Assembly (NCBI GenBank): GCA_949987565.1
Contig: OX465102.1
Location: 13,058,216 to 13,122,215 of the forward strand
Direction of reading: 5' to 3'
Length of the DNA: 64,000 nucleotides
Source: Luidia sarsii
Lineage: Eukaryota; Echinodermata; Asteroidea; Paxillosida; Luidiidae
The notes beneath the pieces were generated by a model. The model was not told the origin of the DNA. It saw only the letters and a list, made by a program, of their open reading frames with translations, and made no database searches. Position numbers and translations under genes: made by a program. Below, in pieces: positions 1 to 64,000 of the stretch; positions within the stretch are counted from its first letter, which is position 1, and each line of letters starts with the position of its first letter.

Positions 1-214
1 TGGTTAACAAAAACCCAACTAACTCTAATATTGAAAAGTATCGAAAAGACCAACATTTTCCTTGAAGGCAAGCCAAAAAATGGGTCAATAATACCGGTAG
101 TTCCTCTCAGTTTGAAATACTTATTTGTTGTTAACAAAAACCCAACTAATTCCTCACAAAGGTTTGGCATTGCACCTACCTATTACCCAACCAAAACCAA
201 TTGGCATTCAGCTT
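1..214. repeat. Edge of a roughly 130-bp direct repeat
   Basis: The words TTAACAAAAACCCAACTAA occur at the window start and again near 130, suggesting a tandem repeat that runs off the left edge. No exon is seen here. Confidence 0.4.
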
Positions 215-597
215 ACACTATGAACATCTAAATGTTAGCCAAGTCATTTGCACAGTTTTTCACCAGTGGTCTTCAAGGCAACATTCCTGGTGGTAAATGG
301 CTAGAGGCAATTTAGAAGTATCTGGGAGTGACAGTTACAAGGACACCATACAGTGCCTCTATGGGGCTGGCGGTCTCTACTGGTAATTGAATTAGCCATC
401 CCTCAAGGCTGATGTTTGACACCCTAGATATACACGTTTTTTTAAGGGTTTCTTTAGTGACCTGAAGATGTCCTTATCAGGTCAGAGAAGCGATTATTTT
501 CACGGTGAATTCACTGTAAAATGCACCGTGAAATCACAGTGACTTTTTACTTTCGTGGCGAAATGACATTTTCACGGTTTAGATGTTCATATAGTGT
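215..597. mobile_element. MITE family A, copy 1
   Basis: Terminal inverted repeats ACACTATGAACATCT and AGATGTTCATATAGTGT bound about 380 bases without coding potential. Subterminal blocks repeat CACCGTGAAATCACAGTG-type palindromes. Copies 2 and 3 share the interior (TGATAAGGACATCTTCAGG and its complement). It lies between OCA2 exons and the left edge. Confidence 0.75.
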
Positions 598-689
598 TAC
601 CCCGCAGCCAAAGACCGACATTGGCACAGCGTAGGCCTACCTTCATTGCTCATCAAACAACCCAGCAATGGGAATGTCCATACACTCAC

Positions 690-834
690 CCCACCATGAC
701 CAGTTGGCTCTTCAGCGACTCCTCCAGCTGATGGACCTTCTGCATGAGCAGAGACTTGACCGTAGCCTCCTCCTTGGTTACCACCATGATACGACTGGCG
801 CTCTGCCGCCACAGCTCAATCTCTCGCTTCAGCT
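690..834 (-). CDS. OCA2: OCA2 exon k: central cytoplasmic loop (last exon in window)
   Basis: Reads [16 protein letters not shown] to [15 protein letters not shown]. It is charged and helical like the large cytoplasmic loop of P proteins. Acceptor TCTCCTCCAG, donor GTGGG|GTGAGT, phase 2 out. The remaining C-terminal exons lie left of the window. Confidence 0.9.
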
Positions 835-3800
835 CTGGAGGAGAGAAACATGTAGAAGCCAAACCCCTTCAAATAATTATAGCTTTGATCCAAATGATCC
901 GCATTTGGGAGCCAAAATTTCCAATCTCGAACATTCAGAGCCAATTTCATAGACCTGCTTTTTATTAGGCATCAAGGTTTGCTTAAAGCCCCTACACAAC
1001 ATTGGTCGAGGTCAAAGAATAGCATCCATACGTTGTCTGATCCAACATATAATTAGGCAAGAAATAGCACACCTGTGAAACTTTCAGCTCAATCCGCCAA
1101 CCGAGTCTCGATAAAGTAGTAAAAACCGCTTTATTTGTTTCGCGAAAATGCAGCATTCAACGCCGTACTGTTCCGAAAAATAGTTCAGATCTTGGTGAGG
1201 CGTAAACTATTTCTTTCACTCTTTTCTTCCAAAATACAACATTTTAGCCATAATTATTTCAGTGCGAAGTTTCTACTATAACCATATTCAAACTGAATAA
1301 GTTTCATGTAAATGTGTGAACATTTCTGTTTTTCGATCTTACCAATGTTGTGTAGGGGCTTTAAACACAAAATGTCATGATTCACATGATCACTTTTCCA
1401 ATTCAAAAGTCGCCTTTGTTTCAAGCTTAGTAAGGAATCTTCTTACAAGGGGAAGACTTAACACGCTTAGCAGATTGACATGCTTAAGCACCTCTATGAA
1501 ATTAGGTCAAGTTGGCCCGACTTCCGATCCCAGCAGGACCTTTCTCAAAAGCACTCTGCCTTAGGGAAAGTTCCTGCTAGGATCAAAATGCCAGCTCCCT
1601 CTAAAATTGTCCTGATTTGCAATTACGGTTCTTAATTGTAGTAAGCAAATAGCAAAACTGGCAAAGAAATCTTTGACTGGACCGGCATTCGAACCCGAGA
1701 CCTTTTGCGTACCAGTGCTTCAACTATCTGAGCTATCCAGCCCTTAGATGGGGGCCTCCCCGGTTAGAAGCAATTCAACCATTAACTGCCATATGTCTTC
1801 AGGGATCACAACCCCGCTTTCATTCAGATGCAAACAACCAATTGTTGTAAACCTGGCTGCTACAGCAGCTCGGGGATCACACAAAGTGGATGCAGCTTTT
1901 TCAATTCATTGTATTTGGCAGTCCTACCGCTGTAAGATGTGGTTAATGAATGAATAGATATATTGACATTGCGAGAATGGAAAGCACAATGCTTTTTTTT
2001 CAATTGGACTCCCTTGAATATACAACCCAGCATCAAACAGCCACCAGTTTGCAGCCGTTTTTGTATGACTTTGACTATACAAATCCTATGGCTTGCTTCA
2101 ATATACTCAAAACCCATGACTCTTGCTCTCCATCTTTCTTGCAGATGAGTCCAACAGGACAGCAAACAGATTTCTTTTTTTTAAGTCCAATTACACACCC
2201 CGTATCTCCGGTGGATCTTTGGAAGACAAGTTGATCTTTCTGTACTGGACCCATAGGAGCAGGAAGCCGGCTACCAGGCAGAACAGGATACCGACGATCA
2301 TGTGCAGGGTGAACTCGGCAAAGTCAATTCCCTGTGGGGTGAGCAAAGGAGAGAGAACAGTGAGCGACAAAAGTCTGTCGTCTAGTGCGGCAACGAAAGA
2401 CAATCATTTTATTTTAAAGATAACAAAGTCGGAATTTTGGATGCAATATTTTTTTCCAGGTCGTACCTGTAAACAGGAATTGTTGCTGATCTCAAATCTC
2501 AATGAATGAATAACTTTGAAAAATGGCAAAGAGAATTTTGGCTGAACCAGGACTTGAGCCCAAGACCCCTGGTTTTGCGTACCAGTGTTCTTACAATCTG
2601 AGCTATCACGCCCTTATTATGGCGGTCTTCCCAAAATAATAGTCAACTAGTCTTTGCCCGTTTCCCAGGGTGGGGGCGCCAGTCAGAAGCACTTAACATT
2701 GACTGTCATGTATCTCCATTGAGTAACTATTGCCGCTGTTGAACCATAAAATGTGACCCGGCACACCGACATGAGGAATATCCCACCAAAACACTTTTCG
2801 AGTAAACAACGCCTGAAGTCAAAGTATCTTCTCAATTCGATAAACAAATCATTGTTTGTTTTTTTGTATTTTCCGAAATTTAATGTCTTGTTAATGTATT
2901 ATGTCCAAGGGATTTTTCCGAAATCCGTCTCTAAATGTTGAAAAAAAACAAGGATTTCGGTGTTTGTGTACTGTTTTCATGAAAATGTAAAGTTCCTGCC
3001 TTTTTGAATGGCCGCTTTCGAGGAGTTAGAATGGCGCTGCTATTGTGTCTGGTACCAAATGAACGAGCGAAGTCCCCTTGTACTATTTACAACACAGTTC
3101 ATACGGAAATATTTTTGATATCATTTGAAAGCTAATGGTATACTCTTTCACATCATTAGAAAATCTCAAAATCTCAAAAGTGGGGGTTATTTCTCATTAT
3201 GCTGTGCCAGGTCACAAATGTGGAGGGCTCGACTTTTGAATCCAAGCAGGACCTTTCTCAAGGGCAGTGTTTATGTGAACCGACTAAAATAACTCACCTC
3301 CCTCGACAATTTGACATCTGCCAGGAGAGTGTGTTATGTGAGGTGATACAGATGGATGGTGTTACCATGGATGCTGTGACGATGTGGATGAAGGTTTCCA
3401 CGGTTACGTGGGTGGGGGTGCTACCTTCTGAATGCAACGATGAAGACAATGAGACAAGACAATAGTCGATTTCACAATGCAAAATCATAGTGAACCATTT
3501 CTGATTTAATACCACTTCTATTAACTCAACCAGACCCTCAAGAAACCTCCAGTATAAGATGTTATTATCAATTATCAATTTATAGTGGTTAAATCTTGCC
3601 AACTCAAATCATCTGCACGGTATATGAAAACCTACGTTTTAAGCATGTCATCAAATCGCCATCTCAAGATCCTTTTTTTGAAAGTAGACTGAGCTTCCTG
3701 TCCCAAACACTGTTGGATGAAAAGCCATGGGTGGTGGGCCACTGCTGTTGCACATGGGACTTGGTATGGGCCAAGGAATGAGCGACTGCACTTACGATGG

Positions 3801-6800
3801 GTGCTGGATTGGGGCTGGATTGGGATGGTGGATTGGGGCCGGATTGGGATGGTGGATTGGGGCTGGATTGGGATGGTGTCTTTGGGGGGGCGTTGAAAGA
3901 CAAGCTCCTGAATGACTTACCGCCTCCTGGATGCCTTTGTTGGAGACAATGATGACATTGGGTGGGTCCCCAATGGCTGTTGCCGTGCCGCCAATGTTAG
4001 AGAACATCACCTCGGCGATCAAGACATACTTAGGGTCGACTTCAAGAACCTCACACAACCTGGACCGTTCCCAACGTCACAGAAATCTCATCACATACAG
4101 ATCCATGATTTTGCATCATCAGTGTTTTCACATCATTCAATTTCGAACCAAGCAAAGGAAATGGCAGTAAATGGTTATAAATGCTTCAGGCTGGCATCCC
4201 CACCCCGGCAAAGACTATAGTTGACTATTTGGGAAGGCCGCCATCTAAGGGCTGGATAGCTCAGATAGTAAGAGCGCTGGTAGGTTAAGCAAGAGGTCTC
4301 GGGTTCAAGTCCTGGTCCAGTCAAAGTTTTCTTTGCCATTTTTCAAAGTTGTTCAAACATTCCCAGTCATTTTCCCCTTCATCTGATTGACAATAGAACC
4401 ACCTTTCTCCATGCAAAACAATGAAAATAAAATGCTACAAACTGAATTGTGATCGTTGTGGTACACAGTAAAGGCTATACACAGAATCACTTGTTTTGCA
4501 ATTCTGAAAAAAAAAATCCAATTAACTTTCACTTGTTTGTTTAACCCATATCCGCCAAGTTACGGGGTTTCCCGTAGGACGCAGAAAAGCCACAAACGCC
4601 AAACTACGTAATACTCCGTGGTCTATTTTTAGGTTTGTGAAACCCTATCACATTCACTGTTCTGTTGATATGGTTTATGATATTTTAGATTCTCTGGTAT
4701 CATACATTATGAACATCTTAACCATGAAAAAGGGGTGAAAAAGTCATTTCGCCGTGAATCAAAAAAGTCACTGTGATTTCACAGTGCATTTTACAGTAAA
4801 GTCACCGTAAACTTAATTGCCTCTCTGACCTGATAAGGACATCTTCAGGTCACTAAAGAGACCATGAAATAAATGTGAATATCTAGGGTGGCAAGTTGCA
4901 GCCTTGAGGGATGCCTGATTCAATTACCAGTAGGGACCACCAGCCCTCATAGAGGTACTGTATGATGTCCTGTTAACTGTCATCCCCAGATACTTCTAAA
5001 TTGCATCTAGCCATTTACCACCAGGAATGTGGCCTTGGAGACAACCGGTGAAAACACCGACTTGGCTAACTGTGTGCCATGAAATAGGGGTGAAAACACG
5101 GTGAATTTTCTTTTCACGGCTAAATGATATTTTCAGCCCATTTTCACGGTTTAGATGTTCATAGTGATAATGAAGTAAATTTCAATAATCTTTCCACTGG
5201 TAATGGTATATAGTTTGTTTAGGTTTTATTGTTTGAAAAAGCTGTCATTGACAATTTTCTCTTGTGATGCACGTTTTGTTTTTGTAAGTGTGATAGGGGC
5301 TTCGGCAGGAACACTTATGTTTATGTGCAGTCAGGCGGATATGGGTTTAAAAATTCCTGCCTTTTTTTTTCATTTTTCTAAAGTTCCACACGCTCCGAGC
5401 ACGATGGTCCGCCAATTGTCGTACCTTATAGTGACTGGGGTCAGGAGGAGGACGGTGGTGACATTGTCCAGGACGGAGGAGATGACGGCGGAGAAGAGGC
5501 AGAGGATGATGATGAGCGTCCACACCTTGCCCTTGGCCATCTGGTAGGCCTTCAGGGCGCAGTAGTCGAAGAAGCCCGTATCCGAGAAAATGGCCACCAG
5601 CGTCATCTGCGGAGAGATGCGGACGGAAGTGCGGGATTGACGGGTGAGGTTATCGCTTGGGAACAGAACAGGTCCCACCGTCAACATGTGGCACTGATCC
5701 TATATACTCGAACAACACAGTGTGAGAATTAATTTCAGATGATAAATAGAATGAGTGTTTTGGGTTACTCCTTTCTTTTTGATTTTGAAAAAAAAATAGT
5801 CATGATTTGTACTTCTTTCTCCTTCTTCTTCCCCTCCTTCTCCTCCTCCTCTTCCTCCTCCGCTTCGTCCACTTCTTCTATTAAATTTGAATTCTCTCTA
5901 ACGCAATTTTAATTGCTGAAGCTACACAGTGCAGTTTCTAACAGCATGCTTTTTCAAGACAACCCCCAATTCTCCCCCCACAAAAAAATAATTCATTCAT
6001 TCATAATCTAGGACAAGGGCAGGATGTGAACCTGAGCCTTTGGTTTAGTGGCACAGTGCCTGTACATTAAACCATCGGCCTGATTAGTTCAAATCCCTGG
6101 CCAGTCAATTTCATTCTTCACTCTTTGGTGAACTGTTTCTTTTTAACATTGGGTGTAAATATACAGTACATGCATGTGGCCTGCCGGTGACATTCTCTCT
6201 GGTACTCTGCCACAAGCGGTGCTCCTCCTCAACTCACCATGCCCCAGAGCAGTGAGAGGGTCTGGTAGTCGACCCAGGTCATGACCTTCTCCAGCGTCGG
6301 TCGCTCGTTCAGTGCCGCCATGGTGGCCAGCACGGCAAAGGAGCCCAACATGGCCGCCACTGTGCGGTGGACCAGCTACGATGGGACAAGGGAAACGTTC
6401 CTGAGTAACTTTGCCTTTCCTTTGTTTCCCTGATGATGACGTTTCGATTTGAACTGTCTCAAATTGGGCCCAATTTCCTAGAGCCGTTTAAACACCAAGA
6501 TTTGCTGAAGCGCAAAGATTCATGATTTTATAGGATCAGCTTGTCAACCCAAACTTCACTCTTGTTTCATGCTAAGTAAAGAAGAGTGGAATACTCACAA
6601 GTCAAAAGCAATTGAGTTTGCATCCTGATGTAATTTGTAATTCTGTTTACATGAGGAAGATTTTTCATGCTTAGCAGATTTTCACGCTTAAGCGGCTCGA
6701 ACTTGGCCCTAGGCCCTAGTATCAAGGTAAAGAATAGTGGCTAGCAACACACTGCACACACACTATAAACATCTCAACCGTGAAAATGGGGTGAAAATGT

Positions 6801-9800
6801 CATTTAGCTGTAAAAAGAAAATCACAGTGTTTTCACCCCTATTTCACGGTGCACAGTTAGCCAATAGTTTTCCAATGTGGTCTCCAAGGCCTCGATCATT
6901 CCTGGTGGTAAATGGTTAGAGGCAGTTTTTGAAGTATCTAGAGGTGACACAAGGACACCATACAGTCTATGGTGGCAGGGGCCCTTCTTGTAATTGAATT
7001 AGCCATTTCCAAAGGCTGGAGCTTGCCACCCTAGATACAGTTTTTCACTGTCTCTTTAGTGACCTTAAGATGTCCTTATCAGGTCAGAGAGCTAGGCGAT
7101 TTTGTTTTATAAAGTCACGGTGAATTCACGGTAAAACGCCCCGCAAAATCAAAGTGCTTTTTTAGTTTCACAATGAAATGAAATTTTCACCCCTTTTTGA
7201 TGGTTTAGATGTTCAATATTATAGTGACACTTGCCGTTACAAACTAGCTAGGGCACCCTATTAACAAGCACACGTTCTAAGTAAGGATCTCGGAAGGATC
7301 TTGGCTGCGTTCACTCACGTCAAAGCCGATAAGCACGTAGACGGCAAGCAGAATTACGCCAGCGAAGATGACGTCATACTGGGCGGCCTTGGGCATTGCC
7401 AGATAGTGGACGGTGATCAGGGTGTGGTGCACCGTATCCGTGGAAACCTCAATGTAGAACGTGTCGTCCCTTCATGGCAACCAGTCAGACCACAAAAAGA
7501 AGTTTTACCAACTTGAAAAGACCAAAAAGATACAAATCTACCAAATCCTAGAAACCTATTTGTATATAAAATCCTAGAAGGGATAAGGTCTTCCGGCTGT
7601 ACATTTGAGAATAGATGTCAAAAGTCAGAGGGCCTGATGGTTACGATCCTTTCTCAAAGGAAAAGAGAATAGCCTCATCACTAGCTGGGATCGAAATGTC
7701 AGGCCCTCCAAATCATAGAGATTCAAACCAAATTAGAGATGCGTGCAGAGTTAGCCCAAAGTAAAACCCAAAGATCACTGTTATTACTGGTACGCTAAAT
7801 CACAGGCTTATATTCAAATCCCAGTCCAATTCAATTAGAGGAGAAAAGACTAACATTTCCTTTGCCTTGTTTGGTTTTAAAAAAAATTGGATTGCTTGTC
7901 CATTAAAGCAGTGAGTTGAGGTGCGTTGAACCCACTAGAACGAAACAGCGCGATTCGCTTTTCGATTTCTGAATCGCAATCTTGAAATTGTTTTTATGTC
8001 ATGTGTGGACGCAAAAAGCTCGCTAAAAAGTGCAATTCGAATCACGGTCCAAATTGCAGGTTTTCTTGCGATTTGTTGGAGAGAAAAAAACGGCACAATA
8101 ATTTGCCGGGCGCCGTGTGTGTGGACGCTATCAAAAAGTTACATCCCACTTTTCCATGTGACACATGATTGCCAGTTTCATACGCACGTTGCACAGGCGC
8201 CGTTCGGTTTTTGAATTGCGATTCAATTTTCGATTGTGTCCCTTCACACCAAAAAAGAGTGGAGTTTGAATCGCGATTCAAAATTGCAATCCAAATATTT
8301 GTGGGGTTTCTTGTGTCATTGTTCACGGTCTTTATGTTTTCACTGAGTTTCTCCTTCCCGTTGTTCTCTTCAAAATCTCAAAAGTTAGAGGGCCTGATGA
8401 TGCGGTTTTGATCCTGGCAGTACTCTCTCACGGTTTAATTTCTCTTTATTTATCACTCTGCCTTTGAGAAAGGTCCTGCTAGGATCGAAACGTCAGGCCC
8501 ACCAAATTTTGAGATTTACATTTGGGTAATTTTAGTCAGTAAGCAGTTTGCAACATTTTGGTATTTCACCATGATGATGAGGTTTTGATCCTGGCAGTAC
8601 TCTCTCACGGTTTAATTTCTCTTTATTTATCACTGCCTTCGAGAAAGGCCCTGCTAGGGTCGAAACGTCAGGCCCACTAAATTTTGAGATTTACATTTTG
8701 GTAATTTTAGTCAGTATTTAAGCAGTTTGCAACTCATTTTTGTATATTACTTTTCTCTATATTTACTTCATGTTCAAAAATCAGAAAAAGAGGAAAAAGG
8801 CACTGACTTCTGCCATGGAAGGAGAAGCTTCTCCGTCATCTCCTTCATCTGGCTGCTGTTGACCACGTCCTTGTCGTCGTACAGCACGTAGTTGTACTCC
8901 TTGACCACCAGCCGGTCCGAGCCCCGCGCCAGTACGACCGTGGCGTTGTGGGGGTCCCGGGCCTCGGCCGCGTCCAGCACAAAGGGCCCGGTCACGCTCA
9001 GCTTGAGGATGCCCAGCCTTCCCTCGTTGATGTCACTGATGTTGAGGACTGGCGGCGAGTTAGAAGGGGAAGGAGGGAGGAGGGGCGGGGGGGGGGGTTC
9101 ACGGTTAAGGGCTCATCATTGTGTGAAGTAAACAGACTGGTTACAAGTCTACTAATATATAAGTGGAAAGGGTGATCAAAGTCACGCGATGTGTCGTTGC
9201 TGGTGGCAACGACACCAGCAACGACACATCGCGTGACTTTGATCACCCTTTCCACTTATCTACATCACCTCGATGAACAACTCTTTCATTTCTACTAATA
9301 TATATAGTAATACATGTATGTTGGTTTGGAAGGGTCACGGGTGACAGCTCGTACGTGTTGTGAATTCCGTTCCTGAGATATATCAAAATTCTTGTCGTGA
9401 TCATCTGTCACCAAAAATGAAACGCCTTATGGAGAAATGGCTATACGTTTTACTGGCGTATACATGTACAAGTGAAGCTCACAAAATGCTATATTTTTTG
9501 TCTTTGTTGATGGAAATCAATATGAAAGAATGGACATCACATCAAAAAATATGAAATCATAAACAGCCCTGGCCTGTTGGGTGAAAAAGCCGATTACGGT
9601 AGGCACAAAGGCATGGCGCGACTTAATGAAGGGCCTATTTTGCCGAGAGGGTCGCAAATGGAATTAGACTGGCATCCGTTAAGGGCATTGTACGAGTGCG
9701 AAATGACGAACTGAAATTGGGATAAGGATACTGTGGTTATCTGTGCGTGATGTAGGAAGGAGGATTCGAACACCATCCGTCTCCTCTTGCAGAGTGAAGA

Positions 9801-12800
9801 AAATCTTGCCAAAAAGAAGTGGGAGAGAAAAAGAAAAATATGACGCTATTGATGGTGATTTCATGGACCCTTGTATCAGTTTTAAAGTGAATCTCAAAAT
9901 TTAGTGGGCCTGTCATGACGTTTCGATCCTATAGCAGGACCTTTCTCAAAGGGATTGAAACGTCAGGCCCACTAAATTTTGAGATTTGCATTTTGGTAAT
10001 TTTAGTCAGTAAGCAGCTGCCAGGCAGTTGTGGTCTAGTCTGTTGAATTGTACACCATTGGCTTGTGCATTGCAGCCATATTACTACCAAGAATGTGGCC
10101 TATAGCTAGGTGGAAGATAGAGGGCTGTTGAAATCACCGCGAAAAGAACTTTGTGCAGGAAAAAGTGGCGAAATTGCTGTGAATTCTATGTTCGCGGCAA
10201 CATTAAAATTCTCAACTGAGTTTAGGGTTTGGATGTTCTCATCAGTGTGAGTATAGGTGTAGTTCTGAAGAGAACCGATCAACTCTGACTTTGTCTGTGC
10301 TCTAGCTTCATCAGATGTCACAGCTACTCACAGAGGAGAAACTGCCACGAGGCGTTTCTGAAAACCCTTGACTTGAATGATCAGGCCTACACGTAATATT
10401 TCAATGCTCACCAACACCACCATCATCAGGAGTAAGAGAAGGCCTATCTTGACAATGCGCCATTTCTGCCTGCGAAGACATACCATTGATCCAGTCAGTC
10501 ATTCAATCGATTTACTCATTAGGATTTAAAAAGCAAGAAAAACCGGGGGGTTTTAACAGATAAAATTGAGCAGTTACATAAAATTTGAAGAAAAAAAAAA
10601 TAAAAAAAAATAAAATTAATTAAATCCGGGGGAAAAATCAAATACACATAAATAAAAAATAAAATCCGGAAATTTCTGTAAATTTTACATCTCTTTGTCA
10701 CTCACCTGGCTTTGCTGGAGGTGAGTCTGGCGAAGCAACCATCCTGCTTGGAGCCAGACTCACTCACAGAGCTGAAGGACATACGGGTCCATATTCTCCT
10801 GTACACTGGCAGGTTGTTTGACGTAATGCTACAGAAAGAAGAAAAAAAGGCCCACAATAAGAACAAAATCTGTTAATTTCAATTCGGATGTTAGACACTC
10901 ATTTTAAGGAACCTGGGGTGATTTCACCAAACTATACGATGCATTGTAACTCAACTAACGATGGATAATCCATCGGTCGTATGATTTCTGTCCATCTCCC
11001 TTCATCACCTTGCGATTGATCGTAAGTTGCGATGAGTTTGATGAAATCAACGCCTGATGTTTTGTAGCTAACTGGACCTTTTCCTCAAAGCCAGAATTTA
11101 AAATGCAAAGCATCATATCTTTCTTTGATCAAATTCATGCTCAGATTGGAACATCGGTCAAGTAATTCCATCTTTAAGGTATTTTTTATTGTTGCCTCCA
11201 GAAAGGTGATTAACAGCAGATTCTATTTTCAAACAAATAACGCAACAACTGACTGAGAAATTTTGAACAAGTCTGAGAAATGGCCAAAAGAAATCTTGAC
11301 TGGACCAGGACTTGAACCCGAGATCTCTGGCTTTGCATACCAGTGCTCGTACCATCTGAGCTATCCAGCTTTTACATGTAGGTATACATGGTCTGGCCTT
11401 CTCTAATATGCCGGGGTTGGGGTGCCAGTCAGAAGCATTTAAGCATTATAACTGCTGTATATCTCCAGGTATCACGAACGATTGTAAACAATTGGTCGGA
11501 TTGGTATTAGGTTGTATTTTCAGTAAAAAATATTACTGGGTGGGTTCATTAAACATTGAACAAATGTCTGTGGTAAGTAACACCATGTACGGAGAGTTGT
11601 GGTCATCAAGGCAAAGTATTGTTGCATTTTTGCTTGAGCTTTTCGGCAGACAACTAAACTCACGTTTTATCTGCCGTGACAATGTCAGCCTTGCCCCCAA
11701 TGGTGAAGGAGTTCTCCGTTATCCCATTGCTGCCAGTGTAGTTGGTGTAGTTGTCGTTCAGGCCTGTGATGACCAGTACATCAAAACATTGATATTCATG
11801 ATACTGAAAAGCATTGGACGCTGTTGATGGAAATCTTTGTATTATGCTATTTCCTCATTCTTTCAGAAATTGCGGCTGTGACCTCAAATAATCCCGTAGT
11901 TCCGTTATGCCTTGCGTCAGCGCTCTCACTATTTAAACTATCCAGCCCTTAGATGGTGGCCGTCCCAAATAGGCAACTAGCAATAGTCTTTGATGGGGGT
12001 GGGGGCACCATCTAGAAGCATTCAACCATTCACAGACATAACTCCAGGGATCATGCCTCCACTTTCATTCAGATGCAAACAACCGATCTGGACTTCGCTC
12101 CAACCACATCCATGGGCTCTCCTGGAGCCATCAAATCATCACCATTACTGCAACGCTTCATCAAGACAAATCTGAAGACTTTTTTGGTTTAACAATTGAA
12201 GCTTTTTTTCGAATTTCCCAATTTTGTGGGGTTTTGTGCGCCTTGGTTGTCCTTGGTATGTGCACGGTTTAAATGTTTCATTATATATTATATATCATAT
12301 GTTGTAAACCTGGCTACAGCAGCTCGGGGATCCCACATAAAGTGGATGCAGCTTTTTAACTATAAGTTATTAATGGTTGATTTCTTCTGGCTGGTGCCCC
12401 CTCCCCAGCAAAGTCTAGTTGACTTTTTAGGAAGGCCACCAATGCAAGGACTCATAATGGTCTCAACATCCAGGAGGGTAATGACTAACGCCATGCAGCT
12501 TTCTGATAATCCATTGGCTTTTGTGTTCACTCCTCCACACTTCTCTCTTTGATCTTTCCCCCTCCTCTCACTAATCCCTACCCTACTCCTTGCCCTTCCC
12601 TTTGATCTCACCCTACCAGCTTTCCTCTTTGTCCTTTGTTTCTCATCCGTGTCCTATTCACTCTCTTCCACCTTCCTTCGCGTGCATGTATCTGTTTTGT
12701 CCTTGTCACTCTGCCTTTGAGAAAGGTCCTGCTAGGATCGAAACGTCGGGCCCACTAAAGTTTGAGATTTGCATTTTGGTATTTTTAGTCAGTAAGCAGT

Positions 12801-13054
12801 TTGCAACATAATTATTGTATATATCACTTTTAGTTATGTATGTTGTGTACTATTATTCATATTGGTTCGTGGTAGGGTGGTGTAGTCATGATCATACCGT
12901 CTTGCAAGACAGCCCGGTGCTTTTTTTTCATCCCGACCAACAGCTGGGTGGTCTCGTTGAAGTCTGTCTGCAGGATGTCATCCTCTGGTATGGAGGAGGT
13001 GCAGACTTGGGTCTGGTCGGTGATGGCGCTCTCCGCCATGAGTTTGTTGGCCAT
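690..13054 (-). CDS. OCA2: OCA2 / P protein orthologue (partial, 3' end outside window)
   Basis: Eleven exons on the minus strand spell about 528 residues of a P-protein (SLC13/ArsB-like transporter superfamily). In vertebrates this multi-pass protein sits in the melanosome membrane and controls organelle pH and anion conductance. The family match rests on a cytoplasmic N-terminus, one membrane segment, a luminal loop, and core blocks such as [44 protein letters not shown] and [12 protein letters not shown]. Splice phases are consistent along the chain when the donor at 10392 is used. The protein is about 840 residues in vertebrates, so roughly the last third lies left of the window. The first ATG (13054) follows an acceptor-like CAAAAG, so a 5' noncoding exon probably lies upstream. 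It is transcribed divergently from NUP98. Confidence 0.9.
983..1364. mobile_element. TTAA-flanked MITE (family C), copy 1
   Basis: The inverted ends TTAAAGCCCCTACACAAC and GTTGTGTAGGGGCTTTAA begin and end with TTAA, as expected of piggyBac-type nonautonomous elements. A related reverse-orientation copy lies at 51539-51874. It is inside an OCA2 intron. Confidence 0.7.
1508..1608. repeat. Inverted pair of Penelope-like 3' ends
   Basis: GATCCCAGCAGGACCTTTCTC is followed by GGGAAAGTTCCTGCTAGGATC, that is, two copies of the Penelope-like terminal sequence in head-to-head inversion around a short spacer. Confidence 0.6.
1674..1741 (-). mobile_element. tRNA-derived SINE, copy 1
   Basis: On the minus strand the tRNA-like part reads GGCTGGATAGCTCAGATAG (A box region) to GGTTCGAATGCCGGTCCAGTC (B box), capable of a tRNA-like acceptor pairing. 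Companion SINE sequence, including a block shared with 12300 (GGCTACAGCAGCTCGGGGATC-like), extends to about 1900. Confidence 0.65.
2199..2331 (-). CDS. OCA2: OCA2 exon j: TM helix and cytoplasmic linker
   Basis: Reads [20 protein letters not shown] to [12 protein letters not shown]. The donor CGGG|GTGTGT leaves phase 1, and joining to exon k gives [14 protein letters not shown], matching the EIVELKHEIHVW segment of vertebrate OCA2. This fixes the donor among several nearby GTs. Confidence 0.93.
2541..2611 (-). mobile_element. tRNA-derived SINE, copy 2
   Basis: Minus-strand A box AGCTCAGATTGTAAG and B-box-like sequence, with the associated CCCCCACCCTGGGAAACGG-like leader to about 2700. Diverged copy of the same family. 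Confidence 0.6.
3921..4059 (-). CDS. OCA2: OCA2 exon i: [11 protein letters not shown] motif
   Basis: Reads [19 protein letters not shown] then [19 protein letters not shown]. The GDPPN signature is shared across the SLC13/ArsB/P superfamily. Acceptor CGGTCCAG, donor GAGGCG|GTAAGT, phases 2 to 0. Confidence 0.97.
4251..4323 (+). mobile_element. tRNA-derived SINE, copy 3
   Basis: The best preserved head: GCTGGATAGCTCAGATAGTA with A box, GGTTCAAGTCC B box, and seven pairing acceptor positions between GCTGGAT and GTCCAGT. The leader CCCCGGCAAAGACTATAG precedes it. A bona fide tRNA gene is less likely because many decayed copies share the same flanks. Confidence 0.7.
4702..5166. mobile_element. 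MITE family A, copy 2
   Basis: Ends ACATTATGAACATCT and AGATGTTCATAGTG with the same internal blocks as copy 1, including the CACAGTG/CACCGTG palindromic repeats. Confidence 0.75.
5425..5606 (-). CDS. OCA2: OCA2 exon h: transporter core, DNVTT motif
   Basis: Reads [19 protein letters not shown] through [16 protein letters not shown], among the most conserved segments of the P-protein/ArsB family. Acceptor TCTCCGCAG, donor ATAAG|GTACGA, phases 0 to 2. Confidence 0.97.
6238..6375 (-). CDS. OCA2: OCA2 exon g: transporter core start
   Basis: Reads [20 protein letters not shown] to [11 protein letters not shown], the block corresponding to VHRTLAAMLGS and DFETLALLFGM in vertebrates. Acceptor CATCGTAG, donor GGCATG|GTGAGT, phases 0 to 0. 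Confidence 0.95.
6760..7227. mobile_element. MITE family A, copy 3
   Basis: Ends ACACTATAAACATCTCAACC and GGTTTAGATGTTC...ATAGTG enclose a third copy of the interior. All three sit in OCA2 introns or flank. Confidence 0.75.
7319..7469 (-). CDS. OCA2: OCA2 exon f: end of luminal loop and TM2
   Basis: Reads [13 protein letters not shown] to [18 protein letters not shown]. The hydrophobic stretch corresponds to the ATAILAGVYALIIFE helix of vertebrate OCA2. Donor TTTGAC|GTGAGT; phases 2 to 0. Confidence 0.9.
7615..7715. repeat. Inverted pair of Penelope-like 3' ends
   Basis: GAGGGCCTGATGGTTACGATC on the left faces GGGATCGAAATGTCAGGCCC on the right. The arms are the two strands of the same terminal repeat, able to fold back. 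Confidence 0.6.
7925..8318. mobile_element. Diverged MITE family B relative
   Basis: Shares words such as AATCGCGATTCAAA and GTGTGGACGC with the better copies at 21815 and 36271, in a region without coding features. Confidence 0.45.
8375..8750. repeat. Tandemly duplicated inverted pair of Penelope-like ends
   Basis: A unit of about 180 bases (GTTTTGATCCTGGCAGTACT to GCAGTTTGCAAC) occurs twice in a row. Each carries both the sense end, GGATCGAAACGTCAGGCCC or variant, and a partial inverted arm. It abuts OCA2 exon e. Confidence 0.65.
8808..9048 (-). CDS. OCA2: OCA2 exon e: luminal loop
   Basis: Reads [18 protein letters not shown] through [16 protein letters not shown]. It aligns by pattern with the large luminal loop of P proteins and has several NxS/T sites (NIS, NAT, NSS). 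Acceptor CGCCGCCAG, donor GCAGAA|GTCAGT, phases 1 to 2. Confidence 0.85.
9159..9259. repeat. Perfect 47-bp hairpin with 7-base loop
   Basis: Arms 9159-9205 and 9213-9259 are exact reverse complements around GCAACGA. The arms are unrelated to the other repeats recognised in the window. It lies about 110 bases upstream of OCA2 exon e in gene orientation. Confidence 0.85.
9893..9995. repeat. Inverted pair of Penelope-like 3' ends
   Basis: AAATTTAGTGGGCCTGTCATGA through CATTTTGG is a close head-to-head pair of the terminal repeat with a loop of only a few bases. Confidence 0.65.
10393..10469 (-). CDS. OCA2: OCA2 exon d: first transmembrane segment
   Basis: Reads [19 protein letters not shown], equivalent to the WLKVMGLFAFVVL segment of vertebrate OCA2. 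Two donors exist 19 bases apart. The stronger-looking TTG|GTGAGC (exon to 10412) leaves phase 0 and would break the frame with exon e; ATTAC|GTGTAG (exon to 10393) leaves phase 1 and fits. A missed small exon between 9048 and 10393 is the alternative, since vertebrate luminal loops are about 20 residues longer here. Confidence 0.7.
10706..10828 (-). CDS. OCA2: OCA2 exon c: N-terminal cytoplasmic region before TM1
   Basis: Reads [18 protein letters not shown] to FARLTSSKA between acceptor TTTCTGTAG and donor GCCAG|GTGAGT. It is serine-rich and basic, as expected just before the first membrane segment. Phase 2 in and phase 2 out (AG|G gives Arg) join it to the TM1 exon. Confidence 0.75.
11297..11369 (-). 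mobile_element. tRNA-derived SINE, copy 4
   Basis: The minus strand reads GCTGGATAGCTCAGATGGTA and GGTTCAAGTCCTGGTCCAGT; clear A and B boxes. The leader continues to about 11460. Confidence 0.7.
11664..11763 (-). CDS. OCA2: OCA2 exon b: N-terminal region
   Basis: Reads [10 protein letters not shown] to IVTADK between acceptor TCATCACAG and donor AAAAC|GTGAGT. It enters at phase 1 and leaves at phase 2, which fits both neighbours exactly. The segment is poorly conserved and polar; membership rests on phase, splice sites and position. Confidence 0.7.
11930..12430. mobile_element. SINE body fragments
   Basis: Fragments of the SINE leader (CCAGCCCTTAGATGG near 11948, the ATTCAGATGCAAACAACC block near 12066, and GGCTACAGCAGCTCGGGGATC-like near 12310) plus a plus-strand leader piece near 12405 joined to a Penelope end. 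No intact copy. Confidence 0.5.
12459..12815 (+). mobile_element. 5'-truncated Penelope-like element 3' end
   Basis: Begins in the last codons of the GIY-YIG ORF (GGTCTCAACATCCAGGAGGG then stop) and continues through the same 3' UTR as the copy ending at 18305, closing with GTCAGTAAGCAGTTTGCAAC. Classic 5' truncation of a retroelement. Confidence 0.8.
12898..13054 (-). CDS. OCA2: OCA2 exon a: N-terminal cytoplasmic region with start codon
   Basis: Reads from [14 protein letters not shown] to HRAVLQD and contains [10 protein letters not shown], resembling the ENTPLL patch in the cytoplasmic N-terminus of vertebrate P proteins. The donor is GACG|GTATGA (phase 1). The ATG is the first in frame after an AG acceptor-like site at the right edge; the exact 5' exon limit is not certain. 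Confidence 0.7.
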
Positions 13055-13159
13055 GGCTTTTGAGAGCAGATGGGCAGATCACTTATTTTTGGAGAGCCAA
13101 CAGATTGAAGTCAGTCTAATTGAGGCTTCTGTAAGTAATTATTCAATCATGTTTTCATT

Positions 13160-15717
13160 TATTGGTCCATTAGTCCATTGGTTCATTGGTTCATTGGTCC
13201 ATTCGTTCATTGGTTCAATGGTCCATTGGTTCATTGGTTCATTGGTTCATTTGTCCATTGGTTCATTGGTCCATTGGTTCATTGGTCCAATGGTTCATTG
13301 GTTCATTGGTTCATTGGTCCATTGGTTCATTGGTCAATTAGTTCGTCGGTTCATTCGTTCATTGGTTCATTGGTCCATTGGTTCAATGGTCCATTGGTTC
13401 ATTGGTTCATTGGTCCATTGGTTCATTGGTTCATTGGTTCATTGGTTCATTGGTTCATTGGTTCATTGGTTCATTGGTTCATTGGTCCATTGGTCCATTG
13501 GTTCATTGGTTCATTGGTCCATTGGTTCATTGGTTCAATGGTCAATTGGTTCATTGGTCCATTGGTTCATTGGTCCATTGGTCCATTGGTTCATTGGTTC
13601 AATGGTCCATTGGTTCATTGGTTCATTGGTGCATTGGTTCATTGGTTCATTGGTCCATTGGTCCATTGGTTCATTGGTCTATTGGTTCATTGGTTCATTG
13701 GTTCATTGGTGCATTGGTCAATTAGTTCATTGGTTCATTGGTTCATTGGTTCATTGGTTCATTGGTCCATTGGTTCATTGGTTCAATGGTCCATTGGTTC
13801 ATTGGTCCATTGGTTCATTGGTCCATTGGTTCATTGCTTCATTGGTTCATTGGTTTATTGGTTCATTGGTTCATTGGTCCATTGGTTCAATGGTCCATTG
13901 GTTCATTGGTTCATTGGTCCATTGGTCCATTGGTTCATTGGTTCATTGGTTCATTGGTTCATTGGTCCATTGGTTCATTGGTTCATTTGTTCATTGGTTC
14001 ATTGGTTCATTGGTTCATTGGTTCATTGGTTCATTGGTTCATTGGTTCATTGGTTCATTGGTTCATTGGTTCATTGGTTCATTGGTTCATTGGTCCATTG
14101 GTTCATTGGTTCATTGGTTCATTGGTTCATTGGTTCATTGGTTCATTCGTCCATTGGTTCATTGGTTCATTGGTTCATTGGTTCATTGGTTCATTGGTTC
14201 ATTGGTCCATTGGTTCATTGGTTCATTGGTTCATTGGTTCATTGGTTCATTGGTTCATTGGTTCATTGGTCCATTGGTTCATTGGTCCATTGGTTAATTG
14301 GTCCATTGGTTCATTGGTCCATTGGTTAATCGATTCATTGGTCCAAAGGTTCATTGGTCCATTCGTTCATTGGTTCATTGGTTCATTGGTCCATTGGTTC
14401 ATTGGTTCATTGGTTCATTGGTTCATTGGTCCATTGGTCCATTGGTTCATTGGTTCATTGGTTCATTGGTTCATTGGTTCATTGGTTCATTGGTTCAATT
14501 GGTTCATTGGTTCATTGGTCCATTGGTTCATTGGTTCATTGGTTCATTGGTTCATTGGTTCATTGGTTCATTGGTTCATTGGTTCATTGGTCCATTGGTC
14601 CATTGGTCCATTGGTTCATTGGTCCATTGGTTCATTGGTTCATTGGTCCATTGGTTCATTGGTTCATTGGTTCATTTGTTCATTGGTTCATTGGTTCATT
14701 GGTTCATTGGTTATTGGTTCATTGGTCCATTGGTTCATTGGTCCATTGGTTCATTGGTTCATTGGTTCATTTGTTCATTGGTTCATTGGTTCATTGGTCC
14801 ATTGGTCCATTGGTTCATTGGTTCATTGGTTCATTGGTTCATTGGTTCATTGGTTCATTGGTCCATTGGTTCATTGGTCCATTGGTTCATTGGTTCATTG
14901 GTCCATTGGTCCATTGGTTCATTGGTTCATTGGTCCATTGGTTCATTGGTCAATTGGTTCATTGGTTCATTGGTTCATTGGTCCATTGGTTCATTGGTTC
15001 ATTGGTCCATTGGTTCATTGGTTCAATGGTTCATTGGTTCATTGGTTCATTGGTCCATTGGTTCGTTGGTTCATTGGTCCATTGGTCCATTGGTTCATTG
15101 GTTCAATGGTTCATTGGTCAATTGGTTCATTGGTCAATTGGTTCAATGGTTCATTGGTTCATTGTTCCATTGGTCCATTGGTTCATTGGTTCATTGGTCC
15201 ATTGGTTCATTGGTCCATTGGTCCATTGGTTCATTGGTTCATTGGTCCATTGGTTCATTGGTCCATTGGTTCGTTGGTTCAATGGTCCATTGGTTCATTG
15301 GTTCATTGGTTCATTGGTTCACTGGGCCATTGGTTCATTGGTTCATTGGTTCATTGGTTCATTGGTTCATTGGTTCATTGGTTCATTGGTTCATTGGTTC
15401 ATTGGTCCATTGGTTCATTGGTTCATTGGTTCAATGGTCAATTGGTTCATTGGTCCATTGCTTCATTGGTCCATTGGTCCATTGGTTCATTGGTTCAATG
15501 GTCCATTGGTTCATTGGTGCATTGGTGCATTGGTGCATTGGTTCATTGGTTCATTGGTTCATTGGTCCATTGGTTCATTGGTCTATTGGTTCATTGGTTC
15601 ATTGGTGCATTGGTCAATTAGTTCATTGGTTCATTGGTTCATTGGTTCATTGGTCCATTGTTCCATTGGTCCATTGTTCCATTGGTCCATTGGTTCATTG
15701 GTTCATTGGTTCATTGG
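13160..15717. repeat. 2.6-kb tandem array of an 8-bp unit (TTCATTGG / TCCATTGG)
   Basis: About 320 copies of an octamer alternate mainly between TTCATTGG and TCCATTGG, with rare AATGG, GCATTGG and ATTAG variants. One 7-bp slip occurs near 14713. The minus strand reads ACCAATGAA at every unit, an NF-Y-type CCAAT box. All three plus frames are open because three octamers make eight codons (FIGSLVHW), so the long ORFs here are artefacts. It lies just upstream of OCA2's first coding exon. Confidence 0.97.
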
Positions 15718-16500
15718 AGAAGAAATAAACTACAACCAGAGGCAATCATGGAGCAACATTCAAAAGACCAGGTCTTGTGAGGAAACAAAGTAGAATAAAT
15801 TAACGTCGAAGAAACAGACACAAACAATGATGAAAAGAAATGCAGCCTTTTGAAAACAGGAATTACTCAATGGCTAATCAAGTCAAGGGTGGTTAGCAGT
15901 AACAAAATGTGAAAATCTCTGAAGTGAACCACGCTTCCCCACGAAAAATATTTTCACACGGTGCCAGTGCAAACCACCCTTGACATGCTACCTCCACCAT
16001 GAACAGCCTGAAATCACATAGATACTCAAAGGCTGAATCAAACATAATTATGCACATGTATAGTACATGCACAGATAAAGAAAAAAAAGGCTAACTCTAG
16101 ATTTGAATTGGAAACCAGGACCTACTTTATCTCAGCAATATATCTTTGCCAGCACTAGAACTGCCATTCAAGAAGCAACAAACAGTCCCATCCTCAGTCT
16201 TCATGTAGAACAGAAGCGGCATATATCAAGTCTCACGGGGAGGGGAACAAATGGCCGCTGGAATGGAGATACCGAAATCAAATGGCTTTGCTATCGCTGC
16301 AATTATACGAGCACAATCGTTACACAAACTGTGATTTGTTTATAAAGGCAGCACGGGATAGGATTAGACTTTGACCAGTGCTGCTGTTTGCCCGGGCCAG
16401 CGGGAAAATAAAGAAAGAAACATTCGCCACTGTTTGTACTTATCACTGGAAATCAATATCAAGCTTGCCAAGTTTTAAGACTTTTGACTGACACAATTTC
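15718..16500. other. Non-repetitive intergenic stretch
   Basis: No exon, RNA gene or recognisable mobile element is seen. Confidence 0.4.
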
Positions 16501-16600
16501 AAAAAAGTAGAGGGTCTGACAACTAAATCCTAGCATTAGTACTATAGTATAGTAGCAGGACCTATAAGTTATTATCAAAGGCAGAGTAAAGGACTCTAAT
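16500..16600. repeat. Degraded Penelope-like end, partly inverted
   Basis: GTAGAGGGTCTGACAACTAAATCC and TAGCAGGACCT...CAAAGGCAGAG resemble the terminal repeat on the opposite strand, about 150 bases before the reverse-transcriptase remnant. Confidence 0.45.
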
Positions 16601-16749
16601 TCAAGCTATGCCTATCTTTTTGCATTCTCTTGAAAGAGTTACTTTGAAAAGATCTGGGTCCAATCCTCCAATAGCAATGTCAAGGAAGTGAACGTTCATC
16701 AGACTCATCAAATCTTGCTCAAGCAGACAATTAATACCTGCATATTTTA

Positions 16750-17172
16750 ATGCACTATAGCATACTGCACAATGGCACTGCCATGGGCACACGCATGGCT
16801 CCTTCCTTTGCTTGCCTCTTCATGGGTGACCTTGAGGAACGCATGCTCAGTGAGGCTCCATGCCGTCCTTGGATTTGGTGGAGATACATAGATGACGTTT
16901 TCTTCATTTGGACTAGGGACGGTTGCAGCTTGAATGCCTTCTTTGACCACATCAATTCCTTCCACAGCACTATCAAATTCACATGGGAACAATCTCTCCA
17001 GCAGACCCACTTTCTGGAAGTCACCGTCCGGAAAGACCTCGACACACTTACTACTGACTTGTATTCTAAGCCCAACGACACTCATCAATATCTCCATGCC
17101 TCCAGTTGTCACCCCAGACACTGTAAGACTGGTATAGCCTACAGCCAGGCCCTCAGATTGAGGCGCATATAA
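16750..17172 (+). pseudogene. Penelope-like element reverse transcriptase fragment
   Basis: The frame reads GTAMGTRMAPSFACLFMG, then WRYIDDVFFIW (the YxDD catalytic motif), then YSKPNDTHQYLHASSCHP and SQALRLRRI. These are the palm and thumb blocks typical of Penelope-like reverse transcriptases, which are related to telomerase. The upstream palm motif A and N-terminus are missing, and an in-frame TAA follows LRRI, so it is a 5'-truncated relic. The next fragment continues about 40 bases downstream in another frame. Confidence 0.85.
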
Positions 17173-17214
17173 TTATATTCAAATGAGTCTGACTTTCGCC
17201 GCCATACACGTGTA

Positions 17215-17700
17215 TTGGCCAGTAACTTGGTTGCTAGAGGCTATAGTTCTCGCCAAGTGAAGAACTCCATTGCTAAAGTCTATTCCATTCCAAGAAGTTC
17301 GGCACTAAAACAAAAGCCACCAGGTCCCAAGGACAAGCCCTTAGTTACTTCCTACCACCCTTCTCTTCCTCCTCTCAGGAAGATAACTAAGGAAAACCAC
17401 CACATTCTCCACACTTCAGATCGTCTGGCTGATGCCATTCCTAATTCGCCTGTTTTGGCTTTCAGGCGCCCCCGTAACCTGCGTGACTTAATTGTCCGAG
17501 CAGAGGTTTCCCCTTTGGACACTTCACCTCCCACTAAATTTAGTAAATTTAAGTGTACCTCGAAATGCATTGTTTGCAAGACACATGTCAAGGAAAATAT
17601 AGACTCTTTCAATGGAAATTCTTCTGGAACTACCCACACGACCTATGGCTCTATCACGTGCACTACCTCAAACATCATAATTATACCTCGTCTCATGTAG
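17215..17700 (+). pseudogene. Penelope-like element ORF, connector region
   Basis: Reads ASNLVARGYSSRQVKNSIAK and later FKCTSKCIVCKTHV, a cysteine-containing linker typical between reverse transcriptase and endonuclease in these elements. The frame differs from both the upstream RT piece and the downstream GIY-YIG piece, showing at least two frame-disrupting changes. Confidence 0.75.
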
Positions 17701-17974
17701 AGTTTGCAATGTTCAGTATGTTGGCGAGACCAAAAACACCCTCAAAAAACGTATCTATGGCCATAGGTCTACAATCAAAACCGGTAAAATGGACACCCCT
17801 GTTGGGTATCACTTCAATCTCCCTGATCATTCGATATCAGATATGAGTGTACTGGGCATTGAATCCCTTGGTAACCGTAGTAATGCTGTCCGTCTAAGCC
17901 GTGAGAAAATGTGGATGAAGCGTCTTCGGACTATTCAACCACATGGTCTCAACATCCAGGAGGGTAATGACTAA
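17696..17974 (+). pseudogene. Penelope-like element GIY-YIG endonuclease domain
   Basis: From CRVCNVQYVGETKNT the frame reads KKRIYGHRSTIK, then HFNLPDHSISDM and ends GLNIQEGND before TAA. This is the C-terminal GIY-YIG nuclease that nicks target DNA in Penelope-like elements; the first core motif is present as VQYVGET. The domain itself looks intact for about 92 residues, but it is separated from the RT by frameshifts. Confidence 0.8.
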
Positions 17975-18305
17975 CACCATGCTGCTTTCTGATAATCCTT
18001 CTTTTATGTTCACTTCTTCACACTTCTTTCTTTGATCTTTCCCCTTCTTCTCACTAATCCCTACCCTACTCCTTGCCCTTCCCTTTGATCTCACCCTATA
18101 CCAGCTTTCCTCTTTGTCCTTTGTTTCTCATCCGTGTCCTATTCACTCTCTTCCCCCTTCCTTCCCCCGTACATGTATCTGTGTTGTCCTTGTCACTCTG
18201 CCTTTGAGAAAGGTCCTGCTAGGATCGAAACGTCAGGCCCACTAAATTTTAAGATTTGCATTTTGGTAATTTTAGTCAGTAAGCAGTTTGCAACATTTTT
18301 GTATA
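17975..18305 (+). mobile_element. Penelope-like element 3' UTR and terminal repeat
   Basis: A pyrimidine-rich UTR ends in CTTTGAGAAAGGTCCTGC, GGATCGAAACGTCAGGCCC and GTCAGTAAGCAGTTTGCAAC. This terminal sequence is the source of the many solo and inverted ends elsewhere in the window. It contains a degenerate hammerhead-like core (see findings). Confidence 0.8.
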
Positions 18306-19190
18306 TCATTATAAGATATCTTTTAACTTTTTGAATTTGGATCTTCAAGTATACCATAGAGATGAAATACGGTAGGGGTGTATCTATGTGTGACACGCAG
18401 CATTTCTCATCCTTGTTAATTTCCACATCAGAAGATACGTCGAGGCAGGATGTGATTGTTTGGCTTGATCCATGCTATTGTTATTCAGCCATGGAAGCAG
18501 ATTCTGTTTTCTTTGCCCTTTTGGTGGGGTTGAATTTTTCATCTGGTTGATGTCTTCTTCTGTGACATTTAAAAAAAAATCCACAATCCTCTTTCTCACT
18601 CACTGCTTCTTCAGTTATGACCTTTCCCAATGTCACTCAAAAGACACATTTCCTCCTTCTTGGTACTTTTTCTAGCTGCCCTTTTATTTTTTTTTCATTT
18701 TTATTTTATAAAAGCCTATTAGACTATGTAACTTTATGCCTTTAAATAATAATTAAAAAAATTATATAAGCGAGACCCCCTATACTAGGAGCCTCCATAG
18801 TTTTTACCCAGAACGGACTGCCTCAAGTTGCGTATATATATTTTTTCTACACATGTTAGGGTTTGTTATGGTACACTCAGGGTTTTTTTAGGACCAACAA
18901 TAAAGAAAACTGGAGCTACGAAGCAACCGCCAATTTTGTACAGGCTAGGAAAATAGACCCCAAAAGAGCAACTTTTTGAATCACACGAGTTTGACCTACT
19001 GGAAAAGCCTTAACTTTGCATATTTTCGGTGACGGACAAAGAGCAGGAAACAAACCGGAAGATACGAAGTCTGAGATCGTTATAGGGAGTTGTTTTCATC
19101 GTGCGATGTGATTTACATGTAGAAGGCCAAGCGTCGAAAACGCGTACCGTCGGAAACTGGGCCCCCACGATACATACTAGTTTTTACTAC
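18306..19190. other. Non-coding stretch
   Basis: AT-rich, with no feature recognised. Confidence 0.35.
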
Positions 19191-19194
19191 CACG

Positions 19195-19320
19195 CCTATA
19201 CGACCTAGTAGTACTACTACTACTAGTAGTAGTACTAGAGTAGTAGTACTACTACTAGTACTACTACTAGTACTAGTATAATACTAGTACTAGTACAAGT
19301 AGTAGTACTAGTAGATACTA
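19195..19320. repeat. AGT/ACT microsatellite with internal inversions
   Basis: Runs of ACTACTACT alternate with AGTAGTAGT and ACTAGTACTAG, so the tract is self-complementary at many offsets and could form cruciforms. Confidence 0.85.
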
Positions 19321-20553
19321 TGAGAAGTGAGATAGGGACTTCGACCGGGCATCAATCCGATGTTTGCACAAGAATTATGTTTGTAATACAAACATATGCG
19401 CTTTACTTACAGCACTAGCCAATATCACTATCAGTGTCACTGTATCAGTACTCACTAAGAGTAAGACCATGGAGGTAGACAGTCACTATTCACTAGTCTA
19501 TCTTGCACTTGCAGTGGAAGGTACCAAAGTAATTGTGAGGATGTAACAACTAACATAAATTATGCACACTGCCGTCTATGAAGTATGAGTATGGGGGGAA
19601 ATGGGGGACAATCGCACCAACTTGAAGTTTGAGGTCCGCCCCTCGTGACCTTGTCCATACTTTGATTCATGTATTATTTACGTTTGTACGGCCGTTTCAT
19701 GTGCACCATGTGCTGCCGTACAGCTAAGCAATGAAACACGAAACGGTCGTATACCCGCTAAGAAAAGCGGTCGTAGTTCAGCGCGCATGAGCACTGCAGA
19801 GCAGCGTGTGCTCAAGATGGCAGACTGGTTTTAGCGGGATCAAAGCGGAGTAAACCTCTTCTCAAGCAGTTTCCTCCGTTGACTTCATCGGTAATTACAG
19901 CCACTTTCACGTCCTACGAGGAACGTTTTGACAACGAGCATGCACGGGGTCTATAAAACACCGCTCGTGTCTCGAACAAGGCACAGTTCTGCTCTTTGAG
20001 ACCCATTTTTGTCCATTTCCAATATCGTTCTGAAAATGTTGTAATTTGCGTCCATTCACAATACCTAACGCTGGTGAGTGCTGTTGTTGCATTGCCCAAC
20101 ACGTGATGTTCCGATTTGACTTCCAAGTCCGAGTTAAACTCTTTCCTACTTTCGTGGTTTTCGGTCCTTTTTCTATCACTTTTTTATCAGTATTATGAAT
20201 GTTATATGACATTAAGGCTACCCGTACCACAGAGGTAGTCCGAGTAACTTTGACCCGACAACGGACAAGTCACCTTTTTTTATCGAAATTTGAACCAAAT
20301 TCAAATTTAGTTTAAAAAAGGGTAACTTGTCGGGTGAAGGTACGACAGAGGTGACTTTCCCACAGTACCACACAACCATCCAGTCCATCTGAATGTTCAT
20401 ACAGGTAATTCACACAAACGTTCGTGACTGTTCAAAAAAGGTAGGAAGTCATTCACTCATTCAGTCATCGTACTTCGAAGAACTTTCACTTTCAATGCAC
20501 AATAGTTTACTGCTTGCTTGAGTAATGAGTTGAACCATGGTTAAAGTAAGACA

Positions 20554-21011
20554 TAGTCCCACTTGACTTACTGGGCCGCTAGGAGCTCCTCTGAAATGAT
20601 TTGTGTGTTGATCTGTCGCACTAGCGTCCCACCGCGTCTAATAAAGTAATATAAAACAGACATTCTCAATGTCTAGTACCCAGTACATTGTGTACACGGT
20701 GTACAAACATTGCGTTTTGAACAACTCGACATGTCCGATGCCGACATAGGAGACATTTTGTCGGAATTGCTATCCAAAAATTAATTGTTAGTACATGTAC
20801 CGCTGAAATACCACTTGTTCGTCTTGACATGTGTAGAATCCGTCAGGTGCTTTTAAGTTTTATTGAATCTTTTGACGCGATTTCGGGCACTTTTAAAGCC
20901 ATCTGTTGAGCATTTGTGTTTTCCTATTTTAGACGCGGTGGGACGCTAGTGCGACAGATCAACACACAAATCGTTTCAGAGGAGCTCCTAGCGGCCCAGT
21001 GAGTGGGACTA
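20554..21011. mobile_element. MITE with roughly 80-bp inverted ends
   Basis: The left arm (GGGCCGCTAGGAGCTCCTCT, then TGTGTTGATCTGTCGCAC, then AGCGTCCCACCGCGTCTAA) is repeated inverted at 20929-21000. The tips read TAGTCCCACT and AGTGGGACTA, consistent with a TA target duplication. The interior of about 285 bases has no ORF. Confidence 0.8.
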
Positions 21012-21520
21012 GGTTAAACATTGTTGTGTAGCATGTGTTGCTTAATGTTGATCATGTGCAGTGTCAGTGTGCAGATAAAAAATAACAAACACTGAAACAG
21101 GTTAAATTTCAGGTTTCCTAAAATCCAACATTGAGGTGGCAGAGTTGAAATGTCAGTTCAAAGAAAAAAAGCTAAATTTGAATTAAATTTAAATTACATG
21201 AACAGATTTAGGTCTACACATGAATTTTGATTACCGGTAGTTGATATAGGTCAGTAAATTCTTGCCAAATTCCGTGAGCAAAATAATAATATGGTTCATA
21301 TGCAGCAGTGGCCAGTTGTTAATTGAATTTGAAATCGTCTTCAGGGCCAGTTGAAGGCCAACCCCAAAAGTGGCTCAGCTGGCCTATTTTAGTATTTGGT
21401 AAAACAAAAAATAGGCAGGTTACAACCGTTACATTCACCCAGCAACGGCAATCTTGCCGGTCCCTTAGCCTACTCGGATTGGCCAATTGACATCACGTGT
21501 TGCCAGCTCTTTTAGTTTGA

Positions 21521-21567
21521 CCCGAAAGGTTATTCTTCCAAAGGTCGTCCTTGTATAACCTTTCGGG
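21521..21567. repeat. 13-bp perfect hairpin
   Basis: CCCGAAAGGTTAT at 21521-21533 pairs with ATAACCTTTCGGG at 21555-21567 across a 21-base loop. A CACGTG E-box lies 25 bases upstream. It is about 0.9 kb before NUP98 exon 1. Confidence 0.6.
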
Positions 21568-21814
21568 CAAGACAGCCGGCACGACATAAATGGCAGTTGG
21601 ACAAACAGAGTAAGGTACCAGCAGAATAGCATTTGCAGGAAGAATGCCATTGCCAGGTGAATGTACATTGCCAAAAAAGCTAGTAACAGGTGGTCTCAAC
21701 TCTCAACACACCGTATGGTACAGCAGTCTTCTCGCTGTCTTGGTTTTTGCCAACTGATCATTCGAAGAAAACATGCATTGAGTGAGAGGCACTTCATCAT
21801 AACCACAGAACAAA

Positions 21815-22258
21815 CTGTATAAATGTGATTATTTGGATCGCGATTCAAACTCCACTCTTTCCGTGTGGGGACACAATAAACGTGATTATTAGTGGGATTT
21901 GAATCGCGATTCAGACTCCACTAAGAGTGAGACTTTTTCAAATAATCGTGTTTATTTGCGACGCGATGTGTGTGGGAACGCTCCGCTCAAATCGCACCGT
22001 TTTTTTTTAAGCCCACGATGCATTGTGCAAGCATGGCATTTCCTGCCATCAGCTTACTGCCAGGAAGTGCAGCACAGGGTTTGTTTACGTTCGTCAGCGA
22101 GTCCCGCCATTCTCGCTTGCGCAGCGCGACCGCATGCTATCCGCAATCGGCTCGCATTTATTTGCGACACGATTATTTGACCTGTGTGGACACACACAAA
22201 AAAACCCGGTTTTTGAATCGCGATTCAAATCGCGATTATTTTCGTAGTGGGAACGGCC
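21815..22258. mobile_element. MITE family B, copy 1 (left end eroded)
   Basis: Shares its interior with 36271-36731: GGGAACGCTCCGCTCAAATCGCACC, then CCCACGATGCATTG, then AATCGCGATTCAAATCGCG. It ends GTAGTGGGAACGGCC. It lies immediately upstream of NUP98 exon 1. Confidence 0.75.
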
Positions 22259-22410
22259 CTTCTGTGTCTCTGAATGTACCTCTGTAGCCTCTGTAGCCTC
22301 TGTTTATTCAGCCTCTGTCTATGGCATGGCTGGCCAAGGTTAAATCCTGCTATAATAATGAATATGCTTTTTGAGATTCTTTCTATCGCACTTTCTTTGT
22401 TTTTGAACAG

Positions 22411-22529
22411 ATCTAATACACCGATTCTTCTGCTGGGGCACAACTAAAGTACCCGACGAACGAACGACAGAAGCAAGGCCATGTTTGGGGCCAACAAGAC
22501 CCCTTTTGGGGCTTCCACATTTGGCTCAG
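22411..22529 (+). CDS. NUP98: NUP98 exon 1 (5' UTR part and start codon)
   Basis: Acceptor-like TTTTTGAACAG ends at 22410, implying an upstream noncoding exon. ATG at 22481 begins [16 protein letters not shown]; donor GGCTCAG|GTACAT, phase 1. Coding part is residues 1-16. Confidence 0.9.
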
Positions 22530-25500
22530 GTACATTTACAACCCACCCAGCCAGAGGGGTGGATATCTGGCAGACTTTGGCCACCATTGGGCCCCCCCCC
22601 AAAAAAAAAATAGGTGGTCACTGGTCAGCGCCCTTGTTGATTTTGAATGTGCGCACCAATGTTTGTTTTTGTTGGGGTTTTTTTCCTTCATATTTTTACT
22701 CAAAATTTTCAAAGCAACACCCTCTATTTCCGCACCGCCTGAATGATTGCGAGTAACTAATTCCCATCCACAAGTCATTTTTTTAAAAGCCTCTGGTCAA
22801 AAGTTGTATTTAACAACTACATTGCTTTTATGGTATACATTATTAATAAAGCATACCCCAAAAAATCAAGCAATGCCTAAAAGCTGGCTTGGACCATTGC
22901 CAATCTTAACCCACCCCCTCCCAAAAAAATAAAAAATCCGCATTGCTGCATCAATTCTGGAACTTTGTCCTGACCAGAGAGTATTTATTTTGGGGGGCCT
23001 TAGCTAAATTCTAGGCCGCCATCTTTCATCTGCCACAGTCACAACCAGAGGGATACCTGGCTGACTTTGGCCACCATTACCTGAATTCTAGGCCACGATA
23101 TCTCATCTGCCACAGTCACTGACAGAGAGATACCTGGCTGACTTGGGCCACCATTACCTGAATTCTAGGCCACGATATCTCATCTGCCACAGTCACAGCC
23201 AGAGAGATACCTGGCTGACTTTGGCCACCATTACCTGAATTCTAGGCCACGATATCTCATCTGCCACAGTCACAGCCAGAGAGATACCTGGCTGACTTTG
23301 GCCACCATTACCTGAATTCTAGGCCACGATATCTCATCTGCCACAGTCACAGCCAGGGAGATACCTGGCTGACTTTGGCCACCATTACCTGAATTCTAGG
23401 CCACGATATCTCATCTGCCACAGTCACAGCCAGGGAGATACCTGGCTGACTTTGGCCACCATTACCTGAATTCTAGGCCACGATATCTCATCTGCCACAG
23501 TCACAGCCAGGGAGATACCTGGCTGACTTTGGCCACCATTACATGAATTCTAGGCCACAATATCTCATCTGCCACAGTCACAGCCAGAGAGATACCTGGC
23601 TGACTTTGGCCACCATTACCTGAATTCTAGGCCACGATATCTCATCTGCCACAGTCACAGCCAGGGAGATACCTGGCTGACTTTGGCCACCATTACCTGA
23701 ACTCTAGGCCACGATATCTCATCTGCCACAGTCACAGCCAGGGAGATACCTGGCTGACTTTGGCCACCATTACCTGAATTCTAGGCCACGATATCTCATC
23801 TGCCACAGTCACAGCCAGAGAGATACCTGGCTGACTTTGGCCACCATTACCTGAATTCCAGGCTACCATCTCTCATCTGCCACAGTCACAGCCAGAGAGA
23901 TACCTGGCTGACCGTGGCCACCAGTAATGTTTAGATTCTTTTGCCACTAATCACTTTAGGTTAGAAACAGTAAAGAGGGAAAAAAGTCCTGGATTTTCAA
24001 AATTTTGCCATAGAAAAGGCTTGGAATTTCTTTTTGGAGAAGGTGCAGGAACATGTACACACATCATCTTTGAATCTTGCAATTCCTCTCTGTCTTGTTT
24101 TGTGTCGGTATGGGGTCCATTCGCCTCGCCGAAAGCAATGAGCAGGGATTTGTTGATTTTGTTTTCTTGCTTTTTTTTTTACTGATTGGGCCGTTTTCAA
24201 TGTTGTGCCTGCATGCTTTCACTCACCAGGTCGTTTCCCCTCTCCTGCCACCCCCAAAACCCAGCGTAAGTTCCCAGAGTCAAAATCCTAGCAATCGCTT
24301 CAGATCAGATAATTCTTGAGTATTTTTGTTCGATTTCAGCTTTTAATTTCAGTCACCCCCGGTATTTGCACTGCATGGCATATTTACTGTCCTTCAGTTT
24401 TTGCTTTGTGTTTCGTTTCTCTCGCTTTTTTGTTTCTTATTAATTGTTACTGGTCCACTACCACACAGTGCAGATCAAGGGTAGTACCATGGTTTAATTT
24501 CTGTTTCTGCACATATATATCATGGGTAGCACTAGTACTGGTACACTTCACCGTAAGCTAAACTTGAAGAACTTAATACCTACTGACTGTGACACAAAGT
24601 TACAGTCTGCTTACTAACTTAAATGAAACAAAAATATACAAATCTCAAAAGGGCCTGACAAGCATTCTGTTTTTGAGAAAGTTCCTTTGAAAGGATCGAA
24701 ACATCAAATACACTGTAGTCTTAAATTATCTGAAGTATATCAGATTCTTGAAAATTATAGGGTCAGACGTGGTGATCCAAGAAGAATTTTCTCCAAGGGA
24801 AGTATTAACCCTCATTGTGTTGAACTGTGTTCAACACTTAAATCCCCAGCACTTTGGTGTCATGATTTTCGTTAGATGGAAGTACAGCAAGTCTCATACG
24901 TCTGCATACAGTACTGTTTCTGTGAACATTGAAAAGGATTGTCTCACAAGGATCCTGATTCAGACTGGCAGTTCTTGTATTGGTTCCTGCAGCAGAGATC
25001 ACCTGTCGTATAGAGGGAACCAGCCAATGAATCATGGACTCAGGACTAACCCCGCAATTTTTTTATTTTCATTAATAAAATTTGGCTAACTTTTTTTTTT
25101 TAATTGTCCTTGAGGATGTGTGTAATGATAACTGCATTAGTCTATTAAACAGATATTATTATCAAGGCAAACAAATCAATGAAAAATTGGGAACTGTTTG
25201 GGAATTAATTGAAAAAATGAATTAATTAATTGGGAATTAATTGAATAAATTGAATTAATTGAAAAAATTAATTGAAAAAAATGAAAAAATGGCAATGAAA
25301 ACTTTGCCCCACCCTCACCCCCCGGCAAAGACTAGTTGACTATTTGGGAGGCCAGCATCTAATGGCTGGATAGCTCAGATGGGAAGGTACTGGTGCTGGT
25401 ACACAAAGCAGAGTTCTCAGGTTCAAATTCTTGTCAAGTCAAAGTTTTCTATGCAACTCCTTTTCAATTTGATATTATTATCATAACTACTTCAATAGCA

Positions 25501-28500
25501 CTTCAAAACTAACCAGTTTTTAACAGTGCATAAGCTTTCGTAGAAACAACTGTTTCATCAGAGTGCATCTTTTGTAGCAACAGCTACAGTTGTTTCTACT
25601 AAAGCGTGTGAATTATTTCGGACGGATTACTCTTGAAGTGCTGTCTGTAAGTTGTCATTGTCCTTTGAGGATATGGGGGCAAAATTTTAGTTTAATATCC
25701 TCACAGTGAAAGGGTGAGGGAAAGAACGCAAATTGACACCTATTATTATGTAGAAAATGGACATTGTCTGGCACAACTACTTGCCCCCCAAAAATGGACT
25801 TACAGTTTAAAACAAATTTGATTTTTTGACACGTACACTTGCATGACGCATAATTTGTACACAGCTACGTACTGGCACAGCTGACCATTGCCCGGTTGAC
25901 ACAAAATCATGATTTTGGTCATACTGGAAGTCCAATTTATTTTGGCAAGTGGTTGTGGCAGATGGTGTCAATTTTCTACATATTAATAGGTGGTCTTTTG
26001 TGGCTTTAAGGGGTTTTTTTTCACCCTTAAACTGAAATCATTCTTATACATGGCAGACAAACAATTTATTGAAATGTCATTGTTAAACAACTTTATCAAT
26101 GTCTCCGTTTATTCTTTTCCTTTGTCAATCATCCAGCTGGTACCAATGCCTTTGGAGCCAAGGCCCCAGGGACGACCGGCTTCGGGACCCCCTCGGCGTT
26201 TGGTGCCCAGACTCCCGCAGCCAACGTCTTTGGTACTGGGGGCGGACTGTTCGGGAGCACGGGAAATACCTTTGGGCAGACTTCTTCATCAGGTATGGAG
26301 GTGTGGCGTTGAGACGGGGGAAAACCTGCAGCGCGCAATGATCAGAGTAGGAAAGGACTGCAAGAAAAAGCTGCATCCAGTTGTTTTTATCTTTCGGTAT
26401 TTCTGTGCCTTTTTCATTCGGTTTTGTCCAGCATCACACAATCAGCATCTAATAGTATGCGTGATTAGCCTGATACGGAAATTTCAGTAAGATGCAGACG
26501 ACGGTAGGGGCGCAGTCACTTCTGCACAGTGGCCAGCATTCACCAGCCGATGTCAAGAAACTTAAAATGTTGCATACGCAATATTGTGTTTGGCAACATT
26601 TTTGTGGTGCACGACTTACGCACCATTTGTAAGCTGCGTAACTTACACAACATTTCTTAAAATCGGCTGCAGGACTTCTGTCCAATTGCCTGTACCCTTC
26701 CCACCTTCCATGACAGTGTTCCAAGACAACTTCCAATGTATTTTGTGTGTATATGTTACATCTATGAATGTCCAATGTCAAGAACAATGTTCAGTCTCCA
26801 GAGCTACTGTAAGTTGCAGGTATTGGGACAATCATGTCCAACTCTCTGTGTTCAGTTTCCGGGGGAAAAGAGCCCGGTTTCCAGGACAACATCTAGTTTC
26901 CAGAGCAAGTGTCAGTTACCAGGATAGAGTCCACTTCCTGCATTTATGACAGTGTCCAGCTTCCCACTAAGGATCCCCCTCTATCAAATAGAATGTACAA
27001 GTTCATATGGTTGTGAAATCGCATTGAAGTGGACAAGAAAATTTCACAGTTCATTGGACTGACGAGGGTACCAATGTGAAGTTCCCCATGCGTGATTCAA
27101 CGTTTCTATAACACATGATACATGCAGTAGCAAGCACGCCTCCTCATGCTGGTGTTCATTCTCTCTGTCCCATTGTAGGCATGGGGTTCGGCTCCAACAC
27201 CTCCAGTGCGGCGGGGACCCTGTTCAGCAGCACCTCAAATACCGGAGGAGGAACGGGTCTCTTCTCCACCCCAGCGACCAGCTCCTTTGGCAGCTTTGGC
27301 TCCAAACGTAAGTCTCAATTTTTTTTTTCCCACACTGTCCATCTCTTCTGTGCTGGCGTCATTGTCAAAAGTTCCTCTGTTGCAATGTGACTTTGATTTC
27401 TCGCCTGACCTCCATGCGGAGTGCGTTTGGTCACATAAGAGTCACTTATGTACAAAGAGTACCAACAACTTAAGATTTGTTTGCCATTTTGTTTCCATTG
27501 TTCCGTACGGCGTGGGGTTCGCAACATGCAAATTTAGTTGTCATCGACAGGTGATCCCCACGCCGTACTGAACAATGGAAACAAAATGGCGTCCAAATAT
27601 GAAGTTGTCGGTACTCTCTGTAAATAGGTTCTCTAGGTCACGTGGTTGAAGAGCGCCCTCACAGTTGCAAATCACAGCCTAGTCTTGGCTGGCAGTGACT
27701 CCCTCGTCACTCAAGGACCCCTTATGAAAAGCGTCAGGTCACATGGTTGAAGAGCGCCCTCACAGTAGCAAATAATCGCCTAGTCTTGGCTAGCAGTGAC
27801 TCCCATCCCTCAAGGACCCCTTTGCGAAAAGCGTCAGGTCACATGGTTGAAGAGCGCCCTCACAGCGGCAACTCAAACCCTTCCCTTCGCTGGCAGTACA
27901 CAACCTTCAGAATATGCCTAAATTGTTAAGTACCAACTTTAAGAGGTTATTTTTTTTTTCAAATGTGACAACAATTTCCCATCGGATGTGGTCAGTGTGT
28001 TTCCTAGCCACCATCTTCAGATCTTGAGCAGGATTTGACATCCTGTGGATCTGAGGCCTGGAGGACAGTCTCGATTAAGATGAGTTAGATTAGGGGCTTG
28101 GTGCGTGTCAGTCTGGCTGTTTGAAGGTTTGTATCAAAGAGCTTCAGTCTCTGAAAAGGGCAACAATATGTATGTGCACAGGTCTGCTTCTCAAGCTAGC
28201 AGATCACACATGCGCCGATTCATGCCCAGTACATGGTTAGAAATCAAAGGTCCCTTGTTGCTTAGCACATCAGTGACATTTAGCTCGGGTGACATTTGTA
28301 AGGATGTGACCGGACGTTTGCAATGCTGTAAACTATCTATCCGATCTCTTGTGAATCTGTCAGCCAAAAATGAACTACAGTCAAATGATTGTAAGAAACT
28401 CGGGACTGTGTTCTGTTGTTCACATGGCCACATGGAATTTTACACCACTCTTGACTGACGGGCAATAATGGCTCCCGATAGGCCAGCTGTGGGGTGGCCT

Positions 28501-31500
28501 GGAGGAGGGGGAGGCATGCCATAGTGTTTGATGAGGCCGAGGCCAAGCTCAACTTGGGAGTGAACAGACTGCACCTGCCCAGCAAGACTAATTTCAGAAC
28601 TACATGTACGCCCTGTCCAAATTCTTTCTCCCACGATTGGAAGCGGCTAGCTAAGTGCTGAAGCCAATTTCCTTAGACCTGTGTATTATCTCCAGTCATA
28701 GCTGACAAAATCTGAGACAGCCTGTGGCGGACATTTTGGCCACTAGATTCTGGGTGCAACCAAAGTTCTTGGTTTATACTACTATATAAACAAACTGTCA
28801 TTCAGAAATATTATCATGGAGTCCCATTAGACTTGGTTGCGGTCGCGTGATTATCCCCGAAGAACCTCATTCCTCCCTTGTGATTGAGGCTTAATGCCAC
28901 CTCCCCACCCCCTGAAAAAAAAAATGAATTTAAGGAAATCAGGTTGTATCCAGAACTGCAAGTCATCAGTGATCCTTCACACCATACTACACACAACTTT
29001 GGAACTCTCTCCCTGAGACTATTGTGGGGAGCACGGGGCCTGAGAAATTCAGATATCTTTTCAGGGAGGGCAACCAACAGGCACACCAACCCTTTATTCC
29101 TTGTTTCACAATTAAGTAACAATTCAATTCTTACAATAATTATATATGTGTAGTGGAACCGTTCATGATGGTGCTCCATCGATTTTTAGCTATGCCTATT
29201 ATACATCTTTTAACTCAAGTATAATATAGTATATGGTTTATAGCATTGTGATCAGTCGTTCAGTCTCCACCTGTCCTGTATTGCGTCATAATTCCATCTT
29301 AGTATCAATGTGTCTCAGTGTTTTATGATTATAACTGTGCATCAATCTTCCTCATCAACTTCATTCACATTATTTGTAGGATGGAAAAACCCCAGTGGGA
29401 AAAGCCTTGCAAATAATAAAATGAGTTGGAGAAATTGATGTGAGGGGTTCGCCTGTCGGAACGCAGATGGCGCATTCTTGCCGCACCCTTCCTTATATAC
29501 CCATGCAGACTCTTAACTCACTGTACGCCTCCGCTCTGCGGAGTGATATTTCACAATTTCGTTCTCATTCTCTGCCTCGCTCAACCGAACGAAATAACAT
29601 TTCTTAATAATTACAATAGACCCTACACTCAATTTTACAACATTGGGAGGGCGACCGACAGGCACACAGAGACAAAGAACGGGACAGTTTTATAACCCGA
29701 GCGGTCTTGTCACTTTTAAATTCAGCTATCTTTTCAGTTTGGTTTGATGTGTCTCATCCCCAACTATCTTTGTGATGTACATGTGGGGTTGTGGTAGAGA
29801 AGTGGGGGAAACGCAGCTGGCTAAATCCTGCCACCTCATTGACTGTGCCCTGTACGAATTCAATGATGAACCTGAAGCAGAGTCACGCACACCCACGCAG
29901 CCACTTTCTGATTAATCATTCCTCAACTCTCTAAGCCCGTCAAGTTTTTTTTTTCTTTCCGTTGCTGCAACATTTCCTGGTGCCCTCCCTTCTCCCCTCT
30001 CGCTCTTTCCTCCCCCTTCCCCTTTTTTTTTTTTTTTTCGGTCCCCAAGCGACAGACAGCGCTGCTCCCGGTGTTTGCTGCTAACGCACCAGTCATAGTG
30101 CCGGGAGAGATTGGCCCGACGAGCCACTGCGACAGCGCCCAAATTGGTTGTGTCAGGAGAAAGGGAGGCTGGACGTTGGGGTTGTTTGTTTTTTTCTCTT
30201 CTGTGGAGGGGCTTACTCCCAACATGTATGTACATGTACATGTATGCCATTCTCTTCCCTTCCAAGCAGACACCAGCGTTTGTGCCACATGTTCCCCCGA
30301 CCCCTGATTGTGCGTCATGTTCTCTACTTTCTCAGTGCGTGTCGTTAAAGGCAGTCTAAGTGTTGCCGACACTCTACGCTTCTACGCCTCACTGGGGGTA
30401 CATGTGTATAATCCAGAAAGTGAGATGTCCGTTCTTGGACCTCCTGCATAAACTGAATTGAAGGGATTCAGATATTCTTCAAACTGACTGAAAATAACCA
30501 AAATTGTAAATCTCTAACCCCCGAGCACTGTTTACATGGAACCCTCTTCAATCCTTCACAATCCTCTACAGTCCTCCTGTGTAAATTTGACAGCCATCCC
30601 AAATCCTCCACAATCTTCCAAGATCTCTTTCTAGCATGCTTCCTGAATCCTCCACAATCCTCCGGTGTAAATTTAACATCCTTACTCAGTCCTCCACAAT
30701 CCTCCAACATCTCATTGTAACATGCTTCCTAAATCCTACACAATCCTCCATTGTAAATTTAACAACCTTCCTTAATCCTCCGTAATCCTCCAAAACAACC
30801 CGAAGGATTTTGGAGGATTGAGGAAGGTCGGGGTTAAGAAGACTAGATATTACGATCCCAGCAGTACCTTTTCCAAACTTTTTTGGTTCAGTCATTGGAA
30901 GCCTTTTTTTCTCTGAGACTCTCGTGGCACGTAATCACAGAAGCTAGTGGACTCATCCAATTGGAAGGAAGGTCTTCATCTCAATGTCCATCGGATACGT
31001 GCAGGATCCTGACTGCATGACCTTTGTTGCGAGTCGATCAAATGCAGCAGTACAGTAGTACAGTACAGCAGAGGGTCATACACCGTATGGACCACTTTCT
31101 GTTGTCCCTCGGTGATGGGATCTCCCAGTGCAGATGATGGCAAGTGCTAGAAAAGGGATAGGTGCTGTATTGAACGGAAAAATGTACACTGACCTCTTAA
31201 GGGGTTGATTTATATCAGCTATTTGGAGTGCGAACAATAGCATGGCATGTTTGTGGAAAGTCAACTCTGGCCTCAGCCAAAGTCTGATGCTGTTGATCAG
31301 ATTCACGTGATTGGGTCATGTGAATCAGATCCATATGATTCATTCATTGAATCTGGCATTTATTCTGGCGCCCACGGGGCTGTGTCTGGAAAGGTCCACC
31401 ACGGCTACGTACATGTAACTTACACCGAACGGGCTCAGTAAACACTTGCAGCCATGAAATAGTGTCTATTGACTGACTAAAGAAATAGACAGCCTGCCTA

Positions 31501-34500
31501 TTTTTGTTTGGTTTTTATTCCCCTTGTGTCCTTAGTCTAAATTTGTAGTTGCCGGAGTAGCTCTTGATAGGCTCACATTCCGGATTCTGGAAATGGGGGA
31601 TTATTTTCCTGATTTAACAGCACCCAGTGGAACTCTCCGTCCTCCCTCCCCTCCCTCCCTCCCTCCCTCCCTCCCTCCCTCCCTCCCTCCCTCCGTCCTC
31701 CATCCCTCACTCCCCCCCTCCATCCCTCCCACCCTCCCTCCCTCCCTCCCTCCCTCCCTCCTCCATCCCTCCTCACTCCCCTCCCTCCCTCCCTCCCTCC
31801 CTCCTTCCCTCCCTCCCTCCCTCCCTCCCTCCCTCCCTCCCTCCCTCCCTCCCTCCTTCCCTCCCTCCCTCCCTCCCTCCCTCCCTCCCTCCCTCCCTCC
31901 CTCCCTCCCTCCCTCCTCCATCCCTCCTCACTCCCCTCCATCCCTCCTCACTCCCCTCCATCCATCCCTCCCTCCCTCCCTCCCCATCCCTCCCTCCCTC
32001 CCCTCCCTCCCTCCCTCCCTCCCTCCCTCCTCCATCCCTCCTCACTCCCCTCCATCCCTCCTCACTCCCCTCCATCCATCCCTCCCTCCCTCCCTCCCCA
32101 TCCCTCCCTCCCTCCCCTCCCTCCCTCCCTCCCTCCCTCCCTCCCTCCCTCCCTCCCTCCCTCCCTCCCTCCCCTCCCTCCCTCCCCTCCCTCCCTCCCC
32201 TCCCTCCCTCCCTCCCTCCTCCATCCCTCCTCACTCCCCTACCCCCTCCATCCCTCCCTCCCCCTCTCCATCCCTCCCACCCTCCCTCCCCCTTCACAAA
32301 GCCAGTCAGGCTACATAGCCATCCTCCCTCCTCCATCCCTCCTCACTCCCCTACCCCCTCCATCCCTCCCTCCCCCTCTCCATCCCTCCCACCCTCCCTC
32401 CCCCTTCACAAAGCCAGTCAGGCTACATAGCCCTGCTGTCATTTGCTGAATTGAATGGAGAGGATGGGCATGGTCTAAATGTGCACATGGATTGGAAGTC
32501 ACTGATCCATTTGTTTCTGTACAAGGGGGAGGGGTGATGGGAGAGCAGTAGGGGAGGGGAGTTATGTTGTGTGTCACATGACAGGTTATTCCCGTGGTGA
32601 CGCCGCGTAGACAAGCAATTTCCTGCCATCGTTTGAGATGACACTTTTTTTCTAACGAGCCAGCCTCCCACTTCACTCATGTGGAGGAGGGAAAAAGGTA
32701 CAGGATAAAGTTTGCCAATTTTTTCTTTTTTTTACAGGAAGCTGAGAGAAAAAAAATACATAAATCAACACTGGGTCCGCATGGTTGGCAAGGGTGCACC
32801 TCTAAGAGTGAGAAACCACCCCTGCACCCCCCCCCCTCTATCTCTCTCTCTTTCTCCTCGTCCGTCCCCCCCCCCCACCAACATCCTGCTAGGTTATCAG
32901 TCATCAATGAACTTTTCACCTCTGCATGTTTGCTTGGCCGTCCTCCTTTAAAGAAGTAGACAGAGAGAGAAATGCCCGACGAGGATACGCCGATTTTCCA
33001 GACTGTTTGTTTCAGCGATGATTGGCCAGATGAGCAGACTCGCGAAGACTCCATTGGAGTTGTGTCTGGTGCTGCAAATCTGCTCACGGCTTTGGAGGAA
33101 AAAAAAAAAAAACAATCGAGGGGTTTTCTCGAATGTCTTCGAGGAGTTGGGATGAGTACACGAGGCTCAAGGCCCCTTAGCCAACCCCTTTCTCAGTCAG
33201 CCAACCCCCTCCTCTCTCCCCCCAACCCTACCCCAACCACTCCCCCACCCCCACTGGTGTAGAGAGTAGCAGGTGACTCACAACTCTCTCCTGCTCACCC
33301 CCTCCTTTCTCAACATCAACAACTCCCCTCCCCTCCCCTCTAGTTGTCACCATCCCCCTCCCTCCCTCCCGCCCTGCCTCCCTCCCACCCTCCCTCCCTC
33401 CCCGCCTCCCTCCCTCCCTGCCTCTCCCCCCCCCCCCCTGCCTCCCTCCCTCCCTGCCTCCCTCACTCCCTGCCTCCCTCCCTCCCTCCCTGCCCCTCCA
33501 CCAACTTTCCAATTGGCACTGGGTCTGGGCCATGTGACTTTCATTTCTTGGCAGCCGGGGCTCAGAAATGTTTTGCACTTTGTCACTAAGCGCTATTAAG
33601 TTGCCGTCATCAGAAGCACTCGGTTTCTCTAGATGCGGGTGACTGTCGACGTTGTGTGTCCTGGCAAGGGAACGTCAGCCAATGACTTGGCTCTGATGAC
33701 ATAAATACGCATACATGTATGTGCCTGTGCGAGCGTCATACACATAATCCTGGTGCTCTTATTTCTGGCCCGGGGATCAATTCAAGTCGGCCTTCACTGG
33801 AATCCCTGACCGAGGCCGCCGTCTCGTACCGGAACACCGCATTCGGCCGATTTGTAAATTTGTCTCCCCCCCCCCCCTGCGTGTCTTTGTCGCTTGCCCC
33901 TCGTTACCCTCTTGCCAGGAGACGACAACAGCAACCGTACGAGATGGTGGACATGTCGCTCTGGCCTATCTTTGCCATGGGTCGCTACTTCCCGGGATCT
34001 ACGGTGCCAGGTAAACCCCCTGCTGAAATCATCCACGTGGCTAGCTTGTCCTTTCTAGACTGTGTGCTTGCAGGATGGGATAGAACATGGAGTAGACTCG
34101 GTGGGAATGCTTGATTTTTAGGTAGTATACAGATGTATGTAGGTTTAATTGATTTGAACTCCTGCCCTCTTTCAGACCCAAACAGTAATAAAAAAAGTGG
34201 TATTTTGCCATTGTGACCATTACGGAAGACTAGCTTCACTCTGGTTTTTTTGCCATTGACTTTGGCTGTAAAGGCGCCCTTTGATATATACTGTATAAGG
34301 CAGACAGGTACTGTAATCGTCCCACTGTGATGCACTTCCTGCTCATGTTTGGAGCCTGACATTCAAAGTGAAAGCACGGGAACCTTGGAGCGGTTCCGTC
34401 CCCGACTCACTCGTCTTTGCCTTGCATCGGGCAAGCTCTCTATTCGGGCACACCTGTACCGCTTTGGCTGGCCAGCCTGGCGTCGTCAATCACTTGTTGG

Positions 34501-37500
34501 GGTGATCTGATAAGGCTTTGCTGCACCCTGCATATATTGAATAGTGCCATGGACTGATCAGAGTGTATGGCAAACTGTACAGCTTGGGTGATTCAGACCC
34601 TCAACTCCCACTTAACGTTGATCATTTGTAAAGATAGCCCTGTAAGTCTGCCTGATGAATAATGACAGCTTAAGGAGAACACTTTAAAGACTTATCAGTG
34701 TGGAAGAGTGCGTAGATGAGCTATCGTTGCAACTTTGTTCAGATGCAATGATGAAGCATGGTGATTGTATCTGATGAAGTACAGTAGTTGTTGCTACAAA
34801 AAAGGTTAATGCCCTTTTCAGGCTAGATTTTCAGTGCTGTCTAGAAGTTACTATTATCTTGTTGATTTTGTGTGCTGGTAGCATTCATATCTAAATACCA
34901 AAAATACATACATATATCTTGCTGCATCATGCCATTTCTGTAGTTTCATTTCAATAGAGGCCAGTGGTCCATAGGCATATAAACACGCAGGATTGCATGG
35001 TAGCATTATCACCAGTTATCAATCAGATCCTGACAGTCTGCACCAGTGTACAGAAGTTAAGAACTGACTGAGAAGTGCAGTACCGTACTGCATACATGTA
35101 CAATGTACATGTACTAGTCTAGTGGTAGATGACGCAGTGGTTTGTTTACAAGTCTGCTTTTCCTGTGGAGGTCCCCCGGCTCATCCAACATGTACATAAA
35201 GGAAAGTACAGATGTCAACAAAGACTGGTGTCATTGGCCCTGAGGTCTGTATGGGGCGCTGACCACTTCACCCCTGACCTGGGCCGCTGAGAGACCCTTG
35301 AAAGCCTCTGATTGCCACTCACCATGGCACTCTCAGGAGAACAGGCTTAGCTTGAACCTTTAACTCTGAAACGGGTCCAGAACATGTGTTGGAAGAACAT
35401 TTAGTATCTTAAACTCTTCGAGTGTTATGGCAATCCCCTGTTCTACAGCGCTGAACCAAAGATAGTATCATGATGTGTGTTGCACCCATGCTATCTTTGA
35501 GGAAACTTGTGATGGTGACGATACTGTACAAAACTGCTGATGGTGACATCAAGTGACAGGGACCGCAGCCGTGTTTGTTATTCTCTCTGGCTGGATCGTT
35601 TGAGGATGGCCAATTGGTCATCGCATCCTGGTCCGAAACGTTGAGCTTGTACTCACCTCTTCTTCTCAGAAACGACAGCCCTTCTTAAACAGACTCTCCG
35701 CATGGTGTACCAGCCCGCAAACTCACAGCTTTATGTACAACACTTGTAAATGTACATCCAACTTTCAAATCTTGCTCATTTTGGATGTAATAGCCCCGGC
35801 TCTTTCGCGTGCGTTCTATCAGTGGATACCGAGAGTGATCAGATGCTGGCTTAATATTTCCACGGTGTGCTGCCGACATTGTCCGGCCAGCTGCAATCAA
35901 TTGTGCCGTACGTAGCGTTCCCAACCAGTGCCATGTTGATTGAGATTTTGGGTAATCACATTGGATAATGTGGGCCATCCTCGGATAATATCCTCTGGCA
36001 TTCCCCCTACTCCTCCTCCTCCTCCTCCTCAATCCGATACTGCCGTTTCCTCTCCGTCATCTCCCAGAGGAACTTCTGGATTACTTTGCACAGTATGGCA
36101 GTCAAATGAGTTTCTTTCTCTTTCTCTGGCTCCTTTTTTTATACTGGCTATGATGGTATTATTCCCCCCCCTCCTCCCCTCGCCCCAAAGGCCTGTTCAA
36201 TTAATCATCTCCTTTTTCTGTAAAAAAAAAAAAAAAATATGTGTCTCATTTGCATTTGCCCACAATAGGACTGTTCCCACTACACCAAATAAACGTGATT
36301 ATTTGGATTGCTATTTGAATCGCGATTCAAACTCCACTTTTTGTGCGTGTGGGGACACAATAAATGCGATTATTATTGGGATTTGAATCGCGATTCGGAC
36401 TCCACTAAGAGACTTTTTCAAATAGTCGCGTTTATTTGCGACGTGATGTGTGTGGGAACGCTCCGCTCAAATCGCACCGGTTTTTTTTTTAAAGCCCACG
36501 ATGCATTGCGCAAACATGGCATTTCCGGCCAGCAGCTTACTGCCAGGATGTGCAGCACAGGGTTTGTTTACTTTCGTCGGCGAGTCCTGCCATTCCCACT
36601 TGCGCAGCGCGACCACAGCGCGTTTATTTGCAACGCGATTATTTGGCCTACATGTACATGTATGTGGACACGACCAAAAAAAAAAGGTTTAATCGCGATT
36701 CAAATCGCGATTATTTTTGTAGTGGGAACAGCCATACTGAAACTAGTTGTCAAATTATCTAGGGCCTATTAGCCTATTAGCAGACTTTGACAAATTCCTA
36801 ATTACAGGTTCAACCCAATCATCCCATCATTGTATATTTCTTTCCCTGCATTTACATGACCATGCACTGTAAGTTTTCAGTACGTATTGGTCTCGACTCT
36901 CGAGGGAGGAAGACACTGCTGTCAAACGAATAGAGCATTCGTGTGCAGTGCAGACGGTTGCTGGTTCGAATCTCACTCGGACCAGAAGTTGGGAAATACA
37001 CTATCCACCTAGCAGCTGAATGGGTGCTCGGCTCTCTGAAGGGCTGGGGCAGGTTGAAAGGCAGCGAGGAGAGGAACTGGCCACCCTACCTCATCATGCC
37101 GTGGCCTTGCAAATGTCCTTCTTTAATAAGGCACATCCCATACCCTATAATGTAGTATTGGATACCCTGTTTAGTCCTCTACATGTACATAATGTACCTT
37201 GTTTTACTTGGAGTATTTTTTTTTGGGGGGGAGGGGTGTGTTTCAAAGTTTTCCCCGAAAATTGAGATTGACTATGGTGTGCAGTGCAGCTTGACTCCGC
37301 CACTCATGGGAACACTGCTCCGCCAGATCGGAAAGCTGCCTTTAACCCTCCCTGGACTACCCTGCCCACCTTTCTCTGGGGCTCCTCCCCGGCCCTATTG
37401 TACCCTGCAGGCATGTACCTGTTCCTGCACCTGTACCTCCGATGTGCCTCTGTGGGAGTGGGACCCTGCCCCAAACCCATGGGACTTAACCTGCAGGCCC

Positions 37501-40500
37501 CACCCTCTTCAGAAAGTTAACCTGCCATCCATCATAATGTAGGCCAACTATATAGACTTCCTATACTTTGTAAGGAAAGCAAAATTCCCATGCCTGAAAT
37601 GTGAACAACCTTTCTCAGTTGTGTAATAATCTTTCCCACTTAGGATTAGACTTAGGATATCATTATCGTCAGAGTAATGCATACATCAAGCATAAATGTA
37701 TGATTGATCGTAGGATGGGTTGCTTTGTGATGTCCATGTACATGTAGATTTCAAGTGCAAACTTTAAACCTTGTGTGATAAACTTCACACTGAGTGATAC
37801 ACATACATGTAGGATTGCAGGTTTAGACTGGACCACCCTAACCCTACCCACAACACTGACTCTAAACTTTAACCCTAACTGTAACACTGACTCCAACCCT
37901 AAGTTTCAAGTTTGGTAGAGGAACCTTGTGCAAACTTTATGATAGTGAAGGCTGAATTTTTTTATTTATTTTATTTTTTAATAATGATATGGTGTACCAA
38001 TGAACATGTGGTGTGCATGTACCAATGAACATGTACTGTACAGTAGTTATCTAATGTTTGATTTATCCCCCAAAATTTTCGATTGAGAAAACCCCAGGCC
38101 ATTTTTCCCAAGTGATTAAAGTTGACATCTTCCTGGATAATGTTCAAGCTAATTTTTTGTGTTTTCCCATGCTGGGAGAGGTCATCGTTCTGGCTTGACA
38201 TTTGGCTGACATTAAACATGATTGGCTTGCCGGTTACAACCTGCCATCATGTGCCATGGTTGACAAATTTGGCAATTCCCAAATGAGTGTGGTCAAGTCC
38301 CGGAGACCGAAAAGCGGGGTTGGAGGGGGGGAAGAGAAATGTTTCGCTTTTCAAATTCAATTTAGAGAATATCAGCTTAATCATAGCTTTAGGGGGGGGG
38401 AGGACCTCAAATCCAGTGCTTGGCGCTAGCAACCTACGATCACTTGTTTAGCAGGTGTGCATGTACAGGCCTGTTCTCTGTGATTCACCCCCATCGTGTT
38501 GAGAGGAGGAGGGTAGGGAATAATTGGAGGCCTTAGACGCCCCACAACCACCGCTCAATCCTCACCTTTCAGTCAAGCTCTCCCCTCCCTCTCTGAATAC
38601 AAACCACCCACCTCGGTTCCCATCCCTCCTTTGGTGCGATCAAGAATTTCCTTGGAGAGAAAGAGAGACGGTGGCGCTGAGAAGTACAGAGGGAGAGAGA
38701 CAGAAATAGAGGGATATCGCGATATTCTATCGGAACCTGAAATTTTGGATATCGAACAACCTTAATATGTACTAATACTGTACACATACTGCACAGTGCT
38801 ATGGGTTCCTCAGCCGTCGCCACAAAATCAACTGTGCATGCCATGTACATGTACATGTAGCTCCTCTATTTTCGCAGGAAAACACTGTCCGCACTCGACA
38901 GTCACGCTGCCGACGCTATGCTATCAAGGAAATGAAATAATGGGCTGAGATTTTTTTTCCATTGAGGGAAAGACTCAGTTTGGCCAAAGTTGCCGAGTCA
39001 ACATCCAGTGTTTTTTTCCTCCCCCCGATGCGTTGCTGTGGAAACTGAAGCCGGAAATCAGCCGTGAAATGCAGCCCCTTTGATCTGAGTGATGCGTGAT
39101 TAATTGAATACCCTTGAGAAAAGTCTCGCTTAGATTTGAAAGCAGAATGCCTTTAAGAAAAGTCCTACTAAGATTAAAACTAGTGATATACATACATACA
39201 TCGTGTACAAAAATGTTGCAAACTGCTTACTGGCTAGAATTACCAAAATAATCTCAACATTTAGTGGGCCTGATGTTTCGATCCTAGCAGGACCTTTCTG
39301 AAAACAAAAAAGGAATTGCTACAGATACATGTACAGTGCATGCAGGATAGAAAGACAGAATATCTTTGTTCCAGGAAGTTGAACAGCAATCCTCTACACA
39401 TTAATGACTCCTTATCTACGTATCCCAGTTTTTAAAGAAACAAATTCTCCAGAGTCAAGACCTACATGTATCTCTTTTCATTGCCTTCTAAGCCCTGCAC
39501 ATTTTTTTGTTTGTGCCTATTAGTGATCTTATTGTACAGCAATTTGATCTTAGGGGCTTCATAAATAACCTTTATAATTAGTCCTGCCAGAATCATAAAC
39601 TCTGTCCCTCTCATTTTCAAAAAAGCCAAAACAAATTGTTTCTATAAGGTCCAAAAAAAAAAGGCTCCTTCTATGAAAGTAACGTCTGACTCTCCTCTCT
39701 CCTTCTGCTTCTCTGAAATCAGTCAATGGGTCATCCGTGTCCCCCTCCCCTCCTCTTCCTCCTCCTCCCCTTCCTCCTACCAGCGGATCGAGTTTCTCGA
39801 AACGAAAGACTTTAATCCAGTCGAGAGGAGGGTCTCAGATGTGGAGTGAGCAAGCGCACTTGTCAGGTCTGGTGTGGGGGGGTTTCTATCAGATGAGTCG
39901 GGCACGATGTCAGGAAGCAGTCACCTTGGCCCAGGCCAGGCGGCTGGTTTAAAGGGGAAGGGAGGGAGAGAGGGACAGTGGGAGGGAGGAAGAGAGAAGG
40001 GGAGAGAGAGACAGACAGACATACAGACATATGATGACAACATCACCTCCCCCCCCCCACTTCAAATGAGCCAGACGCCACTTCAAAACTCTTTCCTGCC
40101 TTTTGTTGACAGATGTGGGCTTGAGCCCAAATAATCTGCCAGCTGTCTTCTACTGGAGCACACACTGATTGATTTTTTTTTGCATGGACTAATCTTGGGA
40201 AATTTAGACAGCCCCTCCCCCTTCTCCCCCTTCTCCCCTCCCACTCCCCCTCCCCCCTCCAAGCACTCAAAGTGATCATTCCAGACCCTAAGAAGAACGC
40301 GGAATGGAAAGAGCCATAGACCAATACACCCTTCCTCTGGATTTAACCTCTCGTCAAATAGTTGCCTCTTGATTTTGGTCCTTTGTCCGAACTTGTAAGA
40401 ATGTAAGATTTGTCTTCCATCATTTCAGCTACATTTGTACCGGTACAGTGTAGGATAGAGTAAACACTGTGGGTGATGCAGCGACAAAAATGTCTGCAGC

Positions 40501-43500
40501 ACTTGCAGCAAAAACAGAAGGAGCCAAACCAGTTAGTTGTTCCTGACACGGTGACACCCCCTATCCTGTCTGTTCCCTTAGTGTGGAAGACAGCTTGGAC
40601 ACCAGCTGACCGGGCAACCAGCTCTCCCGTCCCTCCTCCCTCCTTGGTCTCTGCCACTCTCTTGTGGCCTAACCCCAGTGTCCATGACTGTCCACAGCCC
40701 CACATTGCCTTCCCAGCTTCCCCCCATCTTTTCTTCTCTTTAGTCCAGTTTAACAGTGGAGGCACTAAATGGAACGCCAGGTGCTCCTATTGCCAGCCAC
40801 AGGTGTACCCACAAACTCTTGCACATTTCTCTACCTCCCTCCCCCCCCCAAGCACAACCTGCGCACAGCCTGCCCCTCTCCCGTTTCTGGCAACAACTGT
40901 GCCACGGATTGACTCATCCCCCCCTCCTAACACACACACACACACGAAACATCCTTTCTGCCAGGTACCCCAAGGAATGACAGTAGGGGGAAGAGTCGTC
41001 AGGCCCTCCACCTCCGGTTGCAAGGGACAGTCTCTTCGCTCCTAATGGCCGCCTTGTTTTCATTTGTCACGCCTTGTATGCCTCACCTTATCGCGCGTGT
41101 TATTTTTAAACTTGGAAGTGAAGGATCTAGACTCCTCTCCCGCCGCACATTAGGTCTTCATCAGCAGCTCCTTTTAACAGGGCCTGCAGTTCTGACACCT
41201 TGGAAGACTGCATGGCCCTACATGTATGCCCCAACACCACCGAGTCCCCGAGTCATCCTTCATCATACGATATTAGTGAGAGGCAAAGAGAAAAGGTCGC
41301 GACAGATAACCACCCTCGACTTAAATTACAGCAGGAGCTGCTAGTACTAGTATTAGTCAGACAGAGGGGTAACACGTTGTGTTGCATTGATTTTCAAACA
41401 AACGTACACTGTTTACTTCTTCCACAATGCTACGGTCATGCTACAGCCTATCCCCAACTCTGCAGAAGTACGATACCCACTGCCCCAAGGGCAGATTGTA
41501 TTTGACAGCTCCGCATGGCAGAGAAATACAAGTAGATCTATGACAACCAAGCTTCTTTCAATTAGCAAAGTGTATTGTGCTGAATCACATCACAGAGGAC
41601 CACTTTTCAGTGTCCCGTGGCCCACACATGGGCGGCTTTGAATAATGTGCCATTTTCAAAAGTTGCTGAACAATTGGGAACATGGGTATGTACCTCTAAA
41701 ATAAATCAATGTGTGCACAAGGGAGTCCATCCTGACACAATCAGACGTCTGTGTGACTTTTGTCTCTCTACATATTGTTTTGTGGCAGGCTGAGAAGAGT
41801 CTTTGTTTCGAACTTGGACCGTGTGGACAAATGTGGACATGTGGACTTGAATGGCCTGGCTCATAGCAACACCAGTGGTGCAAAATGGTTAAGAAAACAT
41901 TTTATACTGAAGCTGTTCTATGCAATAGTCCCCCAATTTGTTTAACCCCTCTTTCTCTCTTTCTCTCTCTCCTCATCTGCTGCAGCGTTTGGAGCCACCG
42001 CCGCCTCTGGTCTTTTTGGCCAGACCACCACATCCACCGCCCCCTTTGGCCAGACGGCACCCACGGGCACGGCCAGCGTCTTTGGGGCTGGCACCGGCGG
42101 CCTGTTTGGCAGCACCCCCCAGAATGGCACCACGGTCAAGTTCAACGTGAGTACCGAGTAGTCCCAGTTTGGTCAACTTCAACATCAGCGCTGATTAGTT
42201 CCAGTTTGGTCAAGTTCAATGTGAGCACTGAGTAGTCCCAGTTTGGTCAAGTTCAACGTGAGTACCGAGTAGTCCCAGTTTGGTCAAGTTCAACGTGAGT
42301 ACCGAGTAGTCCCAGTTTGGTCAGGTTCAACGTGAGTACCGAGTAGTCCCAGTTTGGTCAACTTCAACATGAGTGCTGATTAGTTCCAGTTTGGTCAAGT
42401 TCAACATAAGTGCTGAGTAGTCCCAGTTTGGTCAAGTTCAATGTGAGTACCGAGTAGTCCCAGGTTTTGTCAAGTTCAATGTGAGTACCGAGTAGTCCCA
42501 GTTTGGTCAAGTTCAATGTGAGTACCGAGTAGTCCCAGTTTGGTCAAGTTCAATGTGAGCGCTGAGTAGTCCCAGTTTGGTCAGGTTCAACATGAGCACC
42601 GAGTAGTCCCAGTTTGGTCAAGTTCAACGTCAGCACTGAGTAGTCCCAGTTTGGTCAAGTTCAACGTCAGCACTGAGTAGTCCATGTTTGGTCAAGTTCA
42701 ACGTGAGTGCTGATTAGTTCCAGTTTGGTCAAGTTCAATGTGAGTACCGAGTAGTCCCAGTTTGGTCAAGTTCAACATGAGTGCTGATTAGTTCCAGTTT
42801 GGTCAAGTTCAATGTGAGTACCGAGTAGTCCCAGTTTGGTCAAGTTCAACGTGAGTGCTGATTAGTTCCAGTTTGGTCAAGTTCAATGTGAGTACCGAGT
42901 AGTCCCAGTTTGGTCAAGTTCAACATGAGTGCTGATTAGTTCCAGTTTGGTCAAGTTCAATGTGAGTGCTGAGTAGTCCCAGTTTGGTCAAGTTCAACAT
43001 GAGTGCTGATTAGTTCCAGTTTGGTCAAGTTCAATGTGAGTGCTGAGTAGTCCCAGTTTGGTCAGGTTCAACATGAGCACCGAGTAGTCCCAGTTTGGTC
43101 AAGTTCAATGTGAGTGCTGATTAGTTCCAGTTTGGTCAAGTTCAATGTGAGTACCGAGTAGTCCCAGTTTGGTCAACTTCAACATGAGTGCTGATTAGTT
43201 CCAGTTTGGTCAAGTTCAACATAAGTGCTGAGTAGTCCCAGTTTGGTCAAGTTCAATGTGAGTACCGAGTAGTCCCAGGTTTTGTCAAGTTCAATGTGAG
43301 TACCGAGTAGTCCCAGTTTGGTCAAGTTCAATGTGAGTACCGAGTAGTCCCAGTTTGGTCAAGTTCAATGTGAGTGCTGAGTAGTCCTAGTTTGGTCAGG
43401 TTCAACATGAGCGCTGAGTAGTCCCAGTTTGGTCAAGTTCAATGTGAGTGCTGAGTAGTCCCAGTTTGGTCAAGTTCAACGTGAGTGCTGATTAGTTCCA

Positions 43501-46500
43501 GTTTGGTCAAGTTCAATGTGAGTATCGAGTAGTCCCAGTTTGGTCAAGTTCAATGTGAGTACTGAGTAGTCCCAGTTTGGTCAAGTTCAACATGAGTGCT
43601 GATTAGTTCCAGTTTGGTCAAGTTCAATGTGAGTATCGAGTAGTCCCAGTTTGGTCAAGTTCAATGTGAGTACTGAGTAGTCCCAGTTTGGTCAGGTTCA
43701 ACATGAGTGCTGAGTAGTCCCAGTTTGGTCAAGTTCAATGTGAGTGCTGAGTAGTCCCAGTTTGGTCAAGTTCAATGTGAGTGCTGAGTAGTCCCAGTTT
43801 GGTCAAGTTCAATGTGAGTACTGAGTAGTCCCAGTTTGGTCAAGTTCAACGTGAGTACCGAGTAGTCCCAGTTTGGTCAAGTTCAATGTGAGTGCTGAGT
43901 AGTCCCAGTTTGGTCAAGTTCAACATGAGTGCTGAGTAGTCCCAGTTTGGTCAAGTTCAATGTGAGTGCTGAGTAGTCCCAGTTTGGTCAAGTTCAATGT
44001 GAGTACCGAGTAGTCCCAGTTTGGTCAAGTTCAACGTGAGCACTGAGTAGTCCCAGTTTGGTCAAGTTCAATGTGAGTACCGAGTAGTCCCAGTTTGGTC
44101 AAGTTCAACGTCAGCACTGAGTAGTCCCAAGTTGGTCAAATTCAACAAGAACAGTCCCCAGTAGTCACAAAACTCATTGTGATGACTCTAAGGCGACAAG
44201 AACCTACATGTAAGACCTTATGATTGGTCCCAACTTACAATGGGTCATACCAAGTGCGGTGATAAATTGAGATCGCTCAAGTGTCTCCAAACAGATTGGT
44301 GAAGCAGTCCTCAGGCGAAACATTACTTCCTTCAAGCTGACATTGTGAGCCAGCAAACATATCATTTTCTACGATGAACCTCTTCTCTAGCATTAACAAT
44401 TTACATTGCCCTTATCCAAATATGTATATCAAGTCAGGAAAACTGACTTGGAAATTCCAAATAAGATTTTAGACAAAAATAGCAAGCTGAACTAAACTGG
44501 ACCGGGGATTTGGACCCGGGCCTTGGGTTTGACGTCCCGGCGCGGACTACAACTGAGCTTATCCAGCCCATGGAATGTTGGGCTGCAGGAAATGGCACGT
44601 GAGGCAGAGTCATTCACAGCCAACAACATGTTGCATTGTCTGCAAGCGTCTGGCGTATCATAATCCCACTGGCAGTTCGCAGAGGATGACTCTGTTGTGA
44701 TTCATCGCCTATTTCTTGTTGTTCAGCAGTCTGCACAACACTAGGTCTTTCCTTAGCTCTTGCTTGCTCTGTCTCTCTGTCTGCCTGTCTGTCTCGCTCC
44801 TCCCTACCTCCCTCCACCTCTCCCTCCCCTCCCTCCCCTCCCTCCCCTCCCTCCCCCTCCATCCCTCCATCTCTCCCTCCCCCTCCCTCCCCCTCCCTTC
44901 CCCCTCCCTTCCCCCTCCCTTCCCCCCATCCCTCCATCTCTCCCTCCCCTTCCCTCCCCCTCCATCCCTCCATCTCTCCCTCCCCCTCCCTCCCCCTCCC
45001 TCCCCCTCCCTTCCCCCTCCCTCCCCCTCCATCCCTCCATCTCTCCCTCCCCCTCCCTCCCCCTCCAGCCCCTCCCTTCCCCCTCCCTCCCCCTCCATCC
45101 CTCCATCTCTCCCTCCCCCTCCCTCCCTCCATCTCTCCCTCCCCTCCCTCCATCCCTCCCTTTGTTTTGTCTGTCTGTTTAATAGTGTGTTTGTTTGTCT
45201 GTTTGTAAAAAAAACGAAATGACTTTTGGTATCCAACTTTGTTTTAGAAACATCAAGAAAAGCCATTTCATTGTCAGTTCAGCCCAGACAGAGCCAAGAT
45301 TCTCCTTATAACCGTTCCATGTCTTTCTTCTTTCTGGCACATCTACATGTACATGTACATGTACTTCCCCCTCCCATTGAGACCTACCATGCCTACATTT
45401 ACACATAGGCAGCATGTAAAGATAATTGCGTGTGAGACGATGTGGTCTGGAGCGGAGGGGGAGGGGGAGGGGAGGAACCGGCAGGAGTGTTGCTGCAAAT
45501 GGAGCATGCGTGTGCGTGCGTTGTATGTGTTAGGGCGGATGTGGGTGAAATGAATGTGCAATTCCACCTCCCACCCCCAACCCCACCTCCCATGCTGCCA
45601 CAAACTGTCTCAAACTGATGATTTATTGGGTGCCCTTAGGGAGCAGGGTGACCCTATGTAACTGTAGGTCTGCAAGTCTGATGATTTGTACTGCTTCATT
45701 GGCAGGGTAGACATGGGGGTGGGGGTTGAAGAAGGGGGATGTGAAATAGAAATGGGGTTGAGTTGACCCGAGTCAGCAGAAGTTGAATACTGAAGTTGAA
45801 AGCCAAAGGCTGTCCGCATGTTTGCTGTCCGTATAGCTAACGCTGCTTGCTTTTGTCTTTGTTGCTATTGCTGCTGGTGCTGGCATTTTTTTTGGCTGCC
45901 AAAACATTGAGTTGCTGGCTCTTTTCAGCGCCATACTAAATGTACATCTCTTCTTAAGAGATGATATACAAACATCCAACTTATTGCAATTGCTGTTGGT
46001 TGGCACTGTTGCATTTGCTACTCTTGCTGAGGTACATGTAACTGAGGTTTTTCGTTGCTGTTGCTGTTAATGCTGCTGTTGTTGTTATGGCTGCTTTTGC
46101 TGTTGTGTGCTGTTATTGCTGCTGCTGGTTGCTGATATTGCTACTGCTGCTACAGCTACCACATGTACATGTACACGTACATGTTGTTGCTGCCATTCCT
46201 GAAATTCCCATTGCTGTAATACTGCTGTTGCTCCCACCCCAGTTGCCAATGCTGCTGCTGTTGTGGATGCTATCGGTTCTTTTCTTTTTTCTGCTGCTCC
46301 TGCTACTACTGTTCTCTGTTTCATTATACTTTGCATCTAACACAGCCTAAAGCTCCAAAATTGCACACACCTTTTCGGAGGCATCAGAAAATTAGCAAAG
46401 CAATACGGTAACAGTTTACCTGCCGCTAATCTTGGCTTTGTTTCTTTTCAACCTGTTCTTTCATAGCTTTGTTCTGTGCTCGTATTTATTCTGCAAACAG

Positions 46501-49500
46501 TGCTAAAAAGTAAAAGATGACTAATTCAGACGAAAAATGTTTTCATACTCGCTCTAAACCCCACCCTTACCCCCCTCTCCCAAGGCGCCTGAATGTTTCT
46601 GGAGTGCAATGGTCTGCTTCACATGGGTTTTCTTTCTCTCTCTCTATTTTTTCATGTTCGTTTTGGTTTAAGTCTCTGGTGACCAGTGATCTTTTACCAT
46701 TTTCAGTGTATGACTTGTTGCCCCCCCCTACCAATATGTTGAATGATCACTTGGCCTAGATGGTTGACAGTGGGCATCCCCTCTGCTTGTCAACTCTGGG
46801 GCCCATCTGCTTTTAATTTAACCCCAACCCCCCCCCCCCCCCTCCCTCCCAAAAAATCAGGGTTATTTTTTCTTTCTCTCACAAATCTGACAGTTATGGG
46901 CTGGGGTAGGGGGGGTGTTTGGGATAGAACATTTGGGGGATTTGGACCCCCATTAAACCCTACCCTACCCTACCCTACCCTACCCTACCCTACCCTACCC
47001 TACCCTATCCCTACCCTACCCTACCCTACCCTATCCTACCCTACCCTACCCTACCCTACCCTACCCTACCCTACCCTACCCTACCCTACCCTACCCTACC
47101 CTATCCTACCCTACCCTACCCTACCCTATCCTACCCTACCCTACCCTACCCTACCCTATCCTACCCTATCCTACCCTACCCTACCCTACCCTACACTACC
47201 CTACCCTACCCTACCCTATCCTACCCTATCCTAACCCATGTAAGGTTGTTCGATATTTCGATATTTCGATATATCGCGATATCGCTTTCCGGCGATTATC
47301 ATATCGAACGCATTTCAGGATATCGCGATATTTTCGATATCGCGATATCGAAAAAAGTATCACGATATCGGAAAAAAATCTGGTTTCCCAACCCCATTAT
47401 CGCCTGTCTGTAAGCTTGTATAGCGTGGCAATCAGAGAGATCTTGAAGGGCGATAAGCTTTCGTTAGTAAAAACAACGAAAAACCCGAAACCGCAAGGGG
47501 AGAGGAGCGCCAGCCAGCCATTTGACTCTTGCATTGCGCGCGGTCTCCACAAAGGCAATGCGTCAGCAACAGATCCACTGCAAGTGCAAGCTCACTTCCG
47601 GTGTTTGTAGCATACTTTTCGTACAGCGCGACCTCGGTACGCTGGGCACGCACGGCGACTCGTGTTTGGGACATTTTCCCCCATGTGGCCTACATAAGTT
47701 ATCCGATCGTTTACGATATTATCCAGGCTGCAAAAATTGCAGATTCATTTTCCTACCGATGTCTCCCAATGCAGCCAAATATAATGTAAAAATACATACT
47801 TTACATAATTATGTTTTAATCTCAGAAAATCAAAATCGAAGAGGAAAGACGTTGGAAAAACTAAACGTCACTGTTCATAACGCACGTGCGACCTCTGATT
47901 TCTCGATCCTTCTATGCTGCTGTGGTACCCGCCACGCAGCTGTACTAAAGGCACGTGTAAGTCAACGTACACCAGCGAAGTACGGCCTGGCCATTTGCAC
48001 ATCGTGTACATCGAAGTTCGGTGGACTTTTTTTTTGTAGGGGGGGGGGGGTCACATCGCGATCTATTCCAACTTGAATGATTCCAACTTGGACGTGTATA
48101 CTAACAATCATTTTGCGGCGTGGATGAGAAAAGGTGAACTGCTGCTTTATTCTCCTTTTTAGCAGCCCCCCCCCCCAAAAAAAAAGGTACAGTAAACATT
48201 TTTCCAGTACGCATCCGTACGACCGAAAGGGACATCAGATTTTGTTCAAAGTGATCGTTATGCCGACGTAAATGTACTACTGATGGTTTGTCTCCCCTCA
48301 TGAATATTAATCTGAAGACCCATTGGCTCTGGCCAGACATGTATTTGTGACGTCATATGTAAGCATCGAGTTGCTGAAAACCGCCTCGTATATCGTCTTT
48401 TTTAAATGTAATAATGTATTCTTAATACATCAACAAAAAATAGTTTCGTTTTGGCGTATACTTTTAAAAGAGCGACCTGGGATAGTTGTTTTAAATTATT
48501 TTTTTTCGTTGATAAATGAGGAGTTTAAGGGGGTTAAACAATTGGTAACTATGGCTTAAAGTTAGACGCATTTGCTACATACAAGTTTCCGTCAATCACA
48601 GTGTGTATTGAATGGAAATCCAGGTCACTACCTTGACTTCCGCTTACGCACCAGATATCGCGATAATATCGGATATCGCGATATATTCCTGACGATATAT
48701 CGAAACCAAAAATTCCGGATATCGAACAACCTTAAACCCATGTACCCTACCCCTACCCTACCCTACCCTACCCCATCCCTACCCTACCCTACCCTATGCT
48801 GTCCGTCTAAGTCAGAAAAAAACTGGGTGAACAGACAGTTCAACCACATGACATCAACTTCCAGGAGGGAAATGATTAACAGTAACACCTTTTGTGTTTT
48901 ACCAATAATCCTCCTTTTCTTCACCCTCCCACTTCCCTCCTTGTATCTTGCCCTTTGACCTCGTCATTCAGCCTTTGAGAAGGGTCCTGCTGGGATCGAA
49001 ACGACATGCCCTCTAAATTAAAAAAAAAAAATCATAATTTCAGGAAAACCTCTACTGAAAATGAGGGTTTTCTCACTGAAAATGAGAGTTTTCTAGTGAC
49101 CAGTGGCTCATACACGTACATGTAGATGTTTCAAAGTACATGTGTACATCAATGTCAGTTCATGACATACTCATGGGTAGAAGGCCACTCACCCTAAGAC
49201 GTTGCTATGTTGGACCGGCTGACTACTAGATAAGGTCAAACCCTGCCCTCATTGCCAAAATAAGTACTGATCACTCAGAGCCAGGCTAGGTTTGGCAGAC
49301 ATTAGCCTTGGCAGAGCTTTCCTCGCTCACTCAAGTGCGTTCAGTAGGGCTGCTCTTGCTCTCCGCAATCCGTTCCAATCTGATCTGATCTGATCTTCCC
49401 AGTCTCCGTCGAGCAGTGAACCGCCGTCTCTGAACTCGGCCGCAGGAAACTCAAAGGGGAATTCATCACTTTATTACTGTGCGGGAAGGCAGCATTGCTT

Positions 49501-52500
49501 GCAGATGGCCCACTGTGATTTGAGATGATTCAATGCAACATGATGTTGGCCAATCCTTCCCCTGCCCCCCCCCCCTCCACCCGACTTACTCACTAGGGAT
49601 TGATTTCTTACCCAAAACAAGTGCCAGGAATAGGCCGTGACACCACGTATGAAGTCATCTCTTTTTAGAATGAGTGTGGCACTGAGAAGAACGGGCCTCA
49701 GATTGGAAATGTTTTTGGGAAGGTTACAGGTTGAGTGTGTTGCTCTGAAAAGAGCAGGGTACAGAATTATTATGGCTGTTAGAAGAGCCGGTGAAAAAGA
49801 TGAGTATGGCTCTGAGAAGAGGCAGCAACAAAATAAGTTTGGCTCTAAGAAGGGCCAGTGAAAGAATGAGTATAGCTCTGAGAAGAGCCTGTGAAAGAAT
49901 GAGTATAGCTCTGAGAAGAGCCTGTGAAAGATTGGTTGTGGCTCTGAGAAGAGCCTGTGAAAGATTGGTTGTGGCTCTGAGAAGAGCTGGTGAAAGAATG
50001 AACATACATGTACATGTAGCTCTGAGAAGAGTGGGAGTATAGCTCTGAGAAGGGCCAGCAACAGAATTAGTGTGGCTCTGAGAAGAGCTGGTGAAAGAAT
50101 GAGCATAGCTCTGAGAAAAGCCTGTGAAAGAATGAGTATAGCTCTGAGAAGAGCCTGTGAAAGAATGAGTATAGCTCTGAGAAGAGCCTGTGAAAGATTG
50201 AGTGTACATGTACATGTAGCTCTGAGAAAAGCATGTGAAAGATTGAGTATAGCTCTGAGAAAAGCCTGTGGACAAGGGTGAAAGAATGAGCATAGCTCTG
50301 AGAAAAGCCTGTGAACAAGGGTGAAAGAATGAGCATACATGTAGCTCTGAGAAAAGCCTGTGAAAGAATGAGTATAGCTCTTAGAAGAGTCTGTGAAAGA
50401 TTGAGGATACATCTAGCTCTTAGAAGAGCCTGTGAACAATTGAGTATAGCTCTGAGAAGAGCCTGTGAAAGATTGAGTGTACATGTACATGTAGCTCTGA
50501 GAAAAGCCTGTGAAAGATTGAGTATAGCTCTGAGAAGAGCCTGTGAACAAGGGTGAAATAATGAGTATAGCTCTGAGAAAAGCCTGTTAAAGATTGAGTG
50601 TACATGTAGCTCTGAGAAAAGCCTGTGAAAGATTGAGTATAGCTCTGAGAAGAGCCTGTGAAAGAATGAGTATAGCTCTGAGAAGAGCCTGTGAAAGAAT
50701 GAGTATAGCTCTGAGAAGAGCCTGTGAAAGATTGAGTGTGGCTCTGAGAAGAGCATGTGAAAGATTGAGTGTGGCTCTGAGAAGAGCCTGTGAAAGAATG
50801 AGTATAGCTCTGAGAAGAGCCTGTGAAAGAATGAGTATAGCTCTGAGAAGAGCCTGTGAAAGATTGAGTGTGGCTCTGAGAAGAGCCAGTAACAGAGTAC
50901 TGTTCTGAGGCTATCAACATGAAGTGATACTAAGTTCTCTTTGGTGTGTTTTTATGCAATTAGTATATATATATATTTTTTTTAATCTTCATCTGGTCTC
51001 TGAACAAGTGTGCCCTGCAGAAATTGCATCATGTGCATAAGGTCCACTTCCAAGACCCTAAGGCCCCACAATTACAGTCTACCGGTCCCACCGTATGCTT
51101 ATCCTCTACAGCCTGTCACCAGCACAGACACTATGGTCAAGAGTGGCCTCTCCACCAATGTCAGCACCAGGCACCAGGTCATCACCGCCATGAAGGAATA
51201 TGAGAACAAGAGCTTTGAGGTAGGCCAGAAAACCACACCCATGAAATCTTATCGATACGAAATAACAGACAGCCACGTCACAGCCAGCCAGTTCTCACTG
51301 CCCATGGCCGCCATACGGTGTTTTCAAATGATGTGCCATTTTTTTAAAGTTGCCATGAAACAGTACACTGTTTACAAGTGAGTCAAACCGGGCTCAATCG
51401 GATGTCAGTGTTGTTAAGATACATATTGTTCTCTGGTACGCTGTGAAGAGTCTTTGACAATAGGGCTCTCTCAGTTCCCCTGCACTCCTTCATCAGAGCC
51501 ATGATCAGGCACGTAAAGATGGTTCTTTTTCGGTGGGTTAAAGATTTACATGAAACTTATACAGGTTGAAGATGGTTATAGTGAAAATCTCTCACTGAAA
51601 TATCTCTGCCTAAAATGTTGCATTTTGGGAGAAATGAGTAAAAGAAATAGTTTACGTCTCACCGAGATCTAAACTATTTTTCGGATAAGTACGGCTTTGA
51701 AGGCTGCATTTTTGCTAAACAAATGAAGCAGTTTTCGCGATTTTCTCGAGACTCGGTTGGCGGATTGAGCTGAAATTTGCACAGGTGTGCTATTTCATGC
51801 ATACATGTATGTTGGATCAGACAATGTATGGATGCTTTTCTTTGACCTCGACCAATGTTGTGTAGGGGCTTTAAGGTACACAGTGGTAATAACTATGCCC
51901 CACTTCAAACGAGCCCCCTCTCTCTCTCTCCTCCTCCTCCTCCAATTGCTCAGGAGTTGCGGATGGAGGACTACACGACCAACCGCAAAGGGCCGTCCAG
52001 CACTGGCCTGCTGAACCAGAATATCACCCAGGTGGACAAGGGCAGCAGCAGCCTCTTTGGCAACACAGCCGCCCCAGCCTCGGGCGCCGGCTTCTCCTTT
52101 GGCCAGAACAAGCCGGTGTTTGGCACCAGTACCCAGTGTGAGTGTGGCCCAGAGGCGATTTACATTTAGTTTGGTCATTTGGTTGGATGATTTGTTTAGT
52201 TTTTGATTTGTCTGCGATTTGGTTGGTTCCTTTATTAATTCATTTCTTTTTCCATTCGGTACTTTGTTCCTTCGTTCCTTTGTTCCTTCAGTCCTTCCTT
52301 CCTTTACTTTCTTATTTTGATTATTAATTCCTTAGTTCCTTCAAATTTCCGTTGTTCCTTTTCTGATATGTTTCTTTGTTCCTTCGTTCCTTCGTTCCTT
52401 CGTTCCTTCGTTCCTTCGTTTCTTCGTTCTTTCGTCCTTCGTTCATTTGTTCCTTCGTTCCTTTGTTCCTTCGTTAATTCGTTCCTTCGTTCCTTAGTTC

Positions 52501-55500
52501 CTTCGTTCCTTCGTTCCTTCGTTCCTTCGTTTCTTCGTTCCTTCGTTCATTCCTTCCTTCCTTCCTTGTGTTTATTTTTTTAATGTTTTTGTAACTGATT
52601 TGTAAATTTATTTGTTGAATAAAGTGTCCTCTTGAAAAGTCAAAGTCCTTCCTTCCTTCCTTCCTTCCTTCCTTCATTCATTCATTCCTTAGTTCCTTCA
52701 TTTTTACATTCCTCTTGTTCCTTCATACCTTCGTTCCTTTTCTCCTATGTTCCTTTGTTCATTCAATCCTTTGTTCATTCATTCCTTCACTCAGTACCTT
52801 CGCTCCTTCATACCTTTGTTCCTTCACTCCATTCCTTTGCTCCTTTCTTTTTTCATTCTTTTGTTCATTCCATTTCTTCCTTTTTCCTTTGTTCCTTCCT
52901 TTGTTAATTCATTTCTTCCTTCATTCCTTCCTTCATTCCTCCGTTCCTCCATTCCTCATTCTCTGTTACTCTGTCCATTCATCTATTCACCCATTGGTTC
53001 CTTCCTTCAGTCGTTCATTCAGTCCCTAGTGTCTTGTCTACAGCAGTATGCAACTCTGAATGGCTGTGGCTTTTCTTCTACAGAGGTGCTGTGTAATACA
53101 CACAAAAGGATATTCCTGTACAGAGAGATGCCCTGAGCCAAAGCCACTAACTTAGATCAGGGCACACACAAGTTGAAGGTCAAAACTGATCTTTGGTATT
53201 GATGACCCTTTCCATTTCAGCGGCCTTTGGGGCCACTTCCGGCGGCCTATTTGGCAACCAGCCAGCGCAGGCCACGGGCGGCCTGTTTGGCCAGAAAGCG
53301 GGCACTTTTGGGGCCACCTCTGGCACGGCGCTGGGCTTTGGCGACAAGCCCGCCACGGCCTTTGGCCAGAACACCGGAAACAAGGTCAGTAGATCGAAAA
53401 AACACAAATTTGGGAGGGGGGGTCTTCCAAACCTGTCTTGAAAAACAGGTAATCTTAAGATCAGGTTTATCTTTTCCCTGTTTTGCACTGAATGGAGCAG
53501 GGCATTTTATTTTATTTTTTACAATTTCATTTATTTAAATGCTGCATAATGGACTGTACATGGTGATATTATATTTGAAGTACATGTACATTTTTAAACT
53601 GTATGTTGTTAACATTATCAAACACAAAACCTAAGTTACAGGATGGCAGCATCTTCGGTTCATAACGACTGTGGTACGGTAGCAACATTGTCAGGATTCA
53701 ATTGCTCGCTCTAATGTTCTTGCCCCTCCCTGCTTCTGACAGAGTCTGTTTGGCCAGACGGCCACCACCCAGAGCACGGGACTGTTTGGCTCCACACCGG
53801 CCACCGGCACCACAGGCTTTGGCACCGGCAGCACCTTTGGTGCCGCCACGGGCTTCACTCAGGGCCAGGTAGGGCACTGATACAGACCTCTCAGTTTCTC
53901 TTGGGCAATCCTATGGGAGCTAATGGGCCCGGACAGATGTACCCCTAGTACATGTATACATATACTGCGTGCAGTTATACACTCGCGAGCTGAACGATGG
54001 TGTACCGCCAGGCTTTTGGATGTCAGAATGAGAGCGGGAAAAAGCTGGGAAATCTTTCCATGCAGTTCCCAACAAGGACAAGAGACCTGTTTGACATCCA
54101 AAAGCCTGGCAGTACACCATCGTTCAGCTCGCGAGTGTATAACTGCACACAGTATAAAAAGTATGCATGTAGTAGGGGTACATCAATCCGGGCCCATGCG
54201 GGAGTTTTCCTTTTCGATGTCATACCCCCCGCAGTGACTGGTGGGCCATTCGAAAAGATGGCAGTTTGCTGGAACGCAAATTCGAACACCGAATTCCATG
54301 ATTTTTCCCTCTTTTTGAAAGTCGTAGGTGAGTAGCACATAGGTATACAAAACCCCTGATGATAGTTGGAATCCAGCAGTCTCCTGACGACGAGCAGAGT
54401 ACACACTGCTCGAAACGTTGAGTCACCGGCTCTTTTCAGAGCCACACTCAGTCTCAAAAGAGATGATAAACACGGTGTCACCGCAAACCAATTAATAACA
54501 TAGGTAATTGTAGGTTGTTTTTAACACCCAATCAGATAAGCCAACATTTTTCTCTGGGTTTCATTCCCCTTTAATGGGCTCTGTGAAATTGGCCCCTGGT
54601 GTGGTCTGAAGAGATCTGAGTTTTTGGGGTTTTTTTGTCTCCTTCCTCTCCTCAGCCCACCGGCTTGTTTGGGAAGCCCACCGGCTTTGGGACCACCACC
54701 TCCAGCACCGGACTGACCCTGGGCTCAAACACCTCCACGGGACTGTTTGGCCAGCAGAACAAGCCGGGCCTGACTCTGGGCACTGCCGGCACCGCGGGAT
54801 TCGGTGAGCAAGAGTGGGGGAGAGGACGAGAGGGGATGGAGACGAGCAGAGAATGGGGATAGGGGTAGTGATGGTTGGTGATGAGGGGGGAGGGGGATGG
54901 GGGGAAATGGCGATGATGGTGATGTTGAGGATGATGATTATTATTATTATTATTATTGGTTTATTTCAAAATAGAAACATCGCAGTCAAAGACTGAATTG
55001 CGTTTTTATATAACATTAAAAAGGTATGTAAAAAACAAGACATTCAGTATAAGAAAGATTTTAAAAAGGAAAATATAAAACTATTACATTCACATCAAAA
55101 ACAATTAGAAGACGAAAGGACACCAAACAAATTACAATGATTAAAATGCATTTTCTATAATCACGCAAAACCTAAAATTGGAAATCACCCCTCGGAGTAC
55201 CAGCCCGAAATAGTCTTATAAAGATGTTAAAAACCCAGAATTTAAAGAGAGTGAACCCCACACCCCCACCTCAAACCAACATCATCACCACCCTACGCGA
55301 CCTACCACAGGCCAAGTTACGAGCAGCAAACAAATTAATGACAGTTATTAAGTACATCGACAAGGGATGGGATACAGCTCTTTTTAAAACGGCTAGTCCG
55401 GCATCTCGGAGTACACATCTTGTTAGAATTCCGCAAGGTAGGGATAGAATTCCGCATGATGGTAGGGATAGTGATGGTGAAGATGATGGTAGGGATAGTG

Positions 55501-58500
55501 ATGGTGAAGATGATGGTAGGGATAGTGATGGTGAAGATGATGGTAGGGATAGTGATGGTGAAGATGATGATGAGGATGAGGATAGCAACGATGATGTTGT
55601 TGACAATGCTAATGATGGGGGGGGGGTAGTGATGAGGATGATGATGAAGATGAGAATGAGGATGAAGAGATAGTGATGATGGTTATAGTGAAGATGATGG
55701 TGGAGATGATTATATTGAGGAAGAGGATGAAGAGGGTAGCTAGTGACTGCCACAAATTTGTGTTTTTCATAAGCCACACTCAGAGGACTTACCTAGCTCT
55801 TGAACAATGAAATCTGAAGACTTCTAGTGAATGCCATAGAGTGTGTTAGATGTGAGCTGCAGTCAAAGTACATACCCTAACTCGACTTCCCAGATGATGA
55901 CTCAGCTCTGCAAAAGAGTTGCCAGTATTAGAGGTGAAGACTATTCGTATCAGTGCCTACCATTGATATGTGTGGTGGATGTAAGCTACAGAGGGCATAT
56001 CTCGTATTCAACTTTTACCCGATGACAGCACAGCTCTAGAAGAGTTCACCATCTGAAGACACTCTGAAGACTATTAGTGCATGTTATGTTATCCCGTTCT
56101 CCTCAACCCAGGTGGTTTTGGCACGGCCACCAACCAGTCCACCAGCCTGTTTGGCAACAAGGGGGCCGCCACGGGATTTGGTGGCCTGGGCACCGGCCTA
56201 GGGGGCGGCCTGGGGACAGGTTTCGGCGCCACCAACCCGGGCTCCTCCCTCTTTGGCGGCACCACCAAGCCCTCCACACTGGGCGGGCTGGGCGGCTTCG
56301 GAACCACAAGTGAGTACCGAGTCTCGCTTTTTTCATTTTGAGACGGAGGAGGACACTGGGAGAGGGTAAAGGCTGCCGCACACTAGAGCTATCTGCTGAG
56401 CAAAAATTCTCTTTTCAAAATGGCATCATAGGGATGTAAGACTTCCGGAAATTTCTGGATTTCCGTAAATGACGTGATTTAAAAAAAAAAAAAAAATGTC
56501 AAACAGGTATCTCAAACTGATATACAAAAATGCTGTAAACTGCTTACTGACTTAAAATTACCAAAATGCAAATCTTAAAATTTAGTGGGCCTGATATTTC
56601 GATCCTAGCAGGCCCTTTCTCAAAGGCAGAGAGAAAGCTTTTGCCTTTGAGAAAGGTCCTGCTAGGACCTGCTTGAGAAAGGTCCTGTGAGGATCGAAAC
56701 GTCAGGCCCACTAAATTTTAAGGTATCTCTACTGCTCATTTTTATCTGTTAAAGGTCTAAAAACTGAAGGGTGCCTGCACCCCTGCCGTGAACCTCTCGT
56801 TTGCATAAGCGCTCACTCGCAGTCGTATATGCGCTCGCTCGCAGTTGCACAATAAATTTATTGGCCTTCGGTGATTTTCAGGAAATGACTTTGTCGGTCA
56901 CCTACATCCCTGCCATCACATGAACAGAGCGTGTGCTTTCATTGGCCAGTTGCTATTTTTTTTTGCTCAGCACGCTGCTCATGTCACTGCACACGATGAG
57001 TTTTCATCCACGGGAGGCGAAAAAAAAAAAAAAGTGTACATATTGGTCTCACGGCCTCTTGAGGCAGAAATATCACCTAAAGTTCAGCGCACACGGTGAG
57101 CTACGTGCTGAGCTAACGGCCACCAGAGACTTTTTGCTCAGCAGATAACTCTCGTGTGCGGCAGCCTTGTGTGCAGCAGCCTTAAGGCTGGCAAAGTCCA
57201 GTGCTGATGGGAAGAATTCTAAGATGGATGTCCTGACGACGTTTTTTGTTTCGTCCTTTGATTCCAGGTGGACTGGGCGGAGGACTGGGAGCGGGGACCG
57301 GTCTGAGCCTCGGTGGCAATACAGCCTCTATTGGCAAGTAAGTCTGGAACCCTGCCTCCTGGAACAAAGCAGCAGATTCTCTGAAATTGGAGCCGTTTCA
57401 TTTGATTCATCCTATATAAACCTATTCATTGATTCCTTAGTGGAAAGTTTGCAGTAACACCATGTACAACATCTCTTAAGAGAGACGATGGCTCTGAAAA
57501 GAGCCGTTTAGTCTGAGAGTTGGCCAGTAATAGTAAGAGTTACCGCCGCTTTTCAGAGCCACCCTCCATCTCACCGCAAACCTTCCACTTTGTGCTTCCA
57601 CCATGCAAACCTTTAAATCTTATCTATTTATTGACTGCCTGTTATCTGATGTTTCGTTGTCGTTGTTTTTGGTTTTTTTAAGTCCGACAGCCAGTTTGGG
57701 AGTGCAAGACCAGCAAGCACAGCAGCAGCTCCTGGCCATCTTCAACTCGCCCTACGGCGACAATCCGCTCTTCAGGAACAGACTCAGTGTGAGTTGCACT
57801 TCTCCCCCACCCTTCCCTAACACTCTTGTCTCTTGGACCTGTTACTTTGGGATCAGCATCCCTTGCTATGGCTACACAATGGCTGTAGTTACGGCTATGT
57901 CTATGCCTATGGCTGTCAGGGCTCGACCTTAGCACTAGCCCGACGGTCATTGTCTAGTAAAACCAGCTGCGGGCTAGTAAAATGACCCATTTTGCTAGCC
58001 CGGCGGACTAGAAAAAAGTAGACAGCAGTGTGGCGACAAAAAATAATGCGGGCAGGGATGAGAAAGTAGAAGCTAAATTTGTTTTGCTTGACCTAATAAC
58101 CTTGTGTTAAATTCAATATCAATTATACAGGGCTAGTCAAACTTGCTGCGGGCTAGCAAAAAACTCAATTTACTAGCCGGGTGGGCTAGTTAAAAAAAAA
58201 CTTAAGCGCAAGGCTTGGGCTGTGGCTATGGTTATGGCTATGGGCCTATGGCTGCGCCTTTGACTGGCCTACCCGTGGAGTTAAGCCCTGGGATCTTGCG
58301 TCGTTCTGCTTTAAACCCTCTCTCTAACCTCCCTTCTCATTTTTCCACCCGCAACAGGAGTCAGACAAGAGGGATGACATCTTGAAGCCGACCAGCAAGG
58401 CTGCCCAGAAAGCATTGACCAAGCCTCTGCAGCACAAGGTGAGAACAAGGCCAGGCATTGTGTGGCATGGGGCCTCGCTTAGTGGCTACAACTATGGCTG

Positions 58501-61500
58501 TAGCTATGGTTGTGGCTATGCCTATGGTTGTGGCTGTGCCTATGCCTATGACTGGCTACGCCTATGCCTATGACTGGCTACGCCTATGGCTATGGCTAAG
58601 GCAATTTGTCCTCATACTCGGCTGTTTTTATGCCATGCCCAATCCGGCCCCTTTTAACAAAGCGAGCGTTTGTCCTGTTTTTCCCATCAATATAATGAAC
58701 TCGTAGCCATAGGCTGGTCTGTGCCAATGCAAAGAGAGACAGCTCACCACGAGAATCATGGAAATGAGATGTATTGCTGCAATCTTCCTGAACAAAGGTC
58801 ACAGCTGGCCCTTTCACCCAAACGATGGCACCAGACGTGCTTCAATCTCACCGTGAACTCAGAGGCTCTATACTTTGCTGCTATGCACCAAAGATCAGGC
58901 TTCTGTCGTGCGGCTTTAGTTTAGGAGTTTGCTGAGCGTGGCATTCCTGCTTGCTTACTTACTTACTGCCCGTTATGCCTCCTGGCATGTAGGGCAGCAA
59001 CAAAAGCTTTCCACTTCAATCTGTCCCAGTCCTTTCTCTGGAGTGATCCCCAGGTCTGGTAGTCATTTCATTTTCCACAGTCAGTCGCCAGGTGTTTTTA
59101 GGGGGGCCGACCCCGTCTTCCTTCTTGAGTCCAATGTAGAGCAGTCTTTGTTATCTGCATTCTGTCAACTCCAAATGTCTCTGGTTCGCTGGACAGGTTT
59201 CGGCCAGGCCGGCGGCTAAGCTTCGTCCCAAACCTCTGCAGGGAGTCACACACAAGGTAAAGACAAAAGGCATCGCTCCTAATATTCGCGATCCAATGAG
59301 GCAGAGTTAGATCAGATGAGAAGATGAGCTTTTCCATCTCTATATTGCCATTAGTCAACCAACTTATCCATCAAATAACCAACTGTAATCCATCAATCAA
59401 CAAAGTAATTCATCAATCAACCAACTAATCCATCGATCAACCAACAAACCTGTCAATCAATCAACCATCTTACCCATCAATCAACCAACTTATCCATCAA
59501 TCAACAAGGTTAGTCATTTATCAATCAATTAATCCATTGATCAACCAACTAATCCATCAATTAATCAACTAATCCACCAGTCAACCAATTTATCCATCAA
59601 ATAACCAACTAATCCATCAATTACCAACTAATTCATCAATCAACCAACTAATCCATCAATCAACCAACTTTTCCATCAAAAAACCAACTAATCCATCAAT
59701 CAACCAAACTATATATCCAAAAACCAACCAATCCAGCAATTAACCAACTAATCCATCAATCAACCAACTTATCCATCAAAAACCAACCAATCCAGCAATT
59801 AACCAACTAATCCATCAATCAACAAAGTTCTTTATTTAATCAACCAACAAATCCATCGATTAACAAACTAATCCCGCAATGATTCAGCTAATTTGTCAGC
59901 CAACCAACTAATCCGTCAAGCCCTCTGCTCATCTTATCGTTCGTCCTTTAGTCCCAGCTCTTTGACGGGCTGGATGAGGAGGACCCAACCCTGAACTCGC
60001 AGATGTTCGTGCCCAGGCGCAGCGTCAAGAAGCTTGTCATCAAGAAGAAGCAAGACGTAAGTTGCCTGAGCATAAACAATGCCCCCTTTAGGATGGCATC
60101 ATGTCTGTGGGTAAAACAGGATGACCAGCCCCCTGTGATCATGTCGCACTTAATACTGCTTCTGACCGACTGCTTACCACTTTGATGCTCGGCGGAAGTG
60201 AATATTTTGTTGGCTGCCTGTATTTTTAAGACTTGAAGGTTTACATGGTGGAAATACTAAGTGGAAGGATTGCAGTGACACCATGTAGCACTTCTCTTTC
60301 AAGAGGGAGTGTGTGGCTCTGAAAAGAGCCAGTAACTGTTTGCATCGGGGAGAATGACGATAGGACTTGAAGGTTTGCATGGTGGAAATACTAAGTGGAA
60401 GGATTGCGGTGACACCATGTAGCACTTCTCTTTCAAGAGGGAGTGTGTGGCTCTGAAAAGAGCCTTTAACTGTTTGCATCAGAGAGAATGACGATAAGAC
60501 TTAAAGGTTTACATGGTGGAAATACTAAGTGGAAGGATTGCGGTGACACCATGTAGCACTTCTCTTTCAAGAGGGAGTGTGTGGCTCTGAAAAGAGCCAG
60601 TAACTGTTTGCATCGGGGAGAATGGCGATAAGACCTGAAGGTTTGCATGGTGGAAATACTAAGTGGAAGGTTTGCGGTGACACCATGTAACAGTTCTCTT
60701 TCAAGAAGTGTGGCTCTGAAAATAGCCGGCAACTCAATGTTTTGGGCAGTGTGTACTCTGCCCTCGGCCTGTATTTTCGGCCTGTATTTTTCTCAGCAGG
60801 CAAACTGGGCCAAGCCCGGAGTGTAGAGTGTAGAGTGTCTGGCACCATTTTCACCTACACGGTATATTATATCTGCTTATTTCTTTTAATTAATTTTTTT
60901 CAATCTTTTCGGCAGAAGTCCGAGGAGGACCAGCTACTGAACTCCAGTCGCTCGTTGGCCCAAGAGGATGACCTCCTCTCCCCCATGCCCAAATATCCCG
61001 GCGAGCTCGCCTCCAAGCAGTCACCCCTGGCCAGGTACAGTGACCGTCACCCCCGCAACTCACCCCCCCTACCCCCTAGCAACCAACCCTCCAGCACGGA
61101 CCAGACTCGCAGATTGTCAACCGATCCGAATTCGGAGCCGCGGTTCCGTTGCTCAACGCCCTCACCAGCACAACAAGCCCCACCCCATTCCGAACACCAC
61201 CAGGCGTTTTTAGAGCAGATTTTTTTAGAGAAATTAAAATCAAGTCAAGTGAAAAAGAAAAAAAATAAAAATAATTGGATTAAACTTTCATGGTTTTTGA
61301 AAAATCAAAACAGAAAAACCGTCTCGAAGGCAAAAAAAAAAAAAAAAAAAAATCCAAAAAACGCCCAAGCCTACCACTACGCCCATCCCAGCAAAGATAG
61401 TTGACCACAGGGGAAGGGCACCACCTAAGGGCTGGATAGCTCAGGTGGTAAGAGTACTGTAAGCATGCCATGGGTTTACGGGTCTAGTCCCAGTGCCGTC

Positions 61501-63827
61501 AAATTCTCTTCAGATTGGTTCTGAATGTGTTTGGTCTCTCACACAGGAGGGAGTCGTTGCCTGATGGTGATGCTTCCTTGGAGACGCCAGGTGGCACCCG
61601 TCTGTTCACCAAGGTGACGCGAAACGACAGCCCCACCACCTCCAGGTACAGAAGCCCACCAGGCATTAAGCCTTGTTCGAAACAAAAAGATGACCATCAG
61701 TAAATCCAAAACAAGAATTAGGCTTTGTGAAATATTGACCACTGCTCTCTGCAAATGATGCCTAGTATCATTAGTCTTTATCATCATTTGCCTTTCATCT
61801 TGCGAGATAGAAACTGTGTAAATAAGACGGAAATCTGTGGACATCGATGTTTTCTGATCTCTTCCCAATGTTGTATTGGGACTTTAGGTTCTGTGCCAAA
61901 ATGTGTGAACCCACATGACCGTTTCTCCGGTCCGATTCTCTCCCACCCCTTCCCCAGTCCCAAGGCCTCGACCGACCCCGACTGCACCCTCACCAGTCTG
62001 AACGTTAAGCCCAAGGCTGCTGCCGGCACCGGCGCCGCCACCCCGAGCCGCCACAACGCCAGCGAGCTCTCCTCGGCCAGCAGCGACCTGGACCAGTCGT
62101 CGCTGGTCGCTGCGGGCGAGGACGACGGCGGCGAGGAGGAGGAGGGCCTGGCCGGCGACCAGGAGAACACGCCGCCGCCGCACCCGGGCGGTGTGGTTCT
62201 GCGGCGGGCGGGCTACTACACCATCCCCTCCCTGGAGGAGCTGGCCGAGTTGGTGACGGAGGAGGAGGAGGCGGAGGAGGAGGGAGACGGCAGCGGCGGA
62301 CGGGTGGTACTGTACGTGGAGGACCTGACCATCGGGCGGGCGGGCTACGGCAGCGTCTTCTTCCCCGGGATGACCAACCTGGCTGGACTGAACTTGGACG
62401 AGATCGGTGAGGGCCCTTCGTTCCTGTCTCCCTTGACTGGACTGTCATTGTTACTGTTGACAACATTGCTGTCATTATCACTGTCATATTTACAAGCATC
62501 ACCATCACCTCCACCACCACCATCACCACCACCACCATTGTCACAACCACCATCACAACTGGCTACCGTCACCATCATCACCACCATCATCACCACCATC
62601 ATCACCACCATCATCACCACCATCACCATCACCACCACCATCACCATCACCACCACCATTGTCACAACCACCATCACAACTGGCTACCGTCACCATCATC
62701 ACTACCATCATCACCACCACCACCACCACCACCACCATCACCATCACCATCACCACCACCATTGTCACAACCACCATCACAACTGACTACCGTCACCATC
62801 ATCACCACCATCATCACCACCACCACCACCACCACCACCACCACCATCACCATTATCACAACCACCATCACAACTGACTACAGTCACCATCATCACCACC
62901 ATCATCACCACCACCACCACCACCACCACCACCATTATCACAACCACCATCACAACTGACTACCGTCACCATCATCACCACCACCATCATCACCACCATC
63001 ACCACCATCATCATCACCACCACCACAACCACCACAACCACCACAACCACCACCACCACCACCACCACAACCACCACCACCACCACCACCACCATCACCA
63101 CCACCACCACCACCACCACCACCACCATCACCACTACCATCACTGCCACCTCCATCATCACCACCACCACCACCACCACTGCCATCACCATAGTTGTAGT
63201 CATCTACCGTGCTGCTTCTTACTTCCCTTACAAATGGACCATACAGTTTCTCAGACCTTGGGCACCCATTTCTAGCCACACCTGTGGATACAAAAGCCTT
63301 ATTCCCAGGGATGTAAGACTTCCGGAAATTTCCGGATTTCTGGAAGTGGCTGAATTTATTTGTTTAATTTCATGTCAAACTGGTATCTCAAACTGCTCAA
63401 TTTTATCTGTTAAAACCCTAAAAAAAACTGAAGGGCGCCTGCACCCCTGCTGTCAATCTCGCCATCGCATCTCTCGGTCGCATAAGAGCTCACTCGCAGT
63501 CACACAATTTATTGGCCTTTGGTGATTTTCAGGAAATGACCATGTCGGTCACTTATATCCCTGTATTCAGCTTACACTTTGGCCAATCCAAGCACTGCAG
63601 CGTTGGCATTTTGCTTTTATGAAAGGAACTCCACCTTTCTGTGCCTTAACTAATCAGCATATTCGTCTCTCTTTCCCCCCCCTCTAGTTCATTTCCGTCG
63701 CAAGGAGATCACCGTCTACCCAGATGACACCCACAAGCCACCCATTGGGAAGGACCTGAACAAGAAGGCCGAGGTGACACTGGATCGGACCTGGCCCATC
63801 GACAAGACCTCCCGCAAGCCCATCATG
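22411..63827 (+). CDS. NUP98: NUP98 (nucleoporin Nup98, probably Nup98-Nup96 precursor; partial, 3' end outside window)
   Basis: Nineteen exons join in frame to 884 codons. Residues 1-165 and 202-497 are FG-repeat sequence with at least eight GLFG motifs, which in the nuclear pore form the cohesive permeability barrier and bind transport receptors. A GLEBS motif (about 160-213) that docks the mRNA-export factor RAE1 interrupts the repeats. Residues 498-687 form the usual linker with [12 protein letters not shown]. From about 765 the autoproteolytic domain begins ([13 protein letters not shown]). The self-cleavage HF|S site is about 70 residues beyond the last exon seen. The start ATG at 22481 opens [13 protein letters not shown], a typical Nup98 N-terminus. 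Exon GC is far above intron GC. It is transcribed divergently from OCA2. Confidence 0.97.
23004..23927. repeat. 77-bp tandem array in NUP98 intron 1 (12 copies)
   Basis: The unit CTGAATTCTAGGCCACGAT...ACCTGGCTGACTTTGGCC is nearly identical across 12 copies, with diverged first and last units. A single diverged half-unit (CCAGCCAGAGGGGTGGATAT then GACTTTGGCCACCATT) sits at 22547-22596, just after exon 1. Confidence 0.95.
24600..24720. repeat. Penelope-like end remnant
   Basis: ACAGTCTGCTTACTAACTTAA and ACAAATCTCAAAAGGGCCTGAC, then AAGTTCCTTTGAAAGGATCGAAACATC: a worn inverted pair of terminal repeats. Confidence 0.5.
25365..25441 (+). mobile_element. tRNA-derived SINE, copy 5
   Basis: GCTGGATAGCTCAGATGGGAA and GGTTCAAATTCTTGTCAAGTC with the usual leader from 25311. 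It lies in NUP98 intron 1. Confidence 0.65.
26137..26292 (+). CDS. NUP98: NUP98 exon 2: FG repeats
   Basis: Residues 17-68, [12 protein letters not shown] to TFGQTSSS with one GLFG. Acceptor CAATCATCCAG, donor TCATCAG|GTATGG, phases 1 to 1. Confidence 0.95.
27179..27307 (+). CDS. NUP98: NUP98 exon 3: FG repeats
   Basis: Residues 69-111, [13 protein letters not shown] to SSFGSFGSK. Acceptor CCCATTGTAG, donor CCAAAC|GTAAGT, phases 1 to 1. Confidence 0.95.
27483..27590. repeat. Small fold-back element, 35-bp arms
   Basis: GCCATTTTGTTTCCATTG...CGTACGGCGTGGGG is repeated inverted as CCCCACGCCGTAC...CAATGGAAACAAAATGGC with one mismatch and a 38-base centre. It lies 175 bases after NUP98 exon 3. 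Confidence 0.8.
27635..27895. repeat. Three direct repeats of about 105 bp
   Basis: GGTCACGTGGTTGAAGAGCG followed by CCCTCACAG and TAGTCTTGGCTGGCAGTGAC occurs three times, the last shortened. Confidence 0.8.
28930..29119 (+). pseudogene. Non-LTR retrotransposon ORF2 C-terminal relic
   Basis: One frame reads [20 protein letters not shown] and [10 protein letters not shown] before a stop, after an internal TGA. WNSLP followed by an FKxxL-like segment is typical of the C-terminal end of CR1/Jockey-type ORF2 proteins. Too short to name the clade. Confidence 0.45.
30530..30810. repeat. Degenerate AATCCTCCACAATCCTCC repeat
   Basis: Short words AATCCTCCACAATCC and TGTAAATTTAACA recur about every 60 bases, first in one orientation and then inverted near 30805 (GAGGATTTTGGAGGATTG-like). 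Confidence 0.6.
31637..32420. repeat. Long polypyrimidine array (CCCT)n
   Basis: Almost 800 bases of CCCT tetranucleotides interrupted by CATCCCTCCTCACTCCCCT words. A 107-base segment containing CACAAAGCCAGTCAGGCTAC is duplicated at the right end. Both strands show long spurious ORFs. In NUP98 intron 3. Confidence 0.97.
33300..33500. repeat. Second polypyrimidine tract
   Basis: CCCTCCCTGCCTCCCT repeats in NUP98 intron 3. Confidence 0.9.
33501..36270. other. NUP98 intron 3, middle part
   Basis: No supported gene. One hammerhead-like relic at 35600-35642 is listed separately. Short ORFs here have no recognisable domain. Confidence 0.45.
35600..35642 (+). ncRNA. Degenerate hammerhead-like motif
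   Basis: TTGAGGA (C3 of the core changed to T), then a GGCCA...TGGTCC stem with one bulge, then GAAACGTT. The arrangement resembles the minimal hammerheads of Penelope-like ends; the C3 change makes activity unlikely. Confidence 0.3.
36271..36731. mobile_element. MITE family B, copy 2 (both ends present)
   Basis: Inverted ends CTGTTCCCACTAC and GTAGTGGGAACAG bound a 461-base element. AATCGCGATTCAAA-type words lie near both ends. Compared with copy 1 it has gained an ACATGTACATGTA insertion at 36650-36662. Confidence 0.85.
38705..38764. mobile_element. Solo end of the TAAGGTTGTTCGATAT hAT-like family
   Basis: GATATCGCGATATTCTATCGG and GGATATCGAACAACCTTA match the right end of the element at 47241-48734. 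Confidence 0.6.
39150..39305. repeat. Penelope-like end on the minus strand with degraded partner
   Basis: GTTGCAAACTGCTTACTGGC through AGTGGGCCTGATG and TTTCGATCCTAGCAGGACC is the reverse complement of the 18.2-kb 3' end. A worn plus-strand copy precedes it. Confidence 0.65.
41986..42146 (+). CDS. NUP98: NUP98 exon 4: GLFG repeats and start of GLEBS
   Basis: Residues 112-165, [12 protein letters not shown] to NGTTVKFN, where GTTVKFN opens the GLEBS motif. Acceptor CTGCTGCAG, donor TTCAAC|GTGAGT, phases 1 to 0. The last 18 bases and the donor are the seed of the tandem array that follows. Confidence 0.97.
42129..44150. repeat. 37-bp array made from the NUP98 exon 4 / intron 4 junction
   Basis: The unit GGTCAAGTTCAAC|GTGAGTACC plus GAGTAGTCCCAGTTT starts inside exon 4 (VKFN codons) and repeats about 54 times without interruption. 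About 34 units keep GTGAGT at the position of the true donor; others read GTGAGC, ATGAGT, ATAAGT or GTCAGC. A 22-unit higher-order period is visible: the rare word CAGGTTTTGTCAAG recurs about 814 bases apart. Confidence 0.98.
44492..44568 (-). mobile_element. tRNA-derived SINE-like head
   Basis: The minus strand reads GCTGGATAAGCTCAGTTGTAG and GGGTCCAAATCCCCGGTCCAG, a diverged member of the same tRNA-derived family. Confidence 0.5.
44812..45162. repeat. Polypyrimidine minisatellite with CCATCTCTCCCTCC words
   Basis: About 350 bases of CCCTCCCTTCCCCC and CATCCCTCCATCTCTCC blocks in intron 4. Spurious ORFs on both strands. Confidence 0.95.
45835..46310. repeat. Degenerate GCT/GTT triplet-rich tract
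   Basis: GCTGTTGCTGCT-like triplets recur throughout intron 4 here without forming a pure repeat. It contains ACATGTACATGTACACGTACATGT at 46162-46185. Confidence 0.75.
46958..47232. repeat. CCCTA pentamer array (left half)
   Basis: About 55 copies of CCCTA, i.e. TAGGG on the other strand, with occasional CCTAT variants. One base shorter than the animal telomere unit. Confidence 0.95.
47241..48734. mobile_element. hAT-like DNA transposon, nonautonomous, inside the CCCTA array
   Basis: Ends TAAGGTTGTTCGATAT and ATATCGAACAACCTTA are inverted repeats, and AACCCATG flanks both sides exactly (47233-47240 and 48735-48742), an 8-bp target duplication as made by hAT transposases. Subterminal regions are dense in CGATATCGCGATATCG. 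No transposase could be recognised in the 1.49-kb interior; a 184-codon ORF has no known domain. Confidence 0.88.
48743..48797. repeat. CCCTA pentamer array (right half)
   Basis: The array resumes directly after the target duplication. Confidence 0.9.
48798..49030 (+). mobile_element. 5'-truncated Penelope-like 3' end
   Basis: Starts in the GIY-YIG C-terminal codons (GCTGTCCGTCTAAG, then ACTTCCAGGAGGGAAATGA) and ends TTGAGAAGGGTCCTGCTGGG plus ATCGAAACGACATGCCCTC. It is joined directly to the end of the CCCTA array. Confidence 0.75.
49670..50905. repeat. 33-bp minisatellite containing a histone-stem-loop-like hairpin (about 37 copies)
   Basis: The unit GCTCTGAGAAGAGCCTGTG plus AAAGAATGAGTATA includes GGCTCTGAGAAGAGCC-type hairpins. 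On the minus strand this is GGCTCTTCTCAGAGCC, one loop base from the histone mRNA stem-loop. Because 33 is divisible by three, several frames on both strands stay open for hundreds of codons; these ORFs are artefacts. Several units carry CATGTA insertions. Confidence 0.95.
51112..51219 (+). CDS. NUP98: NUP98 exon 5: GLEBS core
   Basis: Residues 166-201, [17 protein letters not shown] to [10 protein letters not shown]. This is the RAE1-binding core and is nearly identical in pattern to vertebrate NUP98. Acceptor ATCCTCTACAG, donor TTTGAG|GTAGGC, phases 0 to 0. Confidence 0.97.
51539..51874. mobile_element. TTAA MITE (family C), copy 2
   Basis: Reverse-orientation relative of 983-1364: shares GAGACTCGGTTGGCGGATTG and ACCAATGTTGTGTAGGGGC then TTTAA. 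The left tip is deleted. It lies just before NUP98 exon 6. Confidence 0.75.
51954..52137 (+). CDS. NUP98: NUP98 exon 6: end of GLEBS, FG repeats
   Basis: Residues 202-262, [16 protein letters not shown] then FG sequence ending VFGTSTQ. Acceptor ATTGCTCAG, donor CCCAGT|GTGAGT, phases 0 to 1. Confidence 0.97.
52240..53020. repeat. Degenerate CTTCGTTC / CTTCCTTC tract
   Basis: About 780 bases of octameric GTTCCTTC-type sequence with growing decay toward the right, in intron 6. Confidence 0.95.
53221..53384 (+). CDS. NUP98: NUP98 exon 7: GLFG repeats
   Basis: Residues 263-317, [17 protein letters not shown] to FGQNTGNK with two GLFG. Acceptor TTCCATTTCAG, donor AACAAG|GTCAGT, phases 1 to 0. Confidence 0.97.
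53743..53868 (+). CDS. NUP98: NUP98 exon 8: GLFG repeats
   Basis: Residues 318-359, [16 protein letters not shown] to GFTQGQ. Acceptor CTTCTGACAG, donor GGCCAG|GTAGGG, phases 0 to 0. Confidence 0.97.
53923..54197. mobile_element. Fold-back MITE with roughly 110-bp arms
   Basis: ATGGGCCCGGACAGATGTACC then TATACACTCGCGAGCTGAAC and AGGCTTTTGGATGTC are repeated inverted on the right, leaving a centre of about 60 bases. GGGAG flanks both sides and may be the target duplication. Intron 8. Confidence 0.8.
54384..54419 (+). ncRNA. Hammerhead-ribozyme-like motif (minimal, Penelope type)
   Basis: CTGACGA (54384-54390) matches the conserved CUGANGA box. GAGCAG (54392-54397) pairs perfectly with CTGCTC (54406-54411) as stem II, then GAAA (54412-54415) and CGTT, with predicted cleavage after 54419. 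Stem I is only three base pairs (CTC with GAG) and stem III would need dimerisation through ACGT, as described for metazoan Penelope-like hammerheads. One extra C (54391) lies between the box and stem II and may lower activity. Confidence 0.5.
54428..54462 (+). promoter_or_regulatory. Histone-type 3' end signal: stem-loop plus U7-complementary element
   Basis: GGCTCTTTTCAGAGCC (54428-54443) is an exact match to the 16-base replication-dependent histone mRNA stem-loop, followed by ACA. CAAAAGAG (54455-54462), 11 bases later, is complementary to the conserved 5' end of U7 snRNA. No histone ORF precedes it; instead the hammerhead-like motif ends eight bases upstream. Confidence 0.75.
54656..54803 (+). 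CDS. NUP98: NUP98 exon 9: GLFG repeats
   Basis: Residues 360-408, [16 protein letters not shown] to GTAGTAGF with two GLFG. Acceptor CTCTCCTCAG, donor GATTCG|GTGAGC, phases 0 to 1. Confidence 0.97.
55458..55575. repeat. 27-bp minisatellite
   Basis: GATGATGGTAGGGATAGTGA plus TGGTGAA repeated four times, followed by degenerate GATGAGGAT sequence, in intron 9. Confidence 0.9.
56112..56309 (+). CDS. NUP98: NUP98 exon 10: FG repeats, glycine-rich
   Basis: Residues 409-474, [17 protein letters not shown] to GGLGGFGTT. Acceptor CTCAACCCAG, donor CCACAA|GTGAGT, phases 1 to 1. The intron start GTGAGTACCGAGT is identical over 13 bases to the start of intron 4. Confidence 0.97.
56430..56911. mobile_element. 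AGGGATGTAAG MITE, copy 1, carrying a nested insertion
   Basis: Ends AGGGATGTA and TACATCCCT; flanks GGCATCAT and GCCATCAC are probably an eroded 8-bp target duplication. The interior matches 63307-63562 (TGAAGGGTGCCTGCACCCCTG, then GGTGATTTTCAGGAAATGAC) except for a 202-base insertion at 56520-56721. Confidence 0.8.
56520..56721. mobile_element. Self-contained inverted pair of Penelope-like ends, with target duplication
   Basis: The left arm ends in TTTAGTGGGCCTGATA then TTTCGATCCTAGCAGG, and the right arm reads CGAAACGTCAGGCCCACTAAA. Flanking GGTATCTCAAACTG (56506-56519) and GGTATCTCTACTG (56722-56734) look like a 13-14-base duplication of the uninterrupted site at 63382-63395. Confidence 0.8.
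57268..57337 (+). CDS. NUP98: NUP98 exon 11: end of the FG region
   Basis: Residues 475-497, [16 protein letters not shown] to TASIG. Acceptor TTGATTCCAG, donor GGCAA|GTAAGT, phases 1 to 2. A 70-base exon. Confidence 0.93.
57425..57620. repeat. Histone-stem-loop repeat family, inverted pair
   Basis: The minus-strand stem-loop GGCTCTTTTCAGAGCC is exact at 57490-57505; a damaged plus-strand copy (GCTTTTCAGAGCCACC) follows at 57548-57563. Flanking words GGTGTTACTGCAAAC and TCACCGCAAACCTTCCACTT mark the same family as 54428 and 60231. Confidence 0.8.
57683..57788 (+). CDS. NUP98: NUP98 exon 12: linker with [12 protein letters not shown]
   Basis: Residues 498-533, [16 protein letters not shown] to [15 protein letters not shown], equivalent to SPFGDSPLFRN of vertebrate NUP98. 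Acceptor TTTTTTAAG, donor CTCAGT|GTGAGT, phases 2 to 0. Confidence 0.97.
58190..58610. repeat. Degenerate GGCTATGGCTATG hexamer tract around exon 13
   Basis: GGCTATGGTTATGGCTAT-like words occur on both sides of exon 13 (58201-58260 and 58484-58600) and earlier near 57868-57912. Confidence 0.75.
58358..58438 (+). CDS. NUP98: NUP98 exon 13: linker
   Basis: Residues 534-560, [20 protein letters not shown] to QHK, matching the LKPTNPAAQKALT block of vertebrates. Acceptor CCGCAACAG, donor CACAAG|GTGAGA, phase 0 both sides. Confidence 0.97.
59197..59256 (+). CDS. NUP98: NUP98 exon 14: short basic linker exon
   Basis: Residues 561-580, [20 protein letters not shown], a 60-base exon equivalent to the PRPATRVRPKALQ segment of vertebrates. 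Acceptor CGCTGGACAG, donor CACAAG|GTAAAG, phase 0 both sides. No long ORF covers it; it was found by homology and phase. Confidence 0.85.
59345..59935. repeat. Degenerate roughly 20-bp repeat (CAACCAACTAATCCATCAAT)
   Basis: About 28 loosely conserved units fill intron 14 up to the branch/acceptor region of exon 15. Confidence 0.93.
59952..60056 (+). CDS. NUP98: NUP98 exon 15: linker with FDGLDEEDP and VKKLVIK
   Basis: Residues 581-615, [19 protein letters not shown] to [11 protein letters not shown], matching LFDGLDDDEPSLANGAFMP and IKKLVLK of vertebrates. Acceptor GTCCTTTAG, donor CAAGAC|GTAAGT, phase 0 both sides. Confidence 0.97.
60231..60735 (-). repeat. 134-bp tandem repeats carrying histone-type stem-loops
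   Basis: Almost four units, spacing exactly 134 bases. On the minus strand each has GGCTCTTTTCAGAGCCACAC (exact at 60315-60330, 60449-60464, 60583-60598; one mismatch at 60712-60727) then CTCTTGAAAGAGAA and GGTGTCACCGCAA. The second reads AAAGGCTCTTTTCAGAGCCAC, matching even the usual AAA and AC flanks. Intron 15. Confidence 0.95.
60916..61034 (+). CDS. NUP98: NUP98 exon 16: acidic/serine linker
   Basis: Residues 616-654, [19 protein letters not shown] to SKQSPLA. Acceptor TTTTCGGCAG, donor GCCAG|GTACAG, phases 0 to 2. The frame stays open past the donor, but that extension runs into lysine-rich A-tract and SINE sequence, so it is treated as intron. Confidence 0.9.
61431..61501 (+). mobile_element. 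tRNA-derived SINE, copy 6
   Basis: GCTGGATAGCTCAGGTGGTA A box and GGGTCTAGTCCCAGTGCCGTC B-box region, with leader CCCAGCAAAGATAGTTGACC. About 45 bases before NUP98 exon 17. Confidence 0.65.
61547..61645 (+). CDS. NUP98: NUP98 exon 17: linker
   Basis: Residues 655-687, [17 protein letters not shown] to RNDSPTTS. Acceptor TCACACAG, donor TCCAG|GTACAG, phases 2 to 2. A SINE head lies about 45 bases upstream of the acceptor. Confidence 0.93.
61958..62406 (+). CDS. NUP98: NUP98 exon 18: linker and first half of autoproteolytic domain
   Basis: Residues 688-837. After an acidic linker, [19 protein letters not shown] opens the autoproteolytic domain, followed by [13 protein letters not shown] and GLNLDEI. 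The loop after ELAELV carries a glutamate/glycine-rich insertion ([15 protein letters not shown]) longer than in vertebrates. Acceptor CTTCCCCAG, donor GATCG|GTGAGG, phases 2 to 1. Confidence 0.98.
62500..63195. repeat. CAC/CAT triplet minisatellite in NUP98 intron 18
   Basis: Triplets (ACC)n and (ATC)n are organised in roughly 95-base units bounded by TTGTCACAACCACCATCACA and CTGACTACCGTCACC words, about five units, then purer (CAC)n. Confidence 0.95.
63307..63562. mobile_element. AGGGATGTAAG MITE, copy 2 (empty site)
   Basis: Ends AGGGATGTAAGACTTCCGG and ATATCCCT. It contains the uninterrupted GGTATCTCAAACTGCTCA that is split in copy 1. Confidence 0.8.
63688..63827 (+). CDS. NUP98: NUP98 exon 19: autoproteolytic domain, continued
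   Basis: Residues 838-884, [19 protein letters not shown] to [13 protein letters not shown], matching HIRRKEVVVYLDD and VWPTDKTSR of vertebrates. Acceptor CCCCTCTAG, donor ATCATG|GTAAAG, phases 1 to 0. The catalytic HFS is in an exon beyond the window. Confidence 0.98.
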
Positions 63828-64000
63828 GTAAAGGGAAAGTCCCAACGGGTGTATGGAACTCGATCAGACCAGGGCCCATTCATCGTAGACCCGCTTAAGC
63901 CCTACAATTTGCTGAAGCACAAAAAGCCAGGATTCATAGGATCACTTTGCCAACCCAAACTTTACTATTGTTTCAAAATAATGTTCCTTAATTCTGAATG

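Follow-up and report, generated by a model that had tools for sequence, protein, structure and literature searches.

A dispersed repeat family of Luidia sarsii joins a Penelope-type minimal hammerhead motif to a histone-type mRNA 3' end signal

Penelope-like elements (PLEs), metazoan retrozymes and replication-dependent histone mRNAs are the described systems closest to the locus reported here. As far as the available portions of the sources go (PMC3846280, PMC6155905, PMC11167929), Penelope/Poseidon-type PLEs have in common with it a hammerhead lacking stem III, an optional tail of ~31 bp, pseudo-LTRs, short target duplications, 5' truncation and partial tandems. The accessible part of PMC3846280 describes Penelope elements with short target duplications, head-to-head pseudo-LTRs and an optional 31-bp tail, and that of a review (PMC6155905) describes Penelope-like hammerheads without stem III. 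Metazoan retrozymes are likewise short and non-autonomous, with hammerheads, tandem copies and target duplications, according to the available part of PMC7229834. Replication-dependent histone mRNA 3' ends share with the locus a stem-loop, an AC-rich 3' flank and a U7-type core at host-like spacing.

The locus differs from each of these systems. Unlike in PLEs, a histone stem-loop and a U7-type site lie between hammerhead and tail, and a reverse transcriptase (RT) gene was not found attached. Compared with metazoan retrozymes, as the same portion of PMC7229834 presents them, the hammerhead is of the minimal PLE type and the histone signal is additional; copy E, the only tandem looked at, does not carry a hammerhead in each unit as retrozymes do. 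In contrast to histone mRNA 3' ends, no histone gene precedes the signal, the context is a repeat, a ribozyme motif is the neighbour and cutting is predicted. Our favoured reading, to which a probability of roughly 60% is given, is that the copy at 54.4 kb (copy C) belongs to a large family of short, non-autonomous-looking PLE-type copies whose histone signal sets RNA fate or timing, the uncut RNA being the form that inserts.

The window, meaning the whole analysed stretch of 64,000 nucleotides, is animal DNA and carries NUP98 on its + strand, with the GLEBS domain (PF21240) and the autopeptidase (PF04096). The first-pass annotation had reported a hammerhead-like ribozyme directly coupled to a histone 3' stem-loop and U7 site at 54384-54462. 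Re-reading of the sequence and a match to the Rfam model RF00032 establish that this motif pair is real and correctly placed. The hammerhead had been described correctly in core, stem II and position, but a single extra base between core and stem II, C54391, had been overlooked. This candidate Penelope-type minimal hammerhead spans 54381..54422 on the + strand and comprises the core CTGACGA (54384-54390), stem II GAGCAG/CTGCTC (54392-54397/54406-54411) and, 3' of stem II, GAAACGTT (54412-54419), with the predicted cut after 54419. Stem I has 3 bp (CTC/GAG) and stem III is absent, and this layout of core plus stems I and II fits PLEs, as the annotation had proposed, and resembles PLE motifs elsewhere in the window. 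None of 30 dinucleotide-shuffled versions of the window contained the full pattern CTGANGA plus stem II plus GAAACGTH. Stem II plus GAAACGTH is present at eight places, with CTGANGA kept only at 54.4 kb; the other seven resemble ends of another Penelope-like family. The covariance check that the annotation had called for gave nothing for the ribozyme, the Rfam hammerhead families being silent at E 5 both in this region and in 1-48 kb. Hammerheads of small PLEs are reportedly active in cutting as dimers.

For the histone 3' model, the same check was positive, RF00032 scoring above its gathering threshold at 54423-54467 (37.9 bits, E 1.7e-7). Three further places within 60.3-60.6 kb also passed this threshold; matches of lower score were seen at 57.5 kb and within the minisatellite of 49.7-50.9 kb, whose unit is 33 bp. 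The stem-loop itself, GGCTCTTTTCAGAGCC, occupies 54428..54443 (+) and is separated from the predicted hammerhead cut by 8 nt (GAGTCACC). It is followed by ACACTCAGTCTC (12 nt) and then AAAAGAGATG. The U7-type site, or histone downstream element, CAAAAGAGATG (54455..54465, +), contains AAAAGAG at 54456-54462, starting 12 nt past the stem at an H4-like spacing.

Copy C is a 5'-truncated element (54346..54497, +) running from TACAAAA at -82 to a short 3' end, as delimited by homology to genome copies and by the 9-bp flanking repeat ACATAGGTA, which forms target-site duplications at 54337..54345 (left, +) and 54498..54506 (right, +). It lies in a NUP98 intron between an exon ending at ~53868 and one starting at ~54656 (by eye), and copies D and E are also placed between NUP98 exons when read by eye. 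Just 5' of copy C, 53926-54196 form a long, near-perfect, MITE-like foldback with GGGCCCGG ends (by eye). Elsewhere in the window, 13161-15717 hold a very long 8-bp satellite, ATTGGTTC, in ~320 copies.

The annotation had regarded the composite as part of a dispersed family, and relatives are indeed found at 45.9, 49.6-50.9, 57.4-57.6 and 60.2-60.8 kb besides 54.4 kb. Copy A (45895..45990, +) consists of a partial hammerhead 3' half and a stem-loop with one mismatch. Copy B (49615..50893, -) is a 33-bp minisatellite of stem-loop units, with mostly TCTN loops, that ends in the family's 3' region; its array at 49742-50893 holds ~30 histone-like stem-loop units, counted from spacers, antisense to NUP98. 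Copy D (57435..57623, no strand assigned) is a head-to-head inverted pair with stem-loops at 57490-57505 (-) and 57545-57560 (+, two mismatches), one 3' end of the short and one of the long type, and a 13-bp flanking duplication matching at 11 of 13 positions. Copy E (60228..60766, -) comprises four tandem units of ~134 bp within a 12-bp flanking duplication, with stem-loops at 60315-60330, 60449-60464, 60583-60598 and 60712-60727, the last with one mismatch. A hammerhead remnant occurs in its 5' unit and none in units 2-4. Hammerhead traces among window copies outside 54.4 kb are confined to 60.7 kb and, partly, 45.9 kb. The annotation's statement that no histone gene is present agrees, as far as core histones go, with a negative tblastn search of the window using four human core histones.

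The family extends over the whole host genome. A genome search, which had been proposed as a check, found 565 exact hammerhead plus stem-loop composites with both motifs in 471 Mb, one of them contributed by the window, against 0 in the backward control. The exact stem-loop plus AC was found 4,401 times, again with 0 in the backward control. H4 matches number 63, of which 47 lie in a single stretch of contig C18; histone genes, with H4 as the sole histone searched, thus probably account for no more than a minor fraction of the 4,401 stem-loops. That stretch, G000:C18:6.79-6.98 Mb, is a tandem histone cluster with a spacing of mostly ~4.2 kb. Exact stem-loop sites were read at 96 places, all within the first 11.4 Mb of contig C1. 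With one site (L029) left out, 60 of 95 have a hammerhead remnant at most 75 nt from the stem-loop and 79 of 95 have the family's tail region. L029 (G000:C1:3753000-3755600, -) is a different kind of stem-loop site outside the PLE-type family: a textbook histone 3' end, with CCAAAC, stem-loop, ACCCC and a U7-type site, directly 3' of an open frame ending in ...GKIQTKLTDFWN-stop. By eye, we take the C-terminus of this frame to resemble a PCNA-binding (PIP-box) end, perhaps of a transposase. Scans of viral, bacterial, archaeal and phage sequence collections for outside copies found nothing. Among the open-access titles and abstracts listed by the literature searches, which cannot show absence from print, no paper joined a histone stem-loop to a retroelement.

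Four host H4 genes (L090-L093), compared at their 3' ends, support the histone-type signal that the annotation had claimed, in stem-loop, spacing and U7-type core alike. The 6-bp stem with its 4-nt loop is present by RF00032 and by identity to host H4. The 16-mer is identical in three of the four genes and differs at one loop base in L090, the only H4 3' end read in the C18 cluster, whose loop is TATC against TTTC. The host post-stem spacer is ACCACA in three genes and ACACAT in one, and in all four a U7-type core AAAAGAG lies 11-14 nt past the stem. When the post-stem part only was dinucleotide-shuffled 1000 times, the best H4 score was reached by few shuffles for copy C (6), the first unit of copy E (E1, 1), L002 (0) and L010 (2); the likeness was moderate for L011 (13) and E2 (19) and weak for Dm (195). 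Complementarity to the human U7 end is modest and uneven among the eight copies tested: the score was reached by 8 (E1), 10 (Dm) and 19 (C) of 500 shuffles, whereas A and E2-E4 gave 40 to 69, and Dp gave 415. The search for host U7 RNA with RF00066 gave no match in the genome, but equally none in its controls. Hairpins in which the U7-type site would be a mere arm of a second stem are predicted; the likeness to host H4 explains the site better. Most likely, the histone signal was taken from a host histone gene.

The longest form of the family contains, in order, an E2F-like site, the TATA-like TACAAAA, GTCTCC, the minimal hammerhead, the histone stem-loop with U7-type site and the end region. 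Its likely transcription start is near GTCTCC, 49 nt 5' of the stem-loop. Relative to the stem-loop, where the predicted hammerhead cut falls at -8, the 5' ends of the 96 sites lie within 5 nt of the stem in 14 cases, at -6 to -10 in 20, at -11 in 2, over -12 to -43 in 14, at -44 to -54 in 26 (7 exactly at -49) and farther up in 20. The 20 sites at -6 to -10 include a decayed hammerhead (L082) and ~5 head-to-head pair junctions (by eye). Two sites flanked by target duplications, L026 and L031, start at -8 and -10. The -49 group starts at GTCTCC, 33 nt downstream of the initial T of TACAAAA, which is a usual TATA-to-start distance, and three of its members have target duplications. From these clusters, copies appear to derive from RNAs whose 5' end is either the transcription start or the ribozyme cut. 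The accessible part of PMC11167929 gives data with no reads starting or ending at the presumptive hammerhead cut. Farther upstream, 78 copies have exact TTTTGGCGGGAA at 70-100 nt 5' of the hammerhead, as against 0 in the control, and TTTGGCGGGAAA is the classic E2F site. This E2F-like-site subfamily is called young because its members are 93-97% identical where compared; copy C is truncated just downstream of the E2F-like part. S-phase coupling is suggested by the E2F-like site in these 78 copies.

The annotation's attribution to a retroelement is supported by target duplications, two 3' ends and head-to-head pairs. In the window, the target duplications are 12 bp and exact in E, 11/13 in D and 9 bp in C; over the sample they are variable, at 7-15 bp. 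They were found for 10 of 22 copies, namely those out of 34 with a placed 3' end, C included, as against 1.7% of 462 mismatched control pairs, and a narrower test gave 10/79 versus 1/466 controls. Such short, variable duplications accompany 5' truncation as in PLEs. The 3' ends fall into two groups 30-35 bp apart, with 7 short, 16 long and 6 in between among the 29 copies with a clear tail (the tail was not clear in 5 of 34), which corresponds to the optional ~31-bp tail of PLEs. Head-to-head inverted arms were seen in D, L017, L020 and L023. Together with the hammerhead, these features indicate that the family behaves like a non-autonomous Penelope-like element.

Cleavage by SLBP/U7 had also been proposed as the maker of the element's own 3' end, and this part is not supported by the copies. 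They end ~50 nt (short) or 80-90 nt (long) beyond the predicted histone-type cut, and 79 of 95 sampled copies extend well past it. In the remaining 16, homology stops 0 to 46 nt past the stem, and only L080 and L089 among them could have ended near the cut. Since 79 of 95 keep the tail, almost every sampled copy was made from a template uncut at the histone-type site. The post-stem region was also considered as the start of a PLE gene, and rejected: although ATGs are frequent in it, the frame of the young subfamily is closed after 7 codons.

An upstream RT frame, which the annotation had suggested seeking, was not found attached at 28 loci plus L029 with one RT/EN query, and as this query was the other PLE family alone, a distant RT could be missed. 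An RT with GIY-YIG endonuclease was accordingly not seen in the family. Fragments of the other PLE family lie at least 1.9 kb from the stem-loop at 4 of the 28 loci, some on the opposite strand, and at L010 and L019 the target duplications exclude them from the element. Because no RT gene was found attached, full PLE membership is unproven; the family works like a PLE end and is not filed as a full member. The second PLE family is represented in the window by a broken RT-GIY-YIG gene without histone signal (16735..17971, +), its GIY-YIG domain matching PF01541 at E 3e-4, just below the cut-off, and its RT recognised by eye without a Pfam match. It is followed by a hammerhead-like end motif with no stem-loop after it (18200..18238, +), and seven such end motifs occur at 8.4-18.3 kb and 56.7 kb. 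In the genome this family is abundant; among the best 150 of 1,924 candidate RT matches, many frames have 400-990 aa and one has 2,313, and from these long open frames the second family looks recently active. It could help the histone-signal family in trans. In a tandem array at G000:C3:16.565-16.585 Mb, the second family has five RT copies in the same orientation, spaced ~4.8-5.6 kb apart.

The histone 3' end might have been captured once by a PLE-type element and copied along since then as a passenger without function. In agreement with this, the stem is broken in some copies (A and Dp in the window and several in the genome), the sampled copies that run beyond the predicted cut are those 79 of 95, and the host H4 likeness of C and L002 extends past the U7 core. 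However, the stem-loop varies less than its flanks: measured against the family consensus, window copies show differences at 8 of 112 stem-loop positions versus 99 of 425 flanking positions (Fisher 5.5e-5, which is no true probability because the copies are related and not independent). Moreover, stem changes are compensated while the TTTC loop is kept. A genome subfamily with GGTTCT-TTTC-AGAACC has the third stem pair changed and compensated, and one copy with AGTCCT-TTTC-AGGACC has the fourth pair compensated and the outer pair unpaired; these stems come from a gap-range search missing the commonest spacing, so the sample leans to unusual copies. The stem-loop is also retained in subfamilies that differ elsewhere. 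Taken together, we consider a mere passenger unlikely, though a serious alternative. For the ribozyme, upkeep is less clear than for the stem-loop: among 51 hand-picked distinct composite strings, 12 show A-T and 32 show G-C at pair 2 of stem II, and 20 have a mismatched C-A at pair 4, which leaves stem II imperfect in many copies.

Convergence, in which the stem-loop would serve the element itself by binding a PLE protein or starting reverse transcription, is suggested by its place just before the end region of the copies and by a lizard PLE whose reverse transcription is reported, in the available part of PMC11167929, to begin inside an AC-rich stem-loop of the RNA. The match to host H4 genes, which extends from the exact 16-mer to the spacing and the U7-type core, makes this improbable. 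A foldback or MITE-type DNA element with a hairpin in its arms by chance would account for the head-to-head inverted arms of D, L017, L020 and L023. Such arms are known from PLEs too, as head-to-head pseudo-LTRs with 8-10-bp duplications (PMC3846280, in the portion available), and with target duplications of 7-15 bp, variable 5' ends and two preferred 3' ends on the other side, we regard this origin as very improbable. In the window, the bare hammerhead core (CTGANGA plus GAAAC) is present at two places, as chance might produce; chance matches or stray histone-gene pieces are nevertheless refuted by the genome counts, with 565 composites against a control of 0 and the family's tail present in 79 of the 95 stem-loop sites sampled, and retain a negligible probability.

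The favoured reading of a PLE-type family with a histone signal acting on its RNA builds on the parts, their order, the copy number, the H4 3'-end likeness and the RNA-type insertion marks, all of which sequence comparison establishes; use of the signal by the histone machinery is plausible. Transcription would begin at the GTCTCC start, and the hammerhead would cleave itself after GUU. SLBP and the U7 snRNP would bind, and part of the transcripts would end non-polyadenylated ~5 nt past the stem. Since the template that is copied continues beyond this histone-type cut, the cut would compete with copying. Cleavage by the hammerhead, 8 nt 5' of the stem, would likewise separate the stem-loop from the upstream RNA, so that the two cuts compete. 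With competing cuts and uncut templates, the most likely role of the histone signal is in a fraction of transcripts, through stability, export or timing, and uncut or read-through RNA would be inserted by PLE proteins in trans. A wider version is possible and is put forward tentatively: the family may have taken over the whole host S-phase RNA programme, with an E2F-type promoter, histone 3' processing without poly(A), and hammerhead-set 5' ends of many inserting copies.

The clustering of 5' ends near the predicted cut provides a genomic test of Penelope-type hammerhead cleavage in vivo. If the histone signal works, retroelement RNA would be handled by the histone pathway, a new means by which mobile elements could time themselves to DNA replication and dispense with poly(A). 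The family would also have spread hundreds of SLBP/U7 sites, some of them in host introns such as those of NUP98, where host transcripts could be cut. If the whole S-phase programme has been taken over, retrotransposition would be coupled to DNA replication via RNA signals and not via protein.
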